Positions 1-64,000 of a stretch of 64,000 bases of DNA are shown in pieces. The DNA is taken from assembly GCF_027579695.1 (NCBI RefSeq), contig NC_083577.1, forward strand, positions 62,546,741-62,610,740. Reading direction: 5' to 3'. The notes under the pieces were generated by a model that was not told the origin of the DNA, ran no database searches, and saw nothing but the letters and a program-made list of their open reading frames with translations. Position 1 is the stretch's first letter; each line of letters opens with the position of its first letter. The position numbers and the translations under genes are program-made. This stretch comes from Neoarius graeffei. Taxonomy: Eukaryota; Chordata; Actinopteri; Siluriformes; Ariidae.

Positions 1-91
1 GGATATAGGGCAAAACTGAATATTTTCAGTCTCGGACTGTGTTGTCTAAGATTGTAATAATACAATACACAACAATAAAAAAAACAGCCCA

Positions 92-190
92 TAATAATAA
101 TAATCAGAATCAGTTTTATTGTTCAAGTATACTTACATGCACAAGGAATTTGACTTCGGTAGGTGTTAACTCTCTATACACTTAACAGTA
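92..190 (-). mobile_element. 3' end of a LINE (non-LTR retrotransposon)
   Basis: This is the 3' tail of the minus-strand LINE whose reverse-transcriptase remnant lies at about 1286-2330. An (ATA)n run at 92-104 reads as an (ATT)n/(TAT)n tail on the minus strand, typical of fish LINEs that end in short microsatellite-like tails. The 3'UTR is interrupted at 190-197 by a hAT element and resumes after 913. Confidence 0.6.
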
Positions 191-197
191 GACATGT

Positions 198-905
198 CAG
201 TGCCGTATTAAGCCAATGCGGTGCCCCTGGGCACTATACCTCAAGTGCCCCCCCCCCCCCCCCCACCACCACCACCACCCCCCTGCGCGCACGCGTTCAG
301 TAACCTCCTGCACACACTCACAAACCTTGCCCTTTGCTGTCAACACTGGCTGTGGTTGTAGCATCTCCCCGGCTAGTGCTAGCAGGGCCATCTCCCTCAC
401 TAGCATCGCTGATTTCACTAGCTTCGGCTTCAGTGCTGGTAGTGACAGCAGTTGTTGATGTTTTTATAAAAGAAACGATCTAACACTGGAACATTTTTAA
501 TTGCAGCTACACGCCTTGAGTCTTTCTCTTTTTTTAATTTTCTCTTCGCACAACCAATCAATTGATGTCTGTCCATTTTTCATTTCTACCGTGGTTTTTA
601 AAAAATTGATACATTTCACCGTAGGTGGACTGGCTCAACTGACAGGTTGAGGAAAGGGGGGTTAATGGTCACATAGGCCACTCTTGCTCAGAATTATGAT
701 TATTGTTGTTGTTCTTATGAAATTAGTGTTCATAATGAATTATATATGACTATTTAACAATGTCAAGTGTATAACCATTTTAAGTGTACAAACATTCACG
801 AAAAATATTTTTAAAGTTTCTGTCATGTGGTGCCCCCCCACTGGCTGTGAGTGGTTAGTGCCCCTGGGCACTGTGCCGCAGGCCCATATAGTTAATCCGG
901 CCTTG
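198..905. mobile_element. hAT-type non-autonomous DNA transposon
   Basis: The 708-bp element is flanked by a perfect 8-bp target-site duplication, agacatgt, at 190-197 and 906-913. Its imperfect terminal inverted repeats begin CAGTGCCGTATTAA on the left and, on the complement of the right end, CAAGGCCGGATTAA. An 8-bp duplication and a CA(G/A)-start terminus are hallmarks of the hAT superfamily. A poly-C/(CCA)n tract sits at 248-281. Small open frames inside show no transposase domain. It interrupts the 3'UTR of the flanking LINE, so it is younger than that LINE. Confidence 0.85.
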
Positions 906-913
906 AGACATGT

Positions 914-1198
914 AGTAGTATACATTTAGTAGACAAATAATAATATAGACATATGCTGTACAATAGAGGCAACAATATACATACAGGCACATATCAACAT
1001 AATGTACAAATAATACAATGAACAAATAAGACATAAGTTAAGACATAAATTAGACTTAAATTACAGGCCAAGTGGTGGGTGTGAAATGTAAAGTGCAAGT
1101 AATAGTGCAGTGTAGTGTAATAGTGTAGTGTGCAGGATGCATATAGGAATGGTAAGTATGCAGTAGAAATTCAAGCATCTCGTAGCATCCACAACAAG

Positions 1199-1232
<34 letters not shown>

Positions 1233-2330
1233 TCAAATACACACACAAACACTGTCCTGTCAAGGTTGCCATAGTCGTGGACACCTCAACAGGCACTGGC
1301 AGAAGTGGGTGGATGGCCAAGTGGGGATGACCCACTTATCCACAGTTCAGGAGAGTGATGGCAGTGGGAAAGAAGCTGTTCTTGTGTCTGGTTGTTTTGG
1401 GGCACAGGGATCTGTAGCGCCTGCCAGAGGGAAGGAGGTTGAAGAGAGTGTGTGCAGGATATGTGGGGTCTTTGATGATGTTCTCTGCCGGCTTCCTGGT
1501 CCTCCCATTGTACAGGTCCTGAAGGGAGGGCAGAGGGGCACCAATGATCTTTTCCGCTGACCAAATTGTGCGTTGTAGTCTGTGCTTGTCCTGCTTTGTG
1601 GCTGCTCCAAACCAAACTGTGATGGATGACCAGAGGGTGGATTCAATGACAGCAGTGTAGAAGATGATCAAAAGCTCTTGTGGAAGGCCATGTTTCCGCA
1701 GTTGTCGTAGAAAGTACATCCTCTGCTGGGCCTTTTTAAGGATGGTGTTGATGTTGGACTCCCACTTCAGATCCTGGGAGATGATGGATCCCAGAAACTT
1801 GAAAGAGACCACATGTGACACAGGGCTGTTGGATATTGTGAGGGGGAGCAGCACTGTGGGGTACTTCCTGAAATCCACAACCATCTCCACGATCTTTAGA
1901 GTGTTTAGCTCTAGATTGTGTTGACTGCACCAGACCACCAACCTATCAACCTCTTGCCGATATGCAGACTCGTCACCATCCTGGATGAGTCCAATGACAG
2001 TGGTGTCGTCTGCAAATTATAGGAGCTTGACAGCTGGGTCTTTAGAAGTGCAGTCATTTGTGTAGAGGGAGAAGAGCAGTGGGGAAAGGACACACCCCTG
2101 TGCAGCACCAGTGCTGACTGTCCTGGTTCCAGATGTGACGTCTCCCAGCCGCACATGCTGACTCCTGTCAGTCAGGAAGCTGGAGATCCACTGACAGATG
2201 GCAGGAGATACAGTGAGCTGAGAGAGTTTGGCAGTGAGGATTTCAGGTATGATAGTGTTGAACACCAAGCTGAAGTCCACAACCAGGATCCTAACATAGG
2301 CCCCTGGTTGGTCAAGGTGTTGCAGAATTA
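914..2330 (-). mobile_element. Decayed LINE, reverse transcriptase C-terminal half
   Basis: Minus-strand translation gives reverse-transcriptase blocks in two frames. About 2280-2017 contains a block ending in GAAQGCVLSPLLFSLYTND (RT motif 4-like). About 1941-1336 contains LNTLKIVEMVVDFRK, FLGSIISQDLKWE, KAQQRMYFLRQL and NLLPSGRRYRSLCPK, a C-terminal pattern common in fish LINEs. The frames are separated by a shift and the 5' half is absent, so it is a dead 5'-truncated copy. The family is probably L2/CR1-like, inferred from motif style only. A (CA)n microsatellite lies at 1200-1230 in its 3'UTR. Confidence 0.75.

Positions 2331-2364
<34 letters not shown>
2325..2364. repeat. (AAT)n microsatellite
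   Basis: A run of about 13 AAT triplets lies at the upstream (truncation) end of the minus-strand LINE fragment. It is followed at 2425-2445 by a sequence resembling a hAT terminus (gtttgagaacccctg) for which I see no matching partner end. Confidence 0.8.
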
Positions 2365-2459
2365 GCTTATCTATCTTTTTTCGGGGGGCTCAAAGTACAC
2401 TTGCTACAGTCAGGGGGGGCCCAGATCGCAAATGTTTGAGAACCCCTGATCTAAAGCAT

Positions 2460-3885
2460 GCATTTTGTCTGATTTCCCAATCAATTTTCTTCAAATATGG
2501 CACTCAGAATGCAGGAGAATGCACCATGTATGTGGTGCATGTATTCCACTGCATCACAGCATTGTGGACAATCTTGTTACAATGTTTCTGAAGGGACAAA
2601 GCCCCTTCATCCACCACAATTCCCCAGAAGCCCGGCATAGGATTTCCTTTGTGATGGGGTCCCTTAAGACCTCTCCTTAATGGGAGAATGCTATGCTTTA
2701 CTTGGCTTGTCCAGGCGTGTTCAGAGTCTAGAAGTTTAATAATTATCTTTTAAACACCTTTCCTAAATTAGTCCTATGTTGTCTTGCTTCCTTTTGGCAC
2801 TGGGGCATATGTGGGGCATCTAAACGGATTAAACCTTTTGACACTGGTGGTGACATAAATGATAATGTGATCTTGCAACAGCACGACTTATACTGCCTCA
2901 GTGTAAAGCAATCTGCGGCAAACTCAAAACAAGAAGCAAACAAAACATTGACAGATACAGTGTGAGTGCTGTACCCATGGGGGAGCCATTCCAAGATCTA
3001 ACACGGATAAGTGAAACCATGGACAGGAGCAAACCATATACTGTATAATGCTTGTTTTTTGTGTACATACATACCTATGATAAAATTTCATTTATAAACC
3101 ACATACAATATGACATCAGCAACAGTACCGAATAAAAATAAAACAGGTTTAACAATATACTGTAATAAAAGTTATGGGAATGTAGTGTCTCTCTCTCTCT
3201 CTCTCTCTCTCTCTAATGAACAGGATTCTGACATTTCCATATTTTTGAGGCATTTCCATGGTTGCGGCATGGAGACGGATGCAAGCGCAGAAACCTTGTA
3301 TTTCCACAGTATAGTCAAAGCAACAAAAAACACCAGGCACAAAAACACAACAGTAGAAGTGAAGAACACAATGAGCATCAGCATGGAAGTTCAAGATCAA
3401 CAGAAGACAAACTAACAGAAGCCAGGGTTTAAATAAGTGAAAAAAGTGAAAGCAGGTGTGCGTGGTTAATGCTGTCTATAGGCAGGGTGTGTGGGAATTG
3501 TAGTTCAAGAGGTCATGCATGCATATGGTGGTCTCACTGTATGTGCAAAAAATTTTATAAATAGCCTTTGCTTGAATGAAACAAATGTTCAGAAAAAGGA
3601 AGAGAACTCTCTCAACAGAGACATGATGCAGCTCAACTCGTGTCATGTTGCTAACTAGCTAATGTCTCACCTTGGGCTTTTCACAACAATGGACTTGCCG
3701 ACTTGTGAATTATATGTCATATGTGGTCTCACATGATTTGTCCTCCCTAGCATTCTGTTAAATACAGTCAGGTGGGAATACACAATTTCCATATTGGAAG
3801 ATTGAGTGGAAATGAAAAATTGTTATCTATTTTATGTTGGTTTTACTCACTCACAGTCATTATCAATATCCGTTTTAATGTCTTC
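2460..3885. other. No recognisable gene; (CT)n microsatellite
   Basis: Nothing coding could be supported in this stretch. Open frames are short and have no family resemblance. A (CT)n microsatellite of about 12 repeats is at 3189-3214. The stretch lies in what is presumed to be PDE11A intron 2. Confidence 0.5.
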
Positions 3886-5060
3886 TTACACCACAGGTGT
3901 GTCAAATGATGCATGGCTTGACTGTAGGATCTTTCTCCAATACTTTTGATCCAGGACATCCTCAGCAGTGAGGCCCCACTCCCTTAAGTCTTGTGCCACT
4001 AGCGCTTTCCAGGTCTTGCAGGGCCTGCCCCTCTTTATTGCCCCTTCCACCTGGTGGGCAGTGATTCTTGCAGTCATGGTGGAACTGCGCTGCATGTAGC
4101 CAAACTCCCGCAAATGCCTATACCTGTGGTCAGCATCCAGATCCAGGAGACCAAGCCTCAGCTGAAGCCTGCTGGAGCTGACCCAACCCTTGGGCTTTAC
4201 ACGACACATCCACTGCAGCATAGCTCTTTCATTCCTCTCTAGACGCCTAACATTCTCTCTTCTCAGAGACCAGCACTCACTTGCGTACAACAAAGTACTC
4301 CTCATGCAGGAACTGTAAATGCAACCTCGGGTATGATATGCCAAGCTTCTGCATGATAAGAGGGGTAGTAGCTCTCTGAACTTCCCCCATGCTGTTCTTG
4401 TTCTTGTGATGGTAGCTAGCTCACATCCTCCACTGGGGCATAAGGTATCACCAAGGTAGCAAGAGGACTCATCTGCATCTAGCACATACTCTCCAACAAG
4501 CACCTGATCAAATGGCCTGCCATCAATGGGGAGTGTTAAGCCAAGGCATCTGCTACATCTAAAGGATGGGTCAGGGTAGAGCCTGCCACGGATGCTGGCG
4601 CAATTCCTGTGCACCCAGTGTTGGCAGCCATTGCAGAAGATGGAATTGCATCCTACCCCTTTCCTGCAGACAGCACATGGGTATTTGCCAGAGTCTCTCA
4701 GGGTGTTAAGGTTTGGGCTGGATATCGTCACCTTTGTTTTGGCCGTGTTCACTCTTGGGCCTCTTGTTTCTAGACCATTCTTCCAAAGGAGGACTTTTTC
4801 CTGTGAGCTCATCTAATGTCTTAGTAATGATTACCAGATCATCTGCATATAACCGCATATACCTCATACAGTAATGGATTTCATATATGTGAAAGGGGCT
4901 TTACTCTCTACTGCCCATAGTTCACTTTCTTTGCTCACTAATAATTCCTCCCTCCATAAACCAACTCTCTTCTTTATCTTAATCATGATTGTCCAATTAC
5001 TCTGGCTGTTCTTGGGAATAATCTGTCCATTACAGTATTCTGTAAGGCAACAAGGTTTCT
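3886..5060 (-). mobile_element. Decayed LINE with RT YADD box and Cys-rich C-terminal domain
   Basis: A 308-residue open frame (4812-3886) encodes the C-terminal part of a non-LTR retrotransposon polyprotein. It has a PHD-like Cys/His cluster (CAVCRKGVGCNSIFCNGCQ, then HRNC and CSRC), a YLGDTLCPSGG block, and the R-GRP-KTW motif typical of LINE pol C-termini. The catalytic YADD box of the reverse transcriptase is visible at 4838-4849 but in another frame (MRYMRLYADDLVIITK), so a frameshift near 4800 breaks the pol. Sequence upstream to about 5060 may be further RT remnant. The copy is inactive and truncated. Confidence 0.7.
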
Positions 5061-5083
5061 GAAAACGATGGGGATAAATATTG

Positions 5084-5115
5084 ATGAGGGGGGCGGGGGG
5101 GGGGGGGGGGGGGCA
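5084..5115. repeat. Poly-G tract
   Basis: A run of mostly G of about 30 bases on the plus strand, able to form a G-quadruplex. The following stretch, 5116-5740, has no recognisable gene or repeat. Confidence 0.8.
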
Positions 5116-5766
5116 GAATAATAAGCTGATTTTTTATTACGTGTGGCCAGTTATTTGAACTCTGCACGTGTCAGACTGTGTAAACTATACATTAGGTTAT
5201 ATAATTAGAAGCATCACATGAACATTCAGGAGCATATAGTAGATTTTAATTTCGTAGTTACTCTCTGCCTCAGACATTTTTCTTCCTCTCTATCTCTCTC
5301 CCCTGTAACTTAATAAGATGAATCTCTCTGGCTAAGCATCTTTGAGCTGGTTAGAAATACAGTCCTTGTCCATTCAAAGTGCCTACAGTACAATTAATAT
5401 CTAATTACCTCACAGGTCTTATTGCAGCAACAACAGCATCGGCCTTCTGATTCTGCTTACCACTGCCTTAAATGTCTATTTGATTTAATGCATTCAGTAG
5501 TTAGTACTGGCCAACACAGAGCAAGACAGTGTTCTGCAAGAAAGGGTTATGAATCATACTAATCCACTGTAGGGCTGAATAATTCATTAAAAAACATTTT
5601 TAGAATCGGAAAATCATTGTTGCTTGTTTTATCTTCTCTGATATGCATCATATTTACTTAAATGTTTGTAGTAAACAACTGAACCTTTCTGTTTCATGAA
5701 CACTTCTCCTCCTCCACTGCATAAACTTACCACTCTTTACCAACTTGTGTGTGTGTGTGTGTGTAT

Positions 5767-6739
5767 TATGGAATCAATTTTGTGCCAAAATGTTCATACA
5801 ATACTTTTGAAATATCAAACAAAAACGACAAATCAAAATACAAAAAAAGAAAAAAAAGTCAATTTTTTTAGACTGGCAAACAAATTATTCGTGTAATCGT
5901 GCAAAATATCAGTCTATTACTCTTCAGAAACCTTTTATTTTTGTTCCGCGTCTTTCTCAGTTTTGCTTGACGTAATTTATTTTGGTTGCGATTCCAGCTT
6001 TCTCGTTTGCGCTCCCTGACTTTTTGCTTGCAGTTTTGGCACAAACTTCACGTGTGGGTGGGCTGTCCAGGAGTGCATTCCCATTGGGTAACTTGTGTTT
6101 GACTGACAGCTATGCTCAGCCATTCCCCGGAGGCTGTTGCGGCCATTTCCTACTCGGATTCTGGCGGACTGTTTGACAAGTGACTGATCCATTGACGGTA
6201 AACAATAATCAAGTGGACTTCAGTGGCGACTATGATACTGAATTAATTCAACAAAGTGTAAATTCAATATCATAGTCGCCACTGAAGTCCACTCGATCCT
6301 TGTTTACCGTCAATGGATCGGTCACTCGTCAAACAGTCCGCTAGAATCCGAGTAGGAAATGGCCGCAACAGCCTCCGGGGAATGGCTGAGCATAGCTGTC
6401 AGTCAAACACAAGTTACCCAATGGGAATGCACTCCTGGACAGCCCACCCACACGTGAAGTTTGTGCCAGAACTGCAAGCAAAAAGTCAGGGAGCGCAAAC
6501 GAGAAAGCTGGAATCGCAACCAAAATAAATTACATCAAGCAAAACTGAGAAAGACGTGGAACAAAAATAAAAGGTTTCTGAAGAGTAATAGACTGATATT
6601 TTGCACGATTACATGAATAATTTGTTTGCCAGTCTAAAAAAATTGACTTTTTTTTCTTCTTTTTTTGTATTTTGATTTGTCGTTTTTGTTTGATATTTCA
6701 AAAGTATTGTATGAACATTTTGGCACAAAATTGATTCCA

Positions 6740-6741
<2 letters not shown>
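5767..6741. mobile_element. Foldback element / giant palindrome inserted in a (GT)n tract
   Basis: Two inverted arms of about 480 bp (5767-6244 and 6261-6741) flank a 16-base spacer. The arms differ at scattered positions and small indels, so this is a real diverged element rather than an assembly mirror. Each arm contains the same open frame of about 71 codons in opposite orientation; this is a consequence of the palindrome, not a gene. (GT)n microsatellite lies outside both ends (5744-5764 and 6742-6782), so the element seems to have landed in a GT repeat. No transposase is present. Confidence 0.85.

Positions 6742-6782
<41 letters not shown>
6742..6782. repeat. (GT)n microsatellite
   Basis: About 20 GT repeats abut the right end of the foldback element. 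A shorter GT tract flanks its left end. Confidence 0.9.
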
Positions 6783-6784
<2 letters not shown>

Positions 6785-6845
6785 CTGTTTTCTTGACCTA
6801 TGTAAAGTGGCCTTGAGTTTGAGAAAAGCACTATATAAATGCAGC

Positions 6846-6847
<2 letters not shown>

Positions 6848-6897
<50 letters not shown>
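6848..6897. repeat. (ATT)n microsatellite
   Basis: About 16 ATT triplets, preceded by a segment resembling the 3' tail of a fish retroelement ('aaaagcactatataaatgca'). The region from 6900 to 7869 contains no gene I can support. Confidence 0.85.
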
Positions 6898-7871
6898 GAA
6901 CAGTGTTGGTACTGCTGCACTGCTTTTGGGGTTTTAACCCAACAGCATATTCAGGACTATAAAATCAGTGCAATGCAAATAGTGGGATTTCAAAACAATT
7001 TAATCTCTTTGACATAAGTTATTGTGCAAATAGTGGAATAATGGTATTCGTACATTTATTCCACGATTATTTGTATCGTAATTGTACAACATATGTACAT
7101 TCGTTGAGCTAGCTAACTTGATATTGATTGACAAGTATAAAACTATCATTTAACATGCTATTTGTCATGTTATGTAATATTCTGGAGCAAAGTAGAGAAT
7201 CTCTCAATATTTTTAGGGGGAAAAATCACATTTTTGGATCACTGTCATGTTTAAATTCGTCAGTGCTTCGTTACACCAGCAGGCATTACACAAATACACA
7301 AATATACAATTCAATCTTTGAGGAATTTTCACTGTGAGCAAGCAATCATTAGTAGTATGGCATTACCGCATTACTGCTATACTGCATAATTACTGCTAGC
7401 CAATGATAGTGCAAGGCAACATGCAGGATTTGCCAGAATACAGTGTTTTTCATAATTTTCGAGATATACACAAATCATATACTATAGTTACGTTGCTCAA
7501 ATTAAATTGGAAGAAAATCTGAAGAAAGTCAGAAAGATTATCGCTAGAATTTTCAATCAGATATCCAAACGCTGAGGTCCCTAATGAACAAACCAGAAGC
7601 AACACTGGTGCGGAAAAACAGTGAGACAGCAAGAGGAAGAAAGAGGACAAACCAGGAACCAGACTCAAAAAGGGAACCTAGCCTCCTCTAGCATTACAAA
7701 GGATAATGGGATTATAAATCATTACAGTATAAAAAGGATGTTCAGTATGACTATATTGTAGGGAAAAAAATCACTCGAGCAAGACCTTTAACACTATCTG
7801 CTCCAGGGCCACTGTATTGTGGCTGACCCGGTGCTCTGATCCCAAATTTGAAGGAAGTACTGTAACGTGTA

Positions 7872-9489
7872 CAGTGTCTTGTGAAAGTATTCATCCCCCT
7901 TAGTGTTTGTCCTGTTTTGTCACATTGAAAGCTGGAATTAAAATGGATTCTTGGGGGTTTAGCACCATTTGATTTACACAACATGCCTACAACTTTTAAA
8001 AGTGAAAATTGTCATTTTATTGTGACACAAACAATAATTAAGATGAAAAAAGAGGAATCTGGAGTGTGCATAGGTATTCACCCACCCCAAAGTGAATACT
8101 TTGTAGAGCCACCTTTTGCTGCAATTGCAGCTGCAAGTCTCTTGGCGTATGTCTCTATTAGCTTAGCACATTTAGCCACTGGGATCTTTGCCCATTCCTC
8201 AAGGCAAAACTGCTCCAACTCCTTCAAGTTAGATGGGTTGCGTTGGTGTCCAGCAATCTTCAAGTTATGCCACAGATTCTCAATTGGATTGAGGTCTGAG
8301 CTTTGATTAGGCCATTCCAAGACATTTAAATGTTTCCCTTTAAACCACTCCAGTGTAGCTTTAGCAGTATGTTTAGGGTCATTGTCCTGCTGGAACGAGA
8401 ACCTTTGTCCCAGTCTCAAACCTCTGGCTGACTCAAACAGGTTTTCCTCCAGAATTGCCCTGTATTTAGTGCCATCCATCTTTCCTTCAGTCCTGACCAG
8501 CTTTCCTGATCCCTGCAGATGAAAAATATCTCCACAGCATGATGCTGCCAACACCATGCTTCACTGTATGAATGGTGTTCTCAGGGTGTTGGGTTTGCGC
8601 CACACAAGGCATTTCCCATGATGGCCAAAAAGATCAATTTTAGTCTCATTTGACCAGAGAATCTTCTTCCATGTGTTTGGGGAGTCTACCACATGCTGTT
8701 GGGCAAACTCCAAACGTGTTTTCTGAAGCAATGACTTTTTTTTCTGGCCACTCTTCCATAAAGCCCCACTCTGTGGAGTGTATGGCTTAAAGTGGTCCTA
8801 TGGACAGATACTCCCATCTCTGCTGTGGATCTCTGCAACTCCTTCAATGTTATCTTTGGTATCTTTGTTCCATCTCTGATTAATGCCCTCCTTGCACAGT
8901 CTATGAGTTTTGATAGGCGGCCTTCTCTTGTCAGGTTTGTAGTGGTGCCATATTCTTTCCGTTTTGCTATAATGGATTTAATGGTATTCCCTGGGATATT
9001 CAAAGTTTGGGATATTTTTTTATAACCCAACCTTGATCTGTACTTCTTCACAACTTTGTCTCTTACCAGTTTGGAGTGCTCTTTGGTTTTCATGTTGCTT
9101 GCTTAGTAGTGTTGCAGAGTCAGGGTCCTTCCAGAACAGGTTGATTTATACAGACATCATGCGACAGATCATGTGACACTGACTGCACACAGGTGGAGCT
9201 TAATCAACTAATTATGTGACTTATGAAGTGAATTGGTTGGACCAGCTCTTATTTAGGGGTTTCATACAAAAGGGGGTGAATACCTATGCACACTCCAGAT
9301 TTCTGTTTTTTTCCTTCATCTTAATTATTGTTTGTGTCACAATAAAACAACAGTTTGCACCTTTAAAGTGGTAGACATTTTGTGTAAATCAAATGGTGCT
9401 AACCCTCCAAAAATCCATTTTAATTCCATCTTGTAATGCAACAAAACAGGACAAACACCAAGGGGGATGAATACTTTTGCAAGACACTG
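7872..9489 (-). mobile_element. Decayed Tc1-like DNA transposon
   Basis: The 1618-bp element is bounded by TA duplications (7870-7871 and 9490-9491). Its terminal inverted repeats start CAGTGTCTTG(T/C) and share a long inner block (about 60-100 bp, including TTCATCCCCCTT). On the minus strand an N-terminal piece (9093-8686) carries the helix-turn-helix DNA-binding region, and a C-terminal piece (8557-8078) carries the DDE blocks FQQDNDPKHTAKATLEW and NPIENLWHNLK. The two pieces are in different frames with breaks at about 8560-8690, so the transposase is a pseudogene. Confidence 0.9.
8078..9093 (-). pseudogene. Tc1-like transposase, frame-broken
   Basis: The N-terminal 135 codons (9093-8686) encode paired HTH-type DNA binding (for example KKISQTLNIPGNTIKSII). 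The C-terminal 159 codons (8557-8078) contain the second catalytic Asp in DNDPKH and the catalytic Glu in NPIENLW. The segment that should carry the first catalytic Asp is interrupted by frameshift or stop. An intact Tc1-family protein is about 340 residues, as at 61078-62100. Confidence 0.85.
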
Positions 9490-9523
9490 TACGTGCAAAG
9501 GCTTCCTCTTTTCTTAAGATTTT

Positions 9524-9883
9524 CTCATCTCATTATCTCTAGCCGCTTTATCCTGTTCTACAGGGTCGCATGCAAGCTGGAGCCTGCGGGCGAAAGGCGG
9601 GGTACACCCTGGACAAGTCGTCAAGTCATCACAGGGCTGACACATAGACACAGACAACCATTCACACTCACATTCACACCTACGGTCAATTTAGAGTCAC
9701 CAGTTAACCTAACTGCATGTCTTTGGACTGTGGGGGAAACCGGAGCACCCGGAGGAAACCCACGCGGACACGGGGAGAACATGCAAACTCCACACAGAAA
9801 GGCCCTCGCCGGCCACAGGGCTCGAACCCGGACTTTCTTGCTGTGAGGCGACAGCGCTAACCACTACACCACCGTGCCGCCCC
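9524..9883 (-). mobile_element. tRNA-derived SINE (type A)
   Basis: Full-length SINE on the minus strand with a perfect 13-bp target-site duplication, ttcttaagatttt (9511-9523 and 9884-9896). Its head (right end here) contains pol III A-box-like TGGTGTAGTGG and B-box-like GGTTCGAGCCC. The tail ends in 'agataatgagatgaga'. It inserted only about 20 bp from the decayed Tc1 element. Confidence 0.92.
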
Positions 9884-9899
9884 TTCTTAAGATTTTGAT

Positions 9900-10560
9900 T
9901 ACTCAATTTTTCATTAATCTAAAGTCTACTTTTCTAAACACAGATTAAACCTATTCAGTGTCAAACTTTCTTAATAAAAGAAATCCCCACAAACTGTTTA
10001 ATATAAAATCAGATTAAGCTTAAATTTTGTCCTTAGTAATTATCATTGGCAATAAAAACCAGGGCCTTTGTGCTGTGTGTTTGTGCTGTAAGGAACACAG
10101 AGAGCCTCTCTTTCCTCACACTCCTATCAGAGTAACATGTGTACAAACAGATCACACTGCTCATCTAAATACAGCAGTCTTAGGGGATTCAACACCAGTT
10201 GAATTAAAAGCTGATAAATCTCTCCACAGTATAAATAACCCTCCTGTGTTTACAAAGACTAGATCTGTGTGGATCAGAGTTAATAAAAGACTGTTTTCCC
10301 TCATTTTAATGAAAGGGCAGCAGGTGGATTGCCCTGTTCCTGCAGATCTATCATTTAAAAAAAATAAATCATATGGAAAGCAATTAGTCATTAACTCTCA
10401 GAAAATTATATACCACATCAACAGGCTGCCTTTATATAAACTGTAATATATGCGATAATGTCTCTGACGCCCTGGCCTTCTTCTCTGGACTTATACAAGC
10501 ACAGGGCTTAAATTACCAAGAACTACTTGACTCACATGGTAAATGTTAATATTAGTAAAT
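9900..10560. other. No recognisable gene
   Basis: A 139-codon open frame lies at 10027-10446, but its translation matches no family I know, has low-complexity Lys/Asn stretches and no splice or promoter context. I treat it as chance. Confidence 0.4.
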
Positions 10561-10573
10561 GATTTCAAGTGTG

Positions 10574-10953
10574 GGCGGCACGGTGGTGTAGTGGTTAGCG
10601 CTGTCGCCTCACAGCAAGAAGGTCCTGGGTTCGAGCCCCGGGGCCGGCGAGGGCCTTTCTGTGTGGAGTTTGCATGTTCTCCCCGTGTCCGCGTGGGTTT
10701 CCTCCGGGTGCTCCGGTTTCCCCCACAGTCCAAAGACATGCAGGTTAGGTTAACTGGTGACTCTAAATTGACCGTAGGTGTGAATGTGAGTGTGAATGGT
10801 TGTCTGTGTCTATGTGTCAGCCCTGTGATGACCTGGCGACTTGTCCAGGGTGTACCCCGCCTTTCGCCCGTAGTCAGCTGGGATAGGCTCCAGCTTGCCT
10901 GCGACCCTGTAGAAGGATAAAGCGGCTAGAGATAAGGAGGAGGAGGAGGAGGA
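10574..10953 (+). mobile_element. tRNA-derived SINE (type A)
   Basis: Full-length plus-strand copy with a perfect 13-bp duplication, gatttcaagtgtg (10561-10573 and 10954-10966). A-box and B-box sequences are intact in the head. The 3' tail is (GGA)n-like instead of the usual (GATGA)n. Confidence 0.93.
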
Positions 10954-11098
10954 GATTTCAAGTGTGACAATTTCAGTTTTCCTCTCAGTGAGCCATGCTT
11001 TACTGAATTACTTTTATTTGATTGTCAAAAGGTTGTCTTGTCAGAGATTTTCTTGACGAACAACATAAATGATGCAATGCAAACGCCTGCCAGCATGT

Positions 11099-11465
11099 CT
11101 CATCTCCTTATCTCTAGCCGCTTTATCCTGTTCTACAGGGTCGCAGGCAAGCTGGAGCCTATCCCAGCTGACTACAGGCGAAAGGCGGGGTACACGCTGG
11201 ACAAGTCGCCAGGTCATCACAGAGCTGACACATAGACACAGACAACCATTCACACTCACACCTACGGTCAATTTAGAGTCACCAGTTAACCTAACCTGTA
11301 TGTCTTTGGACTGTGGGGGAAACCGGAGCACCCAGAGGAAACCCATGCAGACACGGGGAGAACATGCAAACTCCACACAGAAAGGCCCTCGCCGGCCACA
11401 GGGCTCGAACCCTGACCTTCTTGCTGTGAGGCGACAGCACTAACCACTACACCACCGTGCCGCAC
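11099..11465 (-). mobile_element. tRNA-derived SINE (type A)
   Basis: Minus-strand copy with a 13-bp duplication having one mismatch, cctgccagcatgt / cctgccagcctgt (11086-11098 and 11466-11478). The head contains the pol III boxes. The stretch 11480-11850 after it holds only AT-rich sequence. Confidence 0.9.
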
Positions 11466-11850
11466 CCTGCCAGCCTGTTTAAATCTCATTTATGAACTTG
11501 ACCTTGGTGGTGTTGTTTTTTTAACCTTTCAAAAGTTTTGGGATTTCTTTAACTTTCATTTTCAGATTTCATTCTGTTCATGTCAAGGCAACCTGTCTCT
11601 CTTTCTCACCCAAACACAGCTCACAGCAAAAAAAGGAAGAAAAAAAAAAACCACAATAAATACGAGTAATAATAAAAAGTCACTCATATTGTACAGTACA
11701 TGTAGTAATCTAAACTGAAAGTGATTAGTAAGAGATATGACTGAATATTCTGTGCTATTTGTGCTGACCTTAGTGACAAATGATGCAAATAGCCTTAAAA
11801 AGCTCTTTTAAATAAATTTCTATATTTATACTCTTTTACTTCTCTACTTG

Positions 11851-12091
11851 GGAGGCATGATGGTGTAGTGGTTAGCACTGTCGCCTCACAGTAAGAAGGT
11901 TCTGGGTTCGAGCCCAGTGGCCGACAGGGACCTTTCTGTGCGGAGTTTGCATGTTCTCCTTATGTCTGCGTGGGTTTTCTCCAGGTGCTCCGGTTTCCCC
12001 CACAGTCCAAAGACATGCAGTTAGGTGAGTGTGCAGAAAGGAACTACCGTAGCCACCTGACTGTTGCAATTCTGGCCAAGTCAATCAAACG
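11851..12091 (+). mobile_element. SINE type C, left part (split by a hAT element)
   Basis: The tRNA-like head is shared with the type A SINE, but the 3' half differs: it ends in a 'ttctggccaagtcaa' block, also seen in the copy at 40788-41085. The copy is cut at 12091 by the hAT element and continues at 14260 with the expected 'tggttcgcctc' tail. Confidence 0.8.
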
Positions 12092-12955
12092 CAGTGTTGT
12101 ATAAAGTACTGGGAAATCACACTCAAGTAAAAGTATTGGTACCCTTCCAAAAAATGACTTTGGTAAAAGTCAAAGTCACTCACTGAAATGTTACTTGAGT
12201 TAAAGTCTTAAAGTATCTGACATTTCTTGCACTTAAGTATGACAAGTAATGCAAAAATAAATGTACTCAAGTAATGTAATTAAAAGTACACGTAAAAGTA
12301 AACAAGCAAAGGCAATCTGAATTTGTAATATTTTAAATATTTTGGTAAACTGAAGATAATTTGTCACCAATGGTTCATGACAAGCAATTACACTGCTGAA
12401 AATAGAGGTGCACATACAACCATTACAAACAAGAAAAAAATAAATTGGGAGAAAAATGAAGCTGCCTATCTGGCATCTGAAGATGGAGACCACAGTTTTG
12501 ACACTTTTTTTCTCATTTTTTCCTTTGTTTTTTAAACTAAGAGAAAGTACTGAAAATTAGGCATACATCACACCATTAAGAAAAAAAAAACAAAAAGCTG
12601 CTACTGTTATTGCACTTTATAAACTATGGAGGTGTATACACGACCAATTGCTGTCATAATAATCAAAAGAAAAAAGTAATTTGGAGAAAACTGAAGCTTA
12701 TCGGGCATCTGAAGAGGGTGACCACAGTTTGAAACCTTTTTTTGAAAAATAAAATAATACTGAAAATGAGGCGTACATCACACCATCAAGACAAAATATA
12801 AAACAAAAAAGAGCTGCGGCCAGGGGTGCTCTTCATCAGGTTCCTCTTCATTTGAAGCCGAAGTAGCTGCTGTCTCCGTCTCCTCTTCCATCAGGGCTGT
12901 TGATTGCGAAGCTAGCTTTCTGCTTACTGCATGAAGCCAACAGGTGTAGCCTATA

Positions 12956-13975
12956 GACCCCTTTCACTGACGTCACCCGAAACCAGAAGTAAACAGACCC
13001 TGCGCCATTTTGGAAGACCAACAAACTCGTGATTAGGGGGAAATAACAGCAGCGGTATGTGAACCCATGAGAATAAAGTGGAGTGGCAAACGACTTAAAC
13101 AAACAAATCTGAGCTGTTTTATTTATGATTTATTGGCCCAACAGTAGACTTGAAAGAAACCTGTGTGAGACTTGGCAAAATACTGTGGATATAATGGATA
13201 AGTCTGTGCATGATCTGTGGACACTTTGACGTAAGCAAACGCAAGAAATTCAGATTTAAAACATGCTAAATTGGCCCCAAGTTGATAACTGGATGAGGAG
13301 CAAGCCTCCCAGACTTCTACAACTTAATAATAATAATTTAGGATGGTTTGGGGCTTGCTCGCTGCTGCCAGGTTGGTTGTTGAGTAGCCTGACTGGTTTT
13401 TTTTTTCTTGCGTGTGGTATCATTGTTGACGCGAGGTTGTTTTTTGAACATGCCAATGTGGACACAATTTCCCCTGATGAGTTATGACTTCAGACGCGAT
13501 GCGTGTGTGGAGGTGTGGAGTCCGCGTGATATGTGCGTAAGATAGGCTTCTCATGTGTTTGGAGATCCGCGCTCCGAGACAAGCGCAAGCGCCCCCCCCA
13601 AGGGAAAAAAGGGACCCCCCGAAAATATCGGCATAGTTCGAACACTGAGTGTAGGCACTGGGTGTAAACAACAAATAGTTTACAATGTCTGGGCAGCAAA
13701 CAGATAGCAGAATTGGTGTCCGGTCCTCCTTATGTTTCCATTCTCCCTTGCCCCGAGTCTTATCATATGGGTCAAACCCATCAATCACAGCCAGTTTCTC
13801 CACATACCGTGCCCTTTCTGCAGCTGGTAATGTACTCACATAACCAGAATTATCATCCATCGTGTCACTTTACTCTCGCTCGTACTTTGTTTTATATTGT
13901 GAGTGCATGTACTTGGTCTTCCAATATGGCGCCTAACAAAATCTCGCGGCGCGGTGACGTCATGTGAAAGGGGTC
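12956..13975. mobile_element. Nested DNA transposon with TA target site (ISL2EU/Harbinger-like?)
   Basis: About 1.02 kb bounded by TA (12954-12955 and 13976-13977), with inverted termini GACCCCTTTCAC / GTGAAAGGGGTC followed by TGACGTCA-like blocks. A minus-strand frame from 13860 begins MDDNSGYVSTLPAAERARY and continues to a PDIVNYLLFTPSAYT block. I associate this N-terminal pattern with fish transposon proteins carrying SWIM/YqaJ-type domains (ISL2EU group). That family call is from memory of motif style and is tentative; the TA/TIR structure is directly visible. Confidence 0.65.
13635..13860 (-). pseudogene. N-terminal exon fragment of a transposon-encoded protein
   Basis: An open frame from ATG at 13860 runs through PAAERARYVEKLAVIDGFDPYDKTRGKGEW to YPDIVNY-like sequence. 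Homology appears to stop around 13640, after which the frame continues (to 13420) into a GC-rich segment that looks non-coding. No downstream catalytic domains are present in the 1-kb element, so this is a leftover of an autonomous parent. The function is not established from this fragment. Confidence 0.45.
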
Positions 13976-14267
13976 TATTGGTTGTCATGCGCAAGTGGTG
14001 AACAAGCCCAGGCACGTCCTGACTTCGTTGCAGTCAGTGGGGTTAAAACACGTTTTTTTTCCTTTCTTTTTTTGTAACGAGTAACTAAACGGCTCTTTGA
14101 AAATGTATCGGAGTAAAAGTATGCAATTAAGTTAAAAAATATAGTGAAGTAAAAGTGAAAGTTCTCAAAAATTTGAAAACTCAAGTAAAGTACAAAATCT
14201 CCTAAAATGTACTTAAGTACAGTAGTGAAGTATTTTTACTTCGTTACTATACAACACTGATCAAACG

Positions 14268-15010
14268 TGGTTCGCCTCAAGACCAGATTGGGTTCGGCAG
14301 TGATGACAACAACTTCTCTACTCCGTAGATACCATGATTTACTTTTGTCACTTCTCAGTACCATACAGCAACTCATTATTTATATTCACTTCGTGATCAT
14401 TTAAAACAAAAGTTGTGAATTATAAAGACTTTTGCAGAATTGTAAAATATAGTGCTATGGGTGCATTACGTATTATGAATGTGATGATGATAGAAATTTC
14501 ATTGCTGAGTATTTAATATGGGATTGGACCTTGGTAAACAAGAACTGAAATAGGAGTGAAGAGTGAAAAAAATATATAGAATATAAGAAGATAGAATTTT
14601 TATACAAGTTAGTTATGCTCGAGTAATTTGACTGGACAAGTGGCATTCCAAGAGTGCTGATATTTAGTACAACAGCATTTCACTGTTTGTAAATGTAGTC
14701 GAGCACTCTTGCACATGCAATATATGAATGTATGGAATTCATCATTACATTTGCATGGAATTGCCCAGCGTTCTCTCTGATTATCTTTGATGGCTTTAAG
14801 ATGTAATGGTTTTAATTCATAAAAGCGGACAATGTAATACATTATGAATATCATTATATGAAAAAGCATGATTTTGCATTGAAAATATTCTGCAGTGGAT
14901 AATAAGATTTAACCAAAAAGGGTCAGAAAAGATGAGCACAGTACCTACATGTGGCTCATAGTGTTTGAGCTCATTATTTTAGTTAGAAAATAATAAGTTA
15001 ATAAAGTAGT
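14268..15010. other. SINE C tail, then no recognisable feature
   Basis: Positions 14260 to about 14300 complete the SINE split by the hAT element. The remainder is AT-rich with only short chance frames. Confidence 0.5.
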
Positions 15011-15016
15011 GAAGTA

Positions 15017-15398
15017 AAATCTCATCTCATCTCATTATCTCTAGCCGCTTTATCCTGTTCTACAGGGTCACAGGCAAGCTGGAGCCTATCCCAGCTGACT
15101 ATGGACGAAAGGCAGGGTACACCCTGGACAAGTCGCCAGGTCATCACAGGGCTGACACATAGACACAGACAATCATTCACACTCACATTCACACCTACGG
15201 TCAATTCAGAGCCACCAATTAGCCTAACCTGCATGTCTTTGGACTGTGGGGGAAACCGGAGCACCTGGAGGAAACCCACACAGACACGGGGAGAACATGC
15301 AAACTCCACACAGAAAGGCCCCCATCAGCCACTAGGCTCGAACCCAGAACCTTCTTGCTGTGAGGCAAAAGTGCTAGCCACTATGCCATCGTGCCACA
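15017..15398 (-). mobile_element. tRNA-derived SINE (type A)
   Basis: Minus-strand copy; the tail repeats 'atctc' at the left and the tRNA-like head with B-box-like sequence is at about 15330-15345. It is more diverged than other copies (for example, head changes to 'caaaagtgctagccactatg'), and I could not identify a clear duplication. Confidence 0.8.
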
Positions 15399-16355
15399 CA
15401 CTGTATATGATGTAATATTTAATGTAAGTAACACTATCACAGAGCTATTGTTTCTCAAAGACTTCCCAATAGATTGGCAGCACTGGTTCTGAATGACCAA
15501 GAACCCTGTGGTTATCTGGTGTTCACAGAACCAGTTAAACATGTAAATAGTGTTCTGTTTTACCATTTATAACCACCAGGGGCTGTGCAAAAAAGAGGGA
15601 TAATTTATATGACATGGAAGTAAAACATCTTAAGGCTGACTGTAAGGGTGTTTATTAGCACCCTGGTATAATGATGACACTTGCACTTTAAAACAGACCA
15701 TTCGAAAGTTGGAACATAAATGGCATCAAACAAAATTGGTAGTGTTCAAATTAACATGGAAGGAGAACTTCCTGAAGTATAGAAAAGCTCTTAGTGCTGC
15801 TAGATCAACATATCTCTCCTCCCTAATAGAAGATAAAAAAAAATAATCCTAGATTCCTATTTAATACTGTAGCAAAATTAACCAGGAATAAATCCACTAT
15901 AGACACATGCACACCTGAAGTATGTAGTAGCAACGACTTCATGATTTTTTTTAATGACAAAATTGAGAATAGCTGACAAAAATTTCAAACTACTAATTTA
16001 AGGTCAGACAATGTAAGTGACCCTGTAGTTAACAATATAACTATCAGATCAGCAATTAGAATGTTTTACTCCCCGTAGAGAAACTGAATTACTTTCATTA
16101 ATCTCGGCATCAAAAGCCTCAACTTGTGTACTAGATCCCTTACCTACACGTCTATTCAAACAGATAATACCTGAAGTAATTGAACCGCTTCTAAAAATAA
16201 TTAATTCTTCTCTTAGGATTGGCTATGTACCCAAATCCTTTAAACTAGCAGTTATCAAACCCCTGATTAAAAAACCCGACCTTGATCCCTGTCAGCTGCC
16301 CAATTATCGGCCAGTATCAAACCTCCCCCTTATCTCCAAGAACCTTGAAAAAGCT

Positions 16356-17495
16356 GTGGCACAGCAGTTATGCTTATATTTACATAGGAATAACATCCAT
16401 GAAATGTATCAGTCAGGATTTAGACCTCATCATAGCACAGAGACAGCTCTGGTTAAAGTAGTAAACGACCTACTGTTGGCGTCTGATCAGGGCTGTGTCT
16501 CACTGCTTGTGCTGCTTGACCTTAGTGCAGCATTTGATACCATTGATCATTCCATTCTTCTGGATAGACTAAAAAACGTGGGAGTTAAGGAAATGGCCCT
16601 CTCCTGGCTCAGCTCTTATTTAACTGATCGCTATCAGTATGTTGATGTAAATGGTGATTTTTCTAGACATACTGAGGTAAAGTTTGGTGTTCCACGAGGT
16701 TCTGTCTTGGGTCCACTGCTTTTTTCTTTATATATGTTACCTCTGGGTGATATTATTTGTAAACGTTGTATTAGTTTCCACTGTTATGGTGATGACACAC
16801 AGTTGTATGTTTCTGCAAAACCTGATGAGACACACCAGCTTAATAGAATTGAGGAATGTGTAAAGGACATTAGACACTGGATGCTTATTAACTTCCTTCT
16901 GCTTAACTCTGACAAGACTGAAGTACTTGTACTAGGACCACATACAGCTAGAAGTAAGTTTTCTGATTACACAGTAACTCTGGATGGCCTTTCTGTTTCT
17001 TCACGTGCAGCAGTAAAAGACCTCGGAGTGATTATTGACCCCAGTCTTTCATCCGAAACTCACATTGATAACATCACCCGGATAGCTTTCTTTCATCTCA
17101 GAAATATTGCTAAGATAAGAAATTTAATGTCACTACATGACGCGGAAAAACTAGTTCATGCTTTCGTTACCTCCAGGTTGGATTATTGTAATGCCTTACT
17201 GTCTGGATGTTCCAATAAGTGCATAAACAAGCTCCAGTTAGTTCAAAATGCAGCAGCAAGAGTCCTTACTAGAACTAGAAAATATGACCACATCACCCCT
17301 GTCTTATCCACACTACATTGGCTCCCAATCAAATTTCATATTGATTATAAAATACTACTATTGACCTTTAAAGCACTGAATGGTCTCGCACCACAGTACC
17401 TGAGTGAACTTCTGGTCCTTTATGACCCGCCACACCTACTTAGATCAACAGGTGCAGGCTATCTGCTGGTACCTCGTATAGTGAAGGCTACATGA
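16356..17495 (+). pseudogene. L2-type reverse transcriptase (partial open frame)
   Basis: The 379-residue frame encodes RT motifs in order: [13 protein letters not shown] (about residue 20), [13 protein letters not shown] with the first catalytic Asp (about 50-65), [21 protein letters not shown] (about 109-129), and YGDDTQLY carrying the DD pair (about 143-150, YGDD where relatives usually have YADD). A C-terminal LDYCNALL...[10 protein letters not shown] block follows. The N-terminal endonuclease is missing because of 5' truncation. The frame ends early at 17493-17495, followed by the hairpin at 17499-17550 before the rest of the C-terminus. Confidence 0.85.
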
Positions 17496-17498
17496 AAG

Positions 17499-17550
17499 GG
17501 CAGAGCCTTTTCTTACAAAGCCCCACAGCTTTGTAAGAAAAGGCTCTGCC
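17499..17550. repeat. Perfect 23-bp inverted repeat inside the LINE
   Basis: Arms 17499-17521 and 17528-17550 are exact reverse complements with a 6-base spacer (cccaca). In relatives this place would read a single coding block (GRAFSYKAPQLW...). The second arm replaces expected coding sequence. Confidence 0.9.
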
Positions 17551-18559
17551 TTTCTTACAGCCTTCCAAGTAATGTTTGGGAATCAGACACAGTCTCAGCG
17601 TTTAAGTCTAGGCTGAAAACATATCTATTTAGTCAAGCCTTTTGTTAATGGTGTTTATGAGGTAAAGGTGTAGATCTGGAGGGTCCTCAGACATAGAGTG
17701 TTTTGGTAAACTGGGATGTATGGATGCTGTCAGTCCCCCACTTGCTTGCTCACTCGAGTTTGTTGACGGTGTAGTGGCTGGCTGCTTTGTGTCCCGGGGC
17801 TCCCTCATGCCTGTGTTACCTTCTGGCTCTCCCCTTTTAGTTATGCTGTCATAGTTAGTTTTACTGGAGTCCCTGCTTGTACTCAGTGCAATATGTATAC
17901 TGTTCCTACTTATTCAGGTGACATTGGGCATACCTAACAACCTGTGTTTTCTCCCCCCCCCCCCCCCCCCCCAATCTGTCCCTCTGAGTTACATGTCGGT
18001 CCTGGGATCGAGATGCTGACCTCTTCTGCTCCTCGGACTTGCCTGATCCATCCTGGTGCCCTGTGTCTGGTTGGAGCCTCATCACATCGCTCCTGTGGAG
18101 GACGGCCCCATGTGGACAGTTGAAAGTCACACCTGGAGGATGCTCTGGACTCTTACAGTAATGCTTTTATGGCTGAGGACTACAGTTGACTTGCTAACTT
18201 TAGGACTGCAGTTGTCATGAACAGTTTTGCACTCAAGTTTCCATCAATGAAGAGTTTATAACATCAGTGAAACTGACTTTATGTTAAAACTGTTAATGTT
18301 ATAGTCATGTTGTCTGTTGTTGCCCAAATGAGGATGGGTTCCCTTTTGAGTCTGGTTCCTCTCAAGGTTTCTTCCTCATGTCGTCTGAGGGAGTTTTTCC
18401 TTGCCACCGTCGCCACAGGCTTGCTCATTGGGGATAGATTAGGGATAAAATTAGCTCATGTTTTAAGTCGTTCAAATTCTGTAAAGCTGCTTTGCAACAA
18501 TGTTTATTGTTAAAAGTGCTATACAAATAAACTTGACTTGACTTGTTTGGAATGACCAC

Positions 18560-20480
18560 TGAACTCACAACACCAGGAGAGCCAATGTTGAGAGACTGGG
18601 GAAGGTATACATTGATATCCAGGTAGCAGGAGCACAGGCTTCCCGGAGTAGCACACTTTTAAATGTTAGCTGCAGGAAGGTACCAGTCCTCAGTGACATG
18701 TCACAGTGGGCCTGGGTGCTCTTTTCACCTATAGGCCATGATGATGACATGCATCATCCCATGGCCAGATCTATGTTTATACAGTGGATCTTTTTGTGTC
18801 CTGTCTCTGTGACAGATGAACAGCTGGTCTGAGGATCAAATAACCACTGTTCAGTCATAATAGCATGCATACTGGACACTGCATGGAATACTCTGTAGGT
18901 TTGTCTTAATGGATTGCTGCAAAGTCAGTTGACTGACTACAAAACTGGGTATAGACACAAGGTCACACAAAAGTAATCTCGTAACCAAATCATGCAAGGT
19001 TAGTATATTGCCAAAACCTATTTTAGATCAGCATCCTGCATGTGCTCATAAAGAGAGGCCTTCAGGGATTCCAGCACAACCGGGGATCCCACACCGGACT
19101 ATTGGCACATCCTTGGGGATGAAAGCACCTTGTTCCTTTCAGAATGTTTATCATACATTGAGACCCCTGCAGATGTGATCCACCATATTGTAACATACTC
19201 TGGTGGCCACCATATACACATTTGGTGTGGATGGAGACTTGTCTGTACAGTAGATAGCCATAGACCAAAGTACCTTATACAAGCAGGCTGTCTGTATCCT
19301 TCAGGAAGAACCACAAAAGGTTTACTTGGCAACAACAAAGGAATTCACTTGCACCTTGCCAATATGCCCCAACAGTATGTACACTGCACCACTGTGCAGT
19401 TCCAGTAGTTGAGTTGCTCTCAGTGAGACTAACCATCAGAGGAGAGTTCATGCAAGGTGGAGAGAATCATTTGAGCTTGTCCTACCTTAGTGATTAAGGT
19501 ATGTGACTGTCACCACACTGCCCCATGTACCAATACATGGCAATTTCTCAGAACAAGTAAGAGGACCCTGAAGGCCAATTAGACCACCCTCAGTTCCAGC
19601 TGATGAGAGAGGCCATCTCTCCAATGGGGCACTACTCCCAAGTGGACCTCTTTCATGAGAAAGATTTTGTGTCTGCTGTGAGTTAGCGCATGTGCTTTCC
19701 TCGATCATACAAAGGTCCATCTGACTGTTGTGTTTAGGGTCTAGCTACAAGCTGATACATTGCAGAGACAGAAAGTATCACATTTTCAGTTAATCTAACT
19801 TCACACTAATTCATTTTCTGGTCTCTTTCAGTGCTTGGGAGCTCTTGCTGTTTTCAGCTTCAGACTGTAATGTGTGTCAGGAGGTTGAACATGTCCTCAA
19901 TGGCCTGCTTCATGGTGGGGGTACATAGGAGCCAATCTGCTGTGAGTTAGCACATGTGCTTTCCTCAATCATACAAGGGTCCATCTGACTGTTGTGTTTA
20001 GGGTCTAGCTACAAGCTGATACATTGCAGTATCCAATCATGGCAGTATCCAATACTCATCAGAGGTGACAATTCTGATTGTATACTCGAGAACATCCATG
20101 GCTTCAGAACAACTCCAATGGGAAAAATGTTGAAGTGTTTGTCCTTGGAAGGCAACCTGTAAAACCATATGTGCCCTGGGGCTACAGGAATGTGAAAATA
20201 TACATTGCACAGATCCAGTAACATGAACAATTCCATTTGAAAGCCTTAGCTAATGCAAAGGAAGGGCTTTTAGGAACCAGTTCAAAACTGCAATCAGATG
20301 GAATCACTGGCTTACTCATCTTCATATCCTGGTAGATATCATGAAAAATACATGTTCAAGCAAAAAACTATCTGACTGTCCTCGGCTCTGTAATTAGGCA
20401 CTAAAAATTTCAAGATAGTCTGGCTATACTAACTATATTAATTATAAAATTAATATGAAAATACTTTGTAAGGAGGTGGG
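18560..20480 (-). mobile_element. Degraded DIRS-like retrotransposon (candidate)
   Basis: A minus-strand frame at 20236-20009 contains LLDLCNVYFHIPVAPGH followed by LPSKDKHF and a YCHDWIL segment. The DL-x3-YFHIP-APEH pattern is typical of DIRS-type RTs. A frame at 18750-18565 ends with REACAPATWISMYTFPSLS, resembling the C-terminus of the DIRS tyrosine recombinase. Stops and frameshifts are dense throughout. The assignment rests on short motifs only. Confidence 0.45.
19676..20028. repeat. Direct repeat of about 90 bp
   Basis: A segment at about 19676-19765 recurs at about 19938-20028 with a few substitutions (shared core 'ccatctgactgttgtgttta'). It lies in the DIRS-like remnant and probably reflects a local duplication. 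Confidence 0.75.
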
Positions 20481-20807
20481 CCTCCTTCCCAGTGTGAATT
20501 ATTTTGTATGCTAGACGAAGAAGAAATTAGATGTTTGCAATATCTAGCTGTCGGTGTTGTTTGCTGGAATGTTGCTTACAAAAGCACTGCTGTGATTGCA
20601 GACATTTGATCTCGCTGCACATCTAGCTAATTCAACATTCCAGATCAGTTTTCTTTGGAGAGGCTTTGGAAGGCAGTTTGGAGGGCATGGGATTGAAGGG
20701 AACATTACACTCAGGCTGTGGAAGTTAGCAAGTGTATCCTGGAGCGTGGGGTGGGGATACACCCCAAGGGGAGTGGGGAAGGTAATATGTAAAAAAAATT
20801 AAAATTC

Positions 20808-21400
20808 CGCTCACAATTATTTTGATTGGTGGATTCCCGAAAGTATTTTCATTGGATATAGCAATTCCTGTATCAGAATAACATATATTAGTACAAATAC
20901 ACAGGTGATTATTGAAGACTGCGTGCATTGATTGGTCGAGAGATTCAGACTATTTCTCAATAATCACCTCGAGCGATTCGGCAAAATGACAGCCAATCAC
21001 TTTGTCACCAGAAGTGAGGAAGAGTTACAAATTATGAAAGAAGATGCTGTTCCTAAAAGCACTAGAAGTGCTACGAAGTTTGGTCTAACACTATTCAAAG
21101 GTGAGGTGGAATTGTGATTTAGTTTATCTATTTCAAAACAAAGTATTTTATGTGAGTCACCATAGATAAGTGACACAAGTCTGCACTGCACCGTTATTAC
21201 ATTTGCATGCTGCTTTTGAAGTTTGAAATAAATTATTTTTTATACACTTTTTAAAAAAAATTTAAATAATTACCTGTGTATTTATACTAAAACAATTATC
21301 CGTCTCAGGCTCAGTGAATATCGGTGAATAATAACCTCGACTTTGTCTTGGTTATTATTCACCGATATTCACTTCGCCTTCGGGGAATAATTGTTAAGTA
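20808..21400. mobile_element. Non-autonomous element with inner palindrome and Crypton/ZMYM-like fragment
   Basis: A perfect 23-bp inverted repeat lies at 21314-21336 / 21350-21372, and a second inverted pair (ggtgattattga / tcaataatcacc) at about 20902-20967. A plus-strand frame at 20932-21117 encodes ...TRSEEELQIMKEDAVPKSTRSATKFGLTLFKG, which resembles the N-terminal helical region of Crypton-derived (DUF3504/ZMYM/QRICH1-like) proteins. Exact ends and superfamily are not established. Confidence 0.4.
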
Positions 21401-21419
21401 ATATGAAATAAGAACGCGA

Positions 21420-23690
21420 TCATGGATCCAACACATGGTTATAAGGGACTCCTGGTCCCTCATTTTGCATATTCTATAACAAAATATTTTGTTTAACATT
21501 TCTTATAACAAAATACATTAAGATCTAGATCTTCACTGAAGATTGTGTAATTAGTTCATTTATAATTATTCACTTGGCAGATTCTTTTATCTAAAGCGAC
21601 CATTTAAATAGAATTCAATCCAAGAGCCTTCCAAGTTTGAATTCGCCACCTTTCAACTAAAACTGCTCCAATCTCCATATAATGCTTTCATAACATGCTT
21701 CAACGATCAGTACTGAGGCATTTTTATGGTAAGGAACATATCCTGATTTGAAATTATACATATTCTTTACATGTGTGCAGTACTTTTTTCTTTGAAAGAA
21801 GCTGAGGTACATAGTACACCATATACACTATGGTACACCAATCTTGGAAAAGACAGCCAGGTAGTGCTGTAATTCAAAGTGGCAAAACCTTCACTGCTGA
21901 GTCCTAATAGTACCCATTTGTTTTCATGTGATAAATGTTTGTTGATCTGTGACAAATTTGTGTCTCAATTATTTTCAAAAGAAGGGAGGTTCTTTCATAC
22001 TTTGGCAAAAAAAAAAAAAAAGACAACCAAAGTGAATTCAGTGGGGGTTTGCAGCGGACCAAGCCTTAAAGAAGAATGACTAATGCCATCAACTCAAAGC
22101 CAATGATAATATCACTCGATGCAACTTCTGCACCCATGCACACATGATATAAAATAGGTACCCTATGGGTACATGTGGCTACTGCTTATAAATAAAATTT
22201 TTCTGATACCATGTCCATACAGTAAATATAGCATATACACGTTATCAATTATACTCACCTCATCTCTTGCAAGCATCACCAAGCTGTGAGTAGCATCAAG
22301 GCTTGTAGTATTTTGGTTACCAATTTTGTATACTGTGTTTTGTTCAAAATACAGTGCTGTGAACTATATCTATTTTCAAAATAGTAAGAAAGCACTTGTT
22401 CATGAATTGTCTTAGAAGCAATATTTAGTACTAATGAGCACATTTTGTTTCACAAGTGTAGTGTAATGACTCTAAAATTAAAAATTAAAAAATTAAAGTG
22501 AATAGCAGAAGTTTGGTATCAGCTTTTCAATATATCTGCCAAAAAGCTAAAAAAAAAAAAAACTTACAAAACCTTTCATTTAACCTTTCAGAAGGACCAA
22601 ACAAAAGCTGGGATAATCAAAAGGTAAATTTTCTTAAAATAAACACCACTTACTTGATATCGAATCAGTAGCCTTGGCGAACCACAAGGTGAATTTCGTT
22701 TATCTTTTTATCTTTCAATTATCTTCTAATACTACGAAGTTATAACGAGGTTTCTCTTATTTCGTTTCTGGTCTGATTGGTTCCGAAGTTTATCAAGAAG
22801 TAGAACGGGTAATCGAACTTGATCAGGATAAGTTATGATTGGTTATGAAGTTTTGTTATTGTTACACTCATTCTTACATTCTTATATTCGTTCTTGTGTA
22901 CCTTTCATAACGCGAGATCAACTGTTCGTATCACAAGATCACGATTCGTCGTTCTGGTGACTGTAATGCGTATGCGCATGTGCAGTGTGCTATTGTTACA
23001 CTCATTCTTACATTCTTAAAACACGATGACATAGTGGCTACTGCCTCGCTTCACCTCTATGAGGCAGTAGCCACAATAAAGCAACACCCTATGCAATAAA
23101 TGGGAACATTCATTATTGCCTAATTGGATGGCAATTCATGAACATCAAAGAACACCAGGTGCTCTTCAGTCAACAGCCAGGGCCATGGACACTAATCAGG
23201 ACATATCAGGTCAGGCACAAGTTAGCCCCCTCCACTGCAATGCAAACAGTCTCTCCAGACTACATGCTCCATAGTCAGAGCTTGACACTAAAGGCAGGTA
23301 GAGGAACAGCAAACTGTCAACAGTACCAACACTAATCTGTCAAAGGCCATGCCATGAAATCCCACTTCAGTACCACAGTTGTGGATCCCCACAGGAGATC
23401 TGAACTGAAATCCAAGAACAGTGCTGGGCTCCTGTATTTGGTTTACCATCAAACACAGAGGTACAGGGGTTATAGCCTGAGTATGTATGTTTAGCAAACA
23501 GTCCTATCTCCTTTAAAAGAATTTACATAAATCCTAATAAACTCACCCAATAACTTGGGAACTTAGCCATTATTAGTAGGTTCAACCACTGCTTCTCCAC
23601 AGCAATGTAACATCGTAAATACTGTACGCCTATTTTACTCGAACAGTACAGGTGACCAAAGGTGGGAATACTAGCAGATGAAAACAGGTT
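21420..23690. other. No gene; small palindrome
   Basis: No coding support. A perfect 14-bp stem hairpin (23034-23047 / 23061-23074, gtggctactgcctc) and a repeated block 'attgttacactcattcttac' (about 22858 and 22993) suggest a decayed repeat at 22850-23080. I looked for further PDE11A exons on the minus strand and saw none. Confidence 0.4.
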
Positions 23691-23692
23691 AC

Positions 23693-23851
23693 CTTCTCAT
23701 CATCTTCAGTAAACAGTGCACCGCTAGGACTCTTGTTGATGGCCTGTGCCACTCCTATGATCTCTCCATCACTGTTCCGGATGGGCATGCACAGCAGTGA
23801 CTTGGTCTTATAACCCGTCAACTTATCAATCTCATCACTGAAACGATGGTC
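23693..23851 (-). CDS. pde11a: PDE11A coding exon 2 (GAF-A, C-terminal part)
   Basis: The minus-strand exon of 159 bp encodes 53 residues from [20 protein letters not shown] to [12 protein letters not shown]11A is a dual cAMP/cGMP phosphodiesterase with tandem N-terminal GAF domains and a C-terminal HD catalytic domain. This exon carries the end of GAF-A, including the NKxxxxxF(T/D)xxDE motif (here [14 protein letters not shown]) that GAF domains of cyclic-nucleotide PDEs use for cGMP-type ligand binding. The acceptor AG is at 23852-23853 and the donor GT at 23691-23692. Phase is 0 at both ends, matching exon 1, which ends after ...NIPDAYQ. Frame beyond the donor is intronic. Catalytic exons are not in this window. 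Confidence 0.93.
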
Positions 23852-24132
23852 CTATGGAGGGAGAAAACATTACAGTATAATACTTTGTGATACAATTATT
23901 ATTCAATGATATTATTAAGAATTATTCAGTAGCTACTATGAACACCTTAGTGAGTCTAGACCCTCCAAACAGATCCTGGGAGGTTCAGGGGTTAAATGAC
24001 ATGGCAACTTGAGGTGAATTCAGGTATATTGGGACATTAAGTAAAGTGGGACAGTTTAACTTGGAAGCCATTGGAAGCCACAAATTATGTTACTAAGCCC
24101 TTGTGGAACTGTTTGCTAAAATAAAATCCATG

Positions 24133-24627
24133 TCAAAGTAAACGGCTTGTTTTCGCCATCGATAGGCTCATTATTATAAATGTCGGACAATATGGAAAGG
24201 ATACCTAAAGAGATACACCTGTGTATGTTCACCTCAATAACTGTAAAGAAACTGTAGAAAATGTTTTCTGATATTTATAAAAGGGATTCCTTCCATGTTG
24301 TCAGACACTCAATCATATTGTAGTAATCAGCTAAGTATTCAGGCATTACTTTGGAAATAAACTGCATGACATCTCCATTTGTAAACATCAGAAAATATCA
24401 CCTGTGTGATAATCGACTACAGACACTGCATGGGGTACTGTGTCAGAGTCCAGAAGAAGAGAAAGGTAAAACAATGACTGTAAAAACCGTCATTTTCTAC
24501 AGTTTCTTTACAGTTATTGAGGTAAACAGACACAGTTGTATCTCTGTAAGGATACTTTCCATGTTGTCAGACATTTATAATAACATTATGAGCCTGTCAG
24601 TAGTGAAATCAAGTGGTTTACTTTGAT
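24133..24627. mobile_element. Foldback MITE in PDE11A intron 1
   Basis: Inverted arms of about 110 bp (about 24133-24275 and about 24490-24627) share tcaaagtaaac termini and inner blocks such as 'taactgtaaagaaactgtag'. There is no coding content. It is followed directly by an (ATT)n microsatellite at 24643-24691. Confidence 0.65.
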
Positions 24628-24642
24628 GGGGATGATTGCGCT

Positions 24643-24691
<49 letters not shown>
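24643..24691. repeat. (ATT)n microsatellite
   Basis: About 16 ATT triplets followed by 'tatatagtgctatatatgta', the usual context of a short fish retroelement tail. Confidence 0.88.
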
Positions 24692-24692
<1 letters not shown>

Positions 24693-24882
24693 TATATAGT
24701 GCTATATATGTACACTCTTTAGCACTTTACAATTCAAAAAAAATGCAAACAAACAATAATTATCTTTCAAGTCTAAAATCACTACAGAAAAAAAATTTAA
24801 TCATTAAAACAAGTCAGAATCTAAGAAGCATAAGCTGATTTAAATAGAAAGGTTTTCAACTGTTTCTTGAAATTGTTAATGT

Positions 24883-25243
24883 ATGAGTGGCACAGTGGTG
24901 TAGTGGTTAGCGCTGTCGCCTCACAGCAAGAAGGTCCGGGTTCGAGCCCCATGGCCAGCGAGGGCCTTTCTGTGCAGAGTTTGCATGTTCTCCCCGTGTC
25001 TGCGTGGGTTTCCTCTGGGTGCTCCGGTTTCCCCCACAGTCCAAAGACTTGCAGATTAGGTTAACTGGTGACACTAAATTGACCGTGAGTGTGAATGGTT
25101 GTCTGTGTCTATGTGTCAGCCCTGTGATGACCTGGCGACTTGTGCAGGATGTACCCAGCCTTTCGCCCGTAGTCAGCTGGGATAGGCTCCAGCTTGCCTG
25201 CGACCCTGTAGAACAGGATAAAGCGGCTACAGATAATGAGATG
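24883..25243 (+). mobile_element. tRNA-derived SINE (type A)
   Basis: Plus-strand copy with an 11/12-matching duplication, aattgttaatgt / aatttttaatgt (24871-24882 and 25244-25255). A-box and B-box are intact. It lies in PDE11A intron 1. Confidence 0.9.
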
Positions 25244-25758
25244 AATTTTTAATGTTTACACATGACTTAAATTCTCTCGGCAAGGTATTCCATAACTTGG
25301 GACCTGCGTATAGAATTACATTGTATAACTGTTTTGCGGTTGCCAGTTACAGCATTCTAACTCAATACTCAAGCAATTTCAATTATTTTTGTCTCTAGTA
25401 AATATTTGGACCCAACAAGATGGAAAAATAGAGCCCAGGTTAAAAAAATCCCTAAGTTTTCCTTTAAATCATATGGCATAATATAAGCGGGTCTGTCTGC
25501 CATCAAACATAAAGTTGACCCCAAAAATCCTGAAGTAGAGAAAATGACATATGCTTTGACTATTTTTTATAAGGTTAACATTCATGATTTATGTATTGTA
25601 TATATTTATAAAGCAATAATCAGTACATAAAGACAAACTGAAGGGCTTATTTCCAAACCCTGTTAAATCCATTTTCATTCCAAAACTTATCATTTTTTGG
25701 AAATAAGCCCTTCAATTAAGCATAAAGTTAGTTCAAGTCATGAACAGACATTTATACA

Positions 25759-26112
25759 TCCATCCATTATCTATAACCGCTTATCCTGTGTAGGGTCGTG
25801 GGCAAGCTGGAGTCTATCCCAGCTGGGTGAGAGGCGGGGTACACCCTGGACAAGTCACCAGGTCATCGCAGGGCTGACAAACAACCATTCACACTCACAT
25901 TCACACCCACAGTCAATTTAGAGCCACCAATTAGCCTAACCTGCATGTCTTTGGACTGTGGGGGAAACCGGAGCACCCGGAGGAAACCCACACAAACACG
26001 GGGAGAACATGCAAACTCCACACAGAAAGGCCCTCGCCGGTCGCTGAGCTGGAACCCAGAACCTTCTTGCTGTAAGGCGACAGTTCTAACCACTACACCA
26101 CTGTGCGACCCA
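25759..26112 (-). mobile_element. tRNA-derived SINE (type A, 'catccatc' tail)
   Basis: Minus-strand copy with a 10/11 duplication, acatttataca / acatttacaca (25748-25758 and 26113-26123). Its tail reads 'catccatccatta' rather than the (GATGA)n of other copies, the same tail subtype as in the 28.4-30 kb array. The interval 26124-26528 shows nothing recognisable. Confidence 0.88.
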
Positions 26113-26528
26113 ACATTTACACATAACTGAATTTATTTCAACATGTCCCAAATTACCAAACATGTTATTAAGAAATTGTTTGCAATCAGTCTTGACAAAG
26201 CCATGGTTTCTTAGATTAGGATTATAAACATGTTTCCTTCACTATTTGCTTTATTAATGACAAGAAAGATTTAGAAATTTGGAAATTCAAAAACCAAATC
26301 CAAATTATCATTCACTATTGGGATACTTTTCATTTTGTGAGCTGCAATCTTTTGTGAGTTTCCACCAACAGAGACAGAAGATTTTTACTAAATCTATCAA
26401 AACATGTTAAGGATTATTGGATGCAAATGGAATACTCATTTACTAGAATACAGTATGCTACTTTACAGGACCTCTATGCAATCTGTGTCAGTGATAGACT
26501 TATTCATGATAATTGCATCATACTGTCG

Positions 26529-27897
26529 ATGACTATATTTCTCAAGTTATTTCATTCACATCTGATATGATTGATAAGTGATGCTTTGTTATGAAATGAA
26601 AATTGTCTTAGAAGCTGCCTTACAGGACTAAATATCTCGACTCTCTACATCTTAAGGCTTTCCCAACTTCAGCTGCTGCTTTTGATGACTATCTGTTGCT
26701 TGTTCCATAGTCAATAAATTTTTTGTCTTGTTTTACTTACAGTATAGTCCTATAGCTATAAGAACCAGTAGTCAGTGGAAACTCTCAACTCTTTCATAAT
26801 TTTTTCATTTCAAAGGCTTGTTAGTGAAGATGAGTGAAGACTGACAGACCAATTAACTTGAGTCGAGGACAGGACAGATCCTATGGAGAAATGAAGAGAG
26901 GGCTTTTTTTAGGGAAGCTAATCAATTCAGTAATCTATAGCTTCAGTCAGCTCATTATTTAACAGATCTCATGTAGGGAGTTAATGATCAGATTCTGGTA
27001 ATGGGTTACTACATGTCATGACTGAGAATAAAACCATTCAGATCAAGCAAAGTAGGTAATGGCTTAATCTCTAAATAAAACGATCCTTTTTTTTTCATGA
27101 GCTGTTAGTCTTTCGCACCTGATACGCGTTGGGGATAAAACAGTCTCTCCATGCTCAGCAATATAACCTATAATCCCTTTCCTCCGTGGAACCTGGACTT
27201 CATCTGAGACCCCGTCCACACGTAGCCGGGTATCTGCTAAATCGAAGATATTTTTCTACGTTTTGGCCTGTCATCCACATGAAAACACATCAAAAACGAA
27301 TATTTAAAAAAACTCCGGGCAAAGTGAAGATTTTTGAAAACTCCGTGTATGCCTTTTCATGTAGACAGAGATAACCGGAGTTTTGCATTTTAGAATGTCA
27401 CAATCTGCGCCAAAAAAATGACAACAAATCTGCCCTGACGTCAAACGTGCGACCTTTGTTTACTGCAGAAGCCAGATTAAGCATGGACAAAGAGTAATGG
27501 ATCGGAGTAGTGCCTTAAAAGCGTTAATTATTGTGCAGGTGCTATTTACATGTTTAATTTTAGAAGCTCAACTACTGCTGATGTGATTAGGGGGTAGGAT
27601 TTGGGGAAATAATCCCATCTACAGGTTTGGAATGCTTATGAATGTGATTGAAAACGCAGATGTTCGGTTATGTGTGGAAGGGAATTTTTTCGAAGACGAG
27701 GTGGTGTGGATAAAACATTTTTATAAACGGAGGGGGGGAAAATGTTCGGTTTTAAAAATACCCGGCTACGTGTGTACATGGCCTGAGAGTTGCTGAGGGA
27801 TAGCAGAACAGTGGTCCCGGCATGCATGTCAAAAAATTTGGAAACCAGAGTTTTTTTATTGGCAGTGCCTTCCACTCGGAAGAGTGAGCAGCGTTCC
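26529..27897 (-). pseudogene. Tandem partial duplication of PDE11A intron 1 plus the 3' end of exon 1
   Basis: The block 26529-27897 is a diverged copy of 27898 to about 30297 (ignoring the SINE array and a MITE). Both start 'tgactatatttctcaagtta'. It contains a copy of the last ~190 bp of PDE11A exon 1 (27783 to about 27892 plus 27119-27208), with the donor 'cag|gtgcg' still present at 27119/27118. It encodes EGTANKKTLVSKFFDMHAGTT before a MITE cuts it. Past the MITE a one-base deletion (GTTTTATCCCC versus GTTAACATCCCC) shifts the frame. A Trp codon (tgg) is also changed to cgg. It is therefore a pseudo-exon in intron 1 of the functional gene. Confidence 0.85.
27209..27782. mobile_element. 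MITE inserted in the PDE11A pseudo-exon
   Basis: About 575 bp with inverted termini sharing ACACGTAGCCGGGTAT (left) and its complement ATACCCGGCTACGTGTG (right). The intact exon (about 30194) reads straight through the insertion point (catctgag|ttgctg), which proves insertion after duplication or into only one copy. There is a ctgag repeat at both flanks, but the target-site length is uncertain. No transposase frame. Confidence 0.8.
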
Positions 27898-28410
27898 TGA
27901 CTATATTTCTCAAGTTATTTCATTCACATCTGATATGATTGATTGATAAAAGTGATGCTTTGTTATGAAATGAAAGTTGTCTTAGAAGCTGCCTTACAGG
28001 ACTAAATATCTCGACTCTCTACATCTTAAGGCTTTCCCAACTTCAGCTGCTGCTTTCGATGACTATCTGTTGCTTGTTTCATAGTCAAGAAATTTTTTGT
28101 CTTGTTTTACTTATAGTCCTATAGCTATAAGAACCAGTAGTCAGTGGAAACTCTCAACTCTTTCATAATTTCTCATTTCAAAGGTTTGTTAGAGAAGGTG
28201 AGTGAAGACTGACAGACCAATTAACTTGAGTCGAGGACAGGACAGGACAGGACAGATCATATGGAGAAATGAAGAGAGGGCTTTTTTAAATTTAGGGAAG
28301 CTAATCAATTCAGTAATCTATAGCTTCAGTCAGCTCATTATTTAACAGCTCTCATGTAGGGAGTTAATGATCAGAATGGGTTACTACATGTCATGACTGA
28401 GAATAAAACT

Positions 28411-30060
28411 CTTCAGATCATCCATCCATCCATCATCTGTAGCAGCTTATCCTGTCCTACAGGGTCGCAGGCAAGCTGGAGCCTATCCCAGCTGACTATG
28501 GGCGAGAGGCGGGGTACACCCTGGACAAGTCACCAGGTCACTGCAGGGCTGACACATAGAGACAAACAACCATTCACACTCACATAGGTCAATTTGGAGC
28601 CCCCAATTAGCCTAACCTGCATGTCTTTGGACTGTGGGGGAAACCGGAGCACCCAGAGGAAACCCTCGCAGACACGGGGAGAACATGCAAACTCCACACA
28701 GAAAGACCCTTGTTGGCGGCTGGGCTCGAACCCGGACCTTCTTGCTGTGAGGTGACAGCGCTAACCACTACACCACCGTGCCACCCCTTCAGATCATTCC
28801 TAAGCAAAGTAGATAATGACCTAATCTCTAAATAAAACCATCCATCCATCCATTATCTGTAGCCACTTATCCTGTTCTACAGGGTCGCAGGCAAGCTGGA
28901 GTCTATCCCAGCTGACTATGGGCGTGAGGCGGGGTACACCCTGGACAAGTCGCCAGGCTGACACAGAGACAAACAACCATTCACACTCACATTCACACCT
29001 ACGGTCAATTTAGAGTCACCAATTAGCCTAACCTGCATGTCTCTGGACTGTGGGGGAAACCGGAGCACCTGGAGGAAACAGACACAGGGAGAACATGCAA
29101 ACTCCGCACAGAAAGACCCTCGTCGGCCGCTGGGCTCGAACCCAGGACCTTTTTGCTGTGAGGTGACAGTGCTAACCAATACACCACCGTGCCACCCCTT
29201 CAGATCATTCCTAAGCAAAGTAGATAATGACCTAATCTCTAAATAAAACCATCCATCCATCCATCCATTGTCTGTAGCCACTTATCCTGTTCTACAGGGT
29301 CGCAGGCAAGTTGGAGCCTATCCCAGCTGACTATGGGCGTGAGGCGGGGTACACCCTGGACAAGTCGCCAGGCTGACACAGAGACAAACAACCATTCACA
29401 CTCACATTCACACCTACGGTCAATTTAGAGTCACCAATTAGCCTAACCTGCATGTCTCTGGACTGTAGGGGAAACCGGAGCACCTGGAGGAAACAGACAC
29501 AGGGAGAACATGAAAACTCTACACAGAAAGACCCTCGTCGGCTGCCGTGCTCGAACCCAGGACCTTCTTGCTGTAAGGCGACAGTGCTAACCAATACACC
29601 ACCGTGCCGCCCCTTCAGATCATTCCTAAGCAAAGTAGATAATGACCTAACCTCTAAATAAAACCATCCATCCATCGATCCATTGTCTGTAGCCACTTAT
29701 CCTGTTCTACAGGGTCGCAGGCAAGTTGGAGCCTATCCCAGCTGACTATGGGCGAGAGGCGGGGTACACCCTGGACAAGTCACCAGGCTGACACAGAGAC
29801 AAACAACCATTCACACTCACATTCACACCTACGGTCAATTTAGAGTCACCAATTAGCATAACCTGCATGTCTTTGGACTGTGGGGGAAACCGGAGCACCC
29901 GGAGGAAACAGACACAGGGAGAACATGCAAACTCTACACAGAAAGACCCTCGTCGGCTGCCGTGCTCGAACCCAGGACCTTCTTGCTGTAAGGCGACAGT
30001 GCTAACCAATACACCACCGTGCTGCCCCTTCAGATCATTCCCAAGCAAAGTAGGTAATGA
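28411..30060 (-). repeat. Four-copy 415-bp tandem array of a SINE plus intron sequence
   Basis: The first SINE (28422-28786) has an 11-bp duplication, cttcagatcat, at 28411-28421 and 28787-28797. The SINE together with about 50 bp of downstream intron ('aagcaaagtagataatgacc' block) is then repeated. Landmark positions 28621, 29037, 29452 and 29867 ('atgtctttgg/ctctgg') give spacings of 416, 415 and 415. Units 2-4 share a deletion in the SINE that unit 1 lacks ('ggtcactgcagg' segment missing), so unit 2 was the template for further expansion. Confidence 0.9.
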
Positions 30061-30107
30061 CCTAATCTCTAAATAAAACTATTCTTTTATTTTTCATTCT
30101 TTCGCAC

Positions 30108-30881
30108 CTGATACGCATCGGGGATGTTAACAGTCTCTCCATGCTCAGCAACATAACCTATAATCCCTTTCCCCCATGGAACCTGGACTTCATCTGAGTT
30201 GCTGAAGGATGGCAGGACAGTGGTCCCAGCGTGCACGTCAAAAAATTTGGAAACCAGAGTTTTTTTATTCGCAGTGCCTTCCACTAGGAAGAGTGAGCAT
30301 CGATCCGCATCGACCATGATGCATACAAACACCAGGATCTTGTAGCTCAGGCTGGTTAAATCCAGGTCATTGGAAATGTCTTTGACCAGCTCCAGGAAGA
30401 ACTCGCGCTCGTTGTGCTCTTTGAGGTAATATTTAAAGTCCACGGCGGTGGACGGATACTGTGGGATGTTGACTCGGGACTCGAGCAGAGCGGACAGGAT
30501 GTGTGCTGTGGTCGGGGGTAAGGAGCTGGCTTTCCTCAGCAAAGCGCGTCTCCGCATGCTGCTCAGCGGCTCCTGAGCTCGGGAGTTCACGTGCTCGTCG
30601 TACGTCCGGTTCGCGTTGACGGCTTTGGAGCGAGCGAAAGTTTTGCGCAGCTCTTTGTGCGATGCTCTCCGCTGCAGCCCGTCTCCTTTACTCGCCCAGC
30701 TGTCCTTACACACATGCGATTTCTCCGGGTCCGTCGTGGCAATTTTATATGCTTGGTGCGTTTTGAGCCATTTTTCTACCATACTGTATTTCCCTTTTCT
30801 GTTCAGATAGTCCTCAAACAACTCAGGGTGGTTATCCAGGAAAGTTTCAACATCCGAAAACACCATATTAGGCACCGCCAT
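30108..30881 (-). CDS. pde11a: PDE11A coding exon 1 (N-terminus and GAF-A, PDE11A4-type)
   Basis: The minus-strand ATG at 30881-30879 (strong context, aacaATGG) opens 258 codons to ...NIPDAYQ, where the donor cag|gtgcg at 30108/30107 ends the exon in phase 0. The start MAVPNMVFSDVETFLDNHPE corresponds to the long PDE11A4-type N-terminus. It lacks the Gly/Ser-rich insertion known from the human protein (residues about 45-70 here are a short Lys/Asp-rich stretch). RRAS at residues 71-74 and RKTF at 79-82 align with the human N-terminal PKA/PKG phosphorylation region (Ser117/Ser124), with Thr in place of the second Ser. GAF-A starts at about residue 160 (REFFLELVKDISNDLDL...DADRCSLFLVEG). The product would hydrolyse cAMP and cGMP. 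The next exon is at 23851-23693. Confidence 0.95.
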
Positions 30882-31300
30882 TGTTTATCACTTTACAGAA
30901 TAAACTGCCAATTTGGAGGAAGTGTTCGATACGCAAAAGAATTCAAGCTCGGTTTCTGCTGGAAGCAGACTAATAAAGCCCATGCATGCAACTTCAGCAT
31001 CCGTTTTGGTCCAGGTGATTCTGACCTGCCATGAAGTCCGCTTTCACTTCTCGCTTCCTGAACATCTCCACACAGTGTGGGACACGCCGAGGTTCCGGCT
31101 CCATGCTTGTGAGCGGACGCGCCAGAGAGAGCATCCTCTCGAATAACTTGAGCTTCCGCCTCATTGTGAACCGGAGCGCAGCATCAGCACCAGCGCGCTG
31201 AGCGAGCAGCAGAGCGTGTCGTAGATCCGCCAGTGACGTCAGATGATGCGCTCCTTTATGTCCAACCCACGTCACATCCACGTATTCCATGTCAGAAACG
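30882..31300 (-). promoter_or_regulatory. PDE11A 5' region with a consensus CRE
   Basis: A GC-rich, CpG-containing stretch upstream of the PDE11A start. A palindromic cAMP-response element TGACGTCA is at 31234-31241, about 355 bp upstream of the ATG. A 98-codon upstream frame (31290-30994) starts in a good Kozak context (gacATGG) and closes before the main ATG; it could be an uORF if transcription starts above it. The transcription start cannot be located from sequence. Confidence 0.55.
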
Positions 31301-31615
31301 CTCTCAGCAATGTTAATTAGGAAATAATGATTTGTTTCTTTAGGCTACTGCAGATTCAGAACAAGACATGTGGAGGGTTTTTTTTTCAACTGATATCACA
31401 GTGCTCTCAAATCAGATTTTAATTCCTCCCGACATGTACATGGAATTTTTCTTTCTTTCAACAACTATCTAGTGCTAATGTAGATAAAGGACTATGCATG
31501 GTGGTGAAAAAAAAATAAGAAAAAAGTTATCATTACCAAGCATGATTGACAGATCATTAGATGGATAGTTTAAGACACTCCCTTATTGTGAAATATAATA
31601 CGCCTCAATTATCAT

Positions 31616-31939
31616 CCATCCATTATCCTGTACAGGGTCGCAGGCAAGCTGGAGCCTATCCCAGCTGACTATGGGTGAGAGAGGTGGGGTACAGATCATC
31701 GCAGGGCTGACACACAGAGACAAACAACCATTCACACTCACATAGGTCCATTTGGAGCCACCAATTAGCCTAACCTGCATGTCTTTGGACTGTGGGGGAA
31801 ACCGGAGCACCCGGAGGAAAGCACACGGGGAGAACATGCAAACTCCACACAGAAAGGCCCTCATCAGACATTGGGCTCGAACCCAGGACCTTCTTGCTGT
31901 GAGGCGACAGTGCTAACCACTACACCACCGTGCCGCCCT
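31616..31939 (-). mobile_element. tRNA-derived SINE (type A)
   Basis: Minus-strand copy with a perfect 12-bp duplication, ctcaattatcat (31604-31615 and 31940-31951). It is shortened internally. 31320-31600 and 31955-32255 contain no recognisable feature. Confidence 0.9.
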
Positions 31940-32261
31940 CTCAATTATCATATTAAAATCTATTATATTAAGGCATACCTTAGAAAACAAATAATGGTTC
32001 TACCACAGTTTCAAGAAATCGCGCCCTCCAGTGGTTATGGCAGGTATTGCAGTTTAGTGATAGGATACAGGGCGCAAATAAACGAGCAAATGGGTGGCTG
32101 TATCACACTGTATGTCAGTTTACAGCAAAAACATCTTCGAATTTGTGGGAAGGTTTGAAATTTTTGAAAATTGTTCTTCACCATATGTTTCCATACAATT
32201 TCACAGAGCGTGAGCAAATTTTCTTCAGATGAATGGCCAAAAGTCATGATCCAGATAGAAG

Positions 32262-32336
32262 AAACCTTTATTTGTCACATGCACACTTCAAGCACAGTGA
32301 AATTCATCCTCTGCATTTAACCCATCTGAAGCAGTG

Positions 32337-32401
<65 letters not shown>

Positions 32402-32668
32402 CAGTGGGCAGCCACACTAGAGCGCCCAGGGAGCAGTCAGGGGTTAGATGCCTTGCTCAAGGACACTTCAGCCCAAGGCTGCTCCACGTTAACCTAACTG
32501 CATGTCTTTGAACTATGGGGGAAACCGGAGCACCCGGAGGAAACCCACGCGGACACAGGGAGAACATGCAAACTCCACACAGAAAAACCCTCACTAGCCA
32601 CTGGGCTTGAACCCAGAACCTTCTTGCTGTGAGGCGACCGTGCTAACCACTACACCACCGCGCCGCCC
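32262..32668 (-). mobile_element. SINE type B with (CA)n
   Basis: The tRNA-like head (right end) is the same as type A, but the distal half is a different module ('catttaacccatctgaagca...gaacac', then a (CA)n run at 32338-32398 and 'agagcagtgggcagcca'). Related copies are at 47548-47930, 53669-54040 and 54137-54476. Possible short duplication catgat at both ends. Confidence 0.78.
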
Positions 32669-32669
32669 A

Positions 32670-33425
32670 TGATGTGTGAAGCTGATAGACATATCCCAGA
32701 AGACTTGCAGCCAAAAGTGGTATTGACCAGAAAGACAAATAGCAGGAAATTTCTCTACAATGGCAAGGCCATTAATTTTGTGTTTGCTGGATTTGATATC
32801 AAATGATATCAGATTATAGATCAGATATTCAGCTTTAATGCCTGGACATTTACATCTAAATATGTTGAGGGATAAAAAACAGAATATGGCACCTTTGGTG
32901 GCAGACCACCCAATTTTTAGGTGAGCAAGGTACTGGAACAGATAGTCTTAAAGAAAATAACACTTTTAAGTATTATTAAAATAATATTAAAATCTTTGGT
33001 TGCATATTCCTTACTTGTAGTAACAGTATCAAACTGTTGCATTCTTCTTTTGTGATGCTTTTCCAGGCTTGTACCACAGTTTCTGCCAGTTGTGTTGATC
33101 TGTCCGTTTGTCAGTTTGTTTGTTTGTTGGTGCTCTAGCGTCGTCATTTATTGACCAATCTTCACCAAAGTGCACAGGATAACTTACTAGGGTCACACAA
33201 AGACATCATTAGTTTTTGGTGGGTCAAGGTCAAAGGTCAAGGTCACTAAGGTCAAATCTTGTAGAAACACCTAATCGGCCATAACTTCCGTTTCTTTGTG
33301 ATTTTTGCAAGTATCGTGCTCTGCACAAGTTTTCATTTGTTTGTTTGTTTGTTTGTTTGTTTGTTTGTTTGTTTGTGGGTGTCTCCATTTAGTCTCATCT
33401 ACAGGAGGTGAAATGCCGCTTGGTT
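32670..33425. other. Repeat-like sequence with AGGTCA half-sites and (GTTT)n
   Basis: No gene. Four AGGTCA half-sites lie at 33227-33232, 33234-33239, 33240-33245 and 33249-33254. The first pair is spaced as a DR1. A (GTTT)n microsatellite is at 33335-33376. Confidence 0.5.
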
Positions 33426-33429
33426 GGGT

Positions 33430-34340
33430 TAAGGTCTAGTAATTCACTTGGTCAGTCTAAAACCTTCCACTTTTCCCCCTGGTGAAGTCCTTTGTTGTGT
33501 TGGCTGTGTGTTTTGGCTCATTTTCTTGCTGCATGAAGTTCCTCCCAATTACACTCGATGCATTTCTCTGTAAATTGGCAGACAGAATGTTTCTGTAGAA
33601 TTCTGAATTCATTCTGCTGCAACTATCATGAGTTCCATCAATAAAGATCAGTGAATCTGCTCCAGATGCAGCCCAAGCCATGACACTATACCTCCACAGT
33701 GCTTGACCGATGAGCTTGTGTGTTTTGGATCATGAGCAGATCCTTTATTTCTCCTCACTTTGGCCTTTCCATCACCTTGGTAGAGGTTAATTCTGGTTAC
33801 AGAATGTTTGAGGCTCATCTCTGTATTTCTATGTGAATTCCAATCCTGCCTTCTGATTCTGATGCTGATGAGCGGCTTGCATCTCGATCCACCCCTGCAC
33901 TGTGGAAGGTTATTGATGATGTCACTGATTGTTGTTTTTGTGATTTTTCTTCACAGCTCTCATAATATTTCTGTCCTCAACTGCTGTTGTTTTTCTTGGC
34001 GAAACTGTTTGATGCCTGGTTGTTTGTACACCAGTGATTTCTTTCCTTTTTAGAACATTCCAAATGATTGCCTGTGCCCAATGCTTGTGCAATGGCTCTG
34101 AATGATTCTCCCTCTTTACTTAGCTTCAAAATGGCTTTTCTCCCATAGACAGCTGTTTGATCTTCATGTTAGTGCATAATTCTTTTAAAGAACAGTCTTC
34201 ATAAGTTACACCCAGGGTTCAAACCAAGAGGAGAAATTTAGAGCTATTAACTGTTTAAACAATCACCCTAACATGTTCTAAGTTTTTCGAAGATGACTTC
34301 AGTATACAAGTATAGTCCTTTGGGAGGGGACTGTATATAC
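33430..34340 (-). pseudogene. Highly decayed Tc1-like transposase
   Basis: A minus-strand frame at 33681-33457 encodes ...FYRNILSANLQ...FMQQENEPKHTANTTKDF, the second catalytic block of Tc1-type transposases, with the Asp of DNDPKH changed to Glu (ENEPKH). More N-terminal remnants can be read in shifted frames up to about 34200 (for example a VEDRNI-like block). The right end at about 34316-34338 (ggaggggactgta) resembles a Tc1-type terminus. The left terminus was not found. Confidence 0.65.
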
Positions 34341-34387
34341 TTACACATGGGTTTCCTCTGGGTTCTCTGGTTTCCACTCACCTCCCA

Positions 34388-34421
34388 CAAATGAATAAAT
34401 GATTATTCATTTATTCATTTG
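34388..34421. repeat. 15-bp-stem hairpin at the L2 junction
   Basis: Arms 34388-34402 and 34407-34421 (caaatgaataaatga and its complement) with a 4-base loop. It lies directly before the poly-C tract that begins the L2-3' end. Confidence 0.85.
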
Positions 34422-35383
34422 TGTTTTCTCTCCCCCCCCCCCCCCCCAATCTGTCCCTCTGAGTTACATGTCGGTCCTGGGATCGAGATGCTGACCTCTT
34501 CTGCTCCTCAGACTTGCTTGATCCATCCTAGTGCCCTGTGTCTGGTTGGAGTCTCATCGCATCGCTCCTGTGGAGGACGGCCCCATGAGGATAGTTGAAA
34601 GTCGACACCTGGAGGATGCTCTGGACTCTTACAGTAATGCTTTTATGGCTGAGGACTACAGTTGACTTGCTAACTTTAGGACTGCAGTTGTCATGAACAG
34701 TTTTACACTCAAGTTTCCATCAATGAAGAGTTTACAACATCAACGAAACTGACTTCATGTTAAAACTGTTAATATTATAGTCATGCTGTCTGTTGGGCGG
34801 CACGGTGATGTAGTGGTTAGCGCTGTCACCTCACAGCAAGAAGGTCCGGGTTCGAGCCCCGTGGCCGGCGAGGGCCTTTCTGTGCGGAGTTTGCATGTTC
34901 TCCCCGTGTCCGCGTGGGTTTCCTCCGAGTGCTCCGGTTTCCCCCACAGTCCAAAGACATGCAGGTTAGGTTAACTGGTGACTCTAAATTGACCGTAGGT
35001 GTGAATGTGAGTGTGAATGGTTGTCTGTGTCTATGTGTCAGCCCTGTGATGACCTGGTGACTTGTCCAGGGTGTACCCCGCCTTTCACCCATAGTCAGCT
35101 GGGATAGGCTCCAGCTTGCTTGCGACCCTGTAGAACAGGATAAAGCGGCTACAGATAATGAGATGAGATGAGATGAGATGAGATGAGATGAGATGAGATG
35201 AGATGCTGTCTGTTATTGCCCAAATGAGGATGGGTTCCCTTTTGAGTCTGGTTCCTTTCGAGGTTTCTTCCTCATGTCGTCTGAGAGAGTTTTTCCTTGC
35301 CACCGTCGCCACAGGCGTGCTCATTGGGGATAGATTAGGGATAAAATTATACATATAAATATATACAAATAAACTTGACTTGA
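34421..35383 (+). mobile_element. Solo L2-type 3' end, split by a SINE
   Basis: Same sequence as 17940-18545: a poly-C tract, 'gagatgctgacctcttctgc', 'ggaggatgctctggactctt', ending in a (CTTGA)n tail. No RT sequence is upstream, so it is a severely 5'-truncated insertion. It is interrupted by the SINE at 34795-35202. Confidence 0.88.
34795..35202 (+). mobile_element. tRNA-derived SINE (type A) inside the L2 3' end
   Basis: Perfect 12-bp duplication, atgctgtctgtt (34783-34794 and 35203-35214). Full-length head with A/B boxes and an extended (GATGA)n tail of about 10 units at 35157-35202, a sign of relative youth. Confidence 0.95.
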
Positions 35384-35389
35384 CTTGAT

Positions 35390-36300
35390 TTGGTGAAAAG
35401 TATCATGATAATCCCATAGCTCGTGTTCTTGCATTATGTAAGAACTGGCCTCACTGTCCAGGCCGGTCGGGTCACCTTAGATAGAAAGGAAACAAAAAAA
35501 TCATTGATTGATTTTGTTTTTATATCTCAGGTCTGAGCAATACTGCAGTCATTTAGACTTTGAAAGATTCAATGTAATTAATAAATATGAAGTCCATTCT
35601 TCAAAATTATTGTTTTGAATGAATTTTATATAATGTATATACTTTTGCATACAGTTTTGAACAAATGATCTCCCTTTTGTATTTTGCATTGTCTTTGTGA
35701 ACAGAAAATATTGATAGAGGACAAAAGACATCTCAGCATGCACAAAATATCGAATCTTGAGGTGGTTGAGCTACAATAGCAGAAGACCGCATTGGATTCC
35801 ACTCCTCTCAGCCAAGAGCAGGAATCTGAGGCTGTCATGAGTCACCCCACAATGGACAGACTATTAAAAAAAAAAATCACCTAATTTTTTCCAGTCTTCA
35901 CTGTCCAGTTTTGGTGAATGTGAAATTCTCAAACCAGCCCATCTGGCACCAACAACTGCCACAATCAAAATCACAGAGATTACACTTTCCCCCATTCTGA
36001 TGTTTGATATGAATATTCACTGGAGCTCTTGATCCGTTTCTGCATTGTGCTGCTGCCACATGATTGGCTGATTCTATAACTGCATAAATGAGCAGGTGTT
36101 CAAGTGTTCCTATTAAAGTAACCAGTTCTCATTTAGTACTCAGAGTAAGTAGTGGACTACTTGTTGCAGTCCTTCAAAAAAAATACTAATAGAACAGCCA
36201 TAGTAATCGATTGCTCAATCCTGAATCAATTGTTATTTACATGTTGACATTTTACATATTTGCATATTATGATGTTATTACTAGTAATTACAATGTTACT
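35390..36300. other. No recognisable feature
   Basis: AT-rich intergenic sequence between the L2 3' end and the RBM45-proximal satellite. Only short chance frames are present. Confidence 0.5.
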
Positions 36301-36354
36301 TTTTATGCGGTCACATGCTTGGAAGGAAAGTAGGATTTATTCCTAATAATGTCT

Positions 36355-36536
36355 TCCAAGAAAGAAAGAAAGAAAGAAAGAAAGACTTTAATTTTGAAGC
36401 GTGGGCTTTGACGATAAAGCAGCGTTTGGACAGTAAACGGAACATTGGGCTTTTACTTGTTTTGCAGTTCAGTTACTTTGGTAAAGCTGTTGTTGCTTTG
36501 TTTTTAGGTGTTTTATTTGTATTTTGTCGAGTTAAA

Positions 36537-36593
<57 letters not shown>

Positions 36594-38794
36594 CTTTAAT
36601 TTAGACCAAACACTGCAGAAAGACTTTTATTCTGAAGCGTGGGATTTGACAATTTTGACAAGTTTGTTTTACAGTTACTTTAGTAAAGCTGTTGTTGCTT
36701 TGTTTTTAGGTGTTTTATTTGTATTTTGTCGAGTTAAAGAAAAAAAGAAAGACTAATTTAGCCCAAACACTGTGGAAAGACGTTTATTTTGAAGCGTGGG
36801 ATTTGATGATAAAGCAGTGTTCGGACAGTAGACGGAACATTGGGCTTTTACTTGTTTTGCAGTTCAGCTACTTTAGTAAAGCTGTTGTTGCTTTGTTTTA
36901 GGTGGTTTATTTATGTTCTGTACAATTAAAGAAAAAAGAAAGAAAGACTTTAATTTCGACCAAAAACTGCAGAAAAACTTTTATTTTGAAGCGTGGGATT
37001 TGACAATAAAGCAGTGTTCAGACAGTAGACAGAACATTAGGCTTTTACTTGCTTTGCAGTTCAGTTATTTTGGTAAAGTTGTTGTTTTGTTTTTAGGTGT
37101 TTTATTTGTATTTTGTCGAGTTAAAGGAAGAAAGAAAGAAAAAGAAAGACTTTTAATTTAGCCCAAACACTGTGGAAAGACTTTTATTTTGAAGCGTGGG
37201 ATTTGACAATTTTGACAAGTTTGTTTTAGTTACTTTAGTAAAGCTGTTGTTGCTTTGTTTTTAGGTGTTTTATTCGTATTTTGTCGAGTTAAAGAAAAAA
37301 GAAAGACTAACTTTCCACAGCCCAAACACTGTGGAAAGACTTTAATTTTGAAGTGTGGGATTTGACAATAAAGCAGTGTCGGACAGTAGACGGAACATTG
37401 GGCTTTTACTTGTTTTGCAGTTCAGTTACTTTAGTAAAGCTGTTGTTGCTTTATTTTAGGTGGTTTATTTATATTCTGTACAATTAAAGAAAAAAAGAAA
37501 GACTTTAATTTAGACCAAAAACTGCGGGAAAACTTTTATTTTGAAGTGTGGGATTTGACGATAAGGCAGTGTTTGGACAGTAGACAGAACATTGGGCTTT
37601 TACTTGTTTTGCAGTTCAGTTATTTTGGTAAAGTTGTTGTTTTGTTTTTAGGTGTTTAATTTGAATTTTGTCGAGTTAAAGAAAGAAAGAAAAAGAAAGA
37701 CTTTTAATTTAGCCCAAATACTGCGGAAAGACTTTTATTTTGAAGCGTGGGATTTGACAATTTTGACAAGTTTGTTTTACAGTTACTTTAGTAAAGCTGT
37801 TGTTGCTTTGTTTTTAGGTGTTTTATTTGTATTTTATCGAGTTAAAGAAAAAAAGAAAGACTAATTTAGACCAAACACTGTGGAAAGGCATTTATTTTGA
37901 AGCGTGGAATTTGACAATAAAGCAGTGTTCGGACGGTAGACGGAACATTGGGCTTTTACTTGTTTTGCAGTTCAGTTACTTTAGTAAAGCTGTTGTTGCT
38001 TTGTTTTTAGGTGTTTTATTTGTATTTTGTTGAGTTAAAGAAAAAAGAAAGACTACCTTTCCACTGCCCAAACACTGTGGAAAGACTTTAATTTTGAAGT
38101 GTGAGATTTGACAATAAAGCAGTGTTTGGACGGTAGACGGAACATTGGGTTTTTACTTGTTTTGCAGTTCAGTTCCTTTAGTAAAGCTGTTGTTGCTTTG
38201 TTTTAGGTGGTTTTTTATATTCTGTACAATTAAAGAAAAAAGAAAGAAAGACTTTAATTTAGACCAAAAGCTGCGGGAAAACTTTTATTTTGAAGCATGG
38301 GGTTTGACGATAAAACAGTGTTTGGACAGTAGACGGAACATTGGGCTTTTACTTGTTTTGCAGTTCAGTTATTTTGGTAAAGTTGTTGTTTTGTTTTTAG
38401 GTGTTTTATTTGAATTTTGTCAAGTTAAAGAAAGAAAGAAAGAAAGAAAGAAAGAAAAAGACTTTTAATTTAGCCCAAATACTGCGGAAAACTTTTATTT
38501 TGAAGCGTGGGATATGACAATTTTGACAAGTTTGTTTTACAGTTACTTTAGTAAAGCTGTTGTTGCTTTGTTTTTAGGTGTTTTATTTGTATTTTGTCGA
38601 GTTAAAGAAAAAAAGAAAAACTAATTTAGCCCAAACACTGTGGAAAGACGTTTATTTTGAAGCGTGGGATTTGACAATAAAGCAGTGTTCGGACGGTAGA
38701 CGGAACATTGGGCTTTTACTTGTTTTGCAGTTCAGTTATTTTGGTAAAATTGTTGTTTTGTTTTTAGGTGTTTTATTTGTATTTTATTGAGTTA

Positions 38795-38834
<40 letters not shown>

Positions 38835-39227
38835 AAAAAGAAAGAAAGAAAGACTTTTAATTTAGCCCAAATACTGTGGAAAGACTTTTATTTTGAAGCG
38901 TGGGATTTGACAATAAAGCAGTGTTCGGACAGTAGACGGAACATTGGGCTTTTACTTGTTTTGCAGTTCAGTTCCTTTAGTAAAGCTGTTGTTGCTTTGT
39001 TTTAGGTGGTTTATTTATATTCTGTACAATTAAAGAAAAAAGAAAGAAAGACTTTAATTTAGACCAAAAGCTGCGGGAAAACTTTTATTTTGAAGCGTGG
39101 GGTTTGACGATAAAGCAGTGTTTGGACAGTAGACGGAACATTGGGCTTTTACTTGTTTTGCAGTTCAGTTATTTTGGCAAAGTTGTTGTTTTGTTTTTAG
39201 GTGTTTTATTTGTATTTTATTGAGTTA

Positions 39228-39259
<32 letters not shown>

Positions 39260-39599
39260 AAAAGACTTTTAATTTAGCCCAAATACTGCAGAAATACTTT
39301 TATTTTGAAGCGTGGGATATGACAATTTTGACAAGTTTGTTTTACAGTTACTTTAGTAAAGCTGTTGTTGCTTTGTTTTTAGGTGTTTTATTTGTATTTT
39401 GTCGAGTTAAAGAAAAAAAGAAAAACTAATTTAGCCCAAACACTGTGGAAAGACGTTTATTTTGAAGCGTGGGATTTGACAATAAAGCAGTGTTCGGACG
39501 GTAGACGGAACATTGGGCTTTTACTTGTTTTGCAGTTCAGTTATTTTGGTAAAATTGTTGTTTTGTTTTTAGGTGTTTTATTTGTATTTTATTGCGTTA

Positions 39600-39647
<48 letters not shown>

Positions 39648-39824
39648 CTTTTAATTTAGCCCAAATACTGCGGAAAGACTTTTATTTTGAAGCGTGGGAT
39701 TTGACGATAAAGCAGTGTTCGGACAGTAGACGGAACATTGGGCTTTTACTTGTTTTGCAGTTCAGTTATTTTGGTAAAATTGTTGTTTTGTTTTTAGGTG
39801 TTTTATTTGTATTTTATTGAGTTA

Positions 39825-39868
<44 letters not shown>

Positions 39869-40050
39869 CTTTTAATTTAGCCCAAATACTGCGGAAAGAC
39901 TTTTATTTTGAAGCGTGGGATTTGACGATAAAGCAGTGTTCGGACAGTAGACGGAACATTGGGCTTTTACTTGTTTTGCAGTTCAGTTCCTTTAGTAAAG
40001 CTGTTGTTGTTTTGTTTTTAGGTGTTTTATTTGTATTTTGTCGAGTTAAA
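36355..40050 (+). repeat. Complex satellite of 19 units with higher-order structure and (GAAA)n tracts
   Basis: A unit of roughly 150-250 bp repeats 19 times, counted by the 'ttttgaagcgtgggatttga' landmark (approximate positions 36396, 36633, 36791, 36988, 37191, 37350, 37543, 37742, 37899, 38096, 38292, 38501, 38659, 38894, 39091, 39307, 39463, 39689, 39910). Each unit ends in a variable (GAAA)n tract. A short subtype lacking the 'ataaagcagtgttcggacag' part recurs at units 2, 5, 8, 12 and 16, giving a higher-order period of three to four units. Blocks at about 38461-38800 and 39270-39610 are nearly identical at 805-bp spacing. The last unit runs to within about 80 bp of the RBM45 start codon. 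Confidence 0.92.
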
Positions 40051-40130
40051 GAAAGGAGTAAACTTGCTAGGCGGTTTGTAATTTATCGGTTAGTGAGCTC
40101 GGAGGCTGAACAGTGCTGAGCGCAGTGAAA
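40051..40130 (+). promoter_or_regulatory. RBM45 5' flank / 5'UTR
   Basis: About 80 bp between the end of the satellite and the RBM45 ATG, moderately GC-rich ('ggaggctgaacagtgctgag'). It has no TATA box. Any core promoter must lie here or inside the last satellite units. Confidence 0.5.
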
Positions 40131-43100
40131 ATGGAGGACTATAACAGGCCGTCGTCTTACCTCGATGATCCCCCGAACAGCCGACTGTTTCTGGTCACCA
40201 GCAAATCCATCACGGAGGACACTATCCGGGAGCGGTTTTCCCCCTTCGGGGAAATCCAGGACATCTGGGTGGTAAAAGACAAACATACGAAAGAGTCGAA
40301 AGGAGTTTCTTTTGTGAAATTTGCCCGGTCCTCACAGGCCTGTACCGCCATGGAGGAAATGCATGGCAAGTGTCTGGCTGAAGGAACCAAACCCATTAAG
40401 GTGTGTTCAGGACAGTGCTTTTCTCTCTGTTATTGCATTCTTTTTTTTTTCTTTCCTCCAGACCAGTGAAGTGTTTCACTCAAATTGTGACCGGAAGTGT
40501 GTTTCTATTTCTATGAATAGTTTGTTTAAAAAAAAAAACAACAACACAGTTGTCGTTCTCATCAGACCGTCTGGTCTCTTTGCTTGGACAGGTTTTCATC
40601 GCCCAGTCCAGATCTTCTGGGAGCCACAGAGACGTGGAGGATGAGGAGCTGACCCGAATCTTTGTCATGATTCCCAAAACATTTACTGAAGATGACCTGA
40701 AGGAGACCTTCAAGGTATAACAATAACATCGTGTAAAGATATGACCTTTTTTTATAATTATTATTTCTTATTAGGACATTTGGGGACAGTACGGTGGTGT
40801 AGTGGTTAGCACTGTCCCCTCACAGGAAGAAGGTTCTGGGTTCGACGGGGCCTTTCTGTGTGGAGTTTGCATGTTCTCTCCACGTCTGTGTGGGTTTCCT
40901 CCGGGTGTTCCGGTTTCCCCCACAGTCCAAAGACATGCTGTTAGGTTAACTGGCTATTCTAAATTGCCCGTAGGTCTGAGTGTGCGTGTGTACGAGTGCG
41001 CAGGAAGGAACCAGCCAAGGAACTGCCGCAGTTCTGGCCAAGTCAACCAAACACGGTTCGCCTCCAAACAGATGGATTTTACTGGTGAAAAATGCACACA
41101 GTTCAGCGTGCACCAGTGTCCAAAAAAGTAGTCCCTTTTACTGGTACAAAAACATCTCATCTCATTATCTCTAGCCGCTTTATCCTGTTCTACAGGGTCG
41201 CAGGCAAGCTGGAGCCTATCCCAGCTGACTACAGGCGAAAGGTGGGGTACACCCTGGACAAGTCGCCAGGTCATCACAGGGCTGACACATAGACACAGAC
41301 AACCGTTCACACTCACACCTACGGTCAATTTAGAGTCACCAGTTAACCTAACCTGCATGTCTTTGGACTGTGGGGGAAACCGGAGCACCCGGAGGAAACC
41401 CACGCGGACACGGGGAGAACATGCAAACTCCACACAGAAAGGCCCTCGCCGGCCACGGGGCTCGAACCCGGACCTTCTTGCTGTGAGGCAACAGTGCTAA
41501 CCACTACACCACCGTGCCGCCGGTACAAAAACTTTTTTTTTAAAATGCAAGCAGTAGTTCAAGACAAGTTTGCACTGTTTTAATGTTATAAAGTCAAAAG
41601 AAGTGAGCATACCATTAGTGGAAGTGAAAGACTACCGTTTTCATTGCCAAGTCGTATAGACAGTCCTTGCCATATGTGGCACTTCATTGCATTACATTAA
41701 TGGCATTTAGCAGATGCTCTTATCCAGAGCCACACACCCAGAGCAGCCTGGGGAGCATATGAGGGTTAGGTACCTTGTTCAGGGGCACTTCAGTCATTCA
41801 TGCTGGTCCAGGGAATTGAACTGGCAACCATTTGGTACCAAAGCTGCTTCACTAACCTTTAGACCAGGGGTGGGCAATTATTTTTTCCATGGGGCCACAT
41901 GAGAAACAGAAAATTTTGTGGAGGGCCGGACCAAAAGGCTGAACTAAATTCTGCATAATATATTAATTGTATTTCTTTATATAAAGCAATAAATAACATT
42001 GTTTTTACAAGCTGCTAAGACTAGTAAGAGTATGGAAAAAAAACGAGGTTGCCTGACAAAAAATGTCATTTATTCAATCAAATTTTCCAAAACAATGGTT
42101 AACAAAATGTGAATGTTTGCACCTTTTTTTTTTTTCAGTCAAATTCACCCCAAAACACAATAAAGACATCACAATATTGTCTTTCTACTCCAAATATCAA
42201 GCAAGATGCATCATATTATAATAATGATGCCCACATTTGTAGTCTAATCACCTCATTTGGTGTTTTTCAGTTTTTTTATTTGTTCACTGAGAGAAATCTA
42301 GTCTCTGTTGGTCTTTAACGAGTGCATCAGAGTCAGGTTGAATGTCTGAGGTGGAGATGCGAAGCACAGCTGACAGATGATCATCAGTCGATTCGGTGTA
42401 GGTATCAGATCTACAGATCGGCTCGGGCTCCGGCTGGTGACGTCACACTATGTGATTGGCTGGACCGTTTGAAGGATGACGTACAAGTTTGTGGTTGGTC
42501 TGGACAAATTACGGAAGTAGTTATCGCGGGATTAGGTTTCGTGGGATTTCATGTCATGTTCATGTCGCGCGCATTGCGTTTTTTTGAACACAACTTCAAA
42601 ATAAAAGCAATGCACATTCAGTCCATGCATGAGGTAAAATTAGAAAATACGTTTATTTTGTAATTTCTAATTAACCTTACGTGGGCCAGTCAGAATGAAC
42701 CAAAGGGCCAGATGTGGCCCGCGGGCCGTAAAATACCCAGGTCTGCTTTAGACCATGGCTTCCCCCACTTCACATAATTTTTATACTTAATTTTTATAGT
42801 CTTTGTCATGCATCTGAATTGAATTGAATTAAATTAAAATTAAACTTTCTTCAACTTGGGAGGGGTCAAACTCTCATAAAACCATGTCACAGCTGTGTGG
42901 ATTTTTACTCCTCATGTCATTTCACTGAAGAGATGAATCAGGTGCTTTGAACAGATAAATAGCCAATTGGCTTATTTGTGATTTATTGATTTTTACATAT
43001 AGTCTACTAACCCCTCTATGAAAAACAATGCATTTCTTACGAAAGATTGATTGATTAATAACTACTTTATCCTGGGCAGGGTTGTCAGTGTATCACAGGG

Positions 43101-44708
43101 CTAGGCCATACCACCATGACTTGTGATAAATTAAGGTGAAGTAAAAATTATGCTGTATCATGATAAATTTTTCATGCTGTCTTTTTAATTCTTCCACTTG
43201 TCCTCTCATTCTTTCACTAATGACAGGTCTATGGTGATATAGAGTATGCCATCGTCATAAAAAATAAATCTACAGGGGAGAGTAAGGGCTTGGGCTACGT
43301 CAGGTATCACAAACCCTCTCAGGCTGCCAAGGCTATAGAGAACTGTGACAAAAGTAAGTGGCATGATTGTGCTCCTCCTTTGTACACCAAACCATGATGA
43401 GAAATTTGAGCATGTATAAAGCATTTTCATGTATTATTTTGTGTCTGTCTAGCATTCAGAGCCATTCTTGCTGAACCAAGGACGAAAAATGCACCGGCCG
43501 ACAATGACTATTTCAGCAACCAAAGATCAGATCATGTAGCAAATGAGCCAGGCTTAAGTTCCTACCCATTTGGTATGTGTTAAATCCTAGAGTATTGCAG
43601 TTTCCCTGTTATTCATAGTCGGCGACTTCCATATTTGAAGTTTAATAGATTGGTAACACTAATGGATCTAACATTTGTGCATTTTGTGTTTCTTCTTGTT
43701 GTGAACATATTGTCTGTCACTCTCAGAAAATACTTGAAATGTAAACCACGTTTCCATTAACCTTCTGAATGCACAAATTGAAATTGCAAAAAGAGAGTAA
43801 TGGAAACGTGTGAATTTTGGAAAAGTAAAAACACCCCTCAAATATTGCTATGTTTTTATGCTCGCGTGAGGTGATTTTTTTTTTTCAGACGAGTCAATAA
43901 AGCAATATGTCGCAAAATTGAAATGGAAACACATTTTTTGCATTTAAGTTACATGACGTTAAGAGCAAATGGAAACGCTACCTTTCTGAAAAAAACGCTC
44001 TATCACAATGAGAGAACCCAGCTTTAATGCCATCACTGAATGGAAACACAAACCATTTGCAGTTGTTTTATTGAAAATTATCGATTCTATTTAGTGCAAA
44101 ACTGCAGCTATAGACATGTTTGTGTTCTTACTTATGCATTAAAACAAACATGACGTTGCCTGCTGTTAGAGAAAGCATAGGATTTATATCATTAAAAAAA
44201 AATTTATAGGGAATATTGAATTTTAATCCTGACTTGTTTTGTTCCACTTATACCACAGCAAGGTTTTTTTTTTTTTTTAAATAAATAGTAACTTTTTTCT
44301 ATAGTGAAACATCTTTGAAACGGTCCTCTACAGCTTTACCTTTGACTGTTGCATAGAGTTTGCTTTCATACATGGTAAAATCTCATTCTTCTTATAGAAA
44401 GCTTCATTACAGCAACAGTTAACACATTTCGTTAAATTGTTAGACTTGAATCATAGAATTGATACCATATTGGAATGAGCATATTAACGTAAACGTGATT
44501 TGAATTGCAGCTTTCACTGCTGTTAAAGCTGTGCTACTATAGAAACTCCTAACTAGTCAGTATTGAGAATTCAGCAGTGCTGTGGTATAAACTGGACCGA
44601 TTGGACAACAAGGGACGTTCCAAGAGTGCTTTTATGATCTTTAGTATAATAGCACCGGAATATTTTACTGTAAACTTTGCAGCAAGACTTTATACAAAGT
44701 GAATACAA

Positions 44709-44752
<44 letters not shown>

Positions 44753-46568
44753 CAGCTGCAGAGTCTAGTTGTTACAGTGCTGGAGACGGATGGAACTCTG
44801 ACTTGATAACTCGGTGCCTGATGGTGTCATCGCGTGCGCCTGTCGCACAGGAGCAGATTTATAACCTGTTTGATCTGATCCCAGGAATGGAGTACTGTGA
44901 AATGCAGAGGGACCAATATGGTTTCAGTAAAGGTAATCTAGACCACCCCGACTACAACACTGTCCTCAACCAGTGCAGGGCAGACAGTTTCAATCTCGTT
45001 TAAAATATTTGTATATTTTTGCATCTGTACATCTAATTGCCATCAGTATGAAATGTAAAATCCTTGGGATGTAGTTGATCCCTTCTCATAATGTAGTTGT
45101 TTATTTAAGACTTATTAATTTACAGTGAGCTCCAGAATTACTGACAGCCTTGAAAAGATGGGTAAAAGGTATTTGTGGTTCATTAGTTTAAAGGAACAGT
45201 CCACCGTACTTCCATAATGAAATATGCTCTTATCTGAATTGAGACGAGCTGCTCCGTACCTCTCCGAGCTTTGCGCGACCTCCCAGTCAGTCAGACGCGC
45301 TGTCACTCCTGTTAGCAATGTAGCTAGGCTCAGTATGGCCAATGGTATTTTTTGGGGCTGTAGTTAGATGCGACCAAACTCTTCCGCGTTTTTCCTGTTT
45401 ACATAGGTTTATATGACCAGTGATATGAAACAAGTTCAGTTGCACAAATTGAAACGTGGCGATTTTCTATGCTATGGAAAGTCCGCACTATAATGACAGG
45501 CGTACTAACACCTTCTGCGCGCTTCGACTGCGCATTGATATCTGAGCTCCGTATCAATGCACTGCCGAAGCGCGCAGAAGGTGTTAGTACGCCTGTCATT
45601 ATAGTGCGGACTTTCCATAGCATAGAAAATCGCCACGTTTCAATTTGTGCAACTGAACTTGTTTCATATCACTGGTCATATAAACCTATGTAAACAGGAA
45701 AAACGCGGAAGAGTTTGGTCGCATCTAACTACAGCCCCAAAAAATACCATTGGCCATACTGAGCCTAGCTACATTGCTAACAGGAGTGACAGCGCGTCTG
45801 ACTGACTGGGAGGTCGCGCAAAGCTCGGAGAGGTACGGAGCAGCTCGTCTCAATTCAGATAAGAGCATATTTCATTATGGAAGTACGGTGGACTGTTCCT
45901 TTAACATTCGAAAATATGATCGTCTTTAACAAATTTAAATTTCTACATATAAAATTATTTTTTTACACAAATATGTACAGTACTGTGCAAAAGTATTAGG
46001 AACCCTACTGTCTGTGTGTGTATGTGTGTATATATATATATAATAATTTTTATTTTATTTTTTTTTCATACAAACTGTTCTAGATTTCTATTTTATGACT
46101 TCTACATTATCAGGTCAATACAAAAACATTTTAGAGTGACAAATATTCGTTTTCCAGCACAAAATTAAATGTTGTAGAAGCAGCTTATTACATAAGAGAC
46201 CACTTTTCAGATTAAAAAAAAGAAAGCATAATGAAGGCTACTGGGTTTTGCTGCAAAATTAAGAAGCAAGCGTTACAAAGTGTCCAGAAGAACTGTGGCT
46301 GGTTCTGTAAGATGCTCAGTAAAACCTACAGCTCATTTCCTTATAAAACTGCACACATTGTACTTGAGACTGCCTTTTTAAAAAAATAATAATAATAATA
46401 ATTAAATAAAGCAAAGGGTCGTCTCACACCAAACATTGACTTTGCTTAGTTTATTATGGCTTAGTGCTGTTTGTTGTATTTGTTTTAATATTGAAACATT
46501 TAATTTCATTATTTTAAAGCCATTTTTGGTCTTCAGCATTTCTCTACATGTGCTTAAGACTTTTGTAC

Positions 46569-46618
<50 letters not shown>

Positions 46619-49003
46619 TATTTTATTTATATATGTAGACACACAAATATTTTTGCAAATGTCTGCCTACATTCGTGATGAGATTTGAGACTAGACAGTA
46701 AAGTCTAATCAGTACAGAGTTATTTTTGTTGAATGTGTGTTTGTTGCTAAATGTTTTTCTCCTCTGGTTCCAAAGTCACAGTAGCATCTAGCGAACTCCA
46801 AATTTTGTTGGCATGGAGTTGGTAGTAATTACTGTATTTGGCAGTTATTTTGGACTGACAGTACATTTTATTTTTGAAATATTATTTTAGGGAAAGCTAA
46901 TAATCTTTGTTGTTCACAGGCCAGGCTATGATTCGGTACAGTAATCTGGGTTCGGCTGTGTATGCTAAAGAAAAACTGAATGGTTTTGAGTATCCACCTG
47001 GAAACAGACTTTCTGTCACTTTCATTGATGATGGAGAGGACAGGACCAGGTAGAGACCAGCTCTGAGCTCTTATTATCCATCTTAATTTTTAGTTTACCT
47101 CATGTGTACCTTTTCATACAGTAATAGTCTTGCTTGGACACCCCTACTCATTCATAGGGTTTTCTGTATTTTGACTATTTTCTACACTGCAGCACAGCAC
47201 TGAAAGTATCAAACTATGAAACAACATATGGAACATATCTGGAATTATGTGGTAAACAAAAAAAAAAAAAGTGTTTAAAAAAACAGGATATGTTTATTTT
47301 AGATTCTTCAAAGTAGCCAGTGTTTACCTTGATGATGCTTTTCACACTATTGGCATTATCTTAACCAGCTTCATGAGGTAGTCGCCTGGAATGCTTTTCA
47401 ATTAACAGCTGTGCCTCGTCAAAAGCTACTTAATGGAAAATTAAACAGTAAATAATAAATACAGTAAATAACCATGTTTCAGAACTGTAGTAATCCATAT
47501 TATGTTGAGAACTGCTCAGCTAAGTAAAGAGAAATGACAGCCAAGCCAAGAACCCTTTGTCACGCATACACTCAAGCACAGACTTAAGCACCTAGTGAAA
47601 TTTAACCCATCTGAAGCAGTGAACACGCACACAAACAAGTGAGCATTGGGTGCACACATACCCAGAGCAGTGGGCAGCTATGCCTTGGGAGCAGTTGGGG
47701 GTTAGGTGCCTTGCTCAAGGGCACTTCAGCCCAACCTCAGACCATGACTGCCCCATGTTAACCTAAGTGCATGTCTCTGGACTGTGCGGGAAACCGGAGG
47801 AAACCCATGCAGACACTGGGAGAACATGCAAACTCCACACAGAAAGGCTCCCGTCAGCCACTGGGCTCAAACCCAAAACCTTCTTGCTCTGAGGCGGCAG
47901 TGCTAACCACTACACCATTGTACCACCCAGCCATCATTATGTTTTAGACATGAAGTGAGTTTTTTTGTTTGTTTGTTTTTTAAATAAAAATAAGGAAAAA
48001 CCATTGAATTAAAAGGTGTGTCCAAACTTTTGACTAATTTAATATATGATAAATTTGCACAGGATTCAGCACTTTAATATTGTGCGATTTCTTCTCTCAG
48101 CCCAGTAGGGAAGATGGCCATGCAGTTGGTTGCAGCCCAGATGATGTCGATGGTATGGAACGGCCCCTCTGGAGCTCAATTAATGAAGACCACAGCAGTA
48201 AGCAGCACTCTTTTTAAATACCACTCTGGGAGAAGTGAAGCATGATGGAGCAACTAGTATGAGTGTATAATTGCAGTATCGCCGTAATCAAACCCAAGTT
48301 TGATTAACTAAGTCACTTCAAAATCCCAATTAGGAGCTGCAGAAACGGGCCGCTTATCTTGAGAGTTGACATAATGGTTTTCACATAATAGTACTTTCCG
48401 CATAAAATGTAAAATTAGGTCTGTTTTCAGTGTTCTGTTAGTGAGCATATTGTAGTTCTGGAACTACTGTGGCACAATATTGGTAGCTCCAAATTAGGAC
48501 TAAATAACTGGTTTATTGTTAAAAGCTGCATAATGTGATGACCTCCTCTAATGAGCTGAATGAAATTTGTCTGCAGGGTTATGCGACACCGTCAATGCCC
48601 CAGAAGCCTCGTGTTCAGACAGATGTTGTCCTCCCCTCTCACAAGAAGCTGGCTTCTCCTGACAGTGTGGTCAAAGAGAGGCTTTTTGTCATCTTCAACC
48701 CCTCACCACTGCCAGTGGACATACTGGAAGATGTGTTCTGGTGAGTGCTGTGATGTTCACACAGTTTAAATTTTTTTCCACCTTGCAGATTGCTTTGGTT
48801 TCACGGAAAACAAACGCCGTATTGTGTAAAAATTAGGCCAGGAAAAAAAACCTATATTTTCTAAAATGTGTGTACTTCTGGACATGGTTCTCTTCACGCT
48901 TCATTACGTGGATCAAGATTTCCTTCTACTTACAGGGACACAAACAGCGCGCCTTTTGGCGGATGCCGCCTTTTTCACGGCTGAATCGTGCAGATCCGTT
49001 TTT

Positions 49004-49034
<31 letters not shown>

Positions 49035-49764
49035 CGTTGGAGTGTCTGAATGATTTCATCAAAGTAAATTCTGTATTAAAATTACTAAATGAGCAAATGC
49101 CATTACAGTCCATGAAACATAGGAAGTATAAGTATGAGAAGAAAACAGTAAATCAGAAAGCTGCGCGCATTTGCGCAGCTTCCGCGCAAACGTGCGCAGC
49201 TTTCTGATTTACTGTTTTCTTCTCATACTTCCTATGTTTCATGGACTGTAACAGCATTTGCTTATTTAGTAATTTTAATACAGAATTTACTTTGATGAAA
49301 TCATTCAGACACTCCAACGCCCCCCCCCCCCCCCCCCCCCCCCTAAAAAAAAATCGGATCTGCACGATTCAGCCGTGAAAAAGGCGGCATCCGCCAAAAG
49401 GCGCACGGTTTGCATCCCTGTATTTTTGAAGCATTAATGATGTCCATCCGTTAACCTTGATTTTTGCAGAAGATGGGTTTTATTAGATTAGTACAGTTGT
49501 TTAGTAGACTGAATCTTTTTTTGCTTTCCGGTAACCGTGAATGAACATGCAGGTTTGTTTTCTCGCCGCAGTCGTTTTGGCTCTTTAGTGGAGGTGTTCC
49601 TGGTGCCAGGCCGGAATGTTGGCTACATTAAATATGCAGACCGAAAGCATGCAAATGACGCCATGGCAACACTTCATGGCAGAGTGGTAAACGGTGTGAA
49701 AATGAAGGTCATGCTTGCTGATCCACCTAGAGAGGAGTCTCACAAGAGGCAGAGAACTTACTGA
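40131..49764 (+). CDS. rbm45: RBM45 (RNA-binding motif protein 45), complete, nine coding exons
   Basis: Coding exons, all with GT/AG borders and consistent phase: 40131-40400, 40592-40714, 43227-43353, 43453-43572, 44762-44932 (or 44756-44932), 46920-47049, 48101-48197, 48577-48740 and 49572-49764 (stop 49762-49764). They total about 464 residues, against about 475 in mammals. Four RRMs are visible: RRM1 with RNP2 LFLVTS (about 19-24) and RNP1 KGVSFVKF (57-64); RRM2 with RIFVMI (112-117) and KGLGYVRY (151-158); RRM3 around LMVSSR (233-238) and GQAMIRY (271-277); RRM4 with LFVIFN (382-387) and NVGYIKY (416-422). The basic C-terminus KRQRTY fits the known nuclear localisation signal. The linker between RRM2 and RRM3 corresponds to the known homo-oligomer region. 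In mammals it is a nuclear RNA-binding protein linked to TDP-43 inclusions. The start ATG follows gtgaaa. Confidence 0.95.
40788..41085 (+). mobile_element. SINE type C in RBM45 intron 2
   Basis: tRNA-like head followed by the type C tail ('ttctggccaagtcaacc ... cggttcgcctcc'), the same module as the split copy at 11851/14260. The B-box region is damaged (a 'gggttcgacgggg' deletion). Confidence 0.8.
41154..41521 (-). mobile_element. tRNA-derived SINE (type A) in RBM45 intron 2
   Basis: Minus-strand copy with a perfect 11-bp duplication, ggtacaaaaac (41143-41153 and 41522-41532). Confidence 0.93.
41695..41864. repeat. Interspersed repeat ('agcagatgctcttatccaga' family)
   Basis: The block 'tggcatttagcagatgctct' with a following 'ggcacttcag' module is a common dispersed fish repeat. 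It is cut at its right by the hAT element. Confidence 0.5.
41865..42745. mobile_element. hAT-type transposon in RBM45 intron 2
   Basis: 881 bp with a perfect 8-bp duplication, ctttagac (41857-41864 and 42746-42753). The left terminus is CAGGGGTGGGCAATTA; the right end is TACCCAGGTCTG, an imperfect complement. Sub-terminal blocks (ggggccacat / atgtggcccgcgggcc) are inverted. A 113-codon frame at 42322-42663 shows no hAT domain. Confidence 0.88.
43740..44065. repeat. Probable MITE in RBM45 intron 4
   Basis: Inverted blocks 'cgtttccattaacc' (left) and 'tggaaac' motifs (several copies to about 44045) resemble a common fish MITE. Ends are not resolved. Confidence 0.35.
44711..44761 (+). promoter_or_regulatory. 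RBM45 exon 5 3' splice site made of (GT)n with tandem CTGCAG acceptors
   Basis: About 19 GT repeats (44711-44749) run directly into CTGCAG CTGCAG. No polypyrimidine tract exists between the repeat and the AG. Two AGs six bases apart (acceptors after 44755 and 44761) both keep the frame and differ by two residues (Ala-Ala). Confidence 0.8.
45192..45900. mobile_element. Near-perfect palindromic MITE with TTAA target site, RBM45 intron 5
   Basis: Two 349-bp arms (45192-45540 and 45552-45900) around an 11-base spacer, differing at only a few positions. The flanks are TTAA (45188-45191 and 45901-45904), and the termini are AGGAACAGTCC / GGACTGTTCCT. TTAA targets suggest piggyBac-type mobilisation. 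The mirrored 74-codon frames in the arms are not genes. Confidence 0.9.
46575..46617. repeat. (GT)n microsatellite, RBM45 intron 5
   Basis: About 21 GT repeats. Like 44711-44749, it is transcribed as (UG)n in RBM45 pre-mRNA. Confidence 0.92.
47548..47930 (-). mobile_element. SINE type B in RBM45 intron 6
   Basis: Type B module ('tttaacccatctgaagcagt ... agcagtgggcagc') with the tRNA-like head at the right end. It is diverged, with a possible cagcca duplication at its flanks. Confidence 0.72.
48933..49420. mobile_element. Foldback MITE with TA target site, RBM45 intron 8
   Basis: 488 bp flanked by TA (48931-48932 and 49421-49422). The termini are CAGGGACACAAAC and, on the complement, CAGGGATGCAAAC. 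Arms of about 230 bp meet at a GC-rich centre (about 49160-49190, 'ctgcgcgcatttgcgcag'). G-run (49014-49034) and C-run (49321-49343) tracts mirror each other in the arms. Confidence 0.88.
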
Positions 49765-49786
49765 TGCAGCTTCCAAATTAGAGAAG
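49765..49786 (+). other. RBM45 3'UTR start and donor
   Basis: 22 bases after the stop codon is a consensus donor, gagaag|gtaagt (49786/49787), so the last coding exon probably splices to a 3'UTR exon. The distance is below the usual 50-55 nt limit, so nonsense-mediated decay would not be expected. Confidence 0.6.
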
Positions 49787-51129
49787 GTAAGTCACAACTC
49801 CTGGTAAGGCATCACCTTTAATCCAATCCCATCATCTGGCTCACTGAGGAACCTCAGCGTGCAGGTGTTTATCAATATTGAGTTACTCTAATAAGACATA
49901 GTTACAATTTAAAAAAAACGCTCAAAATAACACGTCATCCTTTCATTAAAGCTATTTACGTGAGAAAAATTGTGTACAGTTTTAATCATTCCTAGCTTAT
50001 CATGGCTTTTTAAACTCTGATTTTTAATGTTGACTCTTGTACATTGATTTTAAATTAGTGTGCTTGTAATCAAGTACCATTCTCTCTCACTCATGCCTTC
50101 AATTCCGCTCAAGATCAAGCATAAAGAAAGCCTATTTATCTTTTGCAGGTCTGATAAGCACTCAACCTCAATTCTGTGCTAATGATTTTTATCTCCTCAC
50201 TTATCAGTTACTGAATGGAAGATGAAATTGGATTGTTATGCAAAAAAAAGTGATTTTCTTGATGGGGATTCCATAATCTGATTTTATTTATTTACCATGA
50301 GGTTTTTCACCTTTTTATATGACATTGTGTTTTTTTTTTTTTTGTTTTTTTTTTGGGGGGGGGTGTCTCTCGAGTCTGTTTCTTCAAATTCCATAGACAA
50401 AAAAAAGGGACTACTGTCAAAGTAACATTCACTAATCTGTGCAAGCCTTCTAAGGTAGGGGACAAGATATATATAATTTTTTTTTTTTTTTTTTCCTGGG
50501 CTGATCAAGGACACCAAAAACCGATATTTGGACCTAAAATTCATTTACCATAATTTTGATGTTTGAAGATTTTTGAAGAATTCAGTTCTTAGAACGTACA
50601 TTTAAACATTGTTCATTGAATGTTTAAACATTTTATAAAAATCAAGTGCTTTGAATAAAACTATGCAAAAGGTATACCGATGACAGTTGTCATCACAAGA
50701 TGTGTGTGCTTGAGAGAGTGAGTGAAAATATGCTCCTTCATTCCTGACTTTCTCACAAACACCAAAAGGCATATTTGGATTTACTTGACACATTGTCCAC
50801 ATTACTACCAATCCAATAATGCTGTGGGCGGGACATTGGCCCAGACTATGGAAGTGTGGTCTTTTTTGCATCAGATATGCACATGCGTAACAAACACTTT
50901 TATCGGCAAAGAAACAAGTGTAAGTAGCGATTCTGAAAATCGAGAAAAAAAAATGCTGAATATCGGCTGTGATTTATCGTTCGGGCCGATTTCGGTCGAC
51001 CCCCTACCTTAAGGCACGCTTGATGGATGAAGCTTGACAAATACATGTCTGTATTCATTCACACACAGGAAGCAGGTCTCGCAGCAGGGTGTTCTTGTGT
51101 AACTGGTTATGCTGTCTTTGTTCCTACAG

Positions 51130-51440
51130 AGTGTAAGTGACATGACGCATGACCTCGACATGACTGGACGGATTTTTACGATGACACGACCTCATAGCTA
51201 CGGACAGTGACTACCGTACATATTGTGATGTTTTCCTTTGAGGATGAACGCTACGTCTCCTTTAATTCTGTGTTCTTTTCGTATCTGTAATTCTGAAAGG
51301 CACCTTTTAAATGGTGTAAAATTCTAAAGACTGTGAAGACAAAGCTTAAGTTGACAGAACTCACACAGACACTAGACAATTAATTGCTGTATGCAGGTTT
51401 GTGTTTCATGTAAATGGTCTTGCTACTAATAAAAAAAAAA
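51130..51440 (+). other. RBM45 3'UTR exon with polyadenylation signal
   Basis: A good acceptor (ctgtctttgttcctacag, ending at 51129) opens a non-coding exon. AATAAA occurs at 51428-51433 and again at 51716-51721. The intron between (49787-51129) has poly-T, poly-G and (A)n tracts only. Confidence 0.55.
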
Positions 51441-51449
51441 AAATCCACC

Positions 51450-52640
51450 TGAATTGCTTTGTGGTTTTTTTTTTTGCCCCCCTCCACCTAAAATTGTTAC
51501 TCCTAAGCATTAATAATTGTATAAGTATGATCAAGGTCATTCCACAACGTTGCAAGGTTTTGCGCATATTCAGAGCACAGATTAGACTGAATGGATAAAC
51601 CTTAGTTTACTTCTTGGGTGTTATACTGAAGGAGTAAAGTGATGTGTATCCATATTCGTTCACTGGATTTATGACGTTATTAATTTGTTATTATTTAGTG
51701 ATTATTTTCTAAACTAATAAAATTGTAATAGTTTGAGAATTCTTACAGATTAAAAAAAAAAAGTCTCAATTTGGCAATGAGCATTTTATTTATTTGGCAC
51801 ATGACGGTCATGATGAAACTTGTGTTTTCAGGCTGTCGGCTAATAGTATCAGAAGTATTATGTTAGATCTCCAACACTACTTACGTGATCAATGGGAGAG
51901 AACAGCCAGCGCAGTGGACGACTTCACTTGATCATGAATACACAGTAGGACCTGTTGCACTCCACCAGGTGGCAGATATTTTACAGTGGGCATAATTAAA
52001 GCTGTCAGGGTCTTTGATAGATGCAGTATTTGTACAGCTGTAATGAGGCAGAGCCCTGTATGTGCCAGCTGACACCTCCTAAATTGGCCATGATGAGTTT
52101 CATTCATCTCATGTAATCTGATAGTTCAAATATCATTTATACTGATTTTTTTTTTTTTTTTAAAGAAGAGTCTGAGGTTAATCACCTTATGATTTAGTAT
52201 AGTAAATGTGAATGCAGGATGGTGCTCGTCTGTAATATAATCCAGAGCAAGACTGATGAAAGTGTTGTTTACCTGAAAATGAAAGTGTTTACCTGAGCGC
52301 CTCAAGACTCGAGTGCTGAAGTTATGAATAAATATAGAGCATAAAATGTTAAAAAGGAAAGAGTATGGTCAAAATACAGATCTTGCAGAGTTTGAATTGT
52401 TTTTCAATGTAACCCTTGATTTTTATACAGATGTATTTTGGGTCCTTTGGTTCAGCTGGCTGTTTATTAAATTACAAACTGAGAATGGTTTTCTGCCAAG
52501 TTAGGTTATGATGCACCATATTCAGACTGCCTTTTCATTAGCAGCACACTTCTGTATGGAAGCTGATTTCAACCACATGAACGAAAGAAAAGCCATATAG
52601 TATCTCATAATGATTTTGTATCTTATAATTGAGTGTCGTA
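51450..52640. other. No recognisable gene
   Basis: AT-rich sequence downstream of RBM45; no supported coding frame. It contains the alternative AATAAA at 51716. Confidence 0.5.
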
Positions 52641-52650
52641 ATTGACTTGT

Positions 52651-53024
52651 TGGGCGGCACGGTGGTGTAGTGGTTAGCGCTGTCGCCTCACAGCGAGACG
52701 GTCCGGGTTCGAGCCCCGTGGCTGGCAAGGGCCTTTCTGTGCGGAGTTTGCATGTTCTCCCCGTGTCCGCGTGGGTTTCCTCCGGGTGCTCCGGTTTCCC
52801 CCACAGTCCAAAGACATGCAGGTTAGGTTAACTGGTGACTCTAAATTGACCGTAGGTGTGAATGTGAGTGTGAATGGTTGTCTGTGTCTATGTGTCAGCC
52901 CTGTGATGACCTGGCGACTTGTCCAGGGTGTACCCCGCCTTTCGCCCGTAGTCAGCTGGGATAGGCTCCAGCTTGCCTGCGACCCTGTAGAACAGGATAA
53001 AGCGGCTAGAGATAATGAGATGAG
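52651..53024 (+). mobile_element. tRNA-derived SINE (type A)
   Basis: Full-length plus-strand copy with a perfect 11-bp duplication, aattgacttgt (52640-52650 and 53025-53035). It is close to the apparent consensus. Confidence 0.93.
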
Positions 53025-53155
53025 AATTGACTTGTCATTATAGTCATTTCATAATGAGAACATTTTTTTCAAAATTATGTCATGTTTTATTATGAGATAC
53101 TAAGTCATTCTTGTGAGAACTCAAGTTATGATTATGAGAAGGCATAGCTCAAGGC

Positions 53156-53490
53156 AGTAATATGGTGGTGTAGTGGTTAGCACTGTCACCTCACCTCACA
53201 GCAAGAAGGTTCTGGATTCAAACCTCACGGACGGGCCTTTCTGTGTGCAGTTTGCATGTTCTCTGTGTCTGCGTGGGTTTCCTCCCACAGTCCAAAGATA
53301 TGCAGGTTAGGTTAATTGGAGGCTCTAAATTGACCGTGAGTGTGAATGGTTGGTTGTGTCTCTGTATGTGTCAGCCCTGCGATGACCTGGCAACTTGTCC
53401 AGGGTGTACCCTGCCTCTCACCCATGATCAGCTGGAATAGGCTTCAGCTTGCCCTCCACGACCTCACATGGGATAAGTGGTTACAGATAA
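53156..53490 (+). mobile_element. Older SINE (type A), diverged
   Basis: Head 'atggtggtgtagtggttagc' with a duplicated 'cacctcac', many substitutions and deletions. The tail ends 'gataagtggttacagat'. Confidence 0.75.
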
Positions 53491-53511
53491 AAAAAACCCA
53501 ATAGTTCAAGG

Positions 53512-54560
53512 CAGTAATATGGTGGTGCCGTGGTTAGCACTGTCACCTCACAGCAAGAAGGTTCCGGATTTGAACCTCACGGCCGCTGGGCCTTTCTGTG
53601 TGCAGTTTGCATGTTCTCCCTGTGTCTGCGTGGGTTTCCTCCTACAGTCCAGAGATATGCAGGTTAGGTTAATTGAAAGGAAAGGAAGAAAGCACAACTT
53701 TCATCACACACTTGTGAAATTCCTTTCTGCATTTAACCCATCTGAAGCAGTGAACACACACATGTACTGTACGTGAACAATGAGCACACACACCCAGAGC
53801 AGTGGGCAGCCATGCTAACAGCGCCCGGGGGGCAGTTGGGAGTTAGGTGCCTCACTCAAGGGCACCCCAGCCCAAGGCCACCTAACTGCATGTCTTTGGA
53901 CTGTGGGGGAAACCGGAGCACCCGGAGGAAACCCACGCAGACATGGGGAGAACATGCAAACTCCGCACAGAAAGGCCCTCGCCGGCCGCTGGGCTCGAAC
54001 CCAGAACCTTCTTGCTGTGAGGCGACTGTGCTAACCACTTACAATTGACCGTAAGTGTGAGTGGTTGGTTGTGAGTCTGCATGGGTTTCCTCCGGGTGCT
54101 CTGGTTTTCCCCACAGTTCAAAGACATGCAGGTTAGGTTAATTGAAAGGAAAAAAAGAAAGCACAACTTTATTCATCACATACTTGTGAAATTCCTCTCT
54201 GCATTTAACCCATCTGAAGCAGTGAACACACATGCACGTGAACAATGAGCACACACACCCAGAGCAGTGGGCAGCCATAGCGCCCGGGGAGCGGTTGGGA
54301 GTTAGGTGCCTCGCTCAAGGGCACCCCAGCCCAAGGCCGTCCCATGTTAACCTGACCGCATGTCTTTGGACTGTGGAAGAAACCCACGGGGAGAGCATGC
54401 AAACTCCGCACAGAAAGGCCACCGCCGGCCTCGAACCCAGAACCTTCTTGCTGTGAGCCGACTGTGCTAACCACTTAGAATTGACCGTGAGTGTGAATGG
54501 TTGTCTCTGTGTGAGTCTGCATAGGTTTCCTCCACAGTTCAAAGACATGCAGGTTAGGTA
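53512..54560. repeat. SINE-in-SINE cluster with a tandem duplication
   Basis: A plus-strand type A SINE (from 53512) is cut after 'ggttaattg' by a minus-strand type B SINE (53669-54040) and resumes with 'aattgaccgt'. A second block of the same arrangement follows: type A piece 54050-54136, type B 54137-54476, type A resumption 54478-54560. The junction 'aggttaggttaattgaaagg' recurs about 468 bp apart, so the compound insertion has been tandemly duplicated. Confidence 0.75.
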
Positions 54561-54639
54561 AAATACCCAGCCACTGGGTTTGTATAAAACAGTGCATACT
54601 TGGTGCCAGTCCCAAGCCTGGATAGATTTGAATATGGGT

Positions 54640-54690
54640 GCAGATCCTGGGGGGGGGGGACATGAATTGTCTTCTCCCCCCCCCCATAAA
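54640..54690. repeat. G-run / C-run pair
   Basis: A G9 tract at about 54651 and a C-run at about 54676 with complementary flanks (gatcctggggg / ccccccataaaaatc). This is probably the centre of a decayed hairpin element. Confidence 0.4.
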
Positions 54691-54735
54691 AATCCCCTAA
54701 ATTATTTGAAATTGTACAAACAAATGTATTTTCAG

Positions 54736-55118
54736 GGCGGCACGGTGGTGTAGTGGTTAGCGCTGTCGCCTCACAGCAAGAAGGTCCTGGGTTCGAGCCC
54801 CGGGGCCGGCGAGGGCCTTTCTGTGTGGAGTTTGCATGTTCTCCCCGTGTCCGCGTGGGTTTCCTCCGGGTGCTCCGGTTTCCCCCACAGTCCAAAGACA
54901 TGCAGGTTAGGTTAACTGGTGACTCTAAATTGACCGTAGGTGTGAATGTGAGTGTGAATGGTTGTCTGTGTCTATGTGTCAGCCCTGTGATGACCTGGCG
55001 ACTTGTCCAGGGTGTACCCCGCCTTTCGCCCATAGTCAGCTGGGATAGGCTCCAGCTTGCCTGCGACCCTGTAGAAGGATAAAGCGGCTAGAGATAATGA
55101 ATGAATGAATGAATGAAT
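54736..55118 (+). mobile_element. tRNA-derived SINE (type A), first of a same-site pair
   Basis: A long perfect duplication, gtacaaacaaatgtattttcag (22 bp: 54714-54735 and 55119-55140). The tail is (GAAT)n. Confidence 0.93.
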
Positions 55119-55140
55119 GTACAAACAAATGTATTTTCAG

Positions 55141-55498
55141 GGCGGCACGGTGGTGTAGTGGTTAGCGCTGTCGCCTCACAGCAAGAAGGTCCGGGTTCGA
55201 GCCCCGTGGCTGCAAGGGTCTTTTGTGCGGAGTTTGCATGTTCTCCCCGTGTCCGCGTGGGTTTCCTCCGGGTGCTCCGGTTTCCCCCACAGTCCAAAGA
55301 CATGCAGGTTAGGTTAACTGGTGACTCTAAATTGACCGTGAGTGTGAATGGTTGTCTGTGTCTATGTGTCAGCCCTGTGATGACCTGGCGACTTGTCCAG
55401 GGTGTACCCCGCCTTTCGCCCGTAGTCAGCTGGGATAGGCTCCAGCTTGCCTGCGACCCTGTAGAACAGGATAAAGCGGCTAGAGATGATGAGATGAG
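55141..55498 (+). mobile_element. tRNA-derived SINE (type A), second of a same-site pair
   Basis: Inserted at the end of the first copy's right duplication, with its own duplication aatgtattttcag (55128-55140 and 55499-55511). The tail is 'gatgatgagatgag'. Confidence 0.93.
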
Positions 55499-55829
55499 AA
55501 TGTATTTTCAGACAAATGATTCCCTGTGCAGTACTTTTTGAATGATGTGGCGAGCTTTTACGAAGTTGTGATTTATGGTTGCATGGTATGAGTTGCATAC
55601 GGGCAAAAAAAAAAAAATCACTTTTGTGTCCGTCCGTCCCCCCCCCCAAAAAAAATCCTGACATCGGATCTGCACCCCTGGATTTGAAGGCCTAAACTGG
55701 TTATTAATCTTATGAACATAAAGTCTTTTTTTTTATTATCTATTATTAAAAAGCATCTTGTTTGCGCATACCGTCTGTGCAAAACATGAGCCGCTCCGGC
55801 TTTTACGCTGAACCAGCTGTGCAATCCAG

Positions 55830-56325
55830 CCCGTGTTCCTCCAAATCCCGCCCCCTGTGTTAGGATTGGTCATTGCGATGGTAGACGCGCTACGATTGGC
55901 CAGTAATGAATGAGTGTTCGTAGGTGTAGAGCTAAATAGTAATTAAGCCAATCCGAGCGCAGGAGGCGGGGTTTGTCGGAATACGGATGGGAAGAAAACA
56001 AAGCAGGCCAGTCGAGCTCGGCCTCTGAAGTCATTTTCTTCTGTACTGCAGGGAGGAGTGTGCACGAGCATCTGGCTCTCGTGGGTTTAAATTCAACCAT
56101 ACACAGCACTTTGCTGACTTTAGCGAGGCTGTTTATGGCTAAAACCCTTTTTATAGATTTAGTAAAATAACAACAATGAACCTCAGAGGAGATCATCAAG
56201 GGAAGAGTGCGCTGTGCTGACGGAGAAGGAACCTGAGTGGCCGTGATTACAGCATCCGGAACCGGCCGCAGCGCTTTAATGCGCCAAGATGATGCTCAGT
56301 CCAGCTAACGGTTAGTAAGCAGCTC
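55830..56325 (+). promoter_or_regulatory. GC/CCAAT promoter and candidate first exon (possibly OSBPL6)
   Basis: Within 150 bp there are GC boxes (cccgcccc about 55848, ggcgggg about 55965) and several CCAAT/ATTGG motifs (about 55864, 55894, 55948), then a CpG-rich stretch to about 56310. The likely first exon ends near 56310-56318 at gttagt or gtaagc donors, after 'agatgatgctcagtccagct'. In vertebrates OSBPL6 follows RBM45 on the same strand and begins with non-coding 5' exons; identity here is inferred only from that order. No OSBPL6 protein sequence is visible. Confidence 0.5.
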
Positions 56326-56329
56326 TTTG

Positions 56330-57364
56330 GACATGTTTTACTTCATTCTTCTTCTGTTTTCTTTTCGCCTGCATCGGCTTTGTTTGGTAAACCAGTTCCA
56401 GTCTTTGTCATCACTACTGTATATCCAGTGTATTGTGGCTATTCACAAAAATCATTAGAATTATTTCTTAATGACATCAGGGACGGTTAATAAATACTGA
56501 AAGGCACTATGGACCTTTTTTTATAAACAGTTAATAAATTAGTACTGTCGATCTGCATTACTGATCAGGAATTTTCAGTATTTTGTAATGCTTTTGCCCT
56601 GCACCAGGTAACATATGATGAGGACATTGATGGGTGACCTGCATCCTCATACCTGCCCATCTGTTCCTCATCTAATCCCTGTGTAAGTGCAGGTTAGTAG
56701 CTGGTACATGAACACTCCAGTCTAGTGACATGTTTAAAGCTAATATTGACCTCCAGTCATTCATTTTGATTCAGGTGCTCAGAGGGTTTACAGACACGTG
56801 CTGTGTGTCATATGATAACCTCAGTTAATTAGACACATCTGCACATCTTGATCTTAAGAGCTGGACATCTTTTAGGCACCAAGGTCAAGCAGTGACTTTG
56901 CAGTGTGGATCTTGTACAGACTCCCGGCTTCTTCAAATACACCCGAGTGATAAGTGCATGCTTGGGGTTTTTGTTCCCTCTTAATTCAGCCTTGTCGAAG
57001 ATCTTGAAAGTTGATAGGAAAGGGGAGAAAGGAAGTGCCATCTTGTCTTGTGCGTTCTACAGTACATCAGATTTGTCGTGTCATCGGAGAAGAAGAAAAA
57101 AGCGACTGATTTTTATTTTATTAAAAAAGAAACTTGGAGAGCTTTTAATTTGTTGTCTTCAAATTAACTGACATAACGGTGTTTAATCTAACCATATATG
57201 CCAACCCATACACACACAAAAAGCGCTGATTTTTGTTAGTGACCGTTCCTCACACTTAACAGGTTCCAGTTCTACCTAATTCAGGAATCGTCCCATTTAA
57301 ATTGTATTAAATAACAAACTATAAAATGTCCAAAAAGTCAGGAACCAATAGGAATATCTTGAGC
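56330..57364. other. No recognisable feature
   Basis: Presumed first intron of the downstream gene; no supported exons. Confidence 0.4.
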
Positions 57365-57967
57365 AAATATGCTGAATCTGTCCCTCTGAGTCAGATGTCG
57401 GTCCTGGGTTCGAGATGCTGACCTCTTCTGCTCCTCGGACCTGCCTGATCCATCCTGGTGCCCTGTGTCTGGTTGGAGTCTCATCGCATCGCTCCTGTGG
57501 AGGGCGGCCCCATATGGACAGTTGGGGGTCACGCCTGGAGGACGCTCTGGACTCTTGCAGTGGTGCTTTTGTGGCTGGGGACTGCAGTTGACTTGCTGAC
57601 TTGACTTGACTCTAGGACTGCAGTTGACTTGCTGACTTTGGGACTACGGTTGTCGTGAACGGTTTTGCGCTCGGGTTTCCGTCGGTGGGGGGTTTATAGC
57701 ATCAACGAAGCTGACTTTGTTAGGATTGTTAATGTTATAGTCATGCTGTCTGTTGTTGCCTGGATGGGGATGGGTTCCCTTTTGAGTCTGGTTCCTCTCG
57801 AGGTTTCTTCATGTCGTCTGAGGGAGTTTTTCCTTGCCACTGTTGCCACAGGCTTGCTCATTGGGGATAGATTAGGGATAAAATTAGCTCATGTTTTAAG
57901 TCGTTCAAATTCTGTAAAGCTGCTTTGCGACAGTGTTTATTGTTAAAAGCGCTAAACTTGACTTGAT
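57365..57967 (+). mobile_element. Solo L2-type 3' end
   Basis: Third copy of the L2 3'UTR module (compare 17940-18545 and 34421-35383), ending in 'cttgacttgatg'. It is GC-shifted relative to the others and contains a short duplicated 'gactgcagttgacttgctga' block. Confidence 0.88.
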
Positions 57968-57969
57968 GT

Positions 57970-60150
57970 TGAGCAAAATCTGCAGTGAACATGATACAGT
58001 AGCTGAGACAGCGTACAGGGTAAACATGCAGCGCATGTGTTGTAAATAATAAAGACAAAATTATCGATATGTAGTTGTGCTCTTATTGGTTTCTGACTTT
58101 TCGGACACCTTGTAGACTCCTCCTTTACACTGGGTACTATGTTAAACCTGTATTAAATACTTACCAGGTGTATTACAAGCTAAGCTCATTATGCTCAGGA
58201 AAATTGTATCTTATTAAAAAGTGTAGTGCCCTACACATGACACCAGTTGCAGGGATGATACCTTGTTCTAGAGTTGCACTCGCTTCACTGTAAACTCAAC
58301 CAGACCACTGAGTGTGACTGTCAGAGTCTCTTTTAATTATGCAGTAGTTAGGACACTATTGCTGTCACCATGGACACACTTTGCCTGACCAATCACGTTG
58401 CAGGTGGACTGAGTCAGCAGCACCTATAATGATTTACACAACAAAGAGGTTTGTGTAAATTTTCCGTGTGTGTTGTACACGTGTACATGTATTTTGTTCT
58501 GTTTTTAGCAGACCTAGAGTATTTCCTGGAACTCTGTGTCCAGTGGGATTGGTTTGTTTATGTCTAAATGGCACGTTTCGTTACATATAGATTTTTGAAC
58601 AGTGCTTCTGTTGCCAAAATCTTTTAGAAGGCAGCAAGCTGTGGTAGTTCAGTGTCCTCGTGAAATCCCTGACTCATTTGGCTGGGCATATAAGCTGCTT
58701 ATTGCTCTTAGTCACTGCCTTTTTTTTTTTTTTTTTTTACTGAGCCAATCAGGGCCCTTTCTTCCCACACTATGACGGGGACATTACCGTGCACTTTTTA
58801 AATCAAAAATTTAAATCCGAATATGAAGCCACAACTTGCACACATGGACAAAAATGTCAGTACCGAATACAAAACTGTAATGTTGCTATTCACAACTCCT
58901 CTCAGCATTAGCAAGCTGATATTCTTGCAATACAAACTGCAAAGGATTGTTCACCATTTGCATCACACGCAACAAGATCTGAGACCACTGTATGGCTTTT
59001 GTTTTACAGAGACGAAAATTTTTTGGTCTTTTTTATTTTTTTTATAAATATGTTGTCACTGAAACCTAGAGACATGGGTGACCTGACTGATGAGGAAGGG
59101 TATAAGAATAATTAACAATTATACCACGAAACTGAGTCGTACATGAGCTGATAGCCGACTATATAACACAGCTATAAGCCATGTACGACGAGGTTGAGTG
59201 GAATAACTGTTTTATTATATCCACAGTCACTGGATTTTGAGAAACAGGTCCTTTTTTATTTTTTGCAAATTCAATAAACAACTTTTATACAAAACATCCA
59301 ATAAAGTCATTTCCACTTAGGCGGATTTCTTAAAAACCTATCGCTGGCTGCACAAATTGACTTTAGTGGGTGGTGGTGATTTTTATTTATTTTTTTGTTA
59401 AAAAGTGCCGTCTTGCTGTCGTGCCGAGGTGTAGAATAGCTTTAGACATTTATTTAATTCTTCCTTGGACATTTCAGTTATGTCATTTTCAAACTACTTT
59501 GAGCTTTTGAATCAGTCTAAAAAAACCAAACAAACCAATTTTAATGCTTAAAGATGATGAATGTAAACAAACTGGCAAAATGACAGTAGAAATTTGTGAA
59601 AAATGCTATAATAATTATTGAAAAATAAAAAAGATATGTTCTTAGCATCACATATTTGTATTCCATATTTTGTTGCTTTTTGTTTTTTGCTTTTTTTTGG
59701 GGGGGGGGGGAGGGGGTGTTTGAGTAGTTTTTATTTTGTCCTCAGTTGGTTCAGCAACACGCTCCGCCATTTTGTTTTTCTTGACTCACTGTATATGAGC
59801 TGATAGCCTAGTAGTAGAGTAGCCAATCAGAGCGTGCGACTGCTCATATCCAGTGAATGTAGATAGAATAATAAATAATATGCTGATTTCCGCAAGTCAC
59901 ATGATCGTACCAAAAAAAAAAAAGCAGAATTGGACTCTTGAGATAAATGTACCATCAGGACTTTTAACCTCTCATCATGTGGCCTGAGTGGAATTTCATT
60001 CCTGCTTGCTAAGTGTTTTACTCTAATTAAACAGGGCTGCTTTTCGGATATTTTTTTTTTTCTGAATAATAAGTTGCTCCAGAGTACAATATGCATCCAT
60101 CCCAATTTTTTGCCTGCTCAGTATCTCTAAAAGGTCACTTCATACACCCC
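57970..60150. other. Decayed repeats, no gene
   Basis: An inverted-repeat region is suggested by 'gagctgatagcc' at about 59142 and 59798, with 'tatccagtgaatgta' and related ends nearby (59090-59880), probably a decayed non-autonomous transposon. A G-run sits at 59699-59716. Nothing coding. Confidence 0.4.
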
Positions 60151-60593
60151 TAAGGGTAGTATCTCACTGGGCTGTGACAGCCTGTGACTAGTTGGAGACA
60201 CAACAATTGCGATAAAATATGCGAATTAGCGACAATTTTCACTTGGAATCACACCGAATTGATATTCACATATTTTATCGCAATTGTTGTCTCCAACTAG
60301 TCGCAGCCCAGTGAGATACACTCGCACTTCCTGTATCACGGAAGCTGACTTGAGAAGGGTTCGTGATGGCTTTGCGACACCAGCGATGCATTTGCGGCTA
60401 TTTTGAGAGAAATTTTGTCGCACTAATTTTTTTGAACATGTTCAAAATTTTAGCGACGAAGGAGCGACACTTTGCGACTCATGCGAGGAAACTGAGAAGC
60501 CCCGCGAATGTTTCAAGACACTTTTGAAACTCTCTCGTGAATGACGTTCGCAATTTGTCGCAAGCTGTTGCAGCCCAGTGAGATACAGGCTTA
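60151..60593. mobile_element. MITE with nested inverted repeats
   Basis: Outer termini share GTATCTCACTGGGCTG (left, 60159-60174) and its complement at 60571-60586. An inner complement of the left arm lies at about 60250-60320, giving three copies of the end sequence in a 440-bp element. Confidence 0.75.
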
Positions 60594-60597
60594 ATAG

Positions 60598-60620
60598 TGT
60601 GTGTATATGTGTGTGTGTGC

Positions 60621-60690
<70 letters not shown>
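60598..60690. repeat. (GT)n/(AT)n microsatellite
   Basis: GT-rich then about 27 AT dinucleotides. It directly precedes the Tc1 element by about 25 bp. Confidence 0.92.
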
Positions 60691-60712
60691 GTATATAATC
60701 TCACACAGCACA

Positions 60713-62316
60713 CAGTGGGGCAAAAAAGTATTTAGTCAGCCACCAATTGTGCAAGTTCTCTCACTTAAAAAGATGAGAGAGGCCTGTAATTTTCATCATA
60801 GGTACACTTCAACTATGAGAGACAGAATGGGGGAAAGAATCCAGGAAATCACATTGTAGGATTTTTAATGAATTAATTGGTAAATTCCTCGGTAAAATAA
60901 GTATTTGGTCACCTACAAACAAGCAAGATTTCTGGCTCTCACAGACCTGTAACAACTTCTTTAAGAGGCTCCTCTGTCCTCCACTCGTTACCTGTATTAA
61001 TGGCACCTGTTTGAATTCGTTATCAGTATAAAAGACACCTGTCCACAACCTCAAACAGTCACACTCCAAACTCCACTATGGCCAAGACCAAAGAGCTGTC
61101 AAAGGACACCAGAAACAAAATTGTAGACCTGCATCAGGCTGGGAAGACTGAATCTGCAATAGGTAAGCAGCTTGGTGTGAAGAAATCAACTGTGGGAGCA
61201 ATTATTCGAAAATGGAAGACATACAAGACCACTGATAATCTCCCTCGAGCTGGGGCTCCACGCAAGATCTCACCCCGTGGGGTCAAAATGATCACAAGAA
61301 CGGTGAGCAAAAATCCCAGAACTACACGGGGGGACCTAGTGAATGACCTGCAGAGAGCTGGGACCAAAGTAAGAAAGGCTACCATCAGTAACACACTATG
61401 CCACCAGGGACTCAAATCCTGCAGTGCCAGACGTGTCCCCCTGCTTAAGCCAGTACATGTCCAGGCCCGTCTGAAGTTTGCTAGAGAGCATTTGGATGAT
61501 CCAGAAGAGGATTGGGAGAATGTCATATGGTCAGATGAAACCAAAATAGAACTTTTTGGTAAAAACTCAACTTGTCGTGTTTGGAGGAGAAAGAATGCTG
61601 AGTTGCATCCAAAGAACACCATACCTACTGTGAAGCATGGGGGTGGAAACATCATGCTTTGGGGCTGTTTTTCTGCAAAGGGACCAGGACGACTGATCCG
61701 TGTAAAGGAAAGAATGAATGGGGCCATGTATCGTGAGATTTTGAGTGAAAACCTCCTTCCATCAGCAAGGGCATTGAAGATGAAACGTGGCTGGGTCTTT
61801 CAGCATGACAATGATCCCAAACACATCGCCCGGGCAACGAAGGAGTGGCTTCGTAAGAAGCATTTCAAGGTCCTGGAGTGGCCTAGCCAGTCTCCAGATC
61901 TCAACCCAATAGAAAATCTTTGGAGGGAGTTGAAAGTCCGTGTTGCCCAGCGACAGCCCCAAAACATCACTGCTCTAGAGGAGATCTGCATGGAGGAATG
62001 GGCCAAAATACCAGCAACAGTGTGTGAAAACCTTGTGAAGACTTACAGAAAATGTTTGACCTCTGTCATTGCCAACAAAGGGTATATAACAAAGTATTGA
62101 GACGAACTTTTGTTATTGACCAAATACTTATTTTCCACCATAATTTGCAAATAAATTCTTTAAAAATCAGACAATGTGATTTCCTGGGTTCTTTCCCCCC
62201 ATTCTGTCTCGCATAGTTGAAGTGTACCTATGATGAAAATTACAGGCCTCTCTCATCTTTTTAAGTAGGAGAACTTGCACAGTTGGTGACTGACTAAATA
62301 CTTTTTTGCCCCACTG
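60713..62316 (+). mobile_element. Tc1-like transposon with intact transposase
   Basis: About 1604 bp with terminal inverted repeats beginning CAGTGGGGCAAAAAAGTATT (right complement identical for the first ~20 bases). They extend inward for roughly 140-200 bp (shared 'gaaaattacaggcctctctc' type blocks). The flanks read ca...tg rather than the canonical TA, so the TA target site may have mutated. It encodes the open transposase at 61078-62100 between the repeats. Confidence 0.9.
61078..62100 (+). CDS. Tc1/mariner-superfamily transposase (DD34E), full length
   Basis: An uninterrupted 340-residue protein catalyses cut-and-paste transposition at TA sites and acts in the nucleus. N-terminal paired HTH DNA-binding motifs: about residues 10-55 ([18 protein letters not shown]) and about 65-115 ([12 protein letters not shown]). 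A GRP-like linker (RAGAPRK) is at about 57-63. Catalytic triad: D153 in [12 protein letters not shown]244 in [12 protein letters not shown]279 in NPIENLW, with 34 residues between D244 and E279. The length and the three positions equal those of Sleeping Beauty-type fish Tc1 transposases. The Gly-rich box ([17 protein letters not shown]) is at 187-203. ATG at 61078 lies just after the left inverted repeat. No stop or frameshift is seen, unlike the copies at 8078-9093 and 33430-34340. Confidence 0.95.
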
Positions 62317-62447
62317 TGTGTGCGTGTGTATTTTTTTTTTTTGTTTTTGTCTAATTAGTATTGCCGTGATTCAGCACTGTATGGATTTCTGAAGTGAAAC
62401 CCTTGCTACAGTCCTTATCTTAATTCATCTGTATAGACACAGACAAT

Positions 62448-63379
62448 GGGCCTCATTTAACAATCTTACAGTAAAGTTGCGTGTAACTGTTTGTGTAAGC
62501 CAAACCAGACTAAGAATTTACGCCAAATTTACAAAACGTCAAATACGTTGATATTCTTTGTATTCGTGTGCTTATATTGATGACCTGTAAAGTGCAGAGC
62601 TTGTTCCTGAAACAGCTCACTTGCATTTACTGACCCCAACAAAACTTCATCAAAGGTTAAGCTCACAGCCACGTGGGAGGACAGAATGACGACTAAATGG
62701 CGAAAGAAATGGCAGAAAAGGAAGTGGTTTTATCTCACATCTAAGCTATAAAATATTTTAACAGTTAGGTGAGAATTAAGTGAGGTGAAGAGAGAATGGA
62801 GATATGGTGGATCCAAAGTGTTGTGTAGTTTTAAAAGAAGATGCCGTGGCAAACGGAACCGATTTATAAGCCAGCTTTCATCCTGACATGCACTAAATCT
62901 TCCCTCAGCTGAGGCATTTGTTTACGGCTTATGGTTGTGCGGACAAGCCAGCCGTCCTCCACTTATACAAAGGCATTTTTTTTTGTTTTGATTGAATGAC
63001 AAGCTATTTTTGTCTTAATTCATGGGTTTGTGCTGCCTTGCTTTCTTTACGTTTCATATTCTTTAATTATGGCAATAATATAAAATGTCTGGGTTTCACA
63101 AAATTTCTCAGTGGTATTCTCAGTACCTGAACTTTCCAGTATAATCTACATGTGAAAGTGTAGTAATCCATGCAAATTATATTATTTGTAGGCAGACAGT
63201 CAAGGTTTACATGAGTTAGTCTTCTTATGTGTCAGTTTACACACACTCAGGAGCATGAGTAGGAATCAAACATTTTTCTGAAATTATGGACTTTTCATGA
63301 ATACCAAATTTATTGTATAAATGCTCTTACGAATGATTTACAAACACATCCATCCATATCCGGCTTGATAAATGAGGCC
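62448..63379. mobile_element. Non-autonomous DNA transposon ('ggcctcattta' ends)
   Basis: Left end GGGCCTCATTTAACAA and right end TTGATAAATGAGGCC are inverted. About 930 bp with no transposase frame. The target-site duplication is not clear. Confidence 0.65.
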
Positions 63380-63399
63380 AGTATTTTCATTGCAGGCTA

Positions 63400-64000
63400 C
63401 TGTGCACACAGATTCTCACACTCACTCACACTTGCAATTTACAATTTAAGCCTGAAACTATACAGGTTTCTTAGGTGGTCTCTCAGTTGTGTAACAGCAT
63501 TAGTTCATTATTCATTCAGTATAAGGTGAAGTATAATATGTAAGCAAACCCTATTTTACTTTAAAGGTGCTGGCTACAAAGTCATCTGAAATTTAAAAAA
63601 AAAAAATTTGTGTGTGGCATTTTCCTATGTCTCACAAGAACGATATGTGGACGAGATGTGATCATTTTGATGTGCTGAGGGTCACTTTCCTCCGTTTTGG
63701 GACCAAATATCCTACCTCTTGAGGTAAACAGTATGGCCCTACGGAAACAGCCAAACACAAGGAGCTTGAACTAATTAGCATAACTACGGAACTGTGTCAC
63801 ACCAAGATGGTAATGTGCGGAAAACATCGTGACTGCATTGTACCTCGGAGAGTTTTGAGTCACAGGTATGTAATTTTGTGGTTGACATTCGCGAATAGAT
63901 CCGTGAAACAAAAGACAAATGTATCTTTTCTCTGTTACTGCTTTTGTGATTTTTTTTTTCTTTCTTTCTGTAAAATCAAAACATTAGGTGTGGGGCGTCG
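63400..64000. other. No recognisable gene; possible repeat running off the window
   Basis: The segment from about 63565 ('aaaggtgctggctacaaagt') onward looks like part of a dispersed repeat but ends at the window edge. No coding support. Confidence 0.35.

Follow-up and report, generated by a model that had tools for sequence, protein, structure and literature searches.

A tandem array of satellite-size units with a higher-order pattern next to RBM45 in Neoarius graeffei

How does a tandem array of variant units, ordered in a higher-order pattern, come to lie directly in front of a protein-coding gene, and does it matter for that gene? The question is raised by a locus of Neoarius graeffei (assembly GCF_027579695.1, contig NC_083577.1), of which we analysed a stretch of 64,000 nucleotides, referred to here as the window. 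Within it, 19 related units in tandem fill positions 36358-40054 on the plus strand, which is also the strand of the adjoining gene, RBM45, as located by approximate-match anchors, core motifs and TRF. In our view the array is probably a locus-level tandem repeat, built of satellite-size units and grown next to RBM45.

The unit count of the original prediction was confirmed by two motifs. The anchor GAAGCGTGGGATTTGAC (at most 4 errors) has 19 matches from 36396 to 39910, which lie 157-238 bp apart, and the 3' core motif also matches 19 times, once per anchor. Full units are about 197 bp long and short ones about 157 bp. The cores measure 139-142 bp (short type: 104-106 bp), and each is preceded by a linker (51-97 bp for U2-U19), in which a GAAA-type tract is combined with a short unique stretch. 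An (AAAG)n tract at 36358-36385 (plus strand, TRF) opens the array, and the linker in front of the U1 core (36396-36537, plus strand, full type F) is truncated, being shorter than the other linkers. This first GAAA tract defines the array start at 36358; some of the array computations took 36346. Pure GAAA runs on the plus strand range from 3 copies, the minimum of the search, to 13 copies at 36540-36591, and further runs comprise 11 copies at 39602-39645 and 10 copies each at 39827-39866 and 38797-38836, the latter being among the longer ones. A 34-base core word has 14 matches with at most 3 mismatches, every one of them inside the array, compared with 0.00 expected from 100 shuffles; the matches lie in the 14 full-length units, and the five short units are without the word.

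The array ends at about 40054, and the RBM45 start codon lies at 40131. The intervening gap of 76 bp (40055-40130, plus strand), close to the 80 bp originally proposed, is non-repetitive; from its sequence and its CpG observed/expected ratio (o/e), it is possibly the 5'UTR and/or the core promoter of RBM45. The identity of the gene itself held: the coding part of exon 1 (40131-40400, plus strand) encodes RRM 1, matching PDB entries 7csz (E 2.7e-50) and 7csx (E 3.7e-50) and the Pfam family RRM_1. At the other end of the intergenic interval, a GAF domain is encoded at 30087-30884 by a minus-strand exon, which has the cGMP-specific phosphodiesterases (PDE5) as its best solved relatives. We tentatively take this exon to be PDE11A, in view of the nature of that protein and of the vertebrate gene order, in which RBM45 and PDE11A are neighbours. 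If its first Met (30881) is the start, the PDE11A-like gene and RBM45 stand head to head, with about 9.25 kb between the two start codons, and the array sits at the RBM45 end of the interval. In chicken somitogenesis, RBM45 has been described as a candidate cyclic gene (available part of PMC4871587), which has no connection to the array.

The surroundings of the PDE11A-like exon contain several further elements. Directly upstream of it, a CpG-rich open frame of 116 residues occupies 30994-31344 on the minus strand, with CpG o/e of 1.01 and 1.04 in the 300-bp bins at 31001 and 31051. Directly downstream, at 28419-30079, a 415-bp dispersed repeat is present in four tandem copies; its matches merge to 18 places in the window, this four-copy array included. 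A second, partial copy of the end of the exon region (about 210 bp, 91-92% alike) lies at 27109-27208 and 27787-27897, split by an insert of 0.58 kb with inverted ends (50 bp, 76% alike). Elsewhere in the window, a Tc1/mariner element at 60709-62320 has inverted repeats that are 90% alike and about 212 bp long, and it carries an open transposase frame, of which 340 residues were scanned (Sleeping Beauty HTH, DDE_3).

The cores of the array fall into four types: S, which is short; G, with GGTGG and GTACAATTAAAG; D, without three bases after GGTAAA; and F, the full type. The units follow each other in the order F SGD SGD SFGD SDGD SDDF, in which U15 was typed F by script and reassigned to D by eye, and this corrected order was used for the type-letter tests and the block comparison. 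After U1, the order forms five blocks on the plus strand, the cores of which span 36634-37126 (U2-U4), 37191-37681 (U5-U7), 37742-38430 (U8-U11), 38502-39230 (U12-U15, with U15 typed by eye) and 39307-40051 (U16-U19), the fifth adjoining the RBM45 end. The short units are U2, U5, U8, U12 and U16, so that a short subtype indeed recurs every 3-4 units as first noticed, with spacings of 3, 3, 4 and 4; that all spacings fall at 3-4 by chance has a probability of about 0.0066. Pure GAAA runs of at least 3 copies occur only after D or F cores, the opening tract excepted.

Does the order of the units form a true higher-order pattern? At a distance of four, units resemble each other more than in shuffled order, which is what such a pattern entails. 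Mean core identity at lag 4 was 95.1% against 92.8% for the shuffled order (p=0.0002 from 5000 shuffles, nominal for 11 lags), and the last 36 bp of 18 linkers gave 90.1% against 85.1% (p=0.0026, nominal for 8 lags). The linker ends do not enter the core comparison. The last 75 bp of the cores pointed in the same direction (p=0.011, nominal for 8 lags and overlapping with the core test), and the type letters alone, a weaker support, matched at 7 of 15 positions (p=0.036, nominal for 12 lags). Lag 3 was not significant in any of these four tests (p 0.24-0.75), and the three-unit period of the first half thus rests on its first two blocks, i.e., on two copies recognised by inspection. The higher-order organisation claimed at the outset is therefore borne out by the excess identity at lag 4 in both cores and linkers. 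The four-unit period is the solid part of the pattern, which by type order is found mainly in the RBM45-proximal half.

All ten block pairs are 93-96% alike after shortening the GAAA runs. A nearly duplicated block had been proposed at 38461 and 39270; the pair exists at an offset of 809 bp, but the two stretches, 38461-39269 and 39270-40070, the second of which extends 16 bp beyond the array, are only about 95% alike (with GAAA runs shortened, 690 of 723 compared bases; 736 of 766 in the unshortened alignment). Within this pair, U12-13 and U16-17 with their linkers agree at 349 of 351 compared bases (99.4%, GAAA runs shortened). We read the relationships between units from pairwise identities. 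Cores of the same subtype are 95.7% identical (40 pairs) and those of different subtypes 91.9% (131 pairs), with subtypes that were themselves defined from the same sequence. Nor are the subtypes cleanly nested, as F-S pairs (96.2%, with S having no columns for its missing stretch) exceed F-F (94.8%) and D-D pairs (94.3%).

Several other features of the array were recorded. Its GC skew on the RBM45 strand is 0.33-0.48 in 500-bp bins, a strong strand bias. The linkers before U6 (37311-37338) and U10 (38057-38084) contain CTTTCCACAG...CTGTGGAAAG, a 10-base hairpin, recognised by eye and by pattern, with one mismatch in the second, where the remaining linkers have AATTTAG or AATTTCG. Judged by sequence, the two hairpins look like a template-switch change common to two higher-order copies. 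Inverted repeats of at least 12 bases within a distance of at most 30 were not found in 36300-40140. An RNA gene in the array was considered and rejected, with 0 Rfam matches at gathering score across the whole window, as was a coding array, the single open frame scanned (144 residues) giving no Pfam family.

The ends of the array suggest how it may have begun. At the left end stands a GAAA tract, and TTAAAGAAA closes the last core; in the cores generally, a terminal TTAAAG leads into A- and GAAA-rich sequence. Misalignment between the opening tract and the GAAA-rich core ends would give a simple route to the first duplication, in which the GAAA tract on the left would have paired with the GAAA-like core end (TTAAAGAAA) on the right. 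The array could then have grown via its GAAA linkers, and later slippage together with unequal exchange or conversion may have copied whole blocks of 3-4 units, which would produce the higher-order pattern.

Alternatively, the array could belong to a satellite family that is dispersed or genome-wide, or consist of repeats carried by a mobile element, and lie beside RBM45 by chance. The unit length near 197 bp and the higher-order pattern do resemble satellites, and many other mobile repeats occur within the window. However, U9 with its linker found no second copy in the remaining 60 kb of the window (best match E=0.41), the array begins and ends at GAAA-related sequence, and terminal repeats are not apparent by eye; we regard this origin as rather unlikely. 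Viral and prokaryote collections were also scanned for exact words, with 0 matches, a result of little weight for a vertebrate repeat.

A further possibility, compatible with a locus-level repeat, is that the array acts as a cis-regulatory element, with factor sites in the units and a copy number that tunes RBM45 transcription. The short distance to the ATG and the raised CpG o/e of the array speak for it, as does the correlation with expression reported, in the available part of PMC8096271, for human VNTR genotypes, including VNTRs upstream of genes. Tandem repeats near genes are, on the other hand, common in at least one fish: they abound upstream of cod genes, with 42,244 counted within 2 kb upstream of annotated genes in the portion of PMC5241972 at hand. 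Among the literature matches listed, none concerned a repeat at the RBM45 promoter. A bacterial promoter scan of 39900-40150 returned nothing, and its bacterial model is uninformative for a vertebrate. We judge a regulatory role of this kind unlikely.

The CpG profile bears on this question in part. The o/e is raised over the gap and exon 1 (1.04 in 40000-40199 and 0.64 in 40200-40399), and the array, which is AT-rich, has 0.85, compared with 0.47 for the whole window and 0-0.53 for four bins of 200 bp on its left side. Three array bins near the gene (39400-39999) reach 1.11-1.52, and the bins at 36400 (1.18) and 38600 (1.23) are equally high. Since the high bins are scattered and the counts small (1-7 per 200 bp), a gradient toward RBM45 is not supported; the number of CpG per full unit rises weakly toward the gene, without significance (rho 0.41, p=0.15, n=14 full units). 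The raised array CpG could fit a recent origin or low germline methylation, and the latter, if the cause, would fit a regulatory region. By a loose rule, 19 of the 68 variable columns are of CpG type, among 195 counted; this count omits the first 75 columns of the five short units, which are misaligned, as well as the last unit's 3' end and any column with over 6 gaps. Of 12 CpG sites in the full units, 5 occur in a single unit and the other 7 all vary to TG or CA between units. Because the o/e of the array stays high, CpG decay gives no firm conclusion on germline methylation, and the array CpG level does not locate the transcription start site. An extension of the regulatory idea holds that the array descends from a single unit which was RBM45's native proximal promoter region, that amplification to 19 units multiplied promoter-proximal elements, that array length and order now set expression, and that the CpG level reflects an unmethylated, active array. 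We find this version improbable.

The units might also have been falsely multiplied or collapsed during assembly. Tandem arrays are a known assembly problem, and the gaps of the first cod assembly were largely associated with them, according to the accessible text of PMC5241972. The units differ at many positions, however, and the blocks are not identical, which makes it unlikely that one read was falsely duplicated; the number of copies could nevertheless be wrong. We give an assembly artefact little credence overall. The confidences placed in these alternatives are not mutually exclusive.

Acceptor-like tracts had been noted in each unit. Such tracts are present, but not in every unit: TTGTTTTTAG has 15 copies in the array of 19 units, and TTGTTTTGCAG has 13, plus one TTGCTTTGCAG, with the five short units containing neither of the latter two. 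The tract as first quoted, tttgttttgcag, has 0 occurrences in the array, the actual one being TTGTTTTGCAG. On approximate splice-site matrices, sites scoring at least 8 occur at 8.63 per kb on the plus strand of the array against 1.63 per kb on the rest of the plus strand, and there are 0 on its minus strand; this density arises because the unit is repeated. When the last unit with its linker was compared with its own 1000 dinucleotide shuffles, the acceptor count was near chance at scores of at least 7 (P=0.19), 8 (P=0.09) and 9 (P=0.28), with a mild enrichment at a score of at least 6 (4 sites, P=0.024). The two U19 tracts score 8.6 and 10.3, compared with 7.4 for the acceptor of RBM45 exon 2. 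Among donors, the array reaches 5.1 at best, compared with 9.3 for that of exon 1. The tracts thus appear to be near chance within one unit, their number in the array following from repetition, and good donors are missing. That units are spliced into RBM45 5'UTRs through these tracts, a reading that is compatible with a locus-level repeat and finds favour in the U19 scores and the mild enrichment, is most doubtful, given the near-chance counts at higher scores, the lack of a strong donor in the array and a CpG o/e of 0-0.53 at 35800-36399, i.e., no CpG-rich start upstream.

Under the preferred explanation, a locus-level tandem repeat grown next to RBM45, the array would by default be without dedicated function, and any effect on RBM45 would be a by-product of spacing, chromatin or copy number. 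If the copy number varies, the locus would offer a natural allele series beside an RNA-binding protein gene for testing a promoter-flank repeat. Otherwise, it would be an example of higher-order organisation arising in a small gene-flanking array.

Among known systems, the array can be compared with locus-specific VNTRs and small arrays of satellite-size units near genes, with which it shares tandem, variant units, a position near a gene start and occurrence at one place in the window, as seen in the one assembly sequence analysed. By its unit of about 197 bp and spacing of 157-238 bp, it belongs to the satellite class (above 100 bp) and not to the minisatellites (10-100 bp), as these are delimited in the part of PMC5241972 available. 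Alpha satellite and other centromeric higher-order satellites also have variant monomers of similar length in a repeating order. However, centromeric satellite arrays are of megabase scale, as stated in the excerpted text of PMC4053949, whereas this array comprises 3.7 kb, adjoins gene sequence and has an irregular multi-unit period (3, 3, 4, 4). Higher-order organisation had been taken as typical of centromeric satellites, but it is not confined to them, being described also in human simple-sequence and LTR arrays (PMC2588610, as far as its available text goes). The human arrays, together with the higher-order triplets of NBPF gene arrays (PMC9584774 and PMC10475015, in the parts at hand), are like the present array in having higher-order organisation without a centromere role. 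They are set apart by description, having other unit lengths and another sequence origin, and the NBPF repeats are parts of genes. Both higher-order repeats outside centromeres and repeats upstream of genes are already in print.
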